From positions 364,541 to 428,540 of the forward strand of contig PKUK01000008.1 in assembly GCA_002869535.1 (NCBI GenBank): a stretch of 64,000 bases of DNA. Direction: 5' to 3'. Made by a program: the position numbers and the translations under genes. Below the pieces are notes generated by a model. That model ran no database searches. It worked only from the letters and a program-made list of their open reading frames with translations, and was not told the DNA's origin. This document shows, piece by piece, positions 1 to 64,000 of the stretch; position 1 is the first letter of the stretch; every line of letters starts with the position of its first letter. The stretch is from Arcobacter sp. Lineage in GTDB: Bacteria; Campylobacterota; Campylobacteria; Campylobacterales; Arcobacteraceae.

Positions 1-589
1 TAAGTCCAACAATTCTTTTATTATCATATAAAAACTCTTTTACCTCACAATAGTTTTTGACATCTGTTCCTAAGTTCTGAGCTGTAATTAGAAGTGAAGT
101 TATCATTTTACTATCATTAAAACTACCATCAAAATATGAGATTGCACCTTTTAAATTTTTTTGCTTTAAAAAGCCTAAAATCTTTTTTGATACAAATGAT
201 GACTTACCCAAAGAGTAAGATAGGGATATTAACTCATAGATTTTAAGTCCAATATATAAATAAATAGCCTCAAACCAATTATAAAGAGGTGTGAAAATTT
301 GAAATTTTTTTGAAATAGTTGAAGAGTTTTTTAAAAAGATTGCCCTCTCTTTTAAGGCTTCATTTACAAGCTTATATTGGGCTTTATTAAAAGTTAAAAT
401 TGCTTTTTCTAAATAGCGTACTCCTCCATGAACCAACTTTGTACTTTTAGAACTAGCACCTGAACCAAAGTCATTTTTCTCTAATAAAAGCACTTTATAA
501 CCACGAGTTATAGCATCAAGTGCAATTCCACACCCAACAGCTCCTCCTCCAATAATAATAAAGTCATAATCAAACTTTGTTTTATCCAT
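1..589 (-). CDS. glpD: FAD-dependent glycerol-3-phosphate dehydrogenase, N-terminal part (runs off window)
   Basis: The first 196 residues of a flavoprotein that continues beyond base 1. The N-terminus has the dinucleotide-binding signature IIGGGAVGCGIALDA, followed by LLEKNDFGSGASSKSTKL and VHGGVRYLEKA, the pattern of the GlpD/GlpA family, which oxidises glycerol 3-phosphate to dihydroxyacetone phosphate at the membrane and passes electrons to quinone. The ATG at 587-589 has GGAA eight bases upstream. The gene is divergent from the small gene at 669. Only the FAD-binding part can be checked here, so another member of the DAO oxidoreductase family is possible. Confidence 0.75.
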   Translation of the reverse strand, partial: MDKTKFDYDFIIIGGGAVGCGIALDAITRGYKVLLLEKNDFGSGASSKSTKLVHGGVRYLEKAILTFNKAQYKLVNEALKERAIFLKNSSTISKKFQIFTPLYNWFEAIYLYIGLKIYELISLSYSLGKSSFVSKKILGFLKQKNLKGAISYFDGSFNDSKMITSLLITAQNLGTDVKNYCEVKEFLYDNKRIVGL

Positions 590-640
590 TTTATTCCAAT
601 ATATTAGTTTCTAATATTAATATAATAAAACTAAATATGT

Positions 641-646
641 TATACT
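641..646 (+). promoter_or_regulatory. Likely -10 box for the gene at 669
   Basis: TATACT lies 22 bases before the start codon in an AT-rich stretch, with AGGAG just before the ATG. The -35 region is not recognisable, which is common in Campylobacterota. Confidence 0.35.
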
Positions 647-668
647 AAAAGAAAGTTATAGGAGAACT

Positions 669-899
669 ATGAGTAAAATTACACTAGAAATTGAAGATAA
701 AGATTTAGAAACCATTTTAACAATTTTAAGAAGTATCAAATCTGAACTCATCTCAACTATTAGTGTTGATGATACAACTCTACCAAAACAAGCATTTAAG
801 TATGTACCAAAAAATGCAGTTAAACAAAGAGTATCAAAAGTTGAAGAACCAATAAAAGGTGCAATAAGTCTGAAAAATGACTTTAAAACAAATAGCTAA
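669..899 (+). CDS. Small hypothetical protein, 76 aa
   Basis: I do not recognise this protein. It has no signal peptide or membrane segment. The first half is acidic and probably helical (ITLEIEDKDLETILTILRSIKSEL); the second half is basic and low in hydrophobic residues. An AGGAG motif precedes the ATG. It is followed 14 bases later by a membrane protein gene on the same strand, and the two are probably co-transcribed. No function can be assigned. Confidence 0.6.
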   Translation: MSKITLEIEDKDLETILTILRSIKSELISTISVDDTTLPKQAFKYVPKNAVKQRVSKVEEPIKGAISLKNDFKTNS

Positions 900-913
900 A
901 AATAGGAAACCAT

Positions 914-1315
914 ATGCAAATATTAATATCAATCATATTAATCATCATTCTAATAGGATATATAGTTTATAAAATAGATAAAAAATTTGAGAAAAAAGAA
1001 GCCATAATTTTAACTGCAGTTGTAGTTGTTGTTATACTTGTTTTTACTCTTTATCAAAAAAATCAAAAGGATTTTTTACCCAATCAATTTAAAGAAATAT
1101 ATAAAAAAGAGAAGAATATAGATATTTTAAAACTTTCAAGTGAACTTTTAAATAATAAAAACGTCTCATCAAAAAAGCATTTTATCTATAAGTTTACTTA
1201 TATTATCAATAAAAACAATAAAGAGTATTTGTGTGTTGCAAATAGTGTTGAAATTAATAAGATTGAAGATACATATGTATTTGGAAAGTGGGAAGAAGAG
1301 TGCAAAGAAAAATAA
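914..1315 (+). CDS. Small membrane protein of unknown function, 133 aa
   Basis: Two hydrophobic segments are visible at about residues 2-20 and 31-46, separated by a lysine-rich stretch. A lysine- and asparagine-rich domain of about 85 residues follows that is not membrane-like. This suggests a membrane-anchored protein with one soluble domain. GGAAAC precedes the ATG. Its end overlaps the start of the next gene, so the two are probably translationally coupled. No family is recognised. Confidence 0.6.
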   Translation: MQILISIILIIILIGYIVYKIDKKFEKKEAIILTAVVVVVILVFTLYQKNQKDFLPNQFKEIYKKEKNIDILKLSSELLNNKNVSSKKHFIYKFTYIINKNNKEYLCVANSVEINKIEDTYVFGKWEEECKEK

Positions 1316-2292
1316 AATCAAATAAAAAAGAGTACATTAAAAGAGTAGATAAAACAGTTGAGGAGATTAAAAAGCTTCCTCTTCATAAAATGGATGAAGA
1401 GCTAAGGTATTTAAAAAAAGCTTTTGATATAGCTTATAAAAATGATATTTTCAGCCTATATAATTTTGATAAAAATACCCAAGAAAAACTAAAACTAAAA
1501 CTCTTTTCAAAACTTACACCCTACTCTGGAAACCTCTCTTTTTTAGCTATTCAAATACTTGCAGCAAATTCAATTATGGCTAAAAACGATTTTAAAAGAA
1601 AAAAATACTTTTTTAATAAAAAATGTGGAATAGCAATAAATCATTTACGTTCAAATAAAACCCATGTAAGAGCAAAAAAATATAAAAATGGATACTTACT
1701 AAATGGAATACTAACATGGGCAAGTGGTTATAGAATCTTTGATAGACTACTTATTGGATTTCATTATGAAAACAAAGAGTATGAAGTATTAGCCTCTTTT
1801 GAAAAAAGTAAAAGCTTCAAAATACTAGAAACTCCGAAAACTTTTGTAGGACAAGGACTAAATACTATAAATGTCTACTTAGAAAACTTTTTTGTAAAAG
1901 AGATAAATATAGTCTCAGCAAACAATATTGGTAATTATACAAAAAATAAATCTTTATCTAAAACTGTGCATTTTGCACTTTATGGTATAGCCTTAGGAGC
2001 TATAGATAAGTTGGATAGCCATACTTTAAAAAATAGTTCCAAAATAAAATTAAAAGATATAAAAAAACGATTTCTAAACTCTAATAATGGCGAAGAGTTA
2101 GATAATTTAAGAGTTGAGCTATTTTGCTTAGCTCAAGATATTATCACAACTGGAATGGTAATAAATGGAGGAAAATCAATTCTTCATGATAGCTATTTAC
2201 AAAGATACTATAAAGAGCTAATAATGTTTAACTCAAATGGACTAAATGCTACTATTAAAAATATATTTTTAAATAAATTTACGCAGGCTTAA
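1300..2292 (+). CDS. Divergent acyl-CoA-dehydrogenase-like protein
   Basis: About 330 aa, shorter than the 380 or so usual for acyl-CoA dehydrogenases. The middle has the family's beta-domain look (KKYKNGYLLNGILTWASGYR, compare 'GYxLNGxKxWxTNG'), and the C-terminal helices end with INGGKSILHDSYLQRYYKEL, like the 'GGxG...RxYRD' region of the family. The canonical catalytic glutamate cannot be placed. No CoA ligase, ETF or thiolase genes lie nearby. The start is uncertain: GTG at 1288 and GTG at 1300 both overlap the previous gene; I prefer 1300 because GGAAG lies 4 bases upstream. It converges on nth with a 14-base overlap. Confidence 0.55.
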   Translation: MQRKIKSNKKEYIKRVDKTVEEIKKLPLHKMDEELRYLKKAFDIAYKNDIFSLYNFDKNTQEKLKLKLFSKLTPYSGNLSFLAIQILAANSIMAKNDFKRKKYFFNKKCGIAINHLRSNKTHVRAKKYKNGYLLNGILTWASGYRIFDRLLIGFHYENKEYEVLASFEKSKSFKILETPKTFVGQGLNTINVYLENFFVKEINIVSANNIGNYTKNKSLSKTVHFALYGIALGAIDKLDSHTLKNSSKIKLKDIKKRFLNSNNGEELDNLRVELFCLAQDIITTGMVINGGKSILHDSYLQRYYKELIMFNSNGLNATIKNIFLNKFTQA

Positions 2293-2923
2293 AAGATTTT
2301 TTTGTTTTACAAACATGTGGAAAAAGACAATTATCACAATCAGGCTTAACTGCTTTACAAGTATATCGTCCAAATAGAACCATAGCTTGATGGAAAATAT
2401 GCAAATCACCCTTTAGTTTTTTTACAAGGTGCTCTTCTGTTTGTTCTACAGTTTTTCCATCACTAAGCCCTAATCTATGTGACACTCTAAATACATGAGT
2501 ATCCACAGCCATAAGATTTGCAACCTCAGCTTCTATCATAAATACATTAGCAGTTTTGTTTCCTACCCCTGCAAGTTTCATCAAAGCTTTAGTATCATGG
2601 GGAATATCCCCACCATGATTCTCAATCACACTTCGAGCCATCTTGATGATATTTTGTGATTTATTATTAAAAAAATAACAAGACTTCAATAAATCCTTAA
2701 CATCTTCAAGGGATGCCTCAGCCAAATCAAAAGCCGTAGGATACTTCTCAAACAAAGCAGGAGTAATAATATTCACCCTTTTATCCGTACATTGAGCCGA
2801 TAATATAATTGCAATAAGTAATTCAAAATCATTTTTATAACTCAGTTCCGTAACAGCATCAGAGTATTTCTCAACAAAGGCTTCTTTTATTATTTCAATA
2901 TCTTTTTTAGTTGCTTTTTTCAT
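2279..2923 (-). CDS. nth: Endonuclease III
   Basis: A DNA glycosylase/AP lyase that removes oxidised pyrimidines in base excision repair. The helix-hairpin-helix is seen as LAGVGNKTANVF, with the catalytic lysine, followed by the catalytic aspartate in MAVDTHVFRVSHRLGL. The C-terminal iron-sulfur loop has four cysteines spaced C-x6-C-x2-C-x5-C (CKAVKPDCDNCLFPHVC). The length of 214 aa is normal. The 3' end overlaps the convergent gene by 14 bases. Its 4Fe-4S cluster would be a client of the Nif/Suf genes later in the window. Confidence 0.95.
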   Translation of the reverse strand: MKKATKKDIEIIKEAFVEKYSDAVTELSYKNDFELLIAIILSAQCTDKRVNIITPALFEKYPTAFDLAEASLEDVKDLLKSCYFFNNKSQNIIKMARSVIENHGGDIPHDTKALMKLAGVGNKTANVFMIEAEVANLMAVDTHVFRVSHRLGLSDGKTVEQTEEHLVKKLKGDLHIFHQAMVLFGRYTCKAVKPDCDNCLFPHVCKTKKSFKPA

Positions 2924-3037
2924 GATGAAATTTTAGTAGATTATTTTGAATGTTGGGTTAAAAACTAAAATAATAGTTATTCTTAATACCAAATTAAATC
3001 TAAATTTAGTACAATTTAAAATATAAAAAGGAATATC

Positions 3038-3310
3038 ATGTATTTAAGTCAAGATATAAAACCAATAAGTTTTCTAAAATCAAAAACAGCTGATGTAATC
3101 AATGGAGTCAATGAAAATAAAAGAACTGTCATAATTACACAAAATGGTGAAGCAAAAGCTGTAGTACAAGATATAAAAAGCTATGAGAATATGCAAAATT
3201 CAATCAACTTATTGAAACTTATAATCCTAAGTGAAAAAGATATAGAGAACAAAAATCTTATAAAACAAGATGAAATGTTCGATAATATAGAAAGTACTCT
3301 ATTCAACTAA
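3038..3310 (+). CDS. Type II antitoxin, Phd/YefM family
   Basis: A 90-aa protein with the Phd/YefM pattern: an N-terminal DNA-binding part with 'IKPISFLKSKTADVINGVNE', then RTVIITQNGEAKAVVQDIKSYE. In this family the N-terminus binds the operator and the C-terminus wraps the toxin. AAGGA precedes the ATG. The toxin gene starts at the very next base after the stop. The pair stands alone between nth and a decayed region, as expected for a mobile toxin-antitoxin locus. Confidence 0.85.
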   Translation: MYLSQDIKPISFLKSKTADVINGVNENKRTVIITQNGEAKAVVQDIKSYENMQNSINLLKLIILSEKDIENKNLIKQDEMFDNIESTLFN

Positions 3311-3634
3311 ATGAAAAACTATGAAGTTCAATGGACAAAAACAGCCCAAAACGATCTTTTAAATATAATTGAATATATCAAAACAGATAGTATAAATATA
3401 GCAAAAAAAGTATTATTTGAAATAAAAGAAGAGTCTAATAAACTACACTATCTCCCCGAACGAAACAGAATAGTGCAAGAACTGCATGAAATCGGTATTT
3501 CAAAATACAGAGAACTTATTCACAAACGATGGCGAATCATTTATAAAATAGAAAACCAAACAGTTTATATTTTATTAGTAGTTGATTCAAGACAAAATTT
3601 AGAGGATGTTTTATTTCAGAGGCTGATGAAGTAA
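3311..3634 (+). CDS. Type II toxin, RelE/ParE family
   Basis: A 107-aa toxin with the ParE pattern: YEVQWTKTAQNDLLNIIEYI at the N-terminus, a central helix pair, then YRELIHKRWRIIYKIENQTV and a final DSRQNLEDVLFQR. RelE/ParE toxins inhibit gyrase (ParE) or cut mRNA at the ribosome (RelE); the sequence looks closer to ParE, but the target cannot be told from sequence. It follows the antitoxin with no gap and has no clear Shine-Dalgarno of its own, so translation is probably coupled. Confidence 0.85.
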   Translation: MKNYEVQWTKTAQNDLLNIIEYIKTDSINIAKKVLFEIKEESNKLHYLPERNRIVQELHEIGISKYRELIHKRWRIIYKIENQTVYILLVVDSRQNLEDVLFQRLMK

Positions 3635-3920
3635 TTTTAAATTTTTAATAACAGATACAATCAAAGTATTAGAATTTTTAAATAATCCAGATAAATATGA
3701 ACAAGAATTAAATTCTGCTAAGTCATCTTCTAGTACTACTGTAACAGTGCACTATGGTGGTAATATGAATATTTGGAAATAATATTATCCTGAAATAAAA
3801 CTATCTCAAGACTTAGCAAAACAAATCTGCAAAGAATTATATGCGAATGGATTTTTATATAATGAAGCACAATTACTAGGTAATGGGAAAATGACTTCAC
3901 AATTAGGAGATGAATTTTAA
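3630..3920 (+). pseudogene. Fragment of a decayed gene with an in-frame stop
   Basis: One frame stays open from 3630 to 3920 except for a TAA at 3780-3782. The two halves read like protein: TDTIKVLEFLNNPDKYEQEL before the stop, and PEIKLSQDLAKQICKELYAN, then LLGNGKMTSQLGDEF, after it. There is no start codon near the beginning and no Shine-Dalgarno. It looks like the 3' remnant of a larger gene left beside the toxin-antitoxin pair. The family is not recognised. Confidence 0.4.
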
Positions 3921-3952
3921 AAATTTATTTCAGACTAGCTTTTTATTCATTT

Positions 3953-4096
3953 AAAATTGTAAATAGAGGTTTAGATTTTGTGCAAAATCAAGACGGAAGT
4001 TTAATTTTGTGAGGAGCGTACACGCAGTACGTGACGAATTAAATTCAACTTTCAACGCAGAGTTTGGACAAAAGATGAACCTCTATTTACAATTTT
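3953..4096. repeat. 144-bp imperfect palindromic element at the 3' end of uvrB
   Basis: The outer 19 bases (3953-3971) are repeated as a perfect inverted copy at 4078-4096. Inside, the two arms remain largely complementary down to a small loop near 4021-4025, flanked by GTAC on both sides. Most of the element could therefore fold into one long hairpin in RNA or extruded DNA. The right terminus lies inside uvrB and supplies its last codons and stop. No protein is encoded. It could be a non-autonomous mobile repeat, an elaborate terminator or a structured RNA. Confidence 0.75.
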
Positions 4097-6060
4097 TTGA
4101 TTTTTTCTATTTCATCTCTTAGACGTATTGCCTCTTCGAAGTTCAAGTCCTTCGAAGCTTGTGTCATAGCTTTATTCAACTCTATGAGCATCTTTTTTCT
4201 CTCAGCAGCTGGCATCTTATTTAGCTTATCTAACTTCAAGGCTACGTCGTCGTACTCTTCTAGTTTTAGATTATCTTCTAATACTCTTGTGGTAGTAGTT
4301 GGCGTAATACCATGCTTTTTATTATGTGCTTCTTGAACTTCTCTTCTTTTATTTGTAACATCAATAGCAAACTGCATAGAATCAGTTACTCTTTTGGCAA
4401 ATAAAATTACCCGTCCATTTTGATTTCTTGCCCCTCTTCCCATAGTTTGGATAAGAGAAGTTTTACTTCTTAAAAAGCCTTCTTTATCTGCATCTAAAAT
4501 AGCTACTAAAGAAGTTTCTGGTATATCTAAACCTTCTCTTAAAAGATTGATTCCAACTAAAACATCAAATTCACCTAGTCTTAATTGTCTTATGATTTCC
4601 ACTCTCTCTAACGTATCTATCTCACTGTGCATATATTTTACTCTAATACCTAGGTCTAAATAATATGCTGTTAGTTCTTCTGCCATCTTTTTAGTTAAAA
4701 CAGTAACTAAAACCCGCTCATTTTTTACAACAACTTTTTTGATTTCGTCGTGCAGTTTCTCAACTTGAAACTCACTATCCATAATCTCAATAGTTGGATC
4801 TAATAGTCCTGTTGGTCGAATAATTTGTTCAGCAACCACAGAACTCATTGAAGTTTCTAGTTCATTTGGAGTTGCACTTACAAACAAATAGTGTGGTGCT
4901 TTATTGATAAACTCATCAAACTTCAAAGGACGATTATCTAAAGCACTTGGCAATCTAAATCCATACTCAACCAAAACTTCTTTTCTACTCTTATCTGCTG
5001 CGTGCATTCCTCTAAATTGAGGTAGGGATACATGCGACTCATCAACTATTAATAAAAAGTCTTTTCCAATTTGTTCAAAATAGTCCATCATTGAATAAGG
5101 TGTTTCACCAGGTTCCAATCCTGTTAAGTGTCGAGCATAGTTCTCTATCCCTTTACACATACCAGTACCCTCTATCATCTCTAAATCGAACTCTACTCTC
5201 TGTTTTAGTCTTTGATACTCTACAAGCCTATCTTCAGCCTTTAAAAAGGCTAATCTCTCTTCTAACTCTTCTTCGATTTTTTTTACTGCTGTTGCAAGAT
5301 TTTCACTATTTACAACAAAAGGGTTTACTGAATATATAGTTACCTCTTGTAAATCTTTTTGTTTGACATTTGTCATATATTCATGAACTGTAATTGCTTC
5401 TACTTCATCGGCAAAAAACTCTACACGTATAAACTCATCTTGCCAATAAGCAGGAAATACATCAATAACATCTCCATTTACTCTAAAGTCTGCACGGTCA
5501 AAAAACTTATCATTTCTTTTATATCCCATGTCAACAAGTTTCATTAAAAGAGAACGTTGTGAGTACTCAAAACCAACGGAAAGTTTTTGCACCATAGATT
5601 TATATTCAGCAGGGTTTCCTAATCCGTAGTTTGCAGATACGGAAGCTACAACAATAACATCATCAAAGGAGAGTAAAGAGGCTGTTGCACTTAATCTCAT
5701 TCTTTCTAGTTCTGAATTTATTGAACTATCTTTTTCTATAAACAAATCACTTCTTGGAATATATGCTTCTGGCTGATAATAGTCATAATAAGAGATAAAA
5801 TACTCCACATGGTTGTTAGGAAAAAAAGATTTAAACTCACTATACAATTGAGCTGCTAAAGTTTTATTGTGAGTCATTATAAGAGTTGGCTTTTGTGTTT
5901 TTTCAATCACCTTTGCCATAGTATAAGTTTTTCCACTTCCTGTTACTCCAAGAAGGGTGTTATATTGGTTTCCTGCAAGTATTGATTGGCTTATTTCTTC
6001 TATTGCTTGGGGTTGGTCTCCTGCTGGGCTATATTTACTCTCAACTTTAAATTTAGCTAT
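4087..6060 (-). CDS. uvrB: Excinuclease ABC subunit B, apparent AUA start
   Basis: The damage-verifying helicase-like subunit of nucleotide excision repair. From ATA at 6058-6060 it is 657 aa, the normal UvrB length. Walker A (GVTGSGKT) lies near residue 40, then the beta-hairpin region ([12 protein letters not shown]), the DESH Walker B box, the C-terminal helicase motifs (QTMGRGARN) and the UVR domain that contacts UvrC. The first ATG (5919) would delete Walker A, so it cannot be the start. Between the upstream in-frame TAA and Walker A there is no ATG, GTG or TTG. AAGGA sits 6 bases before ATA, which overlaps the previous stop as ATAG. Homologues typically begin with Met-Ala-Lys-Phe at this point. 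Confidence 0.93.
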
Positions 6061-6614
6061 GACTTATCCTTACTTGAATTTTCATATTTAGATAAAAAGT
6101 ACATTAGTGTTGCAACTTCTTCGGCATTCCAAATAAGCTGTTTAGATAAAACTTCTTTTGTTTTTTCTATATTTACTTTATCTTGATATTTTTTTATTAT
6201 TTTTTTTGTAGCTATTCTAAGACTTTCAGGACTTTGAGTTAATACTTCTTTATGAAAGACTTCTTTACAATCTGGTATAAAAAGTTCCAACTCTCTTTTA
6301 TACATAGCAACTAAAAAACCAACTTGCCATGAGTGCCAAGAGTCTCTTTTATACTCTTCTTCATCATTTTTATAATCTAATATTTTATAAACATCATAAA
6401 CCTCTTTTGCCACTTCTCTTATACTATTATTGCTAAGTGAATTTAAGGTATGGGGTAATAATGGCAATTTTAAATCTAGAGGATTTATATTTTTTTGTTT
6501 ACTTGTTGTAGCTACAACTTTTTTCTTTCTATTTATTTTATATAAATAAAGCAGTAATAATAAAAGTATAAATAACAAAATTAAAGCTGTTAATAATAAA
6601 GTGTTAAGACTCAT
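6057..6614 (-). CDS. Membrane-anchored hypothetical protein, 185 aa
   Basis: One strong N-terminal membrane segment (about residues 6-26, almost all leucine and isoleucine), followed by a basic KINRKKK stop-transfer stretch, a linker and a helical cytoplasmic domain of about 120 residues with [19 protein letters not shown]. No family is recognised. AGGAAAG precedes the ATG, which overlaps the stop of the metallophosphoesterase gene. Its own TAG overlaps the apparent uvrB start, so uvrB is probably translated by coupling from this gene. Confidence 0.65.
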
Positions 6615-7318
6615 AAACTCTTTCCTATAAATTCATTGTTGCATAAAATTACATACTCATTACTACAATTTAATGACTGTATGTTTTTATACCTTTTTTT
6701 ATCAAGTATATACTCTTTGCCTTGATGGAAGTGTCCTTCTATGATTATATTAGTATTATAGTGCTTAACTCTTTTTGAGACGATTTCTTGAAAATTGTTC
6801 ATTTTTCTACATATGTTTTTTTTCAAAAGTCCATAATATATCTTTTTAGATATAAAATTCTTAAAGTCGATTGCATTCATAAAGAGTAGAAAAAACCTAT
6901 TTCTTATAAATTTACAATAAATATCATAAAAAATATCATTGACAAATATATCCCCATGACTTAAAGCTACACTTTGATTTTGATATGTCATAAAAATAGG
7001 TTGATTTTCTCTTTTATATATTTTTATATTTGGGAAGAGTTCTTTTAGGTTGTAATCATGATTTCCCTCTAAATATATAATTTCTATATTTAAAGATATC
7101 TCATTTAGTAGGCTTATAACTTTACTATTTCTTTTTATAAAATATTTACTCTCTCCTGAAATAAAATCAAACATATCACCCATCAAAAATAGTTGCTCTG
7201 TCTCTATCTCTTTTGATTTTAATTTTTTCAAAAATGTTAAAAGCTGAGCTCGTTTTTCATTGAAGTGTGAATCTGCAATAAAAATTGCATTTTCACTTAT
7301 ACTATTTGGTACAGGCAA
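6611..7318 (-). CDS. Calcineurin-like metallophosphoesterase (LpxH-like)
   Basis: About 235 aa with the metallophosphoesterase motifs in order: IADSHFNEKR (D-x-H), LMGDMFDFI (GD), YLEGNHDYN (GNHD), LSHGDIF and EGHFHQGKE (GHxH). These ligands form a two-metal site. The size and D-x-H-F pattern resemble UDP-2,3-diacylglucosamine hydrolases of lipid A synthesis, but no Lpx genes are adjacent, so the substrate is open. The start is TTG at 7318, 25 bases after greA, with only a weak Shine-Dalgarno. It overlaps the following gene by four bases. Confidence 0.8.
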   Translation of the reverse strand: MPVPNSISENAIFIADSHFNEKRAQLLTFLKKLKSKEIETEQLFLMGDMFDFISGESKYFIKRNSKVISLLNEISLNIEIIYLEGNHDYNLKELFPNIKIYKRENQPIFMTYQNQSVALSHGDIFVNDIFYDIYCKFIRNRFFLLFMNAIDFKNFISKKIYYGLLKKNICRKMNNFQEIVSKRVKHYNTNIIIEGHFHQGKEYILDKKRYKNIQSLNCSNEYVILCNNEFIGKSL

Positions 7319-7342
7319 AATAAAATCTTTTTAGAATATACA

Positions 7343-7828
7343 TTACAGTTCAAGTTCTTTATAAAATACTTCTAGCACTTCAAAAGTTTTTACGCCACCT
7401 GGAAGTGTTGCAGAGAACTCATCACCTTCTTGTTTTCCCATAAGTTGTTTAGCTAAAGGAGAATTAAAAGAGATCATTCCTTTATCTGCATTTGACTCTA
7501 CACCACCTACAATAGAGTACTCAAACTCTTCATCAGTATCAACATTTACTAACTTTACAGTCGAACCAAAAGAGACTCTATCATGTGGTAAAGATGATGG
7601 ATCAATAATCACAGCTTTACTTATAACCGCCCCTAGTTCTGCTATTTGGATATCTATTAATTTTAATTTCTCTTTTGCAGCATGATACTCAGCATTCTCT
7701 TTTAAATCACATAGTTGTCTAGCTTCTTCCAATGCAATTACAGTTTCAGGCCGTTCACTTTTTTTTAAAAAATCTAATTCATTTGTAATTTTTTCATATC
7801 CAACATTTGTCATTGGCTCTTTTTCCAT
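7343..7828 (-). CDS. greA: Transcription elongation factor GreA
   Basis: A factor that enters the RNA polymerase secondary channel and stimulates cleavage of backtracked RNA. The N-terminal coiled coil runs over about residues 8-75 with the acidic tip region LCDLKENAEYHAAKEKL; the C-terminal FKBP-like domain includes VSFGSTVKL, ISFNSPLAKQLMGKQEGDE and the closing FEVLEVFY. The start is placed at the ATG at 7826-7828 because GGAG lies 6 bases upstream; an in-frame ATG four codons earlier lacks this spacing. It leads a minus-strand run ending in uvrB. Confidence 0.93.
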   Translation of the reverse strand: MEKEPMTNVGYEKITNELDFLKKSERPETVIALEEARQLCDLKENAEYHAAKEKLKLIDIQIAELGAVISKAVIIDPSSLPHDRVSFGSTVKLVNVDTDEEFEYSIVGGVESNADKGMISFNSPLAKQLMGKQEGDEFSATLPGGVKTFEVLEVFYKELEL

Positions 7829-7919
7829 GAACATCTCCATAAATATATTTTCTATTTTAATCTGATATAATACCCAAAAAAAATAAAAATAAAAAATAAA
7901 TTATGAAAGAAGATGTGGT

Positions 7920-8564
7920 ATGTCAAAATACGATAGAACTTTAAAATTATTTGGAGATAATAATTTTAATAAGTTTGAAAATACAAAAATAATACTTTTA
8001 GGTGTAGGTGGGGTTGGCTCATTTGCATTAGATTCACTTTATAGAACAGGAATAACAAATATAACAATAGTAGATTTTGATACATATGAAGAGTCAAATT
8101 TAAATAGACAAATGGGTAGTGAAGGAAATATTGGAAGAGTTAAGGTTGAAGCTTTAAAAGAAAAATATCCAAATGTGCAAATAATACATGAAAAAATAAC
8201 AGAAGAGTGGGTAGATGAATTTGATTTTAGCTCTTATGAGTATATTTTGGATGCAATTGATGATATTAAACCAAAAGTTAGACTTATTCAAAAATATTAC
8301 GATAAACTTATAACTACAAGTGGTAGTGCAAAAAGAATTGACCCCTCAAAGATTGAATATATTTCAATATGGGATACCTATAATGACCCATTTATTAGAA
8401 AAATTAGATATGAATTAAAAAAAAGAGGCTTTAAAAAGAAGTTCAAAGTGATTTTTTCAGGTGAAAATCCAAATTGTATCGAAAAAGGTAGCTTTGAAGG
8501 TGTTACAGGTTCTTTTGGTTTAATGATGTCTTCAGTTGCAATTCAAAAAATAATTGCGAATTAA
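7920..8564 (+). CDS. tcdA: ThiF/E1-like protein, probable tRNA threonylcarbamoyladenosine dehydratase
   Basis: A 214-aa E1-like adenylating enzyme with the nucleotide-binding loop LLGVGGVGSFALDSLYRTG and the DFDTYEESNLNRQ signature (Asp for ATP ribose; N-x3-RQ). The short length and an end at GSFGLMMSSVAIQKII match TcdA (CsdL), which cyclises t6A37 of tRNAs to ct6A, rather than MoeB or ThiF. No moaD or thiS partner is adjacent. The four zinc cysteines of MoeB are absent. It is divergent from greA. Confidence 0.8.
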   Translation: MSKYDRTLKLFGDNNFNKFENTKIILLGVGGVGSFALDSLYRTGITNITIVDFDTYEESNLNRQMGSEGNIGRVKVEALKEKYPNVQIIHEKITEEWVDEFDFSSYEYILDAIDDIKPKVRLIQKYYDKLITTSGSAKRIDPSKIEYISIWDTYNDPFIRKIRYELKKRGFKKKFKVIFSGENPNCIEKGSFEGVTGSFGLMMSSVAIQKIIAN

Positions 8565-8630
8565 AGAAATAATCAATAAACTATAAGAAAAAAATTAATA
8601 TAATAAGAATATTTGCAAAAAAGGGAATAC

Positions 8631-9533
8631 ATGAGTGGTATAAATAGCGTTGAGCAAATGACTCAAGGACATCTTAGAAATGTACAACAATTAGCCGTAT
8701 TTTATACTGGAAGAAATAATATTTATGCAATAAATATCGCAAAAGTTAAAGCTTTTGTTATCACAGAAGAAGTTACTATAAATGACACTCCATCTGATAC
8801 AGATGTTGTTGCGGGTATTGCAACAATTAGAGGGGAACCAGTTACTTTAGTAAAACTTGATGCATGGCTTGGAAACAAATGTCTTGAACTAGAAGAGTAT
8901 AAACTAATAATTTATTGTGAATTCAACCATAAAAAAATAGGTTTTTTAATCAAAGATATGCTTGATATCGTTTAAAAAACTACTGATGAGTTAAGACATT
9001 CAGAAGAGACAAATTCTAAAATAACATATACTACATATGTAAAAGTTCATGACAAAGATGAATTATGTACAGTATTTAATGCTGAACAACTATTAAAAGA
9101 TCTTGGTTGGACTAATGATGGTGAAGATGTCATGAATAAATATGTTGAAGCTAGTTTTTCAACTGATAAATTAGTATTAGCAGCTGAAGATTCTAATGTG
9201 GCAAGAGAAGTTTTAAGAAAATTTTTCGAAAAAGCAAATATTAAATATGAAATTTACAATGATGGTGGTGGGCTTATAAATAGAGTTAAAGAATTAGACC
9301 CATCAAGAATAGGAATGATTATTACTGATATTGAAATGCCAGAAACTGATGGTTTCCAAGTTGCACAATTTATAAAAGCAAGTAATAAGTATTCAAATAT
9401 TCCAATAGTTGTAAATTCATCAATGACTACAGATGCTGTAAAAAATAAAATGGATCAAATAGGTGTAGATGGATTTATAGGAAAAACTGATATCCAATCA
9501 CTTTATGCCGTAACTAAAAAACTTTTAACTTAA
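8631..9533 (+). pseudogene. cheV: CheV chemotaxis adaptor interrupted by an in-frame TAA
   Basis: A CheW-like domain (residues 1-114 visible) is followed by TAA at 8973-8975. The same frame then continues for 52 codons in CheW/linker-like sequence (KTTDELRHSEETNSKITYTT, then YVKVHDKDELCTVFN) straight into a receiver domain from about 9132. The receiver has the acidic pair (AAEDSN), the phospho-acceptor aspartate (IITDIEMPETDGF), the NSS switch and the GKTD lysine. Without the stop it is a normal 300-aa CheV, which couples receptors to CheA. The start is ATG 8631 with AAGGGA upstream. The interruption is a single codon, not a frameshift; GAA to TAA is the simplest origin, but the ancestral residue is inferred. 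Confidence 0.85.
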
Positions 9534-9565
9534 AAAAATTAGATGATAAAATAATCTAATTTTTT
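9533..9565. terminator. Bidirectional terminator between cheV and argH
   Basis: Perfect 12-bp inverted repeat: AAAAAATTAGAT at 9533-9544 and its complement at 9554-9565, with a 9-base loop. The A and T runs at the outer ends suit termination on both strands between convergent genes. Confidence 0.8.
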
Positions 9566-10944
9566 AACCACTCCTCAAATATCTCAATCTGTTCATTTGT
9601 ATTTTTTGTAGAAGTTCCACCAAATGATGTTCTTGCATTCATTGATGCTTTTAAATCTAAAAATAATAAAATCTCTTCATCAATATCTTTAATCTCTTCA
9701 TTTGAAGTTCTAATCTCTTCAAGAGTCAATTCACTAATATCTTTATTTAAGTTATTTGCAGTAGCTACCACATCTTTTGTTATATAATAAGCAGTTCTAA
9801 AGGGCATAGCTTCTTTTTGAACTAAATAATCAGCTAAATCAGTAGCACTTAAGTGCCCTATTTTACAAGCATTTGCCATTCTTTCTATATTTACTATCAT
9901 TGTTTTTATAACTTCATTTAAAATAGAAATAGATATTTCCATAGTCTTAACAGAATCAAAAACACCCTCTTTATCTTCTTGAGTATCTTTATTATAAGCT
10001 AATGGTAAACCTTTCATAACAGTAAATAGTGAAACTAGGTTTCCATAAACTCTTCCTGTTTTTCCTCTAAGAAGTTCAGGAACATCTGGATTTTTCTTTT
10101 GAGGCATGATAGAAGAAGTTGTAGCATACTCATCACTCATTCTTACAAATTGAAACTCATAAGATGACCAAGTTACTAACTCTTCTGATATTCTAGAAAT
10201 ATGCATCATAGAAGTTGAAATATTAAATAGAATCTCTAAAGCAAAATCCCTATCAGAAACTGTATCCAATGCAGAAATTGTTGGAGAATTAAAGCCTAGC
10301 TTTTCAGAAGTAGAAAATCTATTTATATTGTGTGGTGTTCCTGCAAGTGCTGCACTTCCAAGTGGGCAATAGTTATTTCTTTCATATGAGCTCTCAAATC
10401 TTTCAAAATCTCTTTTAAACATATTTGCATATGCCAATAAGTGATACCCAAAGTTTATAGGTTGTGCATGTTGTAAGTGAGTCATTCCTGGAATTAAAGT
10501 TTCAGTGTGCTTTTTAGCAACTTCTACGAAAGTATTTACAAGCTCTTTTAACTGTACTTTTATTGATAAGTTTTTATCCTGAACATATAGTCTAAAATCA
10601 GTAGCAACTTGGTCGTTTCTACTTCTTGCAGTATGAAGTCTTTTTCCAGCTTCTCCAATAATCTCTGTTAATCTACTCTCAACAGCCATATGAATATCTT
10701 CATGTTCAATTTTAAATTCAAATTCACCTGACTCTATCTCTTCTTTTACTTGTAGTAAGCCTCTTTCAATATCTTCTTGATCTTTTTTTGTAAGTATTCC
10801 TTGCTCACATAACATTTGTGAGTGAGCAATTGAACCTTTTATATCTTGGGCATAAAGTACTTTGTCAAACATAACTGAAGCATTAAATTCATCTAAAAGC
10901 TTGGCATTTGTATTTTTTAAAATTTGATTATTGCTATTTGGCAT
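9556..10944 (-). CDS. argH: Argininosuccinate lyase
   Basis: Last step of arginine synthesis: argininosuccinate to arginine and fumarate. The 462-aa length is normal. It has the fumarase-superfamily signature [14 protein letters not shown] with the catalytic serine loop, [16 protein letters not shown], and [20 protein letters not shown] with the general-acid/base histidine region. AGGAA precedes the ATG. It stands alone between terminators at both ends of its surroundings, with no other arg gene in the window. Confidence 0.96.
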
Positions 10945-11040
10945 AAAACTATTCCTATAATTATAATGATTTTTTTAATTTGAAGTTTGAATTATATCAT
11001 AAAAGATATCTATTTGAAAATTTAGAAAGGGTAGAAGAAA

Positions 11041-11066
11041 AAAGAGAAAGATAGCTCTTTCTCTTT
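11041..11066 (-). terminator. Rho-independent terminator of nifS-nifU
   Basis: A perfect 10-bp stem (11041-11050 with 11057-11066) and a 6-base loop. On the minus strand the stem is followed by a T-rich run. It lies just downstream of the nifU stop. Confidence 0.8.
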
Positions 11067-11077
11067 ATTGATTTAGA

Positions 11078-12058
11078 TTAAATTGGTAAAACTCTAATGT
11101 TTTCATCAACTTTTTGTTTTAATACAGACTCAATTGCATAAAGTGTACCTGTAGCACCAGAAGCACATCCATTACATGCACCTAAATATCTAATATAAAT
11201 ATCATAATGAGGAATATTTTCTTTAATATCAATAATCTCCATATTTCCCCCATCCATAGCAAGCATAGGTCTAATATCTGCATCTAAGATTTCATCAATC
11301 ATTTTAATTCTTTGAACAATAGTCATTTTATCAAAAGTAGATTCTCCAGCTGCACTTGCATCTGCTGCTGATTTTAATCTATCATTTTCCATCTCAGCAT
11401 GAACATCTTTTAAAATATCTACTAAATAGATATCTTTCTCTTCATGTCCACCTGGCTTGATACATGATTTACAAAATGCTCCAGCTTTTGTATAATCAGT
11501 CACTTCTTCAACTGTTTGAAGGTTATTTAATTTGATTACTTCTTGTAATGTTGCTAATGAAACTCTCGCACACTCACAAACAATAACTTCTGTTTCAAAA
11601 GCATCCATATCAACACCTTTGAATTGTGATGCAGCTTTTTTAATAACATCATAAGCCATAACAGAACAGTGCATTTTTTGAGGTGGTACAGCAGGGACAT
11701 CTGGATGATCTCTTAATGCTTTTTCAACATCAATATTTGTAATTTTAACTGCCTCTGAAACAGTTTTTCCAATACATAATTCAGCCATAACATCAGATGA
11801 AGCAATTGCAGTTCCACATCCAAAAGATTTGAATTTTGAATTTAAAATCTCTTCTGTATTTTCATCTACAACCCAATATAGTCTAACTGCATCACCACAT
11901 GATTCTGCTCCAAAATCAGCAACGATTAATTTTCCACCAAGCTCTTTTGCCATCTCTTCTGTGATTTCACCTTGGTGTAAAGGTTCATCCATTCTTTTTA
12001 TTACTTGATTTGAGTATTCATCCCAAATCGATCCGCTTATTAAATCATTTTTTGCCAT
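11078..12058 (-). CDS. nifU: NifU-type iron-sulfur cluster scaffold
   Basis: A three-domain scaffold of 326 aa. The N-terminal IscU-like domain has its three cysteines (near FGAESCGDAV, KSFGCGTAIAS, MHCSVMAYD). The middle BFD-like 2Fe-2S domain has VCECARVS and AFCKSCIKPGG. The C-terminal Nfu domain has the CNGCASG motif. It assembles clusters from sulfur delivered by NifS and transfers them to apoproteins. AAGGA precedes the ATG. It lies 21 bases after nifS in the same direction. No nitrogenase genes are present, so this is the housekeeping Nif-type system known from Campylobacterota. Confidence 0.95.
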   Translation of the reverse strand: MAKNDLISGSIWDEYSNQVIKRMDEPLHQGEITEEMAKELGGKLIVADFGAESCGDAVRLYWVVDENTEEILNSKFKSFGCGTAIASSDVMAELCIGKTVSEAVKITNIDVEKALRDHPDVPAVPPQKMHCSVMAYDVIKKAASQFKGVDMDAFETEVIVCECARVSLATLQEVIKLNNLQTVEEVTDYTKAGAFCKSCIKPGGHEEKDIYLVDILKDVHAEMENDRLKSAADASAAGESTFDKMTIVQRIKMIDEILDADIRPMLAMDGGNMEIIDIKENIPHYDIYIRYLGACNGCASGATGTLYAIESVLKQKVDENIRVLPI

Positions 12059-12079
12059 TTTATAATCCTTTATATTTTT

Positions 12080-13309
<1,230 letters not shown>

Positions 13310-13320
13310 CTATTCCATAA

Positions 13321-13326
13321 ATTATA
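13321..13326 (-). promoter_or_regulatory. Likely -10 box for nifS-nifU
   Basis: On the minus strand this reads TATAAT, preceded by GGC, about 50 bases upstream of the nifS start. No good -35 is visible. Confidence 0.45.
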
Positions 13327-13451
13327 GCCTTTTTATACTGTTTGTGGAATTATAAAAAAAATAGGATAAAAATTGTCTTAATTAAAAAGGATAGATTTAG
13401 AAATTTATAATTTTACTATAAATTAAACTTAATTTAAATTATAAAACTAGG

Positions 13452-13457
13452 TATAAT
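13452..13457 (+). promoter_or_regulatory. Likely -10 box of the suf operon
   Basis: TATAAT about 80 bases before the sufB start and 33 bases before the palindrome at 13490. If used, the palindrome would lie just downstream of the transcription start, a good position for a repressor. Confidence 0.5.
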
Positions 13458-13489
13458 AATAAACGATTTATTAATAATTATATGTTAGA

Positions 13490-13524
13490 TTTATAAATAG
13501 GACAATATTAGTCCTATTTATAAA
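13490..13524. promoter_or_regulatory. Perfect palindrome in the suf leader, probable operator
   Basis: A 14-base arm ending TAGGAC (13490-13503), a 7-base spacer AATATTA, and the exact inverted arm beginning GTCCTA (13511-13524). It ends 12 bases before the sufB start and touches the Shine-Dalgarno (GGAGG at 13526-13530). The GAC-N7-GTC core has the same geometry as type 1 IscR sites of the Rrf2 family, but the outer bases do not match the IscR consensus. It could bind an iron-sulfur-sensing Rrf2 regulator encoded elsewhere, or act as an RNA hairpin that hides the ribosome site. Confidence 0.65.
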
Positions 13525-13535
13525 TGGAGGAATTT

Positions 13536-14969
13536 ATGAGTAATAATAAAATAAAAAATGTAATACAAAATGACTATAAATTAGGCTTTGAAACCATAAT
13601 AAATTCTGAAACATTTCCAAATGGTTTAAATGAAAATGTAATTAAAGCAATATCAAAAAAGAAAAATGAACCACAATGGCTTTGTGATTTTCGTATAAAA
13701 GCTTATAATAAATGGCTTACTATGGAAGAACCAAATTGGTCAAGTCTAAAAATAGATAAAATAGATTATCAAGAAATTTCATACTACTCTGCTCCAAAAA
13801 AAGAGTTAGACTCTTTAGATGAAGTTGATCCTAGTATATTAAAAACCTATGAAAAACTAGGTATTCCACTTGAAGAACAAAAGATGTTAGCAGGTGTAGC
13901 AGTAGATGCCGTTTTTGATTCAGTATCTGTTAAAACAACTTTTCACAAAGAGTTAGAAGAGTTGGGTATTATATTTTGTTCAATCAGTGATGCGGCAAAT
14001 AAACATCCTGAATTGCTTAAAAAATATCTAGCCTCAGTTGTTCCAATAGGAGATAATTACTTTGCCTGTTTGAATAGTGCAGTCTTTACAGATGGAAGTT
14101 TTGTATATATTCCACCAAAAACTAGATGTCCAATGGAACTTTCAACTTATTTTAGAATAAATGCATTAAATACTGGACAATTTGAGAGAACACTAATAAT
14201 CTGTGATGATGACTCTTATGTTTCATATAATGAAGGATGCTCAGCACCTTCTAGAGATGAAAGACAACTTCATGCAGCAGTTGTAGAACTAGTAGCCTTA
14301 AAAAATTCACAAATAAAATATTCTACTATTCAAAACTGGTATCCAGGGGATAAAGATGGTAAGGGTGGAATTTTAAACTTTGTTACTAAAAGAGGTATTT
14401 GTAAAGGTGATAATTCAAAAATATCATGGACACAAGTTGAAACTGGTTCTGCAATTACATGGAAATACCCTTCATGTGTTTTAAAAGGTGATAATAGTGT
14501 AGGAGAGTTTTATTCTGTAGCACTTACTTCCCTAGCTCAACAAGCAGATACAGGAACTAAGATGATGCATATAGGTAAAAATACAAAATCAACTATCATC
14601 TCAAAAGGTATTTCTGCCATGAGTGGGTCAAATGCCTATAGAGGATTAGTAAGAGTTGCAAAGGATGCTAAAAATTCTAGAAACTTTTCACAGTGTGACT
14701 CTTTACTTATAGGAAATAACTGTTCTGCACATACTTATCCGTATCAAGAAGTTAGAAATGCAAGTTCAAAAATAGAACATGAAGCAACAACTTCAAAAAT
14801 ATCAGATGAACAGCTCTTTTATATAAGACAAAGGGGTTTAAGTGAAGAGAATGCAGTTTCTTTAATAGTAAATGGATTTTGTAAAGAAGTACTTGATGAA
14901 CTTCCAATGGAGTTTGCAGTGGAAGCTAGAGAGTTATTAAATATCTCTTTAGAAGGTAGTGTAGGTTAA
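13536..14969 (+). CDS. sufB: Fe-S assembly scaffold SufB
   Basis: About 477 aa, the scaffold core of the SufBC2D complex, which assembles clusters under oxidative stress or iron limitation. Typical blocks are YISYYSAP-like [51 protein letters not shown], and a C-terminal block with [20 protein letters not shown] containing the conserved Glu/His. The start is ATG 13536, since GGAGG lies 5 bases upstream; the earlier ATG at 13524 lies within the palindrome. First gene of sufBCDSE. Confidence 0.96.
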
Positions 14970-14971
14970 AT

Positions 14972-14999
14972 TGAAAAATGAAAAATGAAAAATGAAAAA
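14972..14999 (+). repeat. Four tandem copies of a 7-bp unit between sufB and sufC
   Basis: TGAAAAA is repeated four times without error, filling most of the 45-base spacer between the sufB stop and the sufC start. The sufC Shine-Dalgarno (AAGGAAA) lies just downstream. Such short repeats can change copy number by slippage. Confidence 0.85.
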
Positions 15000-15014
15000 T
15001 TTTAAGGAAATAGT

Positions 15015-15755
15015 ATGCTTAGTATTAAAAATTTAAATGTAAAAATAGAAAACAATGAAATAATAAAAGATTTTAGTTTAGATATAAAAAAAGGTGAAAT
15101 TCACGCCCTTATGGGAATAAATGGGGCTGGAAAATCAACTATTGTAAAAGCTTTATGTGACCACTATGAGTGTGATGTAACATCTGGAAGTGTAGAGTAT
15201 AATGGAAAGGACCTATTAGAACTTGATGCAAGCCAAAGGGCAAATGAAGGTCTATTTTTATCATTTCAAAATCCTATTGAAGTAGCTGGAGTTAATAATA
15301 TGTATTTTCTAAAATCAGCTCTTAATGCAAAAAGAGAATATCAAGGTCTAAAAGAGTTAGATTCTGCTTCTTTTTTAAAAGAGATAAAAGAGATTACAGC
15401 CAAATTTGGTATAGACAATAAGATTTTAAAAAGAGATTTAAATGCTGGATTTAGTGGTGGAGAGAAAAAAAGAAATGAACTCTTACAACTTTTAGTTTTA
15501 AAACCTGATTTAATCTTACTTGATGAGATCGATTCTGGACTTGATGTGGATGCTATAAAACTTGTAGCAAATGGTATAAACTCACTTCTTGATGGTAATA
15601 GATCAGTTTTAATGATTACCCATTATGATAAATTATTAGAAGCTATTAAACCTGATTTTGTACATGTTTTAAAAGATGGTAAAATCGCACAAAGTGGTGA
15701 TTATTCATTGGCTGAACTTATTCAAGAAAAAGGTTACGAAGCAATAGGAGTGTAA
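15015..15755 (+). CDS. sufC: Suf ATPase SufC
   Basis: The ABC-type ATPase of the SufBCD complex, 246 aa. Walker A is MGINGAGKSTIVKAL, the Q-loop LSFQNPIEVAGV, the ABC signature FSGGEKKRNELLQLL, Walker B LILLDEIDSGLD, and the switch histidine ITHYDKLL. The signature and the DSGLD D-loop are typical of SufC. It is cytosolic, with no membrane partner. AAGGAAA precedes the ATG. Confidence 0.96.
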   Translation: MLSIKNLNVKIENNEIIKDFSLDIKKGEIHALMGINGAGKSTIVKALCDHYECDVTSGSVEYNGKDLLELDASQRANEGLFLSFQNPIEVAGVNNMYFLKSALNAKREYQGLKELDSASFLKEIKEITAKFGIDNKILKRDLNAGFSGGEKKRNELLQLLVLKPDLILLDEIDSGLDVDAIKLVANGINSLLDGNRSVLMITHYDKLLEAIKPDFVHVLKDGKIAQSGDYSLAELIQEKGYEAIGV

Positions 15756-15756
15756 T

Positions 15757-16794
15757 ATGAGAAATTTAGATATCAAAAACTTTCCTCTTGCCAATAAAAA
15801 AACTGAAGAGTTTAGAAAGTGTAATGTAAAAAATATAATTGAACTACAATATAAAGAAAATAGCTTTAAAGATGTAGTGAATTTTGATTTTGATTTTTTA
15901 AAACTTGAAGGCTTTAATAGAGTGTTTTTTGCAAATGAGAAGATTAAAGATCAAAATCTAATTGATGATATTAGCCTTGAAGAAAATATAATAACTATAA
16001 ATAAAGAGTGTAAAAATCCAATAATAATATTAAATTATTATGAGGATGAAAATACAATTTTTGAAAAAGATTTAAAATATAGTATTAATAGTAATAGCGA
16101 TATTTTGATTTTTGAAATATTTATATCAAAAAATAAAAAAAACTTAATAAATCAAAAAAGAGATTTTGATATAAAGAGTTCATCAAATGTAGAGTATGTA
16201 TATTTACAAAAACTATCTTTTGATGATTTTTTAGATATCAAATTTGAACCATCAATAAAAGAAGATTCAAAATTAAAATTCTTTAACTTTAATTTTGGGG
16301 CATCAAATGCTTATAATCAATTTGATATAAACTTGGATTATGCAAATTCAAACTTTGAGATGGAAGCGTTAACAAATATCTCTAAAAAACAAGAGATAGC
16401 AAATATTGTATCTACTATTCACAATGGTAAAAATAGCTCAAGTAGTATAAAAGCAAATCATATTTTAGATGAGAACTCCCATGGGATATTTGAAGTAAAA
16501 ACTAGAGTAAATCATGAAGCAAATAACTCAGCTGTAATACAAAACTCTAAAACAACTTTATTAGGTGATGATGCAATAATAAATGCTAACCCAAGACTTG
16601 AAATATTTATTGATGAGTTAACTGCAAGTCACGGGGCAACAACAGGTAGTTTGGATGAAGATATTTTATATTATTTACAATCAAGAGGATTATCAAGAAC
16701 GCAAGCCTCAAAAATGATGCTTGAAGCCATAGAAAATGCAATACTAGCTAAAATATCAAATGAAGAAATTAGAAATATAATAAAGGAGATATGA
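15757..16794 (+). CDS. sufD: Fe-S assembly protein SufD
   Basis: About 345 aa, low in conservation as usual for SufD, but with the SufB/SufD C-terminal core: DENSHGIFEVKTRVNHEANN, NPRLEIFIDELTASHGATTG (the conserved histidine region) and LYYLQSRGLSRTQASKMM. It pairs with SufB and is needed for iron entry in E. coli. It starts two bases after the sufC stop and overlaps sufS by one base. Confidence 0.9.
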   Translation: MRNLDIKNFPLANKKTEEFRKCNVKNIIELQYKENSFKDVVNFDFDFLKLEGFNRVFFANEKIKDQNLIDDISLEENIITINKECKNPIIILNYYEDENTIFEKDLKYSINSNSDILIFEIFISKNKKNLINQKRDFDIKSSSNVEYVYLQKLSFDDFLDIKFEPSIKEDSKLKFFNFNFGASNAYNQFDINLDYANSNFEMEALTNISKKQEIANIVSTIHNGKNSSSSIKANHILDENSHGIFEVKTRVNHEANNSAVIQNSKTTLLGDDAIINANPRLEIFIDELTASHGATTGSLDEDILYYLQSRGLSRTQASKMMLEAIENAILAKISNEEIRNIIKEI

Positions 16795-17969
16795 TGTTTA
16801 AAGATTATTTTCCTTATTTTAAAAATAGCAACATAATATATTTAGATAATGCAGCAACAACTCAAAAACCACAAGTTGTTATTGATGAAATTGTAAATTA
16901 TTATTCATTTTATTGTTCAAATACACATAGAAGTAATCATGGTGATGCAAATAAAGCAACACAGAAGTATGAACATACTCGTGAAGTTTTAAAAACATTT
17001 ATAAATGCAAAAGAAAAACATGAGATAATTTTTACAAAAGGTGTAACAGAGAGCATTAATTTTATAATAAATTCATATGCTAAAAATAGATTTAAAAAAG
17101 TTATAATCTCTTCTTTAGAACACCACTCAAATATTGTCCCCTGGCAAATTGCTAATATAGATTTTGAAGTAGTAAAATGTGATAAGAATCTAGATTTTGA
17201 TTATGAAGATTTTGAAAAAATATTAAAAGAAAACCCAAACTCTTTTGTCTCAGTTACTCACATATCAAATGCCTTTGGAAAGATTCATGATATAAAAAGA
17301 ATCACAAGTTTAGCCCATAAATATGGTGCGAAAGTTTTAATTGATGGAGCACAGAGTTTAACCCACAAAAAAATTGATGTTCAAGATTTAGATGTCGATT
17401 TTTTAGCAATCTCTTCACACAAAACTTTTGGACCAACAGGAGTTGGAGCTATTTATATAAAAGAAGAATTGTTAGATGAGATTGAGCCATATCAAACAGG
17501 AGGAGCAACAATCAATGATGTTACTTATAAAAAAAGCATTTTACTTGATTCTCCTTTTAAATTTGAAGCAGGAACTCAAAATATAGCAGGAGTCATTGGA
17601 TTTGGCAAAGCCATAGAGTTTATAAAGGAACTTGGATATGAAAATATTGAAAAAAAAGAGCAGGAATTATATGAGTACCTTTATGAAGAATTATCAAAAA
17701 TAGATGATATTATTTTTTATAGTGATATAAAAAATTCTATTGGCTCACTTAGTTTTAATATCAAAAATATAATGTCTGAAGATGTAGGTATTTTAGTTGA
17801 TAAAATGGGCATAGCTTTAAGATGTGGACATCACTGTGCTCAACCTATTATGAAAAGCCTTGGTATTGAAGGAACAATCCGAGTAAGTATTGCCTTTTAC
17901 AATGAAAAAGAGGATATTGATAAACTAATTATTGCTTTAAAAAAAGCCATAATGATGTTAAAGGATTAA
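16794..17969 (+). CDS. sufS: Cysteine desulfurase SufS
   Basis: A group II PLP cysteine desulfurase of 391 aa. It begins near YLDNAATTQKP, has the PLP lysine block AISSHKTFGPTGVGAIY, and the C-terminal active-site cysteine in ALRCGHHCAQPIMKSLG, the group II R-C-G-H-H-C-A-Q pattern, different from the NifS loop. It delivers sulfur through SufE. The start is the second of two adjacent ATGs (16794), with GGAG 5 bases upstream, overlapping the sufD stop as TGATG. Confidence 0.95.
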   Translation: MFKDYFPYFKNSNIIYLDNAATTQKPQVVIDEIVNYYSFYCSNTHRSNHGDANKATQKYEHTREVLKTFINAKEKHEIIFTKGVTESINFIINSYAKNRFKKVIISSLEHHSNIVPWQIANIDFEVVKCDKNLDFDYEDFEKILKENPNSFVSVTHISNAFGKIHDIKRITSLAHKYGAKVLIDGAQSLTHKKIDVQDLDVDFLAISSHKTFGPTGVGAIYIKEELLDEIEPYQTGGATINDVTYKKSILLDSPFKFEAGTQNIAGVIGFGKAIEFIKELGYENIEKKEQELYEYLYEELSKIDDIIFYSDIKNSIGSLSFNIKNIMSEDVGILVDKMGIALRCGHHCAQPIMKSLGIEGTIRVSIAFYNEKEDIDKLIIALKKAIMMLKD

Positions 17970-17970
17970 G

Positions 17971-18378
17971 ATGAGTATTGAAAAAAAAATTGATGAATTT
18001 AAAGATGATTTAGAACTTTTTGATGATGAACTTGAAAAATATCAATATATTATTGATTTGGGTAAAAAACTAAATAGCTTAGATGAAAAAGAGATGATAG
18101 ATGAAAATTTAGTTCAGGGTTGTACTTCAAAGGTTTGGCTAATAAAAGATAAAAATAGTGATGAATTAATTTTTAGGGCAGATTCTAATGCTGCTATTGT
18201 AAAAGGTTTAGTTTATATTATTACAACAATATTTTCAAATGAAAAAAAAGATGATATAAATAATCTAGATATAAATATCTTAGATAGATTAAATCTAACA
18301 GAAATAATAACACCAAATAGACAAAGTGGTGTACAAGGTATGATAAAAAAAATAAAAGAGTATGCAAAAGGAAATTAA
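17971..18378 (+). CDS. sufE: Sulfur acceptor SufE
   Basis: A 135-aa SufE family protein that takes the persulfide from SufS. The acceptor cysteine is in NLVQGCTSKVWLI, the defining motif; the C-terminal part GLVYIITTIFSNEK and IITPNRQSGVQGMIKKIKEY also fits. It starts one base after the sufS stop with AAGGA just upstream, and is followed immediately by the SufT-like gene, so the whole set is one operon. Confidence 0.94.
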   Translation: MSIEKKIDEFKDDLELFDDELEKYQYIIDLGKKLNSLDEKEMIDENLVQGCTSKVWLIKDKNSDELIFRADSNAAIVKGLVYIITTIFSNEKKDDINNLDINILDRLNLTEIITPNRQSGVQGMIKKIKEYAKGN

Positions 18379-18720
18379 ATGGAAAATTATAATGAAGAAG
18401 AAATAAAAGAGAAAATAATTGGACAACTAAAACATATATTTGATCCTGAAATTCCTGTAAATATTTATGACTTGGGATTAATTTATAAAATAGAATTAGA
18501 AGAAAAAGACAAAATACTAATATGCAATATCGATATGACACTAACAAGTCCAGGTTGCCCTGTTGCTGATAGTTTAATCAATGATGCAAGTTATGCAGTA
18601 AAAGTTTTAGATGAGATTGAACAAGTCAATATAAATCTGACATTTGACCCACCTTGGGATAAAAATAAAGTAACTGAAGATGGAAAAGATATGATGCTAG
18701 CAAATGGCTTTCTTATATAG
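18379..18720 (+). CDS. sufT: SufT/MIP18-family Fe-S maturation factor
   Basis: A 113-aa DUF59 (MIP18/PaaD-like) protein: FDPEIPVNIYDLGLIYKIEL with the D-P-E motif, MTLTSPGCPVADSLI with the conserved cysteine, and NLTFDPPWD. SufT homologues help mature Fe-S proteins and are often the last suf gene, as here. It begins right after the sufE stop. The start of the next gene is taken from a separate ATG at 18767, not the overlapping one at 18704. Confidence 0.9.
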   Translation: MENYNEEEIKEKIIGQLKHIFDPEIPVNIYDLGLIYKIELEEKDKILICNIDMTLTSPGCPVADSLINDASYAVKVLDEIEQVNINLTFDPPWDKNKVTEDGKDMMLANGFLI

Positions 18721-18766
18721 ATTTTATTATTTTTTTTATATAATAGTTAATAAGGAAAGGTTTGAT

Positions 18767-19048
18767 ATGAGTAAAACATCGAAAAAAGGCAGTCTATATA
18801 TAAAAATTGCAATAATATCAATCATACTATTTTTAGGTTATTTTTTCATTCCTACGGGTCAAAACAGTAGTTTTAACAATGCTGCAAAATTAAGAGGTGT
18901 CTCAAATAATAATCAGCCAATAAAATTACAATTTAGAAGTGGCTTTCAACATGATAAATATGAACCCTCTAAAAAAAGTACTTTTATGCAAAAAAGAATG
19001 GAAGCAAGTGATGAGGAGAAAAAACCAATATTTTGGGAGAAAAAATAG
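18767..19048 (+). CDS. Small single-pass membrane protein, paralog A of three
   Basis: 93 aa with a short basic N-terminus, one membrane segment (about residues 11-27, YIKIAIISIILFLGYFFIP), a disordered linker, then the block LQFRSGFQHDKYEPSKK and the ending EEKKPIFWEKK. The two following genes have the same design. The start is ATG 18767, with AAGGAAAGG upstream. It is 46 bases after sufT and may belong to the same transcript. The family is not recognised; the tail is predicted to be soluble, on one side of the inner membrane. Confidence 0.7.
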   Translation: MSKTSKKGSLYIKIAIISIILFLGYFFIPTGQNSSFNNAAKLRGVSNNNQPIKLQFRSGFQHDKYEPSKKSTFMQKRMEASDEEKKPIFWEKK

Positions 19049-19060
19049 AAAGGATCTCTA

Positions 19061-19351
19061 ATGAGAGAGGATTCCAACAGAATTTTAATTTATATAAAAA
19101 TACTAATTCTAATTGCTGGAATAATTTTTCTCATTACCTTTTTACCTAAAGATGAAAGTTGGGAAAAACTGGGAGATATGTATAACCCAATGTCCGCAAA
19201 TACAAAAAATAATTCAACAACTGCAGATCCTATAAAGTTACAATTTAGAACTGGATTAGAGTATGATTACAATAACATAGATAAAAAGAATGATTTTTTA
19301 GAAAAGAAAATGAAAATACAAAAGGATTCAGATGGAAGAAAAAAAGAGTAA
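19061..19351 (+). CDS. Small single-pass membrane protein, paralog B of three
   Basis: 96 aa with the same layout as its neighbours: basic start, membrane segment at about residues 10-27 (YIKILILIAGIIFLITFLP), a linker with WEKLGDMYNP also found in paralog C (WSNMGETYKP), and the block LQFRTGLEYDYNN. It lacks the KKP-x-FW ending of paralogs A and C, because it stops at GRKKE while overlapping the start of paralog C by 20 bases. AAAGGA precedes the ATG. Confidence 0.7.
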   Translation: MREDSNRILIYIKILILIAGIIFLITFLPKDESWEKLGDMYNPMSANTKNNSTTADPIKLQFRTGLEYDYNNIDKKNDFLEKKMKIQKDSDGRKKE

Positions 19352-19607
19352 TATAGGAATATATATAAAAATAGCAATTATAATAATTATATTAATTCTT
19401 GCCTATATCTATTTGCCAAAAAGCTGGTCAAATATGGGAGAAACTTATAAACCTAGAACAGTGGACAAAAGTGGTGGCCCAACTCCTACATCTTTACAAT
19501 TTAAAAATCCATTTAAGTATGATAACTACAAACCAGCTAAAAAAGTTGAACCACAAAAACCAACTGGCAATGGGGAAGAAAAAAAACCAACTTTTTGGAA
19601 TAATTAA
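19332..19607 (+). CDS. Small single-pass membrane protein, paralog C of three
   Basis: 91 aa: EEKKSNIGIYIKIAI start, a membrane segment (about residues 9-27), a proline-rich linker with WSNMGETYKP, the block LQFKNPFKYDNYKPAKK, and the ending EEKKPTFWNN, matching paralog A. AAGGA lies 5 bases before the ATG, inside paralog B. Function unknown. The three proteins diverge in sequence but keep the order membrane segment, LQF(R/K) block and lysine-rich tail, so they arose by tandem duplication. Confidence 0.7.
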   Translation: MEEKKSNIGIYIKIAIIIIILILAYIYLPKSWSNMGETYKPRTVDKSGGPTPTSLQFKNPFKYDNYKPAKKVEPQKPTGNGEEKKPTFWNN

Positions 19608-19624
19608 TCTTCAAAATTTACTAT

Positions 19625-19651
19625 CTGCCAAGAATTATATTTTCTTGACAG
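19625..19651. terminator. Hairpin between convergent genes, possible terminator
   Basis: CTGCCAAGAA at 19625-19634 pairs with TTCTTGACAG at 19642-19651 with one wobble and a 7-base loop. There is no clear T-run on either side. It sits in the 53-base gap between paralog C and the tolC-like gene. Confidence 0.4.
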
Positions 19652-19660
19652 AGCTTGTAA

Positions 19661-20902
19661 TTACTTCTCTAAAACTCTATTTAAAGTCTCAATAGAAATA
19701 TATTTATCATAATAAGCTTTATAATAATTTTGTTTTGCAGCACTAAGTAAATAGTTTGCATCAATTAAATTTGTGTTATCAGAAAGACCTTCTTTGAACC
19801 TATTTTTTACTATTTCATAATTCTCTTTTGATTGGTCAAGGGCTAATTTTGAAGTTTCAAAGTTAGCTTTTGCCACATCATAAGATGAAAGTGCATTTTG
19901 GTATTGAAGTTTAATATTAAGTCTTACTTTTGCTAGGTTTGCCACTGCTTTTTTTACTTGGATATTTTTCTTTATAACTTCACTATAATCACTATTTCCA
20001 TTATATAAATTCCAAGATGCTGTTATATTTAATACCTCTTGTGTATCTGGATAAGAAGCACGTCCACCTACATTTTCATCATCACCATACTTATTGTATG
20101 AAAGACTTGCATCAACCTTTGGCATAAAAGCACCTTTTGATCCAAATGACTGCTCTTTTATACTTTTTAAACTAAGTTCAGAGGCTTTTATTTCGCTTCT
20201 ATCTTCTAAAAGAGTTATATCATAAGTGTAGTTTTTATCTGTACTTACATTTAATTCATCAAGCTTTTCATTTGATAAATCATATCCACCTAAAATATTA
20301 CTCAAAGTATATGAAGAGATATTTAAATCTCCTTTTGCTTGAATAACACTCTGTTTTGCATTTAACATGTTTACTTCAACTTTTAATAAATCATTTCTTG
20401 AAATAATTCCTTGTGTATATTGACTTTGGGCATCCATGTATTGTTTTTCAAATAATTTATATGCATCTTCTTGAGTTTGAAGATTTTTTCTTTTATTCAG
20501 ATAATCAATGTATGCTTTTTTTGTATCTAATATAATATCCTGTTTTTTTGCATTGTAATAATACATTGAGGCATTTTTTAGATACTTAGAACTATATAAC
20601 TCACTAAAATCACTAAATCCATTAAATAGATTATATGAAATCGTCGCACTTGCAGTTGAGTCCTCTTTTATCTGTCCTGGTATTACTTTGTCTCTATTAT
20701 TATAAGAGTATGACAAGTCAGCTTTTGGTAAAAAAGCTGATTTTGTTTTATCATAATCCTCTTTTGACTCTTTGTATTCATAGTTGCTTATTGCAATATC
20801 TAAATTCTTCTCCAATGAGATATTTAAAACCTCATCGAGCGATATTGCAAATAAATTAGTTGCAACTAAAGATGACAATACTAAATATTTTATTTTCTTC
20901 AT
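19661..20902 (-). CDS. TolC-family outer membrane efflux protein
   Basis: 413 aa with an N-terminal signal peptide (about 19 residues, cleavage after NLFA). It has the internal repeat typical of TolC proteins: a coiled-coil helical half with LNISLEKNLDIAISNYEYKE and a second half with EVLNITASWNLYNGNSDYSE. Two NLYNG/NLFNG strands mark the beta-barrel segments (SYNLFNGFSD). It is the outer membrane channel for the RND pump encoded just upstream (9-base gap). AAGGA precedes the ATG. Confidence 0.9.
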   Translation of the reverse strand: MKKIKYLVLSSLVATNLFAISLDEVLNISLEKNLDIAISNYEYKESKEDYDKTKSAFLPKADLSYSYNNRDKVIPGQIKEDSTASATISYNLFNGFSDFSELYSSKYLKNASMYYYNAKKQDIILDTKKAYIDYLNKRKNLQTQEDAYKLFEKQYMDAQSQYTQGIISRNDLLKVEVNMLNAKQSVIQAKGDLNISSYTLSNILGGYDLSNEKLDELNVSTDKNYTYDITLLEDRSEIKASELSLKSIKEQSFGSKGAFMPKVDASLSYNKYGDDENVGGRASYPDTQEVLNITASWNLYNGNSDYSEVIKKNIQVKKAVANLAKVRLNIKLQYQNALSSYDVAKANFETSKLALDQSKENYEIVKNRFKEGLSDNTNLIDANYLLSAAKQNYYKAYYDKYISIETLNRVLEK

Positions 20903-20911
20903 TTTTTATCC

Positions 20912-23900
20912 TTATGCTTTACTAACATCAACTGGTTCTTTTACGTCACTTCTTTTAAGTCTTTGTTCTAATTTAATAAAAAACATCAAAAGTGCAGGAG
21001 TAACAAATATTGTAAATATTGTTGAAAATGCCAATCCACCTGTGATAACTGAACCTAAACCTCTATAGAACTCACTTCCAGGTCCTGGCATTAATACTAA
21101 AGGCAACATACCAAAAATAGAAGTTAATGAACTCATATAAATAGGACGAATTCTAGTTCGAGTTGCTTCTATTACAGCTTTTTTATGCTCCATTCCCTTA
21201 TCTCTTATATAATTCAAACTTTGATGAACAATTAAAATTGCATTGTTTACAACAATACCTACCAAAATAATAAACCCAAGCATGGTTAAAATATCCAAAG
21301 GCTGTGGAGCAATAAATATATTAGTAAGTTTCAATCCTATAAATCCACCTGCTGTTGCCAATGGAACTGTACACATAATTACAATTGGATATAAAAAGTT
21401 TCCAAACAGTGATGCCATAAGTAAATATACAATCACTAAAGCTAAAATAAAATTATCCATCAATAGTTTTATTGTTTCGGTTAATTTGTCAGCTGTACCA
21501 GAAATACCAATTTCAATATCCTCTGTAATAATACCTTTAGCTTTCATTCCTTCTAACATACCACCAATAGTTTTCATTGCTTCATCAATAGTCATACCAT
21601 CAGGAGGTGTCACTTGTAAGGTAATAGTTCTTTTTCCATTTAGGTGACGAATCTCTGAAATTCCCGTTGTAGAGATATAATCAGACATGGAAGAGACTGG
21701 CAATACCATGCCATTTGGTAAGGCAAGTAGTGATGCCATAACATCTTCTGGAGTTTTTACCAACTCTCCATCAGCTTTTAAAACGAGGTCAATTTTCTTT
21801 TTACCATCTTCTTCAAAATCACCAACTTTTCTACCACTCATAAGAACATCAATTGCAACTCCTAAATCCCTAGAACTTAAATCTAGTGCTTTAATTGCAT
21901 CTCTATTTGGTCTAATTCTAACTTCAGGATAAAGCAACTCTACTGATGGCACAGGTCGTACTTGACTTCCTTGTATTGCACCCATAGTAGCCCCATAAAG
22001 TTGAGCACCAATACTTGCAATCTCTTCAATCTTTTCACCACTAATATCAATATTAACAGTATTTCCTTCACCAACTCCACTTTCAAATACTCCTGATTGA
22101 AGTGAAACACCAAATACAGAAGGCATAGAGTTTACTATTGGTCTAAACATTGGTATTAAATCAGGAGCTCTATCTTCATGCATTGAAGTTCCACCAAAAA
22201 GTGTGAAGTCTCCAAAAGATACATAAAAGGCACGGCTTAGCCCAGGAATATCTCCAACATCTTTATTAACATGAGGCTCAATTTGTTTCATTAAATATGT
22301 ACCCATACCATATCTCTCATTATATGAAAGTCCAGGAGGTGTTATCAAAATATTAAATATTAAGTTCTTATTTCCCTTTGGTAAATAATCAAGTTTAGGA
22401 AAAAGTACATATATTGCCCCCACTGAAAAAACTGCTAAAGATAAAATAGTAACTATTTTAGTAAAAGTATTTTTTAAAGACATAGTTACAATTGACATTA
22501 TAAAATTAACTATTTTTTCTCCAAAGTTAGCTATTGCACCTGCATCTTTTGGCTCTTTTTTTGAAATTCCTGCAAATGATTTCCATAACATTGGAATAAC
22601 TGAAATTGAAACAAATAGTGAAAAAGTTACAGAAGCTGTTACTGCAATTGCAATATCTTTAAATAACTGTCCCGCTTCATCTTGTAAAAATACAATTGGC
22701 AAGAATACTGCAATAGTTGTAAGAGCAGAAGCAACCAATGCTCCACAAACTTCACTTGCACCTATATAGGCAGCATCAGCAATGCTCATACCCTCTTTTC
22801 TATGCCTATCAATATTTTCCAATACAACAATGGCACTATCAACAAGCATACCAACGGCAAAGGAGATACCTGCAAGAGAGATTGTATTTAAACTTCTTTC
22901 CATCGCACTTAATATTATAAAAGTACCAATAATAGATATTGGAATTGCAACAGAAACAACAGCAGTAGGAGAGATACTTCTTAAAAATAAAATTAGAATA
23001 AATACTGCTAAAACACCACCTATCATAATATTTTGTTTAACTAAATCAACAGAACCAACGATATAAGGTCTTTGGTCATATATCCATTGTATTTTTAGTT
23101 TTTCATCTTTTAAAACACCTGCATTAAGTTCATTTACTACTTTTTCAACTTCATCTGTAAGCTGAACAATATTAGAACCTGCACTTGGTTGAACACCTAA
23201 GAATATCCCATCTTTTCCTAAATACATAGCAACACCATTTGCAGTTTCATATCCAAAATCAACTGTTGCAATATCTTTAACTGTAACTATTTTATCCCGA
23301 GTAGATATCAAAACAACTTTTTCAATATCTTTGGGTGAAGCAAATTTATTTACAGTTCTAATTCGGTAGGCTCTTCTATTTATATTTTGAATACCTGCAG
23401 AAACATCTATATTTTCATTTTGTATTGTTGATATTACTTGAGAAACAGTTAATCCATATGATGCCAATTTGTTCACATCAAATACAATTTGCATCTGCTG
23501 CTCTCTACCACCAATATCCATAGTTCCTGACACACCATTAACTCTTTTTATAACAGGTTTTATTTCATTATCAAAAAAAGTTCTATATTCATCTATATGT
23601 CTTGGATTATCTTTGAAAGTTTGCAACATCATCCAAATAACTGGACTTGCTGTTGCTGTTTCAATGATAGGTTCATCCACATTATTTGGGTATGAGCTTA
23701 CCTCATTTAACTTATTTGAAACATCTTGTAAAGCTACACGAATATCCGTATCTAACTTAAATGTTAAAGTTATCTCTCCCCTATCATCTTTGGCAGATGA
23801 TTCATATTCAATTAGATTATTTAAACTTTTAAGGGCATCTTCTTGCTCTTCTATTATCTCTCGCTCTATTTCATGAGGAGTTGCGCCTGGCCATACTGTT

Positions 23901-24043
23901 GTTATTTTAATCTCAGGTTTTGTTACTGAGGGTGTTAATTGATATGGTAATTTAGTAAGTGACAAAAAACCAAACAATACAACGATTAAAACTGAAACAA
24001 TAATAGTTACAGGATTTTTAATCGAAAACTTAATTAAATCCAT
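20912..24043 (-). CDS. RND-type (HAE1) efflux permease
   Basis: 1043 aa, the size of AcrB-class pumps. The N-terminus begins LIKFSIKNPVTIIVSVLIVV; the periplasmic porter domain includes TTVWPGATPHEIEREI. The TM4 proton-relay motif is GMLVDSAIVVLENIDRHRKEG, with the Asp; TM10 and later segments end in GIVVNNAILIVHQSLNY. It uses proton influx to expel drugs, detergents or bile salts through the TolC-like channel. The operon is adaptor, permease, channel. AGGA precedes the ATG. Substrates cannot be told from sequence. Confidence 0.93.
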   Translation of the reverse strand: MDLIKFSIKNPVTIIVSVLIVVLFGFLSLTKLPYQLTPSVTKPEIKITTVWPGATPHEIEREIIEEQEDALKSLNNLIEYESSAKDDRGEITLTFKLDTDIRVALQDVSNKLNEVSSYPNNVDEPIIETATASPVIWMMLQTFKDNPRHIDEYRTFFDNEIKPVIKRVNGVSGTMDIGGREQQMQIVFDVNKLASYGLTVSQVISTIQNENIDVSAGIQNINRRAYRIRTVNKFASPKDIEKVVLISTRDKIVTVKDIATVDFGYETANGVAMYLGKDGIFLGVQPSAGSNIVQLTDEVEKVVNELNAGVLKDEKLKIQWIYDQRPYIVGSVDLVKQNIMIGGVLAVFILILFLRSISPTAVVSVAIPISIIGTFIILSAMERSLNTISLAGISFAVGMLVDSAIVVLENIDRHRKEGMSIADAAYIGASEVCGALVASALTTIAVFLPIVFLQDEAGQLFKDIAIAVTASVTFSLFVSISVIPMLWKSFAGISKKEPKDAGAIANFGEKIVNFIMSIVTMSLKNTFTKIVTILSLAVFSVGAIYVLFPKLDYLPKGNKNLIFNILITPPGLSYNERYGMGTYLMKQIEPHVNKDVGDIPGLSRAFYVSFGDFTLFGGTSMHEDRAPDLIPMFRPIVNSMPSVFGVSLQSGVFESGVGEGNTVNIDISGEKIEEIASIGAQLYGATMGAIQGSQVRPVPSVELLYPEVRIRPNRDAIKALDLSSRDLGVAIDVLMSGRKVGDFEEDGKKKIDLVLKADGELVKTPEDVMASLLALPNGMVLPVSSMSDYISTTGISEIRHLNGKRTITLQVTPPDGMTIDEAMKTIGGMLEGMKAKGIITEDIEIGISGTADKLTETIKLLMDNFILALVIVYLLMASLFGNFLYPIVIMCTVPLATAGGFIGLKLTNIFIAPQPLDILTMLGFIILVGIVVNNAILIVHQSLNYIRDKGMEHKKAVIEATRTRIRPIYMSSLTSIFGMLPLVLMPGPGSEFYRGLGSVITGGLAFSTIFTIFVTPALLMFFIKLEQRLKRSDVKEPVDVSKA

Positions 24044-24051
24044 TTCTTATC

Positions 24052-25047
24052 CTATTTGTTTATTATTTTTACAGGTGAATTAGGAAAAACTCTTTCATTC
24101 CCTTTACTAACTATGTTCTGTCCCTGTGCTAAACCTTCACCATCTATCGCAACGCTATCTTGTAAATATGCAATAATCTGTACAGGAATCATTTGTGCAA
24201 TCATTTTATCATCAATAATAAAAACAATATTTTGTCCAAATCTTTTTATAACAGCATCTCTTGGAACAATAAGTGCTTCTTGTACTGCATTTTTAGACAA
24301 GCTTACCTTTGCTTCTTCTCCATCAAAAACAAATATTTTGCTTGTATTAGCTTTAAACTTTACAGGGAAAGTTCTAGTTATCTTATCACCACTTGGTATT
24401 GCACCACTCATTTTTCCTTTTATAACATCTTTACCAACCCTAATATCATATGTATCATCTTTTTTTAATCCATAATAAATACTCAATGGAACATTAAATG
24501 TTATCTCTGCTTTTGAAGTATCTACAATTGAAGCCAGTGATGTTCCTGCATTTACCCATTCCCCTAAGTCAATACTCTTTTCTACCATAATTCCACTATA
24601 TGGTGCTTTTATGCTTTTTTTCTCTTTTTGTATTTCTAACTCATTTAAGGTACTTTGTGTTGTAACAGATTTTAATTTCATATCATCATACTGTTTTTTA
24701 GAAACAGATTTTGTCTCTAACAGTTTTGAATATCTTTCATAATCTTTTTTTGCACTCTTAGCATTTGCTCGTGCTGATTTCACTTGTGCATTTAATAAAT
24801 CTGCATCTATTTGAATCAGTGTTTGCCCTTTTTTTACAGCATCCCCTACTTCAAAATTTATATTTTTTACTACACCTGAATTTTGAGCAGCTAAAACTGA
24901 GTTTCTATCAAACTTTAGTGTTCCTACAAACTCTTGCAAAGGATTAACTTCTCCTTTTATTATTTTTGTAGTCTCAACCAGTGATGGAGCACCTGCTGCA
25001 AATAGTGCAACAGATGAAAGCACTACTACTAATACCTTCTTAAACAT
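24052..25047 (-). CDS. Periplasmic adaptor (membrane fusion protein) of the RND pump
   Basis: 331 aa with a signal peptide (residues 1-18, VALFAAG). It has the lipoyl halves VKNINFEVGDAVKKGQTLIQID and KSIKAPYSGIMVEKSIDLGEWV flanking a short helical hairpin (about residues 77-135), then the beta-barrel and membrane-proximal domains. No lipobox is evident, so it is not an obvious lipoprotein. The helical hairpin is short compared with AcrA. It lies 8 bases upstream of the permease. AAGGA precedes the ATG. Confidence 0.92.
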   Translation of the reverse strand: MFKKVLVVVLSSVALFAAGAPSLVETTKIIKGEVNPLQEFVGTLKFDRNSVLAAQNSGVVKNINFEVGDAVKKGQTLIQIDADLLNAQVKSARANAKSAKKDYERYSKLLETKSVSKKQYDDMKLKSVTTQSTLNELEIQKEKKSIKAPYSGIMVEKSIDLGEWVNAGTSLASIVDTSKAEITFNVPLSIYYGLKKDDTYDIRVGKDVIKGKMSGAIPSGDKITRTFPVKFKANTSKIFVFDGEEAKVSLSKNAVQEALIVPRDAVIKRFGQNIVFIIDDKMIAQMIPVQIIAYLQDSVAIDGEGLAQGQNIVSKGNERVFPNSPVKIINK

Positions 25048-25058
25048 ATATTATCCTT

Positions 25059-25280
25059 CTATTTTATTAATTTATTTGTGATATTATGCACTATAGGTGC
25101 AACAATAAATACTATTGGAAATGCAAATATAAATGCTTTTACAAATGCCTCCAGCCACTTTAAAACAAAACCGTCAATGAAACCTAAATTTATAAATGTA
25201 ATTACAAAACTCATTATAAAACTCATAAATAAAGACATGAAAAAAGCAAAAACTAATCTTGTATATTTTTTTGGAATCAT
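25059..25280 (-). CDS. DUF2798-like small membrane protein
   Basis: 73 aa with two membrane segments (about residues 8-30 and 45-66), resembling DUF2798 proteins: FAFFMSLFMSFIMSFVITF and a second segment with the pattern A-x-x-x-A-F-P. The function of the family is unknown; members often lie near TetR regulators and transporters, as here. The ATG overlaps the tetR stop (ATGA), so it is translated with tetR and lies between the regulator and the pump genes. Confidence 0.7.
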   Translation of the reverse strand: MIPKKYTRLVFAFFMSLFMSFIMSFVITFINLGFIDGFVLKWLEAFVKAFIFAFPIVFIVAPIVHNITNKLIK

Positions 25281-25879
25281 TGTTTTTTCTCAATTACTTC
25301 AAAAATATTATTTAAAAATTTTTCACATGAGAATTTAGCATCAAAACTTGTTTGTGTCATTTTCATCAATACTACACCCTTTTCAAACAACATGATTCCA
25401 TCAACAAAATTTCTAGCTATGGGGAGTAATTCTTCATTATTAATTCCCTCTTCAATTATCTCTTTTAATTGATTTTGAAAAAACTCTGTGCATGAAGTAT
25501 TAAAGTTACACATAGATTCATTCTCTTCTGCTAAAACAATTGATAAGTATTCTCTATAACCATTAAAATGTCTAATATTTTCTTCTGTCTCATTCATAAC
25601 AAAATCAAAGAAGTGAAATACTTTCTCTTTAGTTGATTTTACATCTTTGATTTTTTCTAAAAACATTTTATGATGATACTCTATGTGCACATTTATTATT
25701 TCAAAAATAATATCTTCTTTATTTTCAAAATACTCATATACAGTTCCCTTGCCTATTCCAGCACTTTTTGCAACTTGGGCAACTGTAATATTTTTCATTC
25801 CAACATCATGTATTAAATCAAAACAAGCAAGTGCAACTTCTCTTCTTCTTTCTTCTTTATTGACTTTTTTAGGACTCAT
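25277..25879 (-). CDS. TetR/AcrR-family regulator of the efflux operon
   Basis: 200 aa with an N-terminal helix-turn-helix: IKNITVAQVAKSA-type sequence VGMKNITVAQVAKSAGIGKG followed by TVYEYFENKEDI, the classic TetR motif. The C-terminal ligand domain is unique. It leads the tetR-DUF2798-adaptor-permease-channel operon, and two TGAC-based palindromes lie just upstream, so autorepression with derepression by a pump substrate is the likely mode. AAGGAG precedes the ATG. Confidence 0.92.
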   Translation of the reverse strand: MSPKKVNKEERRREVALACFDLIHDVGMKNITVAQVAKSAGIGKGTVYEYFENKEDIIFEIINVHIEYHHKMFLEKIKDVKSTKEKVFHFFDFVMNETEENIRHFNGYREYLSIVLAEENESMCNFNTSCTEFFQNQLKEIIEEGINNEELLPIARNFVDGIMLFEKGVVLMKMTQTSFDAKFSCEKFLNNIFEVIEKKQ

Positions 25880-25903
25880 AAAACTCCTTAAATATTTTTT
25901 GAC

Positions 25904-25916
25904 TGACCGTCGGTCA
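25904..25916. promoter_or_regulatory. TetR operator 1
   Basis: A perfect odd palindrome, TGACCG-T-CGGTCA, 25 bases upstream of the tetR start. TetR-family sites of this kind are common. A second related site lies 56 bp away toward the divergent doxX gene. Confidence 0.75.
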
Positions 25917-25959
25917 AGTTATGAAAGTATAACTAGCTATTCTTAAATTTTATTGAATT

Positions 25960-25972
25960 TGACCAGCAGTCA
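25960..25972. promoter_or_regulatory. TetR operator 2
   Basis: TGACC-AGC-AGTCA, an imperfect version of site 1 with the same TGAC...GTCA outer bases and length. It lies 56 bases upstream of doxX, so the regulator may control both directions. Confidence 0.65.
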
Positions 25973-26027
25973 GTTTTAATTAACCTTTCATTAACTTTTT
26001 TAAAATAACATACTACAAAGGATTGTT

Positions 26028-26423
26028 ATGAATAGTAGCTACAATGAAAATTTTGCAAAATTATTTTTAAGATTATTTGTTGGTATTTTATTTTTACTAC
26101 ATGGATATGCAAAGCTTAAATATGGGACTTCTTTTATCGAATCAGTACTTGAAAAAAACAATCTTCCTCAATACTTAGTTTATGGGGTTTACATTGGAGA
26201 AGTTATTGCACCAATATTTCTAATTATTGGATACTACACAAAAACATTCTCTTTGATAATTATAATAAATATTTTATTTGCAATATATTTAGTTCATCCA
26301 AGCGAAATATTTTCTCTTAGTTCACACGGAGGATTAGCTTTAGAACTTCAATATTTCTATATCTTTACATCACTTTTAATAATACTTATTGGACCAGGTA
26401 AATTCTCATTGGATGAAAAATAA
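26028..26423 (+). CDS. DoxX-family membrane protein
   Basis: 131 aa with four hydrophobic segments, starting with LFLRLFVGILFLLHGYAKLK, the typical DoxX first helix with H-G-x-x-K, then YGVYIGEVIAPIFLIIGYYT. DoxX proteins are poorly defined membrane proteins linked to redox or stress responses. It is divergent from tetR and shares the operator region, so it is probably under the same control. AAAGGA precedes the ATG. Confidence 0.85.
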   Translation: MNSSYNENFAKLFLRLFVGILFLLHGYAKLKYGTSFIESVLEKNNLPQYLVYGVYIGEVIAPIFLIIGYYTKTFSLIIIINILFAIYLVHPSEIFSLSSHGGLALELQYFYIFTSLLIILIGPGKFSLDEK

Positions 26424-26490
26424 TTTTTATTTAACTAAAAATTTCTAAATTCATGATATAATAAAGGATTACCTGTCAGGAAGTTATAAA

Positions 26491-28782
26491 TTGAATAAAA
26501 AAATTAGTTATACGTTTTTCAAAACTTTTACGCTTTTTATTATTATATTTTTATTGGTATCCACTGCCTACATTAAAAATCTTAATGATATTTATTCAAA
26601 AGAGACTACAAATTCTATAGAATCTGAATTAGATTTAAAAATCGCAAATATCCAAAATAATTTTGAAATTCTTAAAAAAGACACCCTTTATATATCATAT
26701 ATCTACAAATTAAATAAAAATAAATATATATTAAAAGATGAAATATCCTCATTGATTGCATTGAAAGAGTCTTATTTAGAGGTTTACTTCTTAAAAAATA
26801 ATGGTAAGAAATTTTTAGAAATCAATGATAATAATTTATCAAAAGATATTCAAGAAAAAAAATATTTAAATGATTTAAAAAAACTTGAAAGAGGTGATAT
26901 ATATGTATCACCTATAAAGCTACTAAAAGATAAAGAGAAAATTATAAATCCTGCTAAACCTTATATTGAAATTATAACTCCAGTTTATGATAAGTATGAT
27001 GTTCAAGATGGGTTTGTAGTTATAGACTATAGTTTAAATGATATTCTTATAACTTTTTCAAACTCTAAATTTGATTTAGAAACACTAATCATAAATAAAA
27101 ATAACTATATATTAAACTCTCAAAACAGTAAATATAATTTTGGATTTATATTTAACAAAGATATGACTTTTAATAATATACATAAAGATATATATAAAGA
27201 GATTGGAGAATATTTTGAAGGTACACTTAAAAATGATAATTATTATATAAATGTTAAAAAAACAAATATTACTTCATGGCTAAATGAGAATAAGCAACCC
27301 AATCCATTTGAATTGAGATTTATTACAAGAATTAACAACAATATAATTGATAAAAAAATTGATGAGTATTTAAATACTATTGCATGGATTGTCTTTTTAT
27401 ACTTTTTAGTTGCATTATTTATCTCATTTATTTTTGCTGAATATAAAAGAACAGAAAAAGAGAATAAATCAAGATTAAAAATATCAAATAATGTATTTGA
27501 AAACTCCCATGATGGTATTATAATCACAAATAAAGAGAATAAAGTACTTCAAGTAAATAAATCTTTTACAAAAATTACAGGCTATAGTGAAAAAGAGATA
27601 CTACATAAAACACCTAAAATACTTAAATCTACAGGTTATCATACAAAACAATTTTATAAAAATATGTGGGATAGCCTTAATAATGAAAATTATTGGGAAG
27701 GTGAAATAACCAATATAAAGAAAAATGGGACACCATATACAGAAGAGCTTACTATTTCAAGAATATATACCGATGAAGATGAGTTTTATCATATAGCTTC
27801 TTTTGTAGATATTACAGAGGCAAAAAGAAATAAAAAAACAATAGAAGATAAGCTTGAAGAAAATAAAACCTATCTTGAAATTATAAATGACTATTTAATC
27901 ACTGTAAAAGTTGATATAAATGGGAAAATTTTAGATGTTTCAGATGCCTTTTGTAGAATTTGTGGTTATGCAAAAGAGGAAGTAATTGGACAAAATCATA
28001 ATATTTTTAGACATCCAGATACCACAAAAGAGTTTTATTTAAATATATGGGATGATATTTACTCTGGTAAAACATGGGAAGGTGAAATTAAAAATATGAT
28101 GAAGAATAAAGAGGTTTATTATGTTCATGCAAAAATTTCTCCTATGTATAACAATAAAACTATTACTGGTTATGCTTCTGTTGCAGTTGATATTACAGAT
28201 AAAAAACGTATTGAAGAAATGTCTATTACAGATGAATTAACACAAACATATAATAGAAGATACTTTAATATGACTATTGAAAAAGAGATATTAAGAGCAA
28301 AAAGAGACAATAAAACAATGGGATTTGCCATTTTAGATATTGACTTTTTTAAACAATATAATGATACATATGGTCATAATAAAGGGGATAAAGCCCTAAT
28401 TGAAACAGCTAACTGTATAAAATATACTGTAAGTAGAGCCAGTGATTATATTTTTAGATTAGGTGGGGAAGAGTTTGGTATTTTAGTAACAGATATCAAT
28501 GAAAAAAACTTCACTCTACTTTTAGAAAAATTAAGAACAAATGTTGAAGATTTACATATAGAACATACTAATAGTACACTTTTAAATAAAGAGCTTACTA
28601 TCTCTATTGGTGGTATAGTATTTGATAGTAATAATTTAACGGCAGAAAAAGCCTATAAAAGAGCTGACAAGTTTTTATATGAAGCAAAAGAAAATGGACG
28701 AAATAAAGTTGTAATTCAAACTGATGATAGTCATATCTCACATAAGATAAATAGTCAAAGGAACAATTATTGTATATTATAG
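26491..28782 (+). CDS. Membrane sensor diguanylate cyclase with two PAS domains
   Basis: 763 aa. N-terminal membrane helix (about 11-29), a periplasmic sensor region (about 30-290, Cache-like), a second helix (about 293-316), PAS 1 (about 330-445), PAS 2 (about 460-575, CRICGYAKEEVIGQNHNIFRH) and a C-terminal GGDEF domain. The active site is intact (RLGGEEFG) and the inhibitory RxxD site (RASD) lies five residues before it, so it should make cyclic di-GMP with product inhibition. PAS 2 has the FRHPD aerotaxis-like motif. The start is TTG at 26491, with AGGAAG upstream at somewhat long spacing. Confidence 0.9.
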   Translation: MNKKISYTFFKTFTLFIIIFLLVSTAYIKNLNDIYSKETTNSIESELDLKIANIQNNFEILKKDTLYISYIYKLNKNKYILKDEISSLIALKESYLEVYFLKNNGKKFLEINDNNLSKDIQEKKYLNDLKKLERGDIYVSPIKLLKDKEKIINPAKPYIEIITPVYDKYDVQDGFVVIDYSLNDILITFSNSKFDLETLIINKNNYILNSQNSKYNFGFIFNKDMTFNNIHKDIYKEIGEYFEGTLKNDNYYINVKKTNITSWLNENKQPNPFELRFITRINNNIIDKKIDEYLNTIAWIVFLYFLVALFISFIFAEYKRTEKENKSRLKISNNVFENSHDGIIITNKENKVLQVNKSFTKITGYSEKEILHKTPKILKSTGYHTKQFYKNMWDSLNNENYWEGEITNIKKNGTPYTEELTISRIYTDEDEFYHIASFVDITEAKRNKKTIEDKLEENKTYLEIINDYLITVKVDINGKILDVSDAFCRICGYAKEEVIGQNHNIFRHPDTTKEFYLNIWDDIYSGKTWEGEIKNMMKNKEVYYVHAKISPMYNNKTITGYASVAVDITDKKRIEEMSITDELTQTYNRRYFNMTIEKEILRAKRDNKTMGFAILDIDFFKQYNDTYGHNKGDKALIETANCIKYTVSRASDYIFRLGGEEFGILVTDINEKNFTLLLEKLRTNVEDLHIEHTNSTLLNKELTISIGGIVFDSNNLTAEKAYKRADKFLYEAKENGRNKVVIQTDDSHISHKINSQRNNYCIL

Positions 28783-28808
28783 TGCATACATAAAAAAAGG
28801 ACTATAGT

Positions 28809-29369
28809 ATGACACCAATTGACTACATCAAAGAAAATAATTTAGAATGGCAACCATCTTTTAGTGGAAGCATTGCCTCTTCACTACATGGTTATAGAGG
28901 AGCTTTAATTATTGAAGAGGGTAAAAGATTATCTGAAACAAGAGTTATGCCTCCAAAATCTCAAGCTAGACAAGTTATTATGGTAAGTGAAAATGAAAAA
29001 ATCAAATTCTTTTCATGTGAGCTTGAAACATTTGGATATTTTAAAGATTTTTTTGCAAAATATGGAGAATTTTTTGATAAAGATTCTATTAATTTACTTT
29101 ACGTTATCGACTTAGATGCAGATGGTACTTTTGAATATGAAGGTATTAAGTTTTCTGCTTTTGTTTTAGATGAGAGTTCTGTATGGAATGAAGTTTTAGA
29201 TTTCGCCTCTTTAGAAAAAAGTGATCTTAAAAAACTATCAAGTGAAGAGAAAATAGAAAAAGTTTATGATGAAGTAATCTCAACTCCACAAGAAGAGATA
29301 AGTAAGTCATATGATGAGATGGTAGCACTTATGGGAAATACTAAAAAAGCACTAATGGGAGCTGTTTAG
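28809..29369 (+). CDS. Hypothetical protein, 186 aa
   Basis: A soluble acidic protein with no signal peptide or membrane segment. Recognisable stretches are WQPSFSGSIASSLHGYRGAL and LLYVIDLDADGTFEYEGIKF, neither diagnostic. AAAAAAGGA precedes the ATG. It follows the cyclase gene by 26 bases and may be co-transcribed. It ends two bases before the stop of the convergent selO. No function is assigned. Confidence 0.65.
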   Translation: MTPIDYIKENNLEWQPSFSGSIASSLHGYRGALIIEEGKRLSETRVMPPKSQARQVIMVSENEKIKFFSCELETFGYFKDFFAKYGEFFDKDSINLLYVIDLDADGTFEYEGIKFSAFVLDESSVWNEVLDFASLEKSDLKKLSSEEKIEKVYDEVISTPQEEISKSYDEMVALMGNTKKALMGAV

Positions 29370-29371
29370 TC

Positions 29372-30829
29372 CTAGGATGAACAACTAAGTTTTACATTTG
29401 AAAATTCAAGTGGTGTAGCTTTTGAGTATCTTTCATACTATTTGTGCTCACCATATGGATTTTGTGTAATATTTAATAAGTCATTTACTAAAGTAAAATC
29501 ACCCTCTTCTGCCTTGTCAATTGCTTCTTGAAGCATATAGTTTTTAATCACATATTTTGGATTTATTTTTTTCATACTATTTTGAACTTCAGTAAAATCA
29601 CTATTTTCTTCTTCTCTAGCTTTTATATAATCTTCTAACCATTTATCTAAAGCTTGTCTATAGATTGAGATATCAATCACTTTTCTAATCTCATCACTAT
29701 TTTTACACTTTGTTAATTCATAAAAAAATTGATTATAATCAGTTTTAGAAGCTTGTAATGCCTTTAATAAAGATATTATCAAGTCAGCATAAGAATCACT
29801 ACTTTTACTAATATCAAGTCCTAATCTTTTTGTCATAAGAGTCAAGTATTCTTTTTCTTGAACATGAAAATATGTTTTCAAATACTCATGAAGTTTCTTT
29901 ACCTCGCAAATCTCTTTTAAAGATTTTGCTAAAACTTCTAAATTCCATCTTGCAACATAAGGTTGATTGTTATAAGAGTATCGGCCTTCGCTATCTGTGT
30001 GATTACATATTTGGTTTATATTAAAATAATCCATAAAAGCAAAAGGGCCATAATCTATACTCAATCCTGCCATAGAGAAATTATCTGTATTCATAACCCC
30101 ATGCATGAAACCATATGCTTGCCATTTTGCCATTAAAACTGCTGTTTTATCAACCATCTAATAATACATTTTTTCATACTTATCTTTATCATTTATTAGA
30201 TGTGGATATGAGTTTTTAATTACATAATTTGCCAATTGAGTTAAATTTGCCTTTGCATCTTTTCCCCTTGCAAAATACTCAAATGTTCCAATTCTAACCC
30301 AAGATGGCGACATTCTTAAAACTATAGCACCTGTTTCTTTTACACCATAATATCTAGAAACAGGATGAGTTGAGCCAATAAGAGCTAAAACTCTTGTTGT
30401 AGGTATATCCAAGGCATGCATTGCTTCTGAAATAATATACTCCCTAACTGAAGACCTTAAAACTGCTCTTCCATCACCTTGTCTTGAATAACGAGTAAGT
30501 CCAGCACCTTTTGTTTGAAGATGCCATGAGCCAATTTTCCCTAAATTTATTGCTCTTCCATCACCCAATTGGGGAACAAAATAGCCAAATTGATGTCCTG
30601 CATATGCTTTTGCATAAGGGAGTGAGCCTTCTAGCAATTTCTCTCCATTTATAAACTTAACAAACTCTTCATTTTTTGCTTCATCATAATCTAAACCTAT
30701 CTCATCAAACATTAGTTTATTATAAGATATCAAGTGTGGATTATTTAAGGGAGTTGGATTAATTTTATGATAAAACTTTTCATCAAATTCAAAATAATCA
30801 TTTTCTAATTTTATGTCATTTAATTTCAT
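29372..30829 (-). pseudogene. selO: SelO/YdiU protein AMPylase with two in-frame TAG codons
   Basis: Read through both stops the frame gives 485 aa, the normal SelO length (E. coli 478). The first part (30829-30161) has the pseudokinase nucleotide site GAGLTRYSRQGDGRAVLRSS. TAG at 30158-30160 interrupts between YEKMYY and MVDKTA. The next part carries the catalytic HGVMNTDNFSMAGL and DYGPFAFMD motifs. A second TAG at 29438-29440 cuts after NPYGEHK, and the frame runs on for 21 codons to end in KLSCSS, the characteristic SelO C-terminus, before a third TAG. SelO transfers AMP to redox proteins. There is no frameshift. The three pieces may be a pseudogene, a readthrough gene or the result of substitution errors. 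Confidence 0.88.
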
Positions 30830-30999
30830 CTATATTTCTTTATTATTATTTCCTGCAAATTCTATTCCATTACTTTTAAAGCACTTTAATAATTAAAAAT
30901 TACAATTGCAACTTAAGCTTTAATATCTACTTAATTTAAGTTTCAATTTATATTGCAGGAGGTATGATTATAATATATTGTTATAATGAAGGGGTTCAT

Positions 31000-33054
31000 A
31001 TGAAAATTCAAAGTAAAATTATTGGTGCATTTCTTGTACTAATTACAGTGACATTACTGTCAAGTATTTATGTTTCATACAACATAAATCACATAAAAGA
31101 AAACGTAACAGACTTGACTAAGAGAGATTTTGCAGGAATAAATTTTTTACTAGAAGCAGATAGAGACTCCTACCAATCAAACGTTGCTATTTCTCAAATA
31201 ATAAATTTAAAAGATACACAAGAGAGTGAAAAGTTAATTAAAAGTGGAGTAAATAACAACATTGAACAAGTTGGACAAAGATTTGAAAAATTTAAAAAAC
31301 TCTTAGAAAAACAGCTGTCAAACAACGCTTCAAAGTTTGAAGAATTTAATACTAAATACAATCTAACTAATGAAAATACAAAAAAAATTGTTTCAATGAT
31401 AAGAGCAAATGAGTATGAAAAAGCACAAGAATTTTATTTTACTACTTATTTAAATAACTATGAAGCAATGAGAGGCTTGATTGACTATTTTACGGAAGAA
31501 TCATATAAAGTTGTTAAAGTTCAAGAAAATGAAACAGACTCTTTAATAGAACAATCATTTATATCTTTTATTGTAATCACATTTTTAAGTATAGTGATTG
31601 CAATATTTTTTACAATAATTCTTGGTAAAACTATTAATAAGTCTATTAATAATTTTCATCATGGCTTACTTGGCTTTTTTAAATACCTAAATAGAGAAGA
31701 AAAAGATGTAGAGTTATTAGATACAAGAGCTAAGGATGAAATAGCCTCTATTGCAATAGAAGTAAATAAAAATATTACCAATACTCAAGCTCTAATAGAA
31801 AAAGATGAACTACTAATTGAAGATGTAAAAAGAGTTGTAGAAGCTGTAAAAAGTGGTGACATTAGTAAAAAAATTGACAAAAGTACTCATAATAAAGGTT
31901 TAGAAGAGTTAAAAACTATTTTTAATGAAATGATACAAGTTATCTCTGAAAATATTTCAAATGACATTAATGAAGTTGAAAAAGCTTTAGAAGAGTATCA
32001 AAAATTAAATTTCAAACATAGAATTACTACTGCCACAGGTAATACCGTAACTGGACTAAATACCTTAGCAAATATTATTAATGAAATGCTAGTTGAAAAT
32101 AAATCAAATGGACTTACTCTACAAAAAAGTTCAGAAGAGTTATTATCAAATGTTGATACTTTAAATCGTTCTTCAAATGAGGCTGCTGCAAGTATTGAAG
32201 AAACAGCTGCTGCATTAGAAGAGATTACTTCAAATATAACTAGTAATACTCAAAATGTAATTGCTATGGCAAATAATGCAAATGAATTAAAACACTCTGC
32301 AAATGAAGGGGAAACACTAGCTTCTCAAACAACTGGTGCAATGGATAGTATAAATGAGCAAGTAACTGCAATAAGTGATGCCATATCAGTTATTGATCAA
32401 ATCTCTTTCCAAACAAATATTTTATCACTAAATGCTGCAGTGGAAGCAGCAACAGCTGGAGAAGCAGGTAAAGGCTTTGCAGTAGTTGCACAAGAGGTTA
32501 GAAATCTTGCATCAAGATCTGCAGAAGCTGCAAAAGAGATAAAATCTTTAGTTGAAAATGCTACCTTAAAAGCAAATGATGGAAAAATAATATCTGACAA
32601 AATGATTAAAGGTTATGTTGGATTAAATGAAAATATATCTAAAACTTTAGAATTGATTGGTGGAGTTGAATCAGCAAGTAAAGAACAGCAAATGGGAATT
32701 GAGCAAATTAATAGTGCTGTTAGTTTATTGGATAGACAAACTCAAGAAAATGCGTCTATTGCAAACCAAGCAAAAGATATTGCTGATCAAACACAATATA
32801 TTGCTGATGACATTGTAAGAGATGCAAATGAAAAAGAGTTTGAAGGGAAAGAGAGTGTACAAGCAAAAAATATAAACTTAAACAATACAAATACTAAAAG
32901 CGAACAAACACCACAAAAAGAAGCTCCTAAAAAAGTTATTCAAGAAAAAAAAGAACCAATAAACACTAAAAAAGAAGAGAAAGTTTCAGAAACAAAAAAA
33001 GCACAAGTGATTGTTCCTAATAATGACAGCAGTGATGAATGGGAGAGTTTCTAA
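31000..33054 (+). CDS. Methyl-accepting chemotaxis protein
   Basis: 684 aa. N-terminal membrane helix (about 5-27), a four-helix-type periplasmic domain to about 185, second helix (about 186-208), a HAMP-like and coiled-coil region, and the signalling hairpin tip [19 protein letters not shown] and [19 protein letters not shown]. The protein ends in a long lysine-rich tail and EWESF, a likely CheR/CheB tether of the W-x-x-F type. The start is ATG 31000 with AAGGGG five bases upstream; an earlier in-frame ATG (30964) lacks a motif. The ligand is unknown. Confidence 0.93.
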
Positions 33055-33065
33055 ACTCTCCTTTT
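33042..33065 (+). terminator. Terminator of the chemoreceptor gene
   Basis: GGAGAGTTT (33042-33050) pairs perfectly with AAACTCTCC (33053-33061), followed by TTTT. The stem contains the receptor's stop codon, so terminator and coding sequence overlap. Confidence 0.75.
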
Positions 33066-33070
33066 CTACC

Positions 33071-34411
33071 CTATAATATGTTTATATTAAAAAATAATAA
33101 TAAACCTAAAATAAAAATAAATAGAGGTGAAGCTATCTCTATAAAGTTTCTAATCTTATTGTAATTATCTGATATCCTACTTATTTTTATACTAAAAAAT
33201 GCTGATAAAAATATAACTAATCCCATTCCTATACTAATAAATATAGAAGCTAAAATAACTGCAAAATAAGTTTTTAAAATAAATGCATATAAAAATAATA
33301 TAACAGTGCCAGGACAAGGTACAATACCAGCTGTTAATACAAAAAACACATCTTGTTTTTTTGTATTTTCTTCTTGGTGATTATGATTACAACATGAATA
33401 AGAAGAGTTTTTATTTTTATACTTTTTATATAAAAGGTATAAAGCTAAAAGCATAATAAATATAGCAGATAATTGAGTGATTAATTTTATAGAATCATTA
33501 ACAAAACTATTAAAAAAAGACTCTATTATGAAAATAGATATTAACACTAAAACTAATGCTCCAACAATATGAATAAATGCCGTAAACTGAGAAATAATTA
33601 AAGCTTTTACATAAGAACTTTTTGTAGCCAAAAAATAGGAAAAAGCCAATGATTTTCCATGACCGGGACCTAAGGCATGAACAACTACATATAAAAAAGA
33701 GACAAGTAAAAGTGAGAATAAAGCAATTAAATTACCATTTTTTATCTCTAAAAGATTTTTTTTAATCTCATTATTAAATTTTATTAAAAAGCTTTCATCT
33801 GATTTTGCTATATCGTTTTTTTTTACTTCTTTAGTTTCCTCTTTATTTTCTATGACAAACTCTTTTTTTATTCTAAATGCAACACTATATAAATCAATTA
33901 CATCTTCACTAAACACTTGTTTATCGTAGCTTAAACTATTTTTAGCAATCTCTATTAAAAAGAATTGTTCCTTGTCTTCGATATTAAAATATAGTATATT
34001 ATCTTTTACAATTTTATAATTTAATTTTATTTTGTAGTGAATATGTAAAATTTCATTTTTTATATAGACATCTAAATCTTTTACATTTATAATATTTGAC
34101 TTTACTTTATTTATCTTTTTACCATAAGAAATATGTGCCAAATATTTTTTTGGCTTAACATATGATAGAAAAATGTTTTTTATAGTTAACAGTTCTTTTT
34201 CATCTAACTTATTGTACAAGTTTACATCATATACATTTTTTAATGTTTCAGTAAAAGGTTTTGTTAATACCCATTTTACATCCATACCTTTTATTAAATC
34301 TTTTTCAGTTTTAATATCAAGAATAACACTTGTCTTAGGTGAATATATAGTGCAAAGTGCACACCCAAAAAGGGTTTGCACTATTAAAACTAAACTAATT
34401 AAGACTTTCAT
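33071..34411 (-). CDS. DUF1007 domain fused to a NicO-type metal exporter
   Basis: 446 aa. A signal-like N-terminus and a periplasmic DUF1007-like domain (about 20-200) are followed by a NicO/RcnA-like membrane part (about 225-446). The hallmark HALGPGHGKSLAFSYFLA is present, as is the second half signature TAGIVPCPGTVILFLYAF, and a metal-binding CCNHNHQEE loop lies between. The family moves nickel, cobalt or related metals. It overlaps the ZnuA-like gene by one base and shares its regulation by the Fur-type gene, so zinc or nickel are both possible. Confidence 0.8.
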   Translation of the reverse strand: MKVLISLVLIVQTLFGCALCTIYSPKTSVILDIKTEKDLIKGMDVKWVLTKPFTETLKNVYDVNLYNKLDEKELLTIKNIFLSYVKPKKYLAHISYGKKINKVKSNIINVKDLDVYIKNEILHIHYKIKLNYKIVKDNILYFNIEDKEQFFLIEIAKNSLSYDKQVFSEDVIDLYSVAFRIKKEFVIENKEETKEVKKNDIAKSDESFLIKFNNEIKKNLLEIKNGNLIALFSLLLVSFLYVVVHALGPGHGKSLAFSYFLATKSSYVKALIISQFTAFIHIVGALVLVLISIFIIESFFNSFVNDSIKLITQLSAIFIMLLALYLLYKKYKNKNSSYSCCNHNHQEENTKKQDVFFVLTAGIVPCPGTVILFLYAFILKTYFAVILASIFISIGMGLVIFLSAFFSIKISRISDNYNKIRNFIEIASPLFIFILGLLLFFNINIL

Positions 34412-35262
34412 TATTTATAACTATTTACCAATTCAATTGAGGTATTAAGTAGACTCTCTTTCCATTTATTTGATAAAGGATCTATGAAAATTGTTTTACC
34501 ACCAATCCCATTTGCAATAATTTCAGCAGATTTCTTAGAGAATTGAGGAGCTACAAATACAACTTTAATACCCTCTTCTTTTGCTTCATTTATTAAAGCT
34601 ATGATCTCTTTAGATTTAGGTTCTTTCCCCTCTTTTTCAACAGCTTCTTGCTCTAGTTCATATCTTTTAGCAAAATAGCCCCACGAAGGATGAAATACCA
34701 TAAATCTCTTACCCTTTACCTCTTTTAATATGGTAGATAACTTTAAATGTAAAGCATCTAATTCAAATAAAAAGTTTTTGTAATTATCATAATAAAAGTT
34801 TCTATTTTTTTTATCAATTTGAACAAGTGCATCAAGAATATTTTTTGCCTGAACTTTTACAAGTATTGTATCTAACCAAATGTGAGGGTCTAGAATTTCT
34901 TCATTATGATGATGCACTTCACCTTCATGATGATGTTGAGCAATTGCAATCTTTTTTATACCTTTAGAGCTATCTATTATTTGCATGTTTTTATTTATAT
35001 CTTTAAATTTACCTAGCCAAGCCTCTTCAAAAGGCACACCAATAGAAAAATATATCTCAGAATTAATTAAATCTTTCATTTGTGATGTTTTTGGTTCATA
35101 TGATGCTGGAGAAGCTCCAGGTTGAACCATAACATTTACAAAAACTTTATCCATTGCAATTTTTTCAATAAAATATTTTTGTGGCAATATACTAACAGTA
35201 ACTATTTTTTGTGCATAAAGTGATGATAACAATAACAAACTAATAATAAAAATCTTTCTCAT
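34411..35262 (-). CDS. znuA: ZnuA-like zinc-binding periplasmic protein
   Basis: 283 aa with a signal peptide (residues 1-18). It has the cluster A-I substrate-binding pattern: IVTVSILPQKYFIEKIAMDK, a histidine-rich loop AIAQHHHEGEVHHHNEE, the metal ligands DPHIWLD, FHPSWGYFAKRY and a final FIDPLSNKW. This family delivers zinc or manganese to an ABC importer. No permease or ATPase gene is adjacent; the neighbour is the DUF1007-NicO gene. The start is ATG 35260-35262, with GGAG five bases upstream; an ATG eight codons earlier is not needed. Confidence 0.85.
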   Translation of the reverse strand: MRKIFIISLLLLSSLYAQKIVTVSILPQKYFIEKIAMDKVFVNVMVQPGASPASYEPKTSQMKDLINSEIYFSIGVPFEEAWLGKFKDINKNMQIIDSSKGIKKIAIAQHHHEGEVHHHNEEILDPHIWLDTILVKVQAKNILDALVQIDKKNRNFYYDNYKNFLFELDALHLKLSTILKEVKGKRFMVFHPSWGYFAKRYELEQEAVEKEGKEPKSKEIIALINEAKEEGIKVVFVAPQFSKKSAEIIANGIGGKTIFIDPLSNKWKESLLNTSIELVNSYK

Positions 35263-35281
35263 AATAACTCCAATTTTGATT

Positions 35282-35296
35282 TGCAACTTAGTTGCA
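35282..35296. promoter_or_regulatory. Metal-regulator operator 1 (znuA side)
   Basis: TGCAACT-T-AGTTGCA, a perfect 7-1-7 palindrome 20 bases upstream of the znuA start. An identical copy lies at 35327. Fur-family sites are typically 15-19 bp palindromes of 7-1-7 form. Confidence 0.8.
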
Positions 35297-35326
35297 TTTT
35301 GAAATTCTAGTAACTTTAAGCTTTAA

Positions 35327-35341
35327 TGCAACTTAGTTGCA
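35327..35341. promoter_or_regulatory. Metal-regulator operator 2 (fur side)
   Basis: An exact second copy of TGCAACT-T-AGTTGCA, 24 bases before the fur-family start and about 12 bases before its TATAAT. The two copies lie 45 bp apart, centre to centre. Confidence 0.8.
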
Positions 35342-35353
35342 GGAATCATATGT

Positions 35354-35359
35354 TATAAT
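35354..35359 (+). promoter_or_regulatory. -10 box of the Fur-family gene
   Basis: TATAAT ends five bases before the start codon, so transcription would begin at or next to the ATG. There is no Shine-Dalgarno in between, which suggests a leaderless mRNA. Confidence 0.5.
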
Positions 35360-35364
35360 TTTAT

Positions 35365-35730
35365 ATGGACAATATTATAGAATTAATTGAAGAAAAAAAC
35401 ATAAAGCTAACAAACTCCAGAAAGTCGATACTTGAAGTACTTGCAAACTCTTCAAAACCCTTATGTTATGAAGAGATAAAGATTTCAATAAATATGGATA
35501 AAGCAACATTTTATAGAAATATCACAAAATTTGAAGAAGAAGATGTAATTAATTCATTTGAATCAAATGATAAAAAAAGATATTTTGAAATAAAAAAATC
35601 AAATCACGCACACTTTATATGTACAAGCTGTTCAAAGATTGAATGTATTCATGAGGAACTAAACTTCAAATTAGTCAATCATAAAATTGAAAATATAATT
35701 ATAAAAGGTATTTGTCCAAAATGTTTATAA
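35365..35730 (+). CDS. Fur-family metal regulator, Zur-like
   Basis: 121 aa with the winged helix (LTNSRKSILEVLANSSKPL and MDKATFYRNITKFEEEDVI) and the dimerisation domain with HAHFICTSCSKIECIHEE and a final CPKC. The two CxxC pairs would bind structural zinc. It is divergent from the znuA-like gene, with two identical palindromes between them, so zinc-dependent repression of both is likely; a manganese or iron role cannot be excluded. It is short for the family and probably leaderless. nhaA follows after 13 bases. Confidence 0.88.
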   Translation: MDNIIELIEEKNIKLTNSRKSILEVLANSSKPLCYEEIKISINMDKATFYRNITKFEEEDVINSFESNDKKRYFEIKKSNHAHFICTSCSKIECIHEELNFKLVNHKIENIIIKGICPKCL

Positions 35731-35743
35731 AAAGGAATTTTAA

Positions 35744-37021
35744 ATGATTAATAAATTAATAACCCTAGAGAGATTTGTAAATAAAGAAGCTCTAAGTGGT
35801 ATATTACTTTTTATTGCAACAATAGCAGCTGTTATCGTTGCAAACTCTAGTTTAGGTCAAGCATATTATGACCTGTGGCATCTGCCATTAGGAATTAGTC
35901 TTGGAGTTCATGATATCTCCATGACACTAACATATTGGATTGATGATGGACTTATGGCACTATTTTTTCTAATGGTTGGACTAGAGATAAAAAGAGAGAT
36001 GTTAGTGGGAGAGCTATCATCTGTAAGTAAAGCACTTTTCCCAATAGTTGCAGCAATTGGAGGAATGGTAGTTCCAGCGCTAATTTATGTAGGATTAAAC
36101 ACAGATAATCCTTTAGGATTTGGTATTCCAATGGCAACAGACATTGCTTTTGCATTAGGTATATTAATGCTTCTTGGTAATCGTGTAAATACAGCACTAA
36201 AGTTATTCTTAGTTGCCCTTGCAGTTGTGGATGACTTAGGGGCAGTTTTAGTTGTGGCAACTGTTTATACAAGTGAAATACATAGTGAGTACTTTTTACA
36301 TGCGGGGGTTATCTATGCTTTAATTTGGGCTTTAAATATAAAAGGTGTAACTAAATTATTACCCTACTTAATTCTTGGTATCGCACTTTGGGTTTATATT
36401 CATGCTATTGGGATTCATGCAACAATTGCTGGTGTTTTACTTGCCTTTGCAATTCCAATTAAATCAAAAATTGATGAGCATAATTTTATAAAAGAGACAA
36501 AAGATGATATAAATTATTTTGAAAAACATATAGATCCTGTTCCTGTTTTAAATCATCATCAAATAGACTCCCTAGAAAATATTGCATATAACTATGACAA
36601 AGTACAAAATCCTCTTATAAGACTAGAACACAATTTACATGGTCTATCTGCTTTTTTTATTATGCCACTATTTGCATTTTCAAATGCAGGTGTATTAATA
36701 GACTTTTCAGGAATAAGTGCAAACTTGATGATTGTGTTAGGTGTAGTTTTTGGTCTAATTATTGGTAAACCAATTGGAATATTTGGATTTACATATTTAG
36801 CTACAAAATTAAAACTTATTAAAAAACCAGAAAATATATCTTGGTATGAAGTAATTGCAGTAGGATTTTTAGGTGGTATTGGATTTACTATGTCAATCTT
36901 TATAACTCACCTTGCTTTTCTCGATGAAACAATTATTTCAGCAGTTAAGCTTGGAGTATTTGCAGCTTCATTTATAGCAGCAGTAGCTGGTGTACTATTA
37001 ATCATGCTAAAAAAGAATTAA
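35744..37021 (+). CDS. nhaA: Na+/H+ antiporter NhaA
   Basis: 425 aa with eleven to twelve predicted membrane helices. The paired aspartates of the ion site lie in LFLVALAVVDDLGAVLVV; MATDIAFALGIL (TM4) and the DDGLMALFFLMVGLEIKRE N-terminal block are also typical. It exchanges sodium for protons to protect from salt and alkali. A loop of about 50 residues in the middle (near residues 245-295) is longer than in E. coli NhaA. AAAAAGGA precedes the ATG, 13 bases after the Fur-type gene. Confidence 0.95.
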   Translation: MINKLITLERFVNKEALSGILLFIATIAAVIVANSSLGQAYYDLWHLPLGISLGVHDISMTLTYWIDDGLMALFFLMVGLEIKREMLVGELSSVSKALFPIVAAIGGMVVPALIYVGLNTDNPLGFGIPMATDIAFALGILMLLGNRVNTALKLFLVALAVVDDLGAVLVVATVYTSEIHSEYFLHAGVIYALIWALNIKGVTKLLPYLILGIALWVYIHAIGIHATIAGVLLAFAIPIKSKIDEHNFIKETKDDINYFEKHIDPVPVLNHHQIDSLENIAYNYDKVQNPLIRLEHNLHGLSAFFIMPLFAFSNAGVLIDFSGISANLMIVLGVVFGLIIGKPIGIFGFTYLATKLKLIKKPENISWYEVIAVGFLGGIGFTMSIFITHLAFLDETIISAVKLGVFAASFIAAVAGVLLIMLKKN

Positions 37022-37072
37022 CACTAAATTAACATTTTGATAATAAAATACAGAAAATAAAAAAGGTAACAA

Positions 37073-37600
37073 ATGAAAAAATTTCTTCTTTTAGCACTTC
37101 TAAGTGCATCAACACTGTTTGCTTCAAATATTGAAGTTAAAGATTCTTATATAAGAGCTACACCTCCAGGTTTACCAAACTCAGCTGCCTTTATGACAGT
37201 TAAAAACAATACAGATAAAACTATTGCTGTCCTAAAAGCTACATCAGATGTTTCTAAAGTTGTTGAACTTCATACACATAGTATGAAAGATGGCGTAATG
37301 AAGATGTACCAAGTACCTAAAATAGATGTTCCAGCAAATGGTATAACAGAACTTAAACCAGGTGGGTTTCATGTTATGTTAATTGGTTTACATAAGCCTT
37401 TAAAAGTAGGAGAAGAGGTAACTTATACACTTGAGTTTTCAAATGGAGAGACTATAACTATAACTGCTCCTATTAAAACAGTAATGGGTGGAATGATGAA
37501 TAAAAATATGAAAAAAGGTATGAGTTGTGGTAGTGGGAAATGTGGTTCAGGTATGAAAAAAGACATGAGCTGTGGTTCAGGAAAATGTGGAAGTAATTAA
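37073..37600 (+). CDS. PCuAC-type periplasmic copper chaperone
   Basis: 175 aa with a signal peptide (residues 1-17). The copper site is the H-M pattern of the family: VVELHTHSMKDGVMKMYQV and GGFHVMLIGLHKPL. Unusually, a C-terminal extension carries two copies of MSCGSGKCGS separated by a short Met/Lys linker, a likely extra metal-binding tail. It delivers Cu(I) to cytochrome oxidase. It precedes a membrane protein and Sco1, forming a copper-delivery operon. AAAAGG precedes the ATG. Confidence 0.88.
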   Translation: MKKFLLLALLSASTLFASNIEVKDSYIRATPPGLPNSAAFMTVKNNTDKTIAVLKATSDVSKVVELHTHSMKDGVMKMYQVPKIDVPANGITELKPGGFHVMLIGLHKPLKVGEEVTYTLEFSNGETITITAPIKTVMGGMMNKNMKKGMSCGSGKCGSGMKKDMSCGSGKCGSN

Positions 37601-37604
37601 ATAA

Positions 37605-38096
37605 ATGTCTCAAGAAAAAAAAACTAACAATATAAAAAGTACAATACTACAAGTAGCAGTTGTACTTTTTGTAGTAGTAGGATATTTCTTGATAGATTTT
37701 CCTTCCCTTTACCAATCTTTTAAAGGTGAAGCAAAATTTATCACTCAAGCTTCCACTTGTGATTTGCATAAAAGTTCTTGTAGTATACAAATACAAGATG
37801 GAACTACTTTTGAACTTGATATAAATCCAAAATCAATTCCACTTATGCAATCAATTAAATTTTCAATAAAAAGTGATAAAATAGATTTAAATGAGTTGTA
37901 TCTAAATATCTATACAACAAATATGCTTATGGGAGATTTTAATTTACCAATTAAAAACCTTGGAAATGGAAACTATGAAGCAATAGGTACACTTCCCACT
38001 TGTCCAGTTGGAAATATGAAGTGGAATGCAGATATACGAATAGAAAAATTAGATAAAATCATTGGAGCTAGATTCCAATTTAAAACGGATAAATAA
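37605..38096 (+). CDS. Membrane-anchored hypothetical protein of the copper cluster, 163 aa
   Basis: One N-terminal membrane helix (about residues 12-30) and an extracytoplasmic domain containing three cysteines near STCDLHKSSCSIQI and LPTCPVGNMKWNADIR. It lies between the PCuAC and Sco genes, only 4 bases after the first and overlapping the second by one base, so it is very likely part of copper insertion or oxidase assembly. No known family is recognised. No clear Shine-Dalgarno precedes the ATG, which suggests coupled translation. Confidence 0.65.
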   Translation: MSQEKKTNNIKSTILQVAVVLFVVVGYFLIDFPSLYQSFKGEAKFITQASTCDLHKSSCSIQIQDGTTFELDINPKSIPLMQSIKFSIKSDKIDLNELYLNIYTTNMLMGDFNLPIKNLGNGNYEAIGTLPTCPVGNMKWNADIRIEKLDKIIGARFQFKTDK

Positions 38097-38668
38097 TGAA
38101 TACATTTTTTAAACTTGGCGTTAGTTTTATAGTAGCTGTTGTTTTAATAACAATATTAAAACCATATGTAGATGAGTATAATGAACAAAAACAGTATGAC
38201 TTCAAAGTAAATACAATAGATGGTGAGATTACAAAAGATAGCTTTAAAGGCAAATACCTAGCAATATATTTCGGATATACCTTTTGTCCTGATGTATGCC
38301 CTACTTCTTTGAGTTCTTTAGCACATGCATTGAATAGTTTTCCAAAAGAAAAAACTAAAGATTTTGTTGGACTTTTTATAAGCGTAGACCCAGACAGAGA
38401 TACACTTAAAAACTTAAAAGAGTATGCACAATATTTTCATCCAAACTTTATAGGTGCTACTTCTACAAAAGAAAATATTGATGATATAACTTCTAGATAT
38501 AGAAGTTATTACAGCAAAATAGAACTTGAAAATTCTGCAATGGACTACTCTGTTGCACACACATCATATATATACATTTTTGATAAAGAAGGCAATTTCA
38601 AAGCAAAACTTGACCACTTTTCAGATCCGACTAAAATAAAAGAGACATTAGAAGAAATATTGAAATAG
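38096..38668 (+). CDS. Sco1/SenC/PrrC copper chaperone
   Basis: 190 aa with an N-terminal membrane helix (about 7-25). The thioredoxin-like domain has the copper-binding CxxxC motif (GYTFCPDVCPTSL) and the distal histidine in SVAHTSYIYIFDKEG. Sco proteins load the CuA site of cytochrome oxidase or reduce its cysteines. Its start overlaps the previous stop as TAATG. Together with PCuAC this indicates a copper-dependent terminal oxidase elsewhere. Confidence 0.92.
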   Translation: MNTFFKLGVSFIVAVVLITILKPYVDEYNEQKQYDFKVNTIDGEITKDSFKGKYLAIYFGYTFCPDVCPTSLSSLAHALNSFPKEKTKDFVGLFISVDPDRDTLKNLKEYAQYFHPNFIGATSTKENIDDITSRYRSYYSKIELENSAMDYSVAHTSYIYIFDKEGNFKAKLDHFSDPTKIKETLEEILK

Positions 38669-38713
38669 CAATTTTCTTCTATATTTGTTTTTTATTTTAG
38701 ATATAATTTGCTT

Positions 38714-39505
38714 ATGTCTAAATTATTAAATAACATATTATTTGAAAATGTAAACCATTCAAATGAAGATTTTACAAAACATTACCATGATACATATACT
38801 ATTGGACTAACTTATAAAGGGTTTTTAAAAGTATTCAATAAAAATGAAAGTTTTTATTCATATGAATACTCAGTTCGAATAAATAATCCAGGAGAAGTAC
38901 ATGGTGGTAAATCAAAAGAGTGGTCACATGCAAACTTTTATCCAACAGTAGAAATTATCTCAAATCTTTATGAAGAAATATTTGGTGAAAAAAAAATTCC
39001 TTATTTTCAAAAACATATTATTAATAACAAAAAGCTATTTTCAAAACTCCATAACTTTTTTTATGCATATTTTAATAAAGAAGATGAAATATTAGTTGAA
39101 GCCCTTTTAATAGATGCCCTTTCAAGTTTAATTTTTGATTCAACCTTATATACAAAAAATGATAAAGAAATTTTTGAAGATAAAAAGATGATAAAACAAA
39201 CATATGAATTTATAAATGACTCAATAGATACAAACTTTACCCTTGAGATGCTAGCAAATAATGTAGATCTTAGTAAATACCATTTTTTAAGAATATTTAA
39301 AAGAGATTTTGGATTAACGCCCCATGCCTTTATTGTAAATGAAAGACTAAACCGTGCAAATAATTTAATCAAAAAAGGTCTATCAATTAGTGAAGCAAGT
39401 GTTAATGTAGGATTCAATGATCAATCTCACTTTTCACGTAACTTCAAAAAATATTTTGGATATACCCCTTCTATTTTACAAAAAAATAGCAATATTATTC
39501 TATAA
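38714..39505 (+). CDS. AraC-family transcriptional regulator
   Basis: About 263 aa with an N-terminal cupin-like sensor domain (HYHDTYTIGLTYKG, NPGEVHGG) and a C-terminal pair of helix-turn-helices: FTLEMLANNVDLSKYHFLR and ISEASVNVGFNDQSHFSR. The layout matches AraC regulators that often control an adjacent transporter, here the EamA carrier beginning 53 bases downstream. No Shine-Dalgarno is clear; ATG 38714 is preferred over TTG 38708. Confidence 0.85.
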   Translation: MSKLLNNILFENVNHSNEDFTKHYHDTYTIGLTYKGFLKVFNKNESFYSYEYSVRINNPGEVHGGKSKEWSHANFYPTVEIISNLYEEIFGEKKIPYFQKHIINNKKLFSKLHNFFYAYFNKEDEILVEALLIDALSSLIFDSTLYTKNDKEIFEDKKMIKQTYEFINDSIDTNFTLEMLANNVDLSKYHFLRIFKRDFGLTPHAFIVNERLNRANNLIKKGLSISEASVNVGFNDQSHFSRNFKKYFGYTPSILQKNSNIIL

Positions 39506-39557
39506 AATATCAATTTTTTTTTGTACAATTGCCCCTATAAATTTAGAAAGATTTAAA

Positions 39558-40454
39558 ATGACAGACCAAAACAAAAATATTTTTTATGTTCTTATGTTCT
39601 TTGCAATGGCTGGATGGGGAGCATCGTGGGTTAGTGCAAAAGTATTAAGTGCATATATAAATGAATATGAGATGATTTTTTTTATAAATATATTTACAAT
39701 AATTACCCTACTTCCAATTTTATTATATATGAAAAAAAGCTTTTATATAAACCTAAAAAGTTTTATTTTAGTTCTTATTGCGTCGATTGTGATGATAGCT
39801 TATATGAAGTGTTATTTTCTTGGAACAAAATTTGGAACAGCAAGTTTAGGGGGAGCTTTAGTTACAACAATGATTCCAATAAATACCTTTTTGATTATGG
39901 CACTATTTTTTAACAGAAAAATAGAAAAAAAAGATATTTTTGCTTTGATTCTTGGTGGTGCAGGAGTTCTTACCATGCTAAATATTTGGTCTTTTTCACT
40001 AGAAGAGATATTTTCACAAAAAAATGTTTATTTTGTTTTGGCATCAATTCTTTGGCCAATTCTTACAATAACCAGTTCAAAAGCAACTAAAATTTCACCT
40101 ATGGTATTTACTTTATATATGTATGTTGTTACGACTATTATAGTTTTGATATTTTTTGTTGATATACCAAATATAAACTATGCATCTTTTTATTGGATAT
40201 TTTGGCTTAATGTTTTAAGTATTGCTGTTATCTCTACAACTTTTGCCACAACAATATACTTTGTAGGAATAGAAAAACTTGGAACCAATGAAGTTAGTTC
40301 TTTTATATTTTTAGTTCCATTATTTGCTATTATTTTAAGTATTATTTTCCTAAAAGAGCATATAAGTTTATCTATTATAATTGGAACTATCCTTACAATA
40401 ATTGCCGTAAAAATCTTAAACAACATTAAAATTTCTAAGAAATTTAATATATAA
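39558..40454 (+). CDS. EamA/DMT-family transporter
   Basis: 298 aa, ten hydrophobic segments in two EamA repeats. The first begins VLMFFAMAGWGASWVSAKVL and the second has ILWPILTITSSKATKISPM. It probably exports a metabolite or amino acid, likely under the AraC regulator before it. The start is ATG 39558 (MTDQNK), with a weak AGAAAG upstream; a much earlier in-frame ATG overlaps the araC gene. It ends one base before the convergent symporter. Confidence 0.85.
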   Translation: MTDQNKNIFYVLMFFAMAGWGASWVSAKVLSAYINEYEMIFFINIFTIITLLPILLYMKKSFYINLKSFILVLIASIVMIAYMKCYFLGTKFGTASLGGALVTTMIPINTFLIMALFFNRKIEKKDIFALILGGAGVLTMLNIWSFSLEEIFSQKNVYFVLASILWPILTITSSKATKISPMVFTLYMYVVTTIIVLIFFVDIPNINYASFYWIFWLNVLSIAVISTTFATTIYFVGIEKLGTNEVSSFIFLVPLFAIILSIIFLKEHISLSIIIGTILTIIAVKILNNIKISKKFNI

Positions 40455-40455
40455 A

Positions 40456-41745
40456 CTAAAGGGCTGATATCTTTTTAGCCACCTCTTTAGTACTTATATT
40501 TGTCAATTTTTTCATAACCAAAGTTGCTGTTAAATCCCCTGTTACATTAATGGTAGTTCTACACATATCAAGTATTCTATCAACTCCAAGTATTAGTGCT
40601 ATTCCTTCAACTGGTACACCAATTCCTTGCAATATTGTTGCAAGTATAACTATACCAACTCCTGGAGTACTCGGAGCTCCAATTGATGCACCAACTGTTG
40701 TAAAAGCTAAAATTATTACCTCAACAAGGCTTAAATCTATACCAAAAAGTTGTGTTAAAAATATAGCAGCACACACTTGGTAAAGTGCAGTTCCATCCAT
40801 ATTTACTGTTGCTCCTAAGGGTATAACAAACTTTGAAATAGGGGTTGGAATGTTCAATTCATCTTCGGCAGTTTTCATAGATAATGGCATAACAGCAGCA
40901 GAAGAGGAAGTTGAGAAAGCCAATAACTGAACTTCTCTAATTTTTCTTAAAAAATCAAGAGGTTTTATTTTTGCAACAAAATATACCATTATCAAATAAA
41001 AGCACAAAAGTAATAACAATCCTAAAATTACTGTTAAGACATACATAGACATGGAAGAGATTGCATCAAAACCTATTTTAATAGTGATATTGCACAAAAG
41101 ACCAAAGACTGCATAAGGAGCAAGTTTCATCGCCCAATCTACAACTTTCATAGAAAAAGCTTGAAGAGATTTTGCCAAATCTTTTAAAGGTCTAGCATCT
41201 TCCTCTTCTATATTCATTAAAGCAACCCCAATAAATATAGCTAAAACAACAAAGGCTAATATATTTCCATCGAGTTCTGCTTTTGCTGTACTTATTGGAA
41301 TCAAGTCAACTATCATATCAGGTACTGAAATCTCTTTTACCTCTTTTACTACTTGCACAGTTGTGGGTACTACTTGATTTATTATATCACTTGAAACATA
41401 AGTTCCAGGATGGATTAGATATGTTATAAATATCCCTAAAGTAACGGCAACAATTGTAGTAAATACAAAATATGGAGCTATTTTATAGCCTAAACTTTTT
41501 AATGTTTCCACATTACCAGCACTTGTGATTCCTAAAATAATTGAACTCATTACAAGAGGAATTACAATCATCTTAATAAGTGCTAAAAATATATTTCCTA
41601 AAAGTGCAATCCAAGGAGCAATAGCATAAGCTATTTTTTCATCTACTAAAGCAAATGCACTAGGAGATAATATAAGTCCAAAGATTACTCCTAAAATCAT
41701 TCCAATTATTACTTGAAACCATAATTTACTTAATAATTGATTCAA
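40456..41745 (-). CDS. Dicarboxylate/amino acid:cation symporter (DAACS)
   Basis: 429 aa with eight membrane helices and two re-entrant loops. Substrate motifs are AFSTSSSAAVMPLSM (serine-rich HP1 tip) and IPLGATVNMDGTALYQ (TM7 NMDGT), with GAPSTPGVG in HP2. The family imports glutamate, aspartate or C4-dicarboxylates with sodium or protons. The start is TTG 41743-41745 with AAAGG six bases upstream. It is monocistronic between convergent neighbours. Confidence 0.92.
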   Translation of the reverse strand: MNQLLSKLWFQVIIGMILGVIFGLILSPSAFALVDEKIAYAIAPWIALLGNIFLALIKMIVIPLVMSSIILGITSAGNVETLKSLGYKIAPYFVFTTIVAVTLGIFITYLIHPGTYVSSDIINQVVPTTVQVVKEVKEISVPDMIVDLIPISTAKAELDGNILAFVVLAIFIGVALMNIEEEDARPLKDLAKSLQAFSMKVVDWAMKLAPYAVFGLLCNITIKIGFDAISSMSMYVLTVILGLLLLLCFYLIMVYFVAKIKPLDFLRKIREVQLLAFSTSSSAAVMPLSMKTAEDELNIPTPISKFVIPLGATVNMDGTALYQVCAAIFLTQLFGIDLSLVEVIILAFTTVGASIGAPSTPGVGIVILATILQGIGVPVEGIALILGVDRILDMCRTTINVTGDLTATLVMKKLTNISTKEVAKKISAL

Positions 41746-41824
41746 GAGGAGCCTTTCTGTATATCACTATACCATAAAGAAACACCTCTTTGAACTCTTA
41801 TTTAAAAATATATTTATTTTGATT

Positions 41825-42535
41825 TTATCTCACATACGAACCGTTGTTAAAATCAACTGTTGTCCCATTTACATACTCTGGACAAGAAGTAGCTAACCAA
41901 ACTATAACTTCAGCTGCTTCTTGGGGTTCTGCAAATCTTCCCGATGGAACTGCTTTTTTAAACTCTTCTTTTCTCTCTTGGGAATTGTCTTTTTGCATAT
42001 CAGTTTCAACTGGACTTGGTGCTATACAATTTACAGTGATATTATAACTTCCTAGTAGCTTTGCAAATATCTTTGTAGCATTTATAATTCCAGCCTTTGC
42101 AATCCCATACCAAATATCAGGATGACCTATTTGTCCAGCAATTGAAGCTGTATTAACTATTCTTCCATAGTTTCTTTTTTTCATATCTTCACAAAATAGT
42201 GTTATAAGTTCAACAGGGGCATACAAGTCCACATTCATAATATGCTCTTTTGCTTCTAGTGGATAGTTATCATATGTATATTTTGGCTGCATATATCCAG
42301 CATTATTGATTAAAGTACTTATTTCTCCTATTTGCTCAACTAAAACTTTTAATCCTTGCATATTTGACAAGTCATACTCTATACATTTAACTTTTAGATT
42401 ATCTTTAAGTTCAAAGTTTGAAAAATCTCTTGCAACAACAATTACTTCATAATCTAATTCTATAAATTTTTTAACTACCGCTAAGCCAATTCCCTTATTT
42501 CCACCAGTTACTAATACTCTTTTTAATTGTTCCAT
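41825..42535 (-). CDS. Short-chain dehydrogenase/reductase
   Basis: 236 aa, classical SDR. The cofactor loop is VTGGNKGIGLAVV (T-G-x3-G-x-G), the structural NNAG motif is in TLINNAGYM, the serine is in IVNTASIAGQIG and the catalytic pair is Y-x3-K in WYGIAKAGI. It ends with the NGTTVDFNNG pattern of FabG-like enzymes. The substrate is not deducible. AAAGGA precedes the ATG. Confidence 0.9.
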   Translation of the reverse strand: MEQLKRVLVTGGNKGIGLAVVKKFIELDYEVIVVARDFSNFELKDNLKVKCIEYDLSNMQGLKVLVEQIGEISTLINNAGYMQPKYTYDNYPLEAKEHIMNVDLYAPVELITLFCEDMKKRNYGRIVNTASIAGQIGHPDIWYGIAKAGIINATKIFAKLLGSYNITVNCIAPSPVETDMQKDNSQERKEEFKKAVPSGRFAEPQEAAEVIVWLATSCPEYVNGTTVDFNNGSYVR

Positions 42536-42604
42536 ATTTTTTCCTTTACCTATATAATTAACTTTTTGTTAACTATTTAAAACTATTCGTTAATTCTTAT
42601 CCCT

Positions 42605-42610
42605 TATAAT
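42605..42610 (+). promoter_or_regulatory. Likely -10 box of the gene at 42633
   Basis: TATAAT 23 bases before the start, followed by AAGGA. It also lies in the divergent promoter region of the SDR gene. Confidence 0.45.
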
Positions 42611-42632
42611 GTTGTATATATAAGGATTTCAA

Positions 42633-42917
42633 ATGAAAATAAAATTTTTACTAATAACAATTGCTACAATTATTACTTTTGCATCTTCATCATTTTTATT
42701 ACAAGATAAAAAAATAGATGAAAAACTCTATTCTACAATAATCAACACATCTATCAATAATTTATCAGGAGTATTCAAAATTGATTCAAAGACAATTATA
42801 AAAAAACTAAATGATAATAATATAAAAATTTTAAATGAAGAACAAACAATAATTCAAATTGCACTGTCCAATGCAAAAAATAGCAATGAGATAATAGACT
42901 TAATATTATCCCATTAA
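42633..42917 (+). CDS. Small secreted or membrane-anchored hypothetical protein, 94 aa
   Basis: The N-terminus is a signal peptide or anchor (residues 4-21, FLLITIATIITFASSSFLL). The rest is a polar, asparagine- and lysine-rich domain with an ending EIIDLILSH. AAGGA precedes the ATG. It is divergent from the SDR gene and ends two bases before the stop of the convergent AsmA-like gene. No family is recognised. Confidence 0.6.
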   Translation: MKIKFLLITIATIITFASSSFLLQDKKIDEKLYSTIINTSINNLSGVFKIDSKTIIKKLNDNNIKILNEEQTIIQIALSNAKNSNEIIDLILSH

Positions 42918-42919
42918 AA

Positions 42920-44431
42920 TTATTTAAAAAAACCTTTTAATATATTTCCTGCTTTGTCACCAAGTTTTTTCTCAATAGTATCTTGAATTTTTTCTTTGAC
43001 TTTTTGTTTTGCTCCACTTTCTAAAAGTTTTTTTGTATCAACTTTAACACTAGGGTTAGATAAATCTCCTGATATCTTTGTATCAAATTTTATACCTTTT
43101 ATTTGTGTTATTACCAAAGCATCAATAATACTGTTTTTCGTATCTATTACTGAAGGGTTAACCTCTATTTGTGATAATTTACTATTCATTTTTATTGTTG
43201 ATTTTATTATATTTTTATTGATATTACTTTTTAAGTCAATATTTTCATAAACCTCTTTTGTAAGATCAAATCTAGCAAGACTACTTATAATAGTAGAATA
43301 CTCATTTTTCTTAAATTGTCCATTTATTAAATCCCCAGTTAAATCACCATTCTCTTTTGCAATATTATAATCAAGTTTTAATTTTGTCTTAGAAGTAAAT
43401 ATTTCTGGATAATAAAGCATATGTAAAACTTTTAGTATCTCAACATTATCTATGTTTGCACTAAAATCATTATTTAAAAGTTTAAATTTCAACTGCCCTT
43501 CTAATAATTCAGAATATCCATTTACAAGTAAATCTTTATCTTTTTTAATATCACCTGCAATTCCAATATTTCCTCTCATCTTTGTTTGAGTTACATCAAA
43601 AAGTTTAGATAAATCATCAACTTTTAAGAAATAATCACTTTTTATGTTCATATTTTTTAAGTTTACATCAGCTTTTTTTACAAAGAGATTTGCCATAGAA
43701 GTATATACATCAACTTTTGATAAAGCTTTAAAAGGTTCTAAATTCGTTTTAATAGTACCATTGAAATTCAATTTTTTAATAAGCTTAGTATTAAAATCTT
43801 TATTAACTAAACTATTTGTAATCAATCCATTTGTTATTTTAGTAAGAATCTCTCCATTTAAGTTTTCAAGTTTTGCATTACTAATATTTGCATTAATATC
43901 AAGATTTCCCATGGCATATCTTGGTTTATTGATTAGGTGCAGTATTTCATCTATTTTTGCACTTTTCACATTAAATAAAATATTTGATGGCTCAAAATTT
44001 TCTAAGTCTATATCATAAGTTGTTTTACTTTTGAAAATATCACTACTACCCTCAAGTTTTGCTGAAGTGCTATCACCTTTAAAACTTCCACTTGTACTGA
44101 AACTTCCATTTAGTTTCTGATTTGTAAACCTTTGTAATTTAGATAAATCTTTAATATTGATATCAAATTTGATATCCACTGTTTTTGAGAATAAGGATAA
44201 ATCCCCAATAATCTTTATATTTGAGTTATCATCAATTGTTGAATCAAATTCAATCTCTTTCGTTGTTAATAAAAACTTATTTATCTTAAAGTTTATAACT
44301 TTCTCATTATTTACTTTACTTTCAACTATAGAAGCAACAATGCTATTTCCTGTTGATGTAAAAAGTAGCGCATACACTGCACCAAGCAAAATAAGAATCA
44401 AAAATGTAAGTCCAAAAAAAAGTTTTTTCAT
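42920..44431 (-). CDS. AsmA/TamB-like inner-membrane-anchored protein
   Basis: 503 aa with one N-terminal membrane helix (about residues 4-24) and a long beta-rich region with AsmA-like repeats (LEGSSDIFKSKTTYDIDLEN, LTGDLINGQFKKNEYSTI). The C-terminus is basic and helical (KKLLESGAKQKVKEKIQDTI). AsmA-like proteins form beta-groove lipid bridges or assist outer membrane biogenesis. Family assignment rests on overall pattern rather than a diagnostic motif. GAGG precedes the ATG. Confidence 0.65.
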   Translation of the reverse strand: MKKLFFGLTFLILILLGAVYALLFTSTGNSIVASIVESKVNNEKVINFKINKFLLTTKEIEFDSTIDDNSNIKIIGDLSLFSKTVDIKFDINIKDLSKLQRFTNQKLNGSFSTSGSFKGDSTSAKLEGSSDIFKSKTTYDIDLENFEPSNILFNVKSAKIDEILHLINKPRYAMGNLDINANISNAKLENLNGEILTKITNGLITNSLVNKDFNTKLIKKLNFNGTIKTNLEPFKALSKVDVYTSMANLFVKKADVNLKNMNIKSDYFLKVDDLSKLFDVTQTKMRGNIGIAGDIKKDKDLLVNGYSELLEGQLKFKLLNNDFSANIDNVEILKVLHMLYYPEIFTSKTKLKLDYNIAKENGDLTGDLINGQFKKNEYSTIISSLARFDLTKEVYENIDLKSNINKNIIKSTIKMNSKLSQIEVNPSVIDTKNSIIDALVITQIKGIKFDTKISGDLSNPSVKVDTKKLLESGAKQKVKEKIQDTIEKKLGDKAGNILKGFFK

Positions 44432-44582
44432 AATTTAACCTCAAAATAAAATATTTATAATTATACTATACAATATTTAAACTACAATCAAATAAAAAAT
44501 TATTTATTATGCATAAAGAGTGACTTTAATAATATTATTAAGTTTATTTTGATACATTTATATAATATAAATAATACATTTA

Positions 44583-44602
44583 GGATTTTGGATTTTGGAT
44601 TC
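44583..44602 (+). repeat. Tandem 7-bp repeat over the ribosome site of the next gene
   Basis: GGATTTT twice, then a partial third copy GGATTC. The repeat includes both the Shine-Dalgarno (AGGA) and the TTG start at 44595, so copy number changes would alter their spacing. Confidence 0.75.
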
Positions 44603-46670
44603 ATTTAAAAATATGATTGAGAACATTGACTATTATAATGATATATTGGAAAATGACATTGATCCAGTTTTATTTATAGTTGAACAAAACTTTATGTATT
44701 GTAATAAAGCAGCACTAAAAATACTTCAAATGAAGAGCAAAAGTGAACTATATAATATTCATCCTTCTCAAATATCTCCAACATACCAACCAGATGGACA
44801 ACTTTCAAGTGAAAAAGCAGACGTTATTTTTGAGCAATGTTATAAAAATGGCTTTGCTAGATTTGAATGGCTACACAAAGATTTAAAAGAGAAAGAATTT
44901 TGGGTTGAAGTCACACTAAAAAGACTAACTCTTAAACAAAAAGAGATACTACTCGTTACTTGGAGAGATATATCCCAAGTAAAAGAGAAAGAATTAAATA
45001 TCAAAAATAAAAATACAGAGTTAAAAAATGATTATTCACAAATAGAAAAATTAAATTACATATTAAAAGATAGTGGCGATTTTGAGATAAAAGATACTCT
45101 TTTACTTTTAGAAGAGTATAAAAAAGCTATTGATGAAAGCTCTATTGTTTCAAAAACAGATACAAAAGGTATTATTACCTATGTAAACAGTAAATTTTGT
45201 GAAATCTCAGGATATTCAAAAGATGAATTACTAGGGGCAAACCACAATATCATAAGAGACCCTGCAAATACAAAAGAGTTTTTCAAAATTATGTGGGATA
45301 CCTTAAAAAGTAAAAATATATTTAAAGGTATTGTTTCAAATAGACGAAAAGATAGAAGCATATATTATGTTGATTCTACTATTATTCCTATTTTAGATTA
45401 TGAAGGAAATATAACAGAGTATATTGGTATTAGAAATGACATAACTTCTTTATACGAAAAAGATAAAATAATCACAAAACAGTTAACTGATGACTTAACA
45501 GGTTTACCAAATAGGCAAAAACTAATTGGAGATTCAAAAACATTCTTATTCCCAAAACTTGCAATTGTTAACATAAATCACTTTAGAGATATAAATGATA
45601 CATATGGAATAGAAGTTGGAGATCATATATTAAAAGAGTTTTCACAAAAATTATTAAAACTGAATAATTTTAATATAAATGTTTATAGAATTAGTGGAGA
45701 TATTTTTGGTATTTTAGCTTCAGGAAACTTTACAATTGAATCTTTAAAAGAGCTCTCATTAGAGTTTTTAGATAGTATAAAAACAAATCCCATAATACAT
45801 GATAATCATACTTTAAATTTATCATTTTCAATTGTAATTTCAAGTGGAAGAGAGTGGCTACTTGTAGAGGCTGAAATGGCACTAATGCAAGCAAAAGAAA
45901 AAAACAAAGAACTTATCATAAACCTAGAACAAGATAGTAAAAGACTTTTAGCCCAAAAAATTGAACTAACAAAAAATATAAAAACTGCACTAAGTAATGA
46001 TAAAATCCTGCTTTACGGACAAAAAATCGTCAATAATAAAACAGGTGAAATAAAATATGAAACACTAATGCGACTTAAAACTGAAGATGGAAAAATATTG
46101 TCTCCATATTTCTTTTTAGAACATGCAAAAAAAGCAAGACTTTATCATGAGATGACAAGAATGATGATAAAACAAGCTTGTGATTATTTTAAAGATAAAG
46201 AAAATATGTTTTCAATAAACCTATCAATGCAAGATATAACAAATGATGAAACAATTCAATTCCTACTTGATACAATATTACAAACAAAAACAAATAATCA
46301 AATTATCTTAGAAATTGTAGAGTCTGAACAAATAAATCAATTTGAAAAAGTATCCTCATTTATCAAAAAGATGAAAGAAATTGGTGCTAAAATTGCAATT
46401 GATGATTTTGGTACAGGATATTCTAACTTTGAGTATATCATCAACTTAAACGTAGATATTCTAAAAATAGATGGCTCACTCATAAGAAATATACATAAAG
46501 ATAAAAATATTTTTATTACTGTATCTACTATTGTAAATTTTGCTAAGCAGTTAGGATTAGAAGTTGTTGCAGAGTTTGTAGACTCAAAAGAGGTTTTAGA
46601 AACAATAAAATCATTGGATATTGAGTACTCACAAGGTTTTTACTTACACGAGCCAGAACATTTAATTTAG
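44595..46670 (+). CDS. PAS-PAS-GGDEF-EAL protein, probable cyclic di-GMP phosphodiesterase
   Basis: 691 aa, soluble. PAS 1 (about 15-130), coiled coil, PAS 2 (about 185-285, GYSKDELLGANHNIIRDPAN), a degenerate GGDEF domain (YRISGDIFGIL, so no cyclase activity is expected) and an EAL domain (about 450-691). The EAL motifs are preserved: YETLMRLK in place of ExL, IVESEQ, IDDFGTGYSNFEY with both aspartates, KIDGSLI and EYSQGFYLHEP. It should hydrolyse cyclic di-GMP. The start is TTG at 44595, inside a short tandem repeat. Confidence 0.88.
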   Translation: MDSFKNMIENIDYYNDILENDIDPVLFIVEQNFMYCNKAALKILQMKSKSELYNIHPSQISPTYQPDGQLSSEKADVIFEQCYKNGFARFEWLHKDLKEKEFWVEVTLKRLTLKQKEILLVTWRDISQVKEKELNIKNKNTELKNDYSQIEKLNYILKDSGDFEIKDTLLLLEEYKKAIDESSIVSKTDTKGIITYVNSKFCEISGYSKDELLGANHNIIRDPANTKEFFKIMWDTLKSKNIFKGIVSNRRKDRSIYYVDSTIIPILDYEGNITEYIGIRNDITSLYEKDKIITKQLTDDLTGLPNRQKLIGDSKTFLFPKLAIVNINHFRDINDTYGIEVGDHILKEFSQKLLKLNNFNINVYRISGDIFGILASGNFTIESLKELSLEFLDSIKTNPIIHDNHTLNLSFSIVISSGREWLLVEAEMALMQAKEKNKELIINLEQDSKRLLAQKIELTKNIKTALSNDKILLYGQKIVNNKTGEIKYETLMRLKTEDGKILSPYFFLEHAKKARLYHEMTRMMIKQACDYFKDKENMFSINLSMQDITNDETIQFLLDTILQTKTNNQIILEIVESEQINQFEKVSSFIKKMKEIGAKIAIDDFGTGYSNFEYIINLNVDILKIDGSLIRNIHKDKNIFITVSTIVNFAKQLGLEVVAEFVDSKEVLETIKSLDIEYSQGFYLHEPEHLI

Positions 46671-46742
46671 TATATTGTTACATATGGTAATACTACTTTA
46701 ATATTAATCACCTAAATAAAGAAATTTTAACCTAAGGGGATG

Positions 46743-46868
46743 TATAATACAACCCAACAAAGTGTTAAGTAGGGAAATATTTGCATTTATGTAAGTATTG
46801 CTACAGATTTTCTGTGGTTACGCTATCCGAACGGACTTTGAAATAAAATATATTATAAGGAATCTTGA
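46743..46868 (+). promoter_or_regulatory. atpE promoter and structured leader
   Basis: TATAAT at 46743-46748 would give a leader of about 110 bases. The leader has nested complementarity: GTAA/TTAC enclosing ACAGA-TTT-TCTGT, then TCCG-AA-CGGA, before the Shine-Dalgarno AAGGAA. It is richer in G and C than the surrounding gaps. A leader of this size would allow RNA control of the abundant c subunit. Confidence 0.5.
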
Positions 46869-47183
46869 ATGAAAAAAATCGTTCTTTTAATGCTAGCTAT
46901 CGCTGGTGTTGCTTTTGCTGCTGAAGGTTCAGTTGCAAACGAAACTTTAAAAGCTTACTCTGTAGTAGCTGCTGGTATTGGTTTAGGTCTTGCTGCACTT
47001 GGTGGTGCTATTGGTATGGGTAATACTGCTGCTGCAACTATTGCTGGTACTGCTAGAAACCCAGGTCTTGGTGGAAAATTAATGACAACAATGTTCATTG
47101 CTTTAGCGATGATCGAAGCACAAGTTATTTATGCACTTGTTGTTGCTATGATTGCATTATATGCAAACCCATTCTTAGGGTAG
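46869..47183 (+). CDS. atpE: ATP synthase F0 c subunit
   Basis: 104 aa. After a signal-like N-terminus (about 18 residues, GVAFAAEG) come two helices. The first has the glycine-rich packing motif GIGLGLAALGGAIGMG; the second carries the proton-binding glutamate in LAMIEAQVIYALVVAM. The c ring turns with proton flow. The gene stands alone, without other atp genes, as is usual in Campylobacterota. AAGGAA precedes the ATG; it ends in TAG. Confidence 0.95.
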   Translation: MKKIVLLMLAIAGVAFAAEGSVANETLKAYSVVAAGIGLGLAALGGAIGMGNTAAATIAGTARNPGLGGKLMTTMFIALAMIEAQVIYALVVAMIALYANPFLG

Positions 47184-47214
47184 TCTTTAAATCTACAGAT
47201 TTAATAGATAAAAA

Positions 47215-47245
47215 GGGTCAAGAGTTTTCTCTTGGCCCTTTTTTT
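47215..47245 (+). terminator. Rho-independent terminator of atpE
   Basis: GGGTCAAGAG (47215-47224) pairs with CTCTTGGCCC (47229-47238), one G-U pair and a TTTT loop, followed by seven T. A textbook terminator. Confidence 0.95.
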
Positions 47246-47318
47246 ATGTTCAAAATTAAAGTATTCAAATATAACTTATTTTTTAGAATAACTAGATATA
47301 ATTCTAACTCTTTTTTAT

Positions 47319-47402
47319 GCAGATGTGGTGGAATGGTAGACACGCGGGCTTGAGGGGCTCGTGGCGAAAGTCGTGTGAGTTCAAATCTCATCATCTGCAC
47401 CA
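47319..47402 (+). tRNA. tRNA-Leu (anticodon GAG)
   Basis: 84 nt with encoded CCA. Acceptor stem GCAGATG pairs with CATCTGC, followed by A-CCA. The D arm has the class II GGAATGGTAGAC pattern. The anticodon stem CGGGC/GCTCG encloses TTGAGGG, anticodon GAG, reading CTC and CTT leucine codons. A long variable arm and a T arm (loop TTCAAAT) follow. The long variable arm and identity elements fit leucine. Confidence 0.95.
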
Positions 47403-47510
47403 AAATAAAATAGACTTACTAACTACCGGTTCATTTATAAAAAATCTAATTACTCCCATTATTTTACCCCAAACTATGATATAATTTTTAAAAATATTAA
47501 AGGACATCCC

Positions 47511-47939
47511 ATCAAGAAAAAGATAATTGGAAGAAAAGAGAGTATTTCAATTCTTGACTTAGAATTGTTTGATTTAGATGCAAAAGTTGATACAGGAGCT
47601 GATTCAAATGCCTTGCATTGTGATGATATTCTAATTGAAAATGGTGAAGTAAGTTTTACTTTGTTAGATGAAGTTCATCCTTCATATCATGGCAAAAGAT
47701 TAACATTGCCACTGTATAAGATTAAACAAGTTAAAAGTTCAAATGGTACAGTACAAATTAGGCCATCAATACAAGTTAGAGTAGAATTTTTTGGTAAAAA
47801 ATATAAAAGTGTTATCTCACTTACAAATAGAGCTGATATGAAATTTCCTATGTTAATTGGAAAAAGATTTTTAAAAGGAAGATTTATTGTTGATGTTGCC
47901 CAAGAGTATTTATGTAATAAAAAAGAGGAAAGTTTATAA
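47511..47939 (+). CDS. RimB-like retropepsin-type protease (PF05618 family), apparent AUC start
   Basis: About 142 aa if started at ATC 47511. The catalytic D-T-G-A motif is in DAKVDTGADSNALHCDDI; the end LTNRADMKFPMLIGKRFLKG is also typical of the family annotated as ATP-dependent zinc protease or RimK/LysX. The first usable canonical start (TTG 47565) would begin only six residues before the catalytic loop and drop the conserved KKIIGRKE opening. AAAGGA lies six bases before ATC, and no ATG, GTG or TTG lies between. In bacteria with RimABK, this protein acts on S6 modification. It overlaps rimK by one base. Confidence 0.85.
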   Translation: MKKKIIGRKESISILDLELFDLDAKVDTGADSNALHCDDILIENGEVSFTLLDEVHPSYHGKRLTLPLYKIKQVKSSNGTVQIRPSIQVRVEFFGKKYKSVISLTNRADMKFPMLIGKRFLKGRFIVDVAQEYLCNKKEESL

Positions 47940-48871
47940 TGAGAGTCTATATATTATCAAGAAATAAAGAGTTATATTCAACAAGAAGATTGGTTGAAGC
48001 AGCACAAGCAAAAAATTGGGAAGTTAAAGTAATTGATTATCTAAAATGTACTATTGAAATAATGAAGGGTGAACTAGTTATAAATTATTTGGGACAAGTA
48101 TTACCAACTCCAGATGCAATAATACCTAGAATTGGAGCTAGTAGGACTTTTTATGGAACTGCTATGGTGAGACACTTTGAGATGATGGAAGTCTTTAGTA
48201 CCTCAGGAAACTTAGCCATTGCAAGAAGTAGAGATAAACTTAGAAGTTTGCAAGTTCTATCAAAAAATAGTGTAGATATGCCAAAAACTGTTTTTGCTTC
48301 AAATAAATCAAGTGCAAAAGATGTAATAGCACTATCAGGTGGGGCTCCATTAGTTTTAAAAATTTTAGAAGGAACACAAGGTGTGGGTGTTGTTTTAGTT
48401 GATAGTGAAAAAGCTGCAAAATCTGTACTTGATGCCTTTTATGGTATGGATGTAAACTTACTTGTTCAAGAGTACATAGAAGAAGCAGGTGGTGCTGATA
48501 TTAGAGTTCTTGTTGTAAATGGTGAAGTAGTTGGCGCTATGAAAAGACAAGGAGCTGAAGGTGATTTTAGATCAAACCTTCATCAAGGTGGAAGTGCTAC
48601 TGCACATAAATTAACTAGAAAAGAAAAATCAACTGCAATAGCAGCAGCAAAAGCTATGGGACTTGGTGTTTGTGGAGTTGATATGATACCATCATCAAGA
48701 GGACCACTAGTTATGGAAGTAAACTCAAGTCCTGGATTAGAGGGAATTGAAAAGTCAACTAATATTGATATTGCAAGTAAAATCATGGATTATATAGAAA
48801 AAAGTGTAACACCAAGATCTCAAGAAAGCACTAAAAAAAGAAAAATAAAAAAAGATAACATTGGAGCTTAG
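47939..48871 (+). CDS. rimK: RimK, ribosomal protein S6 glutamate ligase
   Basis: 310 aa, an ATP-grasp enzyme that adds glutamate residues to the C-terminus of ribosomal protein S6. It aligns with E. coli RimK from the start (ILSRNKELYSTRRLVEAA), through IPRIGASRTFYGTA, the P-loop GGAPLVLKILEGTQGVGVVL, EGDFRSNLHQGG, and VMEVNSSPGLEGIEKSTNID with metal ligands. A short lysine-rich tail follows. It is followed by two deacylase/peptidase genes in the same direction. Confidence 0.93.
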   Translation: MRVYILSRNKELYSTRRLVEAAQAKNWEVKVIDYLKCTIEIMKGELVINYLGQVLPTPDAIIPRIGASRTFYGTAMVRHFEMMEVFSTSGNLAIARSRDKLRSLQVLSKNSVDMPKTVFASNKSSAKDVIALSGGAPLVLKILEGTQGVGVVLVDSEKAAKSVLDAFYGMDVNLLVQEYIEEAGGADIRVLVVNGEVVGAMKRQGAEGDFRSNLHQGGSATAHKLTRKEKSTAIAAAKAMGLGVCGVDMIPSSRGPLVMEVNSSPGLEGIEKSTNIDIASKIMDYIEKSVTPRSQESTKKRKIKKDNIGA

Positions 48872-48876
48872 ATTAT

Positions 48877-49923
48877 ATGCAAAATGACCATTTTGTAATT
48901 GGTGATACGATTATACCAAAAGGTAAAGAAGTAAAAATAAATTTAGAGTTACCAAAACTTTATAATACTCCTACAAACCTTCCAATAAGAGTTGTAAGAG
49001 GTAAAAAAGATGGACCTGTTGTTTTTATAAGTGCCGCAATTCATGGGGATGAATTAAATGGTATTGAAATAATTAGAAGATTAAGAAAGCTAAGTATTCT
49101 AAAAAAACTCCAAGGGACAATAATATTTGCACCAATTGTAAATGTTTATGGAGTGATGACACTGTCTAGATACCTACCTGATAGAAGGGATTTAAATAGA
49201 AGTTTTCCAGGAAGTATAAAAGGCTCAATTGCAAGTAGAATTGCAAAAATATTTTTTGATGAAATAGTTTCAAAATGTGATTTAGGAATTGATTTACATA
49301 CAGGTTCTATTCATAAATCAAACCTACCTCAGGTTAGAACAAATTTGAATAATGAGTATACTTTAAAACTTGCCCATGCTTTTGGGGCACCTGTTGTTCT
49401 ACACTCTGAGTTAAGAGATGGATCATTAAGAGCAGAAGCTCAAGAGATGGGAACACCAATACTACTTTATGAAGCAGGAGAAGCTCTAAGATTTGATGAA
49501 AGTTGTATAAGGGTTGGTGTAAAAGGTATAATAAATGTTCTTAGGGAAAATGGTATGCTTCCAAAAGTCATAAGAAAAAATACAAAAAAGCCTATCACTT
49601 CAAAAGCAAGCAGATGGATTAGAGCCAATGAAAGTGGAATGGTAAGAACAATAAAAGCACTAGGTGAAATAGTAAAAGAGAATGAAATAATTGCTTATAT
49701 TGATGAACCTTTAGATGATAATAGCTTTGAAATACTATCACCTTTTGATGGTATAATAATTGGAAAATCACAAATCCCTTTAGTACAAGAAGGAGATGCT
49801 ATTTTTCACATAGCAAAATTTAGTAATTTAAATATTGCAGAAGATAAAATGGAATATTTTAATGAAGATGCCGTAAAACAAAGTGAATTTTACGAATTAA
49901 ACAATGAAGAGATAATAGAATAA
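48877..49923 (+). CDS. Succinylglutamate desuccinylase/aspartoacylase family protein
   Basis: 348 aa zinc carboxypeptidase-like (M14) hydrolase. Zinc ligands are visible in SAAIHGDELNGIEI (H-x2-E) and GIDLHTGSIHKS (second His); RRDLNRSFPGS is the substrate arginine region. A biotinyl/lipoyl-like C-terminal fold follows (SPFDGIIIGKSQIPLVQEGD). The family removes acyl groups from amino acids. It is embedded in the RimB-RimK-M42 cluster. GGAG lies upstream of the ATG. Confidence 0.87.
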   Translation: MQNDHFVIGDTIIPKGKEVKINLELPKLYNTPTNLPIRVVRGKKDGPVVFISAAIHGDELNGIEIIRRLRKLSILKKLQGTIIFAPIVNVYGVMTLSRYLPDRRDLNRSFPGSIKGSIASRIAKIFFDEIVSKCDLGIDLHTGSIHKSNLPQVRTNLNNEYTLKLAHAFGAPVVLHSELRDGSLRAEAQEMGTPILLYEAGEALRFDESCIRVGVKGIINVLRENGMLPKVIRKNTKKPITSKASRWIRANESGMVRTIKALGEIVKENEIIAYIDEPLDDNSFEILSPFDGIIIGKSQIPLVQEGDAIFHIAKFSNLNIAEDKMEYFNEDAVKQSEFYELNNEEIIE

Positions 49924-50966
49924 TGGAAAAGTTTTACGATATTTTAAAACAGCTAATTAGAACACCAAGTGTTGTAGGTGCTGAACACCCTTTTTTTATG
50001 AGGGTAAAAAGAGAACTTGAAGAGTTGGATTTAAATGTTGAATATTATGATGGCGTATTAGTTGCAAAAGGAAATGATCCACAAAGTGGTTATATTTCTG
50101 GACATGCTGATAGACATGGACTTATTTGTACAGGACACAATGAGTTTCAATATGCAGCTTTTATAGCAAAAAACCAAGCTGACCTTAGAGGAAACTCTAA
50201 CTCTGAAAAACTACTTAAAAACTTTGAGATGAGATTTATGGAACAAAAAGTTCAAGCATATGAACCTTGGTCTGGAAGTTACTTAGGAATGGGTGTTATA
50301 AAAGATGCCTTTTTATGTACAAGAAGAAAAAATATTATATTTAAAATAGATGGACTTGAGCATCTTTTACCAGGAACTGCCATTGCCTTTACAGATACTC
50401 TAGAAATAGATGATAATGGTTTAGTATCAGCCCAACTTGATAATGTTATATCAATAGCTATTATGATATACATGTATCATGTAGGTTATCAAGGAACTGC
50501 ATTTTTTACAGCAAGTGAAGAGGCTGGAAAAAGCTGGAGATTTTTACTTGAATATTTTAGAAGATTTGATATAACTACAGATGAACTATTAGTTTTAGAT
50601 ACAAGTCCATATAGCAAAGTAGATGATATAACTCACCTAGATATTGTACTAAGAAATAAAGATGAAAATGCAGAATTTAAATCACCCCTAGAGGCTAAAA
50701 TTAAAAAAATAGTTATAGAAAACAATATAAATTACCACTATAAAGATGCTTATTTAGAAAATCTTATGGCAACAGCAGGGACTAAAGGTTCACTTGGTGT
50801 TACAGAACTTGGAAGAATAATTGATGCAACAGAAGGTGAAATACAAGGTACAACTTTACAAATTCCAACTATTGGCTACCATACTGTTGAAGAGACAACT
50901 ACAAAAAAATCTATCGATACAATGTTATTAATACTGACTCAACTTTATTTAGAAGAAGGTAAATAG
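49923..50966 (+). CDS. M42-like aminopeptidase (NAGGN-system-like)
   Basis: 347 aa metallopeptidase of the M42/M20 type. Candidate metal ligands are SGHADRHGL (His), SAQLDNVISIAI (Asp), FTASEEAGKSW (Glu pair), LVLDTSPYS (Asp) and GYHTVEETT (His). The pattern resembles the M42-like peptidase found next to N-acetylglutaminylglutamine amide synthesis genes, but no asparagine synthase or GNAT/ATP-grasp gene is present here. The start overlaps the previous stop as TAATG. Last gene of the cluster. Confidence 0.75.
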   Translation: MEKFYDILKQLIRTPSVVGAEHPFFMRVKRELEELDLNVEYYDGVLVAKGNDPQSGYISGHADRHGLICTGHNEFQYAAFIAKNQADLRGNSNSEKLLKNFEMRFMEQKVQAYEPWSGSYLGMGVIKDAFLCTRRKNIIFKIDGLEHLLPGTAIAFTDTLEIDDNGLVSAQLDNVISIAIMIYMYHVGYQGTAFFTASEEAGKSWRFLLEYFRRFDITTDELLVLDTSPYSKVDDITHLDIVLRNKDENAEFKSPLEAKIKKIVIENNINYHYKDAYLENLMATAGTKGSLGVTELGRIIDATEGEIQGTTLQIPTIGYHTVEETTTKKSIDTMLLILTQLYLEEGK

Positions 50967-50969
50967 ACT

Positions 50970-51746
50970 TTACCTTTTTTTAATAAAATATACTAAAAGT
51001 GTAGAAATTATTGCTGAAATAAATAGCGTATTTATAACTAACAATGTTCCTCCATCTCCTTGAGTAAAGGGTAAAGAGGTAGTGTTCATCCCAAAAAATC
51101 CAACAATTAAATTTAGAGGTAAAAATATACCTGACAAAAGTGTTAGGATATAAACGGTCCTATTCATTTGCTAATTATTTTCTACTAAATATGAATTATG
51201 TAAAGCATCAAGCTTTTCTAATAGCATACCAGAATTTCTATGTGCTAGTTGTAAGTGTTCTTGCATATCTTCAAAGTTTCTCTCTAAATAATCATCATCT
51301 TTTCTATAATGACTAATCAAAATTGTTATTACTTCCACACACTTAAATAAAATTCTATTTATTTTTATAAAGTCATTTTTATATGAAAACCACTGTTTAT
51401 TGAAGTTTTTATCAATTTTATTTTCATAGAAATTATCTTCTATAAGTTCTATTTCTTCAATATATCCATTTATAATTTTTAAGATTGAATCTATATCATT
51501 ATTTAAATACTTATAAAAGCCATCAACACTCTGTAAGTCTACAAACTCTTTACTCTCTTTATCAAAATAAAAGTATGACTTATCAGTTATAATAAAAGCT
51601 TTACTAATAGGAACTAGTCTATTATTTATTAGTTGTGGCATTCTAAATATAAACAAATCATAATTTTCATCTTTGAAAAATACTGAAGGATGAGCCTCAT
51701 TTTCAATATCAATACGATGAAAATCATTAATTTCGTTATATTTCAT
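50970..51746 (-). pseudogene. corA: CorA-type magnesium transporter interrupted by an in-frame TAG
   Basis: Reading through TAG at 51171-51173 gives 258 aa. The first part is the CorA cytoplasmic domain with long helices (NDIDSILKIINGYIEEIELI); the second has the pore helix ending in the signature GMN (LIVGFFGMNTTSLPF) and a final membrane helix with the basic tail FIKKR. The frame is uninterrupted except for the single stop between NSYLVENN and QMNRTVYILTL. Either part alone would lack pore or anchor. CorA imports magnesium or cobalt. The ATG at 51744-51746 overlaps the SnoaL-like gene by one base. Confidence 0.85.
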
Positions 51747-52147
51747 TATTTACTCAACTGTTTATACAATGAGTTTAAGTCACCCAATACCCATATTTCT
51801 TTGATTTTATCATTTTCAATTCTAAAAAATGAAGCACCATAATATCTTATTCTATTATTTGTAGCTTCAAAATCAAAAAGTTTTCCCATATGAGTTCCAT
51901 TGTAAATTGCTCTTGCACTTACTAAGTTATTCTCAGCAACCATTAGCTCAACACCATGGTATAGATTTGGAATAGCACCTAAAATCATATCAAAGTACTC
52001 TTCAAACTCTTTTTTACCGTTTGTTTCTATATTTAGTGAACCTCTGAAAAGTATCTTGTCATCAAAAAGTTTGTCAATATATGATTTGTCTTTTTTATTC
52101 CAAAGGTTTTCATAATAAGATTTTACAATCTCTTTATTTTTATTCAT
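51746..52147 (-). CDS. SnoaL-like/ester-cyclase-type small protein
   Basis: 133 aa with the NTF2-like/SnoaL pattern: KEIVKSYYENLWNKKDKSYI, then GAIPNLYHGVELMVAENNLV, THMGKLFDFEATNNRIRYYG and SFFRIENDKIKEIWVLGD. This fold holds many unrelated functions, often cyclases or isomerases of small molecules, so the role is open. It precedes corA with a one-base overlap. Confidence 0.8.
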   Translation of the reverse strand: MNKNKEIVKSYYENLWNKKDKSYIDKLFDDKILFRGSLNIETNGKKEFEEYFDMILGAIPNLYHGVELMVAENNLVSARAIYNGTHMGKLFDFEATNNRIRYYGASFFRIENDKIKEIWVLGDLNSLYKQLSK

Positions 52148-52212
52148 CTTTTCTCTTTATTGTTTTTTTAGAATTATACTACTTTATTTCTTTTTTTTTC
52201 TCTTAAATTATC

Positions 52213-53475
52213 TCAAAGTTCTGTTGCATTTTTAATTATATCTACCCCGAATTTATCTCTTAATTCATTGAGTTTATTGTTTAATTGCTTTTTCTTTAAA
52301 TCATTCTCATACTCTAAAAGATTAAAACTATCCATTTTTTGTTCCATAAAATTACTTACTGTTATATTTAATTGGATGATACTATGTGTGGGGTGAATAT
52401 CATTTGCATTAAACATTTTGATAATCTCATCTTTAAAGAACTTTTCACTAAATAATCGGTTTGTAGAAAATGAACTTTTAGATTTAGAATCAAACTCGTA
52501 TTTGATTTTTATAAAAAAGGTTTGGGGATTTACTCTTTTTTTAAAAACTAAGAAAGCAAGATACCTTGCCAATATAATAATTCGTCGTTTTATCTCTTCT
52601 CGATTATTTATAGGGTCAAAACTTCTACCTATTCCTATTGATTTTGAAGCTGCTTTTTTTTCCAAGACAAAGTCTTTTATTCCACATACACGATTATAAA
52701 GCTGAATACCCGGTTTTTTCCAAGCATAAAAAATATGTTTTTTTTCTCTTATTTGTCCAAGGGTTTTTATATTGTGAGCTCTTAATCGCATCTGATAACC
52801 TTGCCCAATACCAGGGAATTTTTCTATTGGAATATCTTTTATAAAATCATTAACTTCATCTTCAAATACTACCTTAACTCCATGGGGCTTTGCATACTCT
52901 GTTGCCAATTTTGATAAATATTTACTTTTTGCAACACCAATAGAAATAGGTAAATCAAAGATTTTTTCAATCTTATCTTTTAATCTTTTGGCAAAGATTT
53001 CAACATCTTTATCTTCCACCCATCCTGTAACATCTGCAAAATACTCATCTATACTAAACTGTTCTACTTGTGGTGTTTCATATTCTAAAAACTGCAATAA
53101 TTTATAAGAGAGTTCATGATATAAAGGATAATTAGGAGCAATCATTTTAAGGTGTGGGCATAGTCTTAAGGCTTCATTTACACTCATAGCAGTTTTAACA
53201 CCAAAAGCCCTAGCCTCATAAGAAGAAGTAGTAATAATACCTCTAATTCGTCCATTTTCATCTTTAAAATACTCTTGGGCATTTGGATCTTGCTCACTAA
53301 CTATTGAGCTTACAAAAGCTCCATTACTATCACTTACTACACGTTTATGTTTGCTTTTTGAAAATATATTAAGATTGCTTCGTCCTCCTACAGCAGTAGG
53401 TATATTCATTAAACTTTTATCACGAGTTCGATGTGCAGAAACAAAAAAACAATCTATATCTAAATGTAATATCAT
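52213..53475 (-). CDS. Y-family DNA polymerase
   Basis: 420 aa. The palm has the catalytic acidic residues in MILHLDIDCFFVSAHR and QFSIDEYFADVTGW, with GVKTAMSVNEALRLCP and the helix-hairpin region GIGQGYQMRLRAHNIKTLG. It belongs to the DinB/UmuC group that copies damaged DNA. The length fits both DinB and UmuC; no umuD or LexA gene is adjacent. No beta-clamp motif was sought beyond this. It is monocistronic. Confidence 0.88.
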   Translation of the reverse strand: MILHLDIDCFFVSAHRTRDKSLMNIPTAVGGRSNLNIFSKSKHKRVVSDSNGAFVSSIVSEQDPNAQEYFKDENGRIRGIITTSSYEARAFGVKTAMSVNEALRLCPHLKMIAPNYPLYHELSYKLLQFLEYETPQVEQFSIDEYFADVTGWVEDKDVEIFAKRLKDKIEKIFDLPISIGVAKSKYLSKLATEYAKPHGVKVVFEDEVNDFIKDIPIEKFPGIGQGYQMRLRAHNIKTLGQIREKKHIFYAWKKPGIQLYNRVCGIKDFVLEKKAASKSIGIGRSFDPINNREEIKRRIIILARYLAFLVFKKRVNPQTFFIKIKYEFDSKSKSSFSTNRLFSEKFFKDEIIKMFNANDIHPTHSIIQLNITVSNFMEQKMDSFNLLEYENDLKKKQLNNKLNELRDKFGVDIIKNATEL

Positions 53476-53569
53476 AAAACTATTCTATCTTTTTTTTTCA
53501 TTGTATATTGATTATATGTCATTTTGAAAGAAAATTAGCTATTATTTCACATAACAAAAAGGATAAAAA

Positions 53570-53728
53570 ATCGAATCTTGTAGAAACTGTAAAAGTGAAG
53601 TAAAGGCCAAAATAGGACGATGTCCATATTGTGGAATATTAAATCCTACTGTAAAATTAAAAGAGATATTTATTACTATTTTTGCTGTATTAGCAGTTAT
53701 GGGTGTAGTTACATATTTTATGAACTAA
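53570..53728 (+). CDS. Zinc-ribbon plus membrane helix micro-protein, apparent AUC start
   Basis: 52 aa. Two CxxC pairs form a zinc ribbon (ESCRNCKSEVKAKIGRCPYC), followed by one membrane helix (about residues 31-48, LKEIFITIFAVLAVMGVVTY). No ATG, GTG or TTG lies in frame before the first cysteine; instead AAGGA sits six bases before ATC at 53570-53572, the same layout as AAGGATAAAAAATG at the tolC-like gene. The only in-frame ATGs lie inside the helix. It ends immediately before the stop of the convergent rhomboid gene. Confidence 0.7.
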   Translation: MESCRNCKSEVKAKIGRCPYCGILNPTVKLKEIFITIFAVLAVMGVVTYFMN

Positions 53729-54259
53729 TTATCTTAAAAATTTTCCTAAACTAAATCCAACAGCTAGTCCTATTAAGTGAGCATACCAAGCAACTGGAAG
53801 TCCTATTAAAACTGGTACTATAGAAATAAGAATAATCCAAGTAATAATACCATTTCTTTGATAGGTATCAACAAGTGCAACATAACCTAAAAGTACACAA
53901 ATAGCTCCAGATGCCCCAACTAAGTTGTGATTAAATCCCATCATCTGCATAAAAGCAAAACTTAATAATGAAGTTAAAATACCACCTATAAAATAAAGTA
54001 TTAAAAAGGTTTTTACACCTCTATACTTTTCAATTAAATTACCAAATTGAAAAAGTACAAACATATTCATCAAAATATGCCCTACTCCACCATGTGCAAA
54101 CATACTAGATAGTGGTTGATACCAAAGATTTGCTTCTAGAAAAAATATATTTAGTCCTAAAAATAAAGAGCCATTATCCATATTAGTTTGTAATATGTAC
54201 ATTAAAATAGTAACTAGGATAATGAAATTTGAAACAGTTAGTAGTTTATTATTTTGCAT
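53729..54259 (-). CDS. Rhomboid-family intramembrane serine protease
   Basis: 176 aa with six membrane helices. The active-site serine is in NLVGASGAICVLLGY (GxSG) and the histidine in AWYAHLIGLAVGFSLG; the SSMFAHGGVGHILMNMFVLF helix holds the conserved H-x4-N pair. It cleaves membrane proteins within the bilayer. It is small but complete. It overlaps the upstream gene by 11 bases. Confidence 0.92.
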   Translation of the reverse strand: MQNNKLLTVSNFIILVTILMYILQTNMDNGSLFLGLNIFFLEANLWYQPLSSMFAHGGVGHILMNMFVLFQFGNLIEKYRGVKTFLILYFIGGILTSLLSFAFMQMMGFNHNLVGASGAICVLLGYVALVDTYQRNGIITWIILISIVPVLIGLPVAWYAHLIGLAVGFSLGKFLR

Positions 54260-54830
54260 TGTGTTTAAAAGCCTCTATAATACAATCTATTCTATTTTTT
54301 ATATCTTTTTTATCATACTCTAAAAAATCTGTTTTCATCATAAAAGCCTCTTTACCATTTATTCTAAAAGAACTCAGAATAGTTCCAGCATAAGATTTAC
54401 TATATGCATCTTTTTTTCTTGGGTCATTCTTATCATTCTCTATAATTTCATATTTTATATTTAGATATTTAACTGGATTTTCTTTTTGAACAATTGCAAT
54501 TTTTAATTTAAAAAAATCATTTGCTTCTTCAATAGTAATCTCATCTTTTAAATAAAACTTCCCAAATCTTGGTTTAATAAAACCACCATTTAAAACATAT
54601 AATCCATTTTCCATATAATATTTAGCATCTTTTAATAAAGATGGCGATGTGATTTTATCAATTGTTGAAGTTGTTTTTTGACACTCTAAATTTGAGTGTA
54701 CTCTAGAAGGGGTTTTCACTTTTGGGCCATATTTAGAATAAAGAGTTATTACTATTGCAATAATTACAATAGAAACCAAGGTAAAAAAGTTATTTACTAC
54801 TTGGCTATCTCTTCTATATTTGCCCGACAT
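54249..54830 (-). CDS. Membrane-anchored hypothetical protein, 193 aa
   Basis: One membrane helix (about residues 11-31, VVNNFFTLVSIVIIAIVITL) and a soluble extracytoplasmic domain without recognised motifs, with LYVLNGGFIKPRFGKFYLKD and FKLKIAIVQKENPVKYLNIK. It lies between lon and rhomboid and overlaps rhomboid, so all three may share a transcript. No family is recognised. Confidence 0.6.
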   Translation of the reverse strand: MSGKYRRDSQVVNNFFTLVSIVIIAIVITLYSKYGPKVKTPSRVHSNLECQKTTSTIDKITSPSLLKDAKYYMENGLYVLNGGFIKPRFGKFYLKDEITIEEANDFFKLKIAIVQKENPVKYLNIKYEIIENDKNDPRKKDAYSKSYAGTILSSFRINGKEAFMMKTDFLEYDKKDIKNRIDCIIEAFKHNAK

Positions 54831-54834
54831 AAGA

Positions 54835-57252
54835 CTATACTAAACCCTCTTTTAAAACATCTTCTATTTTATCTACAGGCATAATCTCTAAAGCTTTTTT
54901 AACTTCAGCTGGAATATCTTCCAAATCTCTTTCGTAATTTTTTCTTGGAATTAATGCTTTTTTCATTTTAGCTTTAAAAGCAGCAATTAACTTCTCTTTT
55001 AATCCACCTATTGGTAAAACTTTTCCTGTAAGTGTTAACTCACCTGTCATACAAATATCAGATTTAATCTCTTTGTTACTTAAAATTGAAGCAATAGTTA
55101 AAGCCATAGTTATACCAGCACTTGGACCATCTTTTGGCGTTGCACCTTCTGGAATATGTAAGTGGATATCATATCTTTTGTAAACTTCACTTGGCTCTAA
55201 TTTAACATCCTCATCTTTTTCTTTTAAAAATTTAGGAATAAGTTCATCATCAATTTTTAGTTTACCTTCATCAATTAAAACTTTTATAACTGAATAAGAG
55301 ATTCTTGATGATTCTTTCATTACATCACCTAAGTTTCCTGTAACTACTAAATTGCTTTTCCCTTTAAGTTTTATAGCTTCAATTTTTAAAACATCTCCAC
55401 CAACAGCAGTCCATGCCAAACCATTTGCAACTCCAACCATGTTCTTTTTATCAGCTGGGTCTATTTCAAATACTGGATTATCTAAATAGTGTTTTAGGTT
55501 TTGTGTATTTATTGAAACTTTTGCTATATCTTCTGATAAGATTTTTTTAGCAGATTTTCTAAAAAGTTTAGCAAATACTCGTCTTAGATTTCGCACCCCA
55601 GCTTCTCTAGTATATTTACCAATAATTGCTTCAATAGTTGGCTTGCTTAAACTTACTTCACTTTTTTTAAGTCCATGTTTTTCTAACTCTTGAGGGATAA
55701 GATAATCTTTTGCAATATGGTATTTTTCATTTGGTGTATAAGATGAAATATCTATAAACTCCATTCTATCTCTAAGAGCTGCGGGGATTCTTCTAGCATC
55801 ATTTGCAGTTGATACAAATATCACTTGTGATAAATCTATTGCAAAGTTCAAATATAAATCTCTAAACTCATTATTTTGCTCAGGGTCTAAAACTTCAAGC
55901 ATAACAGCAGTTGGATAACCTCTGTGATTTGCTCCTAATTTATCTATTTCATCAAGAACCATTACTGGGTTCATTTTTTTAGCGTCAACTAAACCTTTTA
56001 CAAGTCTTCCTGGCATTGCTCCAACATATGTTCGTCTATGCCCTCTTAGTTCATTTACGTCTTCCATACCACCTAATGCTACTCTTACAAGAGGTCTTTT
56101 AAGTGCTTTTGAAATAGAGTTTGCCAATGAAGTTTTACCAACACCTGGAGGTCCAACAAAACATAAAACTGTACCTCTTGCTTTTTCACTTTTAACTTCT
56201 CTTTGCTCTAAAAGCTGTTTTACAGCAAAATATTCAGAAATTCTCTCTTTTGCTTTTTCTAGGGAATAGTGATCTTTATTTAGCTGTTTTTCAACGGCAT
56301 CAACAGATATTTTTTCATCAGAATATTGACCAAAAGGTATATCTAAAACTTGCTCTACATAAGTTTGTAAAAGTGATGCATCTGGCGAATCTTGGTGCAT
56401 ACGAGAAAGTTTTTCAATTTGTTTTTTAGTCTCTTTAAATGCATCTTTGCCCATAAAAGGTTTAAGTTTTTTTAATCTTTTTGTATAAGATTTTACCTCT
56501 TCATCTTTTTTATTTCCAGTACCTAGTTCTTGCTGTATAGCTTTTATCTGCTCTTTTAGAAAATAGTCTTTATGAGTTTTTTCAATCTTAGAGTTTACTT
56601 TTTGAGTAATATCCTTTTGTATTTTAAAGTTTTCTATCTCTTTTTGAATTATCTCGATAATAGCTACTAATCTAGCTTCGATATCAGTTTGTGAAAATAG
56701 TTTATAAGCTTGTGATTTTGTTACTTTTAAAACAGAAGAGATTAAGTCTGCAATTCTAACTGCATCATTATTTTCATCTATTGTTTTTATCAAATCAACT
56801 GGAAATTTTGTATTGATTTTAGATAATTTTCCTACATTGTCTCTTAGTATATTTAATATAGATGAAACACCCTCTAGTGAATAAGGTTTTGTTTCTATTA
56901 ACTCTACTTGGCAAACTTCAGGATTAGACTCTTTAAACTCACTAATTCTTCCCTTTGCTAAACCTTGAAAAAGTACCTTGATTTTACCATCAGGCAGAGA
57001 TACTTTTCTCATAATATTACCTATTACACCAACATCATAAAACTGTCCATCAAATCTATCTTGGCTCTCTTGCCCATCTTTACTAACTGCTACAATTACC
57101 AATTTGTTTTCATCTATTGCTTTTTCAACTGCACTAATATTTGTCTTATTATTTAAAAAAAGTGGTGCAATCATAAATGGGTATAAAAATACCTCATCTT
57201 CAATAATTAATGGTAATTCCTGTGGAAATTCATCATAATTTGTTAAATCCAT
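54835..57252 (-). CDS. lon: ATP-dependent protease Lon
   Basis: 805 aa, normal for LonA. An N-terminal substrate domain (about 1-215) is followed by a coiled coil, an AAA+ domain (Walker A CFVGPPGVGKTSLANSIS; Walker B VMVLDEIDKLG) and the protease domain with the catalytic Ser in PKDGPSAGITMALTI and the Lys in PIGGLKEKLIAAFKA. It degrades damaged and regulatory proteins. GGAG precedes the ATG; bamD lies 27 bases upstream in the same direction. Confidence 0.97.
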   Translation of the reverse strand: MDLTNYDEFPQELPLIIEDEVFLYPFMIAPLFLNNKTNISAVEKAIDENKLVIVAVSKDGQESQDRFDGQFYDVGVIGNIMRKVSLPDGKIKVLFQGLAKGRISEFKESNPEVCQVELIETKPYSLEGVSSILNILRDNVGKLSKINTKFPVDLIKTIDENNDAVRIADLISSVLKVTKSQAYKLFSQTDIEARLVAIIEIIQKEIENFKIQKDITQKVNSKIEKTHKDYFLKEQIKAIQQELGTGNKKDEEVKSYTKRLKKLKPFMGKDAFKETKKQIEKLSRMHQDSPDASLLQTYVEQVLDIPFGQYSDEKISVDAVEKQLNKDHYSLEKAKERISEYFAVKQLLEQREVKSEKARGTVLCFVGPPGVGKTSLANSISKALKRPLVRVALGGMEDVNELRGHRRTYVGAMPGRLVKGLVDAKKMNPVMVLDEIDKLGANHRGYPTAVMLEVLDPEQNNEFRDLYLNFAIDLSQVIFVSTANDARRIPAALRDRMEFIDISSYTPNEKYHIAKDYLIPQELEKHGLKKSEVSLSKPTIEAIIGKYTREAGVRNLRRVFAKLFRKSAKKILSEDIAKVSINTQNLKHYLDNPVFEIDPADKKNMVGVANGLAWTAVGGDVLKIEAIKLKGKSNLVVTGNLGDVMKESSRISYSVIKVLIDEGKLKIDDELIPKFLKEKDEDVKLEPSEVYKRYDIHLHIPEGATPKDGPSAGITMALTIASILSNKEIKSDICMTGELTLTGKVLPIGGLKEKLIAAFKAKMKKALIPRKNYERDLEDIPAEVKKALEIMPVDKIEDVLKEGLV

Positions 57253-57279
57253 TAAAATTAACTCCTAAAATATTTTATA

Positions 57280-57948
57280 TTATTCAAATAATGCTCTATA
57301 CCATGGAACATTTACTTCTTTTATCTCTGTTGGTTCAACCCAGTTTTTTGATAGTTTTTCATTATAATACTCTGCCGCTTTTGGCTTATCAATTCTTGTA
57401 TATAAATCAGCTATTTCTTTATCAAAAGAGGCTTTTGCCATAGCTAAACGTGCATTTATTGTTCCTACTAGGGGCATATATGGAGAGTTTGGAAACTTAA
57501 CCATAAACTCATTTATCTCTTTTTGAGTCTCATAAATTAAATCTTGTTCTCTAAATTGAGAAGAAAAAGATAAAAAGTTTGCTTTTATTTTTAGATATCT
57601 AAAATAATCAATACTTTTACTAACTGCAAACTTTTTTGTATATTCGTCAATATAAAAATTTGCTAAGGCATACTCTTCTTCATCAATGTGAGCATTTACT
57701 AATATTTGCAATGCAGTTGCCAATAATGGTGAGTTTTTATGTTCACTCTCTAAAGATATATATGTATCATCAGCAGCTTCTAAATCACCGTTTGCAATCT
57801 CATTTGCAATTTTATTGTACCAATAAATAGCTGGTTGTCCGTACTCTTTTGGACCTTTTTTTGATGAACAAGATGTAAGCGTAAGTGCTAATCCACCTAT
57901 CATTAAAACAGCCAAACTCTTCTTTACTAATTTATTTAACGTAAGCAT
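57280..57948 (-). CDS. bamD: Outer membrane assembly lipoprotein BamD
   Basis: 222 aa with a lipoprotein signal peptide ending in the lipobox LALTLTSCSS, cysteine at about residue 27. Five helical TPR-like repeats follow, for example LEAADDTYISLESEHKNSPL and NEFMVKFPNSPYMPLVGTIN. BamD is a periplasmic lipoprotein of the BAM complex that inserts outer membrane proteins. AAGGA precedes the ATG. It lies directly upstream of lon. Confidence 0.88.
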   Translation of the reverse strand: MLTLNKLVKKSLAVLMIGGLALTLTSCSSKKGPKEYGQPAIYWYNKIANEIANGDLEAADDTYISLESEHKNSPLLATALQILVNAHIDEEEYALANFYIDEYTKKFAVSKSIDYFRYLKIKANFLSFSSQFREQDLIYETQKEINEFMVKFPNSPYMPLVGTINARLAMAKASFDKEIADLYTRIDKPKAAEYYNEKLSKNWVEPTEIKEVNVPWYRALFE

Positions 57949-58039
57949 TATTATTATCCTTTTGTAAAAAGAAGTATTTTAACTAAATGAAGCTTAGGAA
58001 ATATTTGCTATAATAATAAAAACAATATCAAGGTACAAT

Positions 58040-58804
58040 ATGAAAATCACATTAATTGGTAACGGAATGATGGCAAAAGCTTTAGCCAAAGGTTTAATAG
58101 AGAACCATAGTGTTGAAATTTTAGGGCGAGATGAAGAGAAATTATTAAAACTAAAAAAGCTTATTCCAGAAATTGAAATAAAAGTTCTTGATGATAAAGA
58201 AGATATTACAAATAAAAATATAATTTTTTGTGTTAAACCTTATGCCCTGCAAAGTGTAGCAGTTAGACTTGAGGGAAAAGCAAACTTATTTATTTCAATT
58301 TTGGCAGGTACAAAAATTGAGAGTCTAAAAAAACATATATCTTCAACTTCATATATTAGAGTAATGCCAAATGTTGCAGCATCTCTAAAAAAATCAATGA
58401 CAACTATTACAGGAGATAGAGAAGCTAAAAATATAGCATTGGAACTATTTAACTCAATTGGTAAAACCTTATGGGTAAATACAGAGACGCAATTAGATAT
58501 TGCAACAGCAGTTGCTGGAAGCGGTCCTGCATTTTTAGCTTTAGTTGCAGAAGGAATTGCAGATGGTGCTGTAAAAGCTGGATTAGAAAGAGAGTATAGC
58601 TCATTTTTAGTTCAAGGTCTTTTTGAAGGTTTTGCCGCATTATTAGAAAAAACTCATCCTGCAGTTATAAAAGATTCTGTTTCAAGCCCAGGTGGAACAA
58701 CAATAGCAGGAGTTGCTGCACTAGAAGAAAATGGCGTAAGAAATGCAATGATAAAAGCTATTGAAGATGCACACAACAAAGCAGTTGAAATCTCTAAAAA
58801 ATAG
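58040..58804 (+). CDS. proC: Pyrroline-5-carboxylate reductase
   Basis: 254 aa, last step of proline synthesis. The NADPH-binding start is ITLIGNGMMAKALAKGLIE, followed by FCVKPYALQSV, IRVMPNVAAS, VAGSGPAFLAL and the signature SVSSPGGTTIAGVAALEENGVRNAM. AAGGT precedes the ATG. The following pseudopilin gene starts inside its 3' end. Confidence 0.95.
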   Translation: MKITLIGNGMMAKALAKGLIENHSVEILGRDEEKLLKLKKLIPEIEIKVLDDKEDITNKNIIFCVKPYALQSVAVRLEGKANLFISILAGTKIESLKKHISSTSYIRVMPNVAASLKKSMTTITGDREAKNIALELFNSIGKTLWVNTETQLDIATAVAGSGPAFLALVAEGIADGAVKAGLEREYSSFLVQGLFEGFAALLEKTHPAVIKDSVSSPGGTTIAGVAALEENGVRNAMIKAIEDAHNKAVEISKK

Positions 58805-59078
58805 TTTTATCTTCTTAGAAACAATTGTTTCTTTAGTTGTTATATCTATTATCGTAAGCATATTTTTCAAATTAAATTACGATAATAGGGCTAACAAAAA
58901 ATTCCAAACTCTAAATGAACTCTCAAACAAACTTAAAAAATCTAATTATCAAAATATGCAAATTTCACAAAATAAATTAACTATTTTTGAAAATGGCATA
59001 GAGAAAAAAGTTCTTGTAAGTAAAATCACTTCAAACCAAAACAATATAAAACTAACTAAATATGAACTTATCAAATAA
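58785..59078 (+). CDS. Type IV pilin-like/pseudopilin protein 1
   Basis: 97 aa from TTG 58785 (an ATG at 58761 inside proC is the alternative). The short leader KSLKNS precedes FIFLETIVSLVVISIIVS, a prepilin N-terminus with phenylalanine at +1 and glutamate at +5. The rest is small and polar. It should be processed by a prepilin peptidase. It overlaps the proC end by 20 bases and the next gene by 17 bases. Confidence 0.7.
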   Translation: MKSLKNSFIFLETIVSLVVISIIVSIFFKLNYDNRANKKFQTLNELSNKLKKSNYQNMQISQNKLTIFENGIEKKVLVSKITSNQNNIKLTKYELIK

Positions 59079-59412
59079 AAAATCATTTTCTCTTATAGAA
59101 TTAATTGTCTCATTATTTATAATTTCATTAATATCTATTTATTCCATATATTTTTATAAAGAAGTTTTCTTTAAAAATGAACAACTTTTCCAAGATGAAA
59201 AAACAAAATTAGAACTTCTAAACTTTAAACTCTTTTTAGAAAAGAGCTTAAACTTTGATAAGCTTTCTTATTCTAAACAAAACATCTATTATGATAACTC
59301 TTTATTATTAAAAAACGTAAACAAATATGCACTAAAGAGCAATAACGATTATGTATCTATAGATATTTGTCTAGAAAAAAGAGTCTGTCAAGAGTTGGTT
59401 ATAACAAAATGA
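59062..59412 (+). CDS. Pseudopilin protein 2
   Basis: 116 aa with the prepilin N-terminus NLSNKKS, then FSLIELIVSLFIISLISI, with glutamate at +5. The C-terminal domain ends with a cysteine pair (DICLEKRVCQEL). Member of a run of three. It overlaps the previous and next genes by 17 and 4 bases. Confidence 0.8.
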   Translation: MNLSNKKSFSLIELIVSLFIISLISIYSIYFYKEVFFKNEQLFQDEKTKLELLNFKLFLEKSLNFDKLSYSKQNIYYDNSLLLKNVNKYALKSNNDYVSIDICLEKRVCQELVITK

Positions 59413-59774
59413 AAAACTCTTTTTCTTTATTGATTACACTGATTTTAATAACTATATTCTCATTTTTTACAATATTTATCATTCAAACAAAATCACTCTC
59501 CATATTAAACCTTAGCAACTCTTATTTACAAACTCAAACAAAACTTCATCTTGATTTTTTTAAAAAATATATCAATAGTTTAGATTTAAAAACAACCTGC
59601 CTACATGACTTATCTTTTAGTGATGATATTTATAAACTAAATGCAAATGTAAGTTTTGAGTTATCTTGTGAAAGTCAACTTCATCAAAATATCACCATAG
59701 ACATTTTTGCAAATGCAAAAACTTTAAACAATGAAGTAAATTTACATGAAAGGATTATCAAACAATTAAATTAG
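59409..59774 (+). CDS. Pseudopilin-like protein 3
   Basis: 121 aa from ATG 59409, which overlaps the previous stop as ATGA. The leader MKNS is followed by FSLLITLILITIFSFFTIFI, like a prepilin helix but with isoleucine instead of glutamate at +5. The rest is helical and has two cysteines (TTCLHDLSF and FELSCESQL). It may be the tip-type minor pseudopilin of the set. Confidence 0.65.
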   Translation: MKNSFSLLITLILITIFSFFTIFIIQTKSLSILNLSNSYLQTQTKLHLDFFKKYINSLDLKTTCLHDLSFSDDIYKLNANVSFELSCESQLHQNITIDIFANAKTLNNEVNLHERIIKQLN

Positions 59775-59845
59775 TAGCTAAGATTGTTGTAAATTTAATT
59801 GTGCTTATTGTAGTATATTCTTTTAATCAACGAAGGATAAGTTAA

Positions 59846-60466
59846 GTGGAATTTATTCAAAACTTTTTACAACAATCAATAACTTTTTTTGCCATCATGG
59901 ATCCTATAGGAGTTAGTGCAATAGCTCTATCTTTACTAAATGAAAATATTACAAAAACTCAAATGAATATGATTGCTAAAAGATCTTCTTTGACTATTGT
60001 TATTGCATTTTTTGTTGTACTCATTAGTGGTGATTTAATACTAAAAATCTTTAGTATTAGTGAAGATTCACTAAAAGTCATGGGTGGAATTGTTCTTATA
60101 TTGATGGCTATTTCAATGGTAAATGGAAAAGATAAAGAAAAAACACGAAATGAATCAAAAAATGATACAGAACTAGCATTTATTCCTATTGGAATCCCTA
60201 TTGCTTTTGGAGCTGGACTATTTACTACAATTATTATTTTTAAAAGCCAAGCAGCAAATTTGGTTGACCTAGTATCAATTTCTTTTGCCTTTTGTATAAA
60301 TGCACTTATATTTTATATTGTCCTAAAAAACTCCATTTATATTAAAAAATATTTAGGAATTACAGGACAAAATATTGTCACAAAACTAATGGGACTTATA
60401 GTTGGTGCAATAGCTGTGCAGTTTATAGTTTCAGGAGTTGTTCATTTAACAAATAGTTATTTATAA
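59846..60466 (+). CDS. MarC-family membrane protein
   Basis: 206 aa with six membrane helices. It starts [20 protein letters not shown], the MarC/YhgN opening with the conserved D-P-x-G, then [17 protein letters not shown] and [17 protein letters not shown]. Function is unknown; once linked to multiple antibiotic resistance in error. The start is GTG 59846, with AAGGA eight bases upstream. It overlaps the convergent rdgB by six bases. Confidence 0.88.
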
Positions 60467-61051
60467 AATTACATCCAATACTTTTTTTGCTAATTTTAAA
60501 GCTTTGCTTCTATGTGAAAACTCTTTTTTTATTTCATGATTTAATTCTCCTAAAGTTTTATCAAAACCTTTAGGAATAAACATTGGGTCATATCCAAAAC
60601 CTCCATCTCCAATCTCTTTTGTAATAACACTCCCGTGCATCCAACCATGTACTGTTGATACCTCACCTTTGTAGATAATACATATACAAGCTGTATAATA
60701 CGCTGCTGTACTTTTGAGGTTTTTTTCAAGTAGTTTTGAGATAAGTTTTTTGTTGTTATCTTTGTCACTTGACCCCTCACCTGCATAACGAGCTGAATAG
60801 ATTCCTGGTTCATTATTTATTGCAGGAACTGTTATGCCACTATCATCAGATATTACAATATAATCTTCACTATTTAGTTTTTCATATATTGCTTTTGCTT
60901 TTATGATTGCATTACCTTTAAAACTGTCAGCATCTTCAATTATTTCCATATCTCCAATTAACTCTTTAAATGTATAAACTTCTTCATTTGGAAGAAGTTT
61001 TTTAAACTCCGATATCTTGCCTTTATTTGAAGTTGCCAAAACTATTCTCAT
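60461..61051 (-). CDS. rdgB: dITP/XTP pyrophosphatase
   Basis: 196 aa Ham1/RdgB enzyme that removes deaminated purine triphosphates. The N-terminal [51 protein letters not shown], and the C-terminal [13 protein letters not shown] and [10 protein letters not shown] are the family motifs. AAGGA precedes the ATG. It is divergent from the MFS gene. Confidence 0.95.
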
Positions 61052-61128
61052 TACTTTCCTTCTTTATGATTATATTAATCTATTTACTATATAATTTTTG
61101 CTTATTTTATCAAACTTCAGGATTATAA

Positions 61129-62448
61129 ATGATTAAATCGATTATGCCGTTAAGCGCAATTATTTCACTAAGATTTTTTGGTCTCTTTATTGTATTACCA
61201 GTTATCTCTGTTTACGCAATGAATTTACAAGGTGCAACAACTAGTATTGTTGGAATTATAGTGGGCGGATATGCCCTAACACAAATGATTTTTCAAGTTC
61301 CATTTGGAATTATGAGTGATAAACTTGGACGAAAAGGAACAATTATCGTAGGACTTATTCTATTTGGTTTAGGTTCTATTCTTTGTTCTGTATCAACTGA
61401 TGTCTTAACTTTACTACTTGGTAGACTTATGCAAGGTGCTGGAGCTATTGGGGCAGTAGTAACTGCCATGATTAGTGACCTAGTAAAAGAAGAACAACGT
61501 CCTAAAGCTATGGCTTTGATGGGTGGAAGTATTGCAATGGCCTTTGCCTTTGCTATGATTTTAGGGCCAACACTTGGTTCTTGGTTTGGTGTAGAGTTTT
61601 TATTTATTATTACAGCCATTATTGCTTTTGCTTCAATTTTTGTTTTATTAAAAGCTGTTCCAAATCCTCCTAAGATAACTCATACTTATAACAAAAAAGG
61701 TGCAGTTACATCTGTACTATTTAACAAAAACCTTATAAAAATGAACATCACTAACTTTTTACAAAAAGGTTTTATGACTTTTGCTTTTATGATTATTCCT
61801 ATGGTTTTAATCAATAATTATGAGTGGGTAATGTCTGATTTATGGAAAGTGTATCTACCTGCAACTATTTTTGGTGTAATAGCTATGGCACCAGCTGCAA
61901 TATTAGCTGAGAAAAAAGGTAAGTTCAAAGAGGTACTTATTGCTGGTATTATTTTCTTTGGAATTTCATATTTATTAATTGGAACAGCCTCCACTCCTCT
62001 TGCTTTTGTAATTGGTGTTGTTCTATTTTTTGTTGGATTTAATGTACATGAACCTATTATGCAATCCCTAGCTTCAAAATATGCAAAAGTTCACCAAAGA
62101 GGTTTTGTTTTAGGAATTTTCAATTCGTATGGATATTTTGGAACTTTCTTAGGTGGATTACTTGGTGTAGTATTTTTTGAAAGTGTTAGTTTGTTTGATA
62201 TTGTTATTGCTATTGCTGCTATTTGTGTGGCTTGGGCAATTATGATTTTCACACTACCAAATCCACTTAAAAAACAGACTGCTTATTTAAATTTAGAACA
62301 ATATGACAAATCTAAAATGACAGAATATGATAATAATGATATAATTGATGAATGGTATGTTAATGACACAGAAAATTTGTTAATCATAAAATATGATATA
62401 GAAAAAATTAGTGAAGATACGTTAAAGGACTCTTTAAAAATAGCATGA
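61129..62448 (+). CDS. Major facilitator superfamily transporter
   Basis: 439 aa with twelve predicted helices. The loop 2-3 signature GIMSDKLGRKGTIIVG and the motif C-like RLMQGAGAIGAVVTAMISDLV point to a proton-driven drug or metabolite exporter (DHA1 type). A C-terminal polar tail of about 55 residues follows the last helix. It overlaps lapG-like gene by four bases. The substrate is unknown. AGGA lies before the ATG. Confidence 0.9.
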   Translation: MIKSIMPLSAIISLRFFGLFIVLPVISVYAMNLQGATTSIVGIIVGGYALTQMIFQVPFGIMSDKLGRKGTIIVGLILFGLGSILCSVSTDVLTLLLGRLMQGAGAIGAVVTAMISDLVKEEQRPKAMALMGGSIAMAFAFAMILGPTLGSWFGVEFLFIITAIIAFASIFVLLKAVPNPPKITHTYNKKGAVTSVLFNKNLIKMNITNFLQKGFMTFAFMIIPMVLINNYEWVMSDLWKVYLPATIFGVIAMAPAAILAEKKGKFKEVLIAGIIFFGISYLLIGTASTPLAFVIGVVLFFVGFNVHEPIMQSLASKYAKVHQRGFVLGIFNSYGYFGTFLGGLLGVVFFESVSLFDIVIAIAAICVAWAIMIFTLPNPLKKQTAYLNLEQYDKSKMTEYDNNDIIDEWYVNDTENLLIIKYDIEKISEDTLKDSLKIA

Positions 62449-63089
62449 GAAAATATTTAATCATTTGTTCTCTTTTTATTACTCTTTTAACTTTCAGCTT
62501 TGCTGTAAAAACATTTAATATTTCACAGGAAAAATTAAATCAATTTACAAAAAAATATGGTGAAGTAGCGGAAACTAGAGTATTAATTTGGGATAAAATG
62601 GTTGAAGATGCAAAAACAAAAGATATCCTACACAAATTAAAAGATGTAAATGATTTTTTTAATAAAATCAAATATCAAACAGACCAAAGACATTGGAATA
62701 AAAAAGATTATTGGGCAGCACCCTTTGAGTTTATGGGTACAGGCGCTGGAGATTGTGAAGATTATGCAATAGCAAAATACTTTACACTAAGACAGCTAGG
62801 TGTGCCTGAAAATAAACTAAGAATAACCTATGTTAAACTACTTCAACGCGGAACAAAATACGAACAAGCTCACATGGTTTTAACCTATTATCACAAACCA
62901 GGAGCTACTCCTGTTGTATTAGACAATGTTAATAAAACTTTAAAACTAGCCTCAAAAAGACCAGATTTAAAGCCAGTTTATAGTTTTAATGCTCAAGGGC
63001 TGTGGCAAGCGAAAAACAAAGGTAAAACCTCAGAACTTGTCGGTAAAAATAATCTTAGATCATGGAAAGATCTAATGAATAGAATTTAA
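62445..63089 (+). CDS. lapG: LapG-like periplasmic cysteine protease
   Basis: 214 aa with a signal peptide (about 1-20). Bacterial transglutaminase-like fold with the catalytic cysteine and calcium-binding acidic residues in GTGAGDCEDYAIAKYF, the histidine in YEQAHMVLTYY and the aspartate in VVLDNVNKTL. LapG cleaves large surface adhesins to release biofilm cells and is restrained by LapD at high cyclic di-GMP. The next gene is lapD-like, which supports the call. It overlaps the MFS stop. Confidence 0.9.
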   Translation: MRKYLIICSLFITLLTFSFAVKTFNISQEKLNQFTKKYGEVAETRVLIWDKMVEDAKTKDILHKLKDVNDFFNKIKYQTDQRHWNKKDYWAAPFEFMGTGAGDCEDYAIAKYFTLRQLGVPENKLRITYVKLLQRGTKYEQAHMVLTYYHKPGATPVVLDNVNKTLKLASKRPDLKPVYSFNAQGLWQAKNKGKTSELVGKNNLRSWKDLMNRI

Positions 63090-63101
63090 AAAAGGAAAAA
63101 T

Positions 63102-64000
63102 ATGTCTTTATCAAAACAACTTTATTTAATCATTTCTGTAATATTTCTTGCAATATTTGTAGGAAACTTTATTATTAGTGTTAAAAACACTAAAGAGTAT
63201 TTAGAAATAGAATCAGCAACAAAGGCACAAGATACAGCCACCTCAATTGGTATGAGTCTTAAACCATTAATTGCAGATAAAAAAGACCCTGAAATAGAAA
63301 CTGTTATTAAAGCAATTGCAAATAGAGGATTCTATAAAGAGATAAGATTAGAAGACATTGAGATTTCATTTACAAATGAAGATTTAATTAAAAATGCAAA
63401 AGAGTTAAATCTTGAGAATTATAATTCTATTAGCGAAGTAACAATTGATCCAAAATATGGAAAAATAGAGAAACAAAGTGATAACAATCTTTTTGAAAAT
63501 GCCTTAGATAATCTTGGTGCAGTAACAGAAGATGAAGTAATAGCTGATAAAAAAAGCACCAATACAAAATACCTTTTCATACCTAATGAAGAGTATGCAA
63601 AAGGTGGAGTATTTGATATAGATTTTAAAGTCTCTTTTAATAAAAAAACTGTAGATGCAACATCACAAATAAATTTAAATAAAATATTAGTAAAAGAGCA
63701 TAGAGAAGAGAAATTTGATTATGTACCCCAATGGTTTATAAATCTAATAAGTCTTACAATGGAAGAAAAATCTAGTGAAATCAGTGATGGATGGAATAAT
63801 GTTGCAACTATTTATATAAGTGCAAATGCTGGTGATGCATATGCAAAACTATATGAGCAAGCAAGAGGTGCTATTACTTACTCTTTAATTGCATTTTTTA
63901 TATCCTTGAGTATTTTAGTTCTATTTTTACAACTTATTCTAAAACCTTTAAAAAATATAGAAAAACTAGCTATGAATATCGCCGTTGGTAAATTTGGCAT
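63102..64000 (+). CDS. lapD: LapD-like cyclic di-GMP receptor, N-terminal part (runs off window)
   Basis: The first 299 residues of a membrane protein. N-terminal membrane helix (about 7-27, YLIISVIFLAIFVGNFII), a long periplasmic domain (about 28-255) and a second helix (about 258-280), followed by the start of a HAMP domain (LKPLKNIEKLAMNIAVGKFG). The layout fits LapD, which ends in degenerate GGDEF and EAL domains that sense cyclic di-GMP and control LapG. The cytoplasmic domains lie beyond the window. AAAGGAAA precedes the ATG, 12 bases after the lapG stop. Confidence 0.8.
   Translation, partial: MSLSKQLYLIISVIFLAIFVGNFIISVKNTKEYLEIESATKAQDTATSIGMSLKPLIADKKDPEIETVIKAIANRGFYKEIRLEDIEISFTNEDLIKNAKELNLENYNSISEVTIDPKYGKIEKQSDNNLFENALDNLGAVTEDEVIADKKSTNTKYLFIPNEEYAKGGVFDIDFKVSFNKKTVDATSQINLNKILVKEHREEKFDYVPQWFINLISLTMEEKSSEISDGWNNVATIYISANAGDAYAKLYEQARGAITYSLIAFFISLSILVLFLQLILKPLKNIEKLAMNIAVGKFG

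Follow-up and report, generated by a model that had tools for sequence, protein, structure and literature searches.

Smp, a Family of Small Membrane Proteins Encoded behind the suf Cluster and, by Sequence Comparison, Specific to the Arcobacter Family

Three tandem genes for small membrane proteins lie directly behind a suf cluster in a 64,000-nucleotide stretch of Arcobacter sp. DNA (hereafter the window). Sequence searches place their products, here named Smp, in a previously undescribed family that is specific to the Arcobacter family and absent from the libraries searched. On the basis of its anatomy, Smp may be an inner-membrane anchor whose conserved motif, a docking peptide, is displayed on a flexible, probably periplasmic tether to engage a partner, with the array formed by duplication and crossover; we give this reading a probability of roughly 40%.

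RESULTS

An Array of Three Paralogous Genes

The array lies on the forward strand and consists of smpA (18767..19048; 93 amino acids), smpB (19061..19351; 96 amino acids), and smpC (19332..19607; 91 amino acids), the second and third of which share 20 nucleotides. smpA encodes a single-span membrane protein. The suf cluster, composed of sufB, sufC, sufD, sufS, sufE, and a sufT-like gene (13539..18720, identified with NCBIfam), is found immediately upstream on the same strand, with the SUF-associated sufT-like gene (18379-18720) directly before the array. The original prediction, that three consecutive paralogous genes for small membrane proteins stand directly after suf and that the last two overlap, was thus correct in its layout. 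Downstream of the array and convergent with it on the reverse strand is a block (19661..25879) containing tolC, an RND permease, and an adaptor, all named by NCBIfam, together with an unnamed regulator-like ORF. Separately, two Fe-S assembly systems adjoin divergently in the window (11078-18720), namely nifU-nifS on the reverse strand and sufBCDSE-T on the forward strand.

A search of the genome with SmpC as the query returned SmpA (42% identity, E = 1.5e-13) and SmpB (39% identity, E = 1e-7) and no further convincing copy. The hydrophobic helix was removed and the post-helix tails were aligned against 1000 shuffles per pair. Alignment scores were 88 for A-B (shuffles 26.8 ± 5.3, z = 11.7), 91 for A-C (26.3 ± 5.0, z = 12.9), and 66 for B-C (25.9 ± 5.0, z = 8.0), and no shuffle reached the observed score for any pair. 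The likeness of the three proteins is true paralogy and not an artefact of the membrane helix. The predicted shared block LQF(R/K)xxFxxDxY is exact in SmpA and SmpC; it does not extend intact to SmpB, which reads LQFRTGLEYDYN with Leu for Phe and a shifted Tyr. The EEKKPxFW ending is found in two copies, as had been noted, with SmpA terminating in EEKKPIFWEKK and SmpC in EEKKPTFWNN; it is absent from SmpB.

Orthologs of smpA and smpC occupy the same place after sufT in two congeners (G032 and G033), with smpA directly behind sufT and SmpC 63-67% identical to the window copy. Relative to these two species, dN/dS was 0.24-0.34 for smpA and smpC (0.28-0.34 for smpA) compared with 0.09-0.12 for the comparison genes sufT and sufE, showing that smpA and smpC are protein-coding and under purifying selection. 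No ortholog of smpB was found in either congener, and this copy is present only in the window genome. A TATAAT hexamer at 18739..18744 (forward strand; -28 relative to the smpA start) is retained at the same position in the window species and both congeners and is a candidate promoter of the array's own; in a general promoter scan, matches were no more frequent than in shuffled sequence.

Origin of the Array

Most carrier genomes have a single smp copy, as do most genera, and two copies are found in G032 and G033. In a tree of 31 proteins, SmpA, SmpB, and SmpC group with their congeners (support 87/74). The tree is based on 75 columns and contains many open forks, but this grouping makes the duplication look like the genus's own. 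The pairs of copies in G080, G094, and G091/G095 appear to be separate duplications, with weak support in the tree. The N-terminal half of SmpB scores 87.5 against SmpC and 29 against SmpA, and its C-terminal half scores 72 against SmpA and 26 against SmpC. This suggests a C/A hybrid, its end eroded, of the kind that unequal crossing-over within an A-C pair would leave, although a residue-by-residue test of the hybrid pattern was not significant (Fisher p = 0.13). A genus-level duplication would have given smpA and smpC, and smpB is probably an addition in the window species, the product of unequal crossing-over of smpC with smpA. It had been proposed that the amplification reflects selection for diversified copies. 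The paralogs are real; the triplication is a genus- or species-level event, however, and this leaves very little basis for that proposal.

Two other tandem arrangements were seen in these genomes. At L142:899-2713 (G012), two tandem and very similar ORFs (MLNKIIKKIDNLPPLPQT...) lie between sufT and accC. At L053:928-4671 (G060:C91), six tandem paralogous ORFs of ∼200 amino acids, starting MNVTETQQNYTNYQ or similar, share a contig with the second smp-like copy of that genome.

Reach and Anatomy of the Smp Family

A family profile built from 26 members matched 53 of 104 genomes of the Arcobacter family at E = 1e-8 or better, and the next matches came only at 3e-4. Matches with E above about 1e-4 were counted as noise except in genus g17, where the context supports them. 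In a phylum-wide search of 397 genomes, none outside the Arcobacter family reached 1e-8. One peptide scan of genome contigs returned three loci from metagenomes, under the titles Campylobacteraceae, Arcobacter, and Halarcobacter; an earlier scan of this kind gave no match, and a search of viral contigs and plasmids found no smp. No known family had been recognized for the array. In agreement with this, profile searches of Pfam, NCBIfam, PHROGs, and the PDB gave no consistent family, the weak and scattered matches differing between members; the best, NF047771, was obtained with two of the 26 members at E = 4e-5. No Suf component in NCBIfam matches Smp, and a literature search on this bacterial group, covering suf and small membrane proteins, yielded nothing relevant.

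In Smp proteins an N-terminal segment leads into a single hydrophobic helix, behind which come a variable, low-complexity, disordered linker and a short tail motif, P-x-x-L-x-(W/F)-x-x-x-F, which is often followed by K-G-x-x-N. The Pro and Leu residues of the motif are invariant in the alignments and the final Phe is more than 90% conserved. SmpA and SmpC match the family definition of one N-terminal helix and this tail motif in full, and SmpB has Leu for Phe. Cysteine is lacking in 44 of 49 members. AlphaFold models from 26- and 43-sequence inputs contain one confident helix (pLDDT up to 95) and a low-confidence tail with no fold.

Across the 49 members the mean number of Lys and Arg residues is 3.3 before the helix and 2.1 after it, favoring a cytoplasmic N terminus. 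Applied member by member, the charge rule gives a weak preference, with 28 of 49 proteins N-in, 12 reversed, and nine tied; in all three window copies the two flanks of the helix are nearly balanced in Lys/Arg.

Linkage of smp to suf

One suggested check was whether the array stays beside suf in relatives; the neighborhood is conserved. Wherever smp and sufT occur on one contig (56 copies of smp, without exception), smp lies downstream of sufT in the same orientation, at distances from 6 bp to 32 kb. The nearest copy lies 6-90 bp from sufT in genera g1, g15, and g18 and in most of g19; the distance is 1.2-31.6 kb in g2, g3, g4, g9, and two g19 genomes. The sufB gene is present in 77 of the 104 genomes, among them 52 of the 53 smp carriers, and smp is absent from 26 of the 27 genomes without sufB (Fisher p = 2e-9, uncorrected for kinship between genomes). 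The single genome with smp and without sufB is G060, a draft with an estimated completeness of 91%.

The 25 sufB-positive genomes that have no smp match at threshold indicate that suf works without smp. The 14 kb behind sufT was inspected in several smp-negative genomes, and nothing was found in the place of smp; in G090 and G097, sufT is followed directly by a transporter gene. The 25 include the two genomes of genus g17 (G084 and G085), in which a divergent smp copy stands beside nifSU and RND genes, away from suf. Suf clusters were also read in five genomes from the order's other families, and the stretches covered contained no smp-like gene. Taken together, the placement and the absences show a link between smp and suf that is old within the family and conserved in orientation but not obligatory.

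A Second Small Protein, Smp2

In 23 genomes of five genera (13 of 16 in g9, six of six in g15, plus g3, g4, and g17), the gene immediately behind smp encodes a membrane protein of ∼50 amino acids, Smp2, which has one helix and a very conserved tail, MWKFKNRKKDGSEDxDFKYFD. No database match was found for Smp2, which, like Smp, is confined to the Arcobacter family. The gene is unlinked from smp in genera g1 and g2, and several g2 genomes have Smp2 without smp. The copy in the window's own genome is at G000:C9:138065-138214, outside the window and away from the array; further loci include L157:11864-12013 and L063:1795-1947, among others. Smp2 has no Lys or Arg before its helix and 4.4 after it, and by the charge rule its tail is cytoplasmic, a topology opposite to that favored for Smp. 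A second Smp2-like copy at G035:C1:821919-822050, about 1.6 kb from an intact one, is apparently cut by an internal stop.

DISCUSSION

From the anatomy of the family we infer an N-in, C-out protein with a tethered docking peptide. The helix would anchor Smp in the inner membrane with the N terminus inside, the disordered linker would act as a flexible tether presenting the motif, probably on the periplasmic side, and P-x-x-L-x-(W/F)-x-x-x-F would dock a partner, much as small accessory subunits do. This partner could be Smp2, whose gene adjoins smp in five genera, or a membrane complex; an inner-membrane complex had been suggested at the outset. Smp proteins are most likely accessory and dispensable. 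As a more elaborate proposal, which we consider quite improbable, Smp and Smp2 would form a two-protein membrane module found only in the Arcobacter family, and its tethered PxxLxWxxxF docking peptide would connect the inner membrane with Fe-S assembly or with an envelope process.

Among the alternatives, the one that survives best is that Smp has an envelope or stress role particular to its lineage and is not specifically linked to suf; its position would reflect a block that is slow to rearrange and has been inherited vertically, and its copy number would have drifted. The conserved block also holds unrelated genes (nifSU, RND, a DMT transporter, and a yjbQ-like gene), and the suf linkage may be slow-moving synteny only. 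Repeated loss and duplication of smp, the candidate promoter, and the association, within g2, of smp absence with smaller genomes all fit such a protein. However, the retention of the motif over highly divergent sequences, together with purifying selection, points to a specific function, and we regard this explanation as somewhat unlikely.

Less probable still is that Smp is a dedicated Suf accessory, which would tether Fe-S assembly to the membrane or support it there, for instance for delivery to respiratory Fe-S proteins. The invariant position and strand of smp behind sufT, its abutment on sufT in g1, g15, g18, and part of g19, and its co-occurrence with sufB are what such an accessory would give. 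Against these stand the suf-positive genomes below threshold, with clean absence in G090 and G097, the relocated g17 copy, and the lack of such a gene behind the suf clusters that were read in the order's other families. The near-absence of cysteines also speaks against a Suf role, and the motif, if periplasmic, would be out of reach of cytosolic Suf. Were the suf link functional, Fe-S assembly of this group would gain a membrane component; to our knowledge, none is otherwise known there.

We think it very doubtful that Smp serves the neighboring TolC/RND efflux pump as a small accessory subunit, in the way AcrZ serves AcrB. In most carriers the pump genes are found close behind smp in convergent orientation, and they accompany smp even in g17, where it has left suf. 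Nevertheless, about 15 carriers lack a permease ortholog, one of them being G032 with both of its array genes, and in the loci read the pump is encoded on the strand opposite to smp. The pump as an obligatory partner is rejected on account of the missing permease orthologs; the tolC/RND block is a mere neighbor, which smp does not need. Finally, the possibility that the array consists of chance or mis-called ORFs, which might be raised for short genes in an A+T-rich genome, is refuted by the tail shuffles, the dN/dS values, and the relatives in 53 genomes.

The short conserved motif of Smp lends itself to mutation. More broadly, the analysis defines two lineage-restricted families of small membrane proteins, Smp and Smp2, both of which the standard libraries lack. 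On a sober view, Smp is one more orphan small-protein family and a tidy example of tandem expansion, of modest interest.

Comparison of the two families shows that Smp and Smp2 are unrelated in sequence and differ in the topology given by the charge rule, and they are unlinked in the window's genus; nevertheless, both are tiny one-helix proteins with the same taxonomic limit. With respect to the SUF operon (sufBCDSE and sufT), Smp resembles none of the components in NCBIfam, and it is missing from those suf clusters of the order's other families that were read, but smp is adjacent to the operon, on the same strand, and the linkage is conserved. Small single-span accessory subunits of larger systems are known, of the type of CydX, AcrZ, and CcoQ. 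Smp differs from these in having no sequence match to families in the libraries searched, a longer linker before the motif, and no large partner identified in an operon of its own. It is like them in size (under about 100 amino acids), in its one helix and short conserved patch, and in having its gene beside a larger system.
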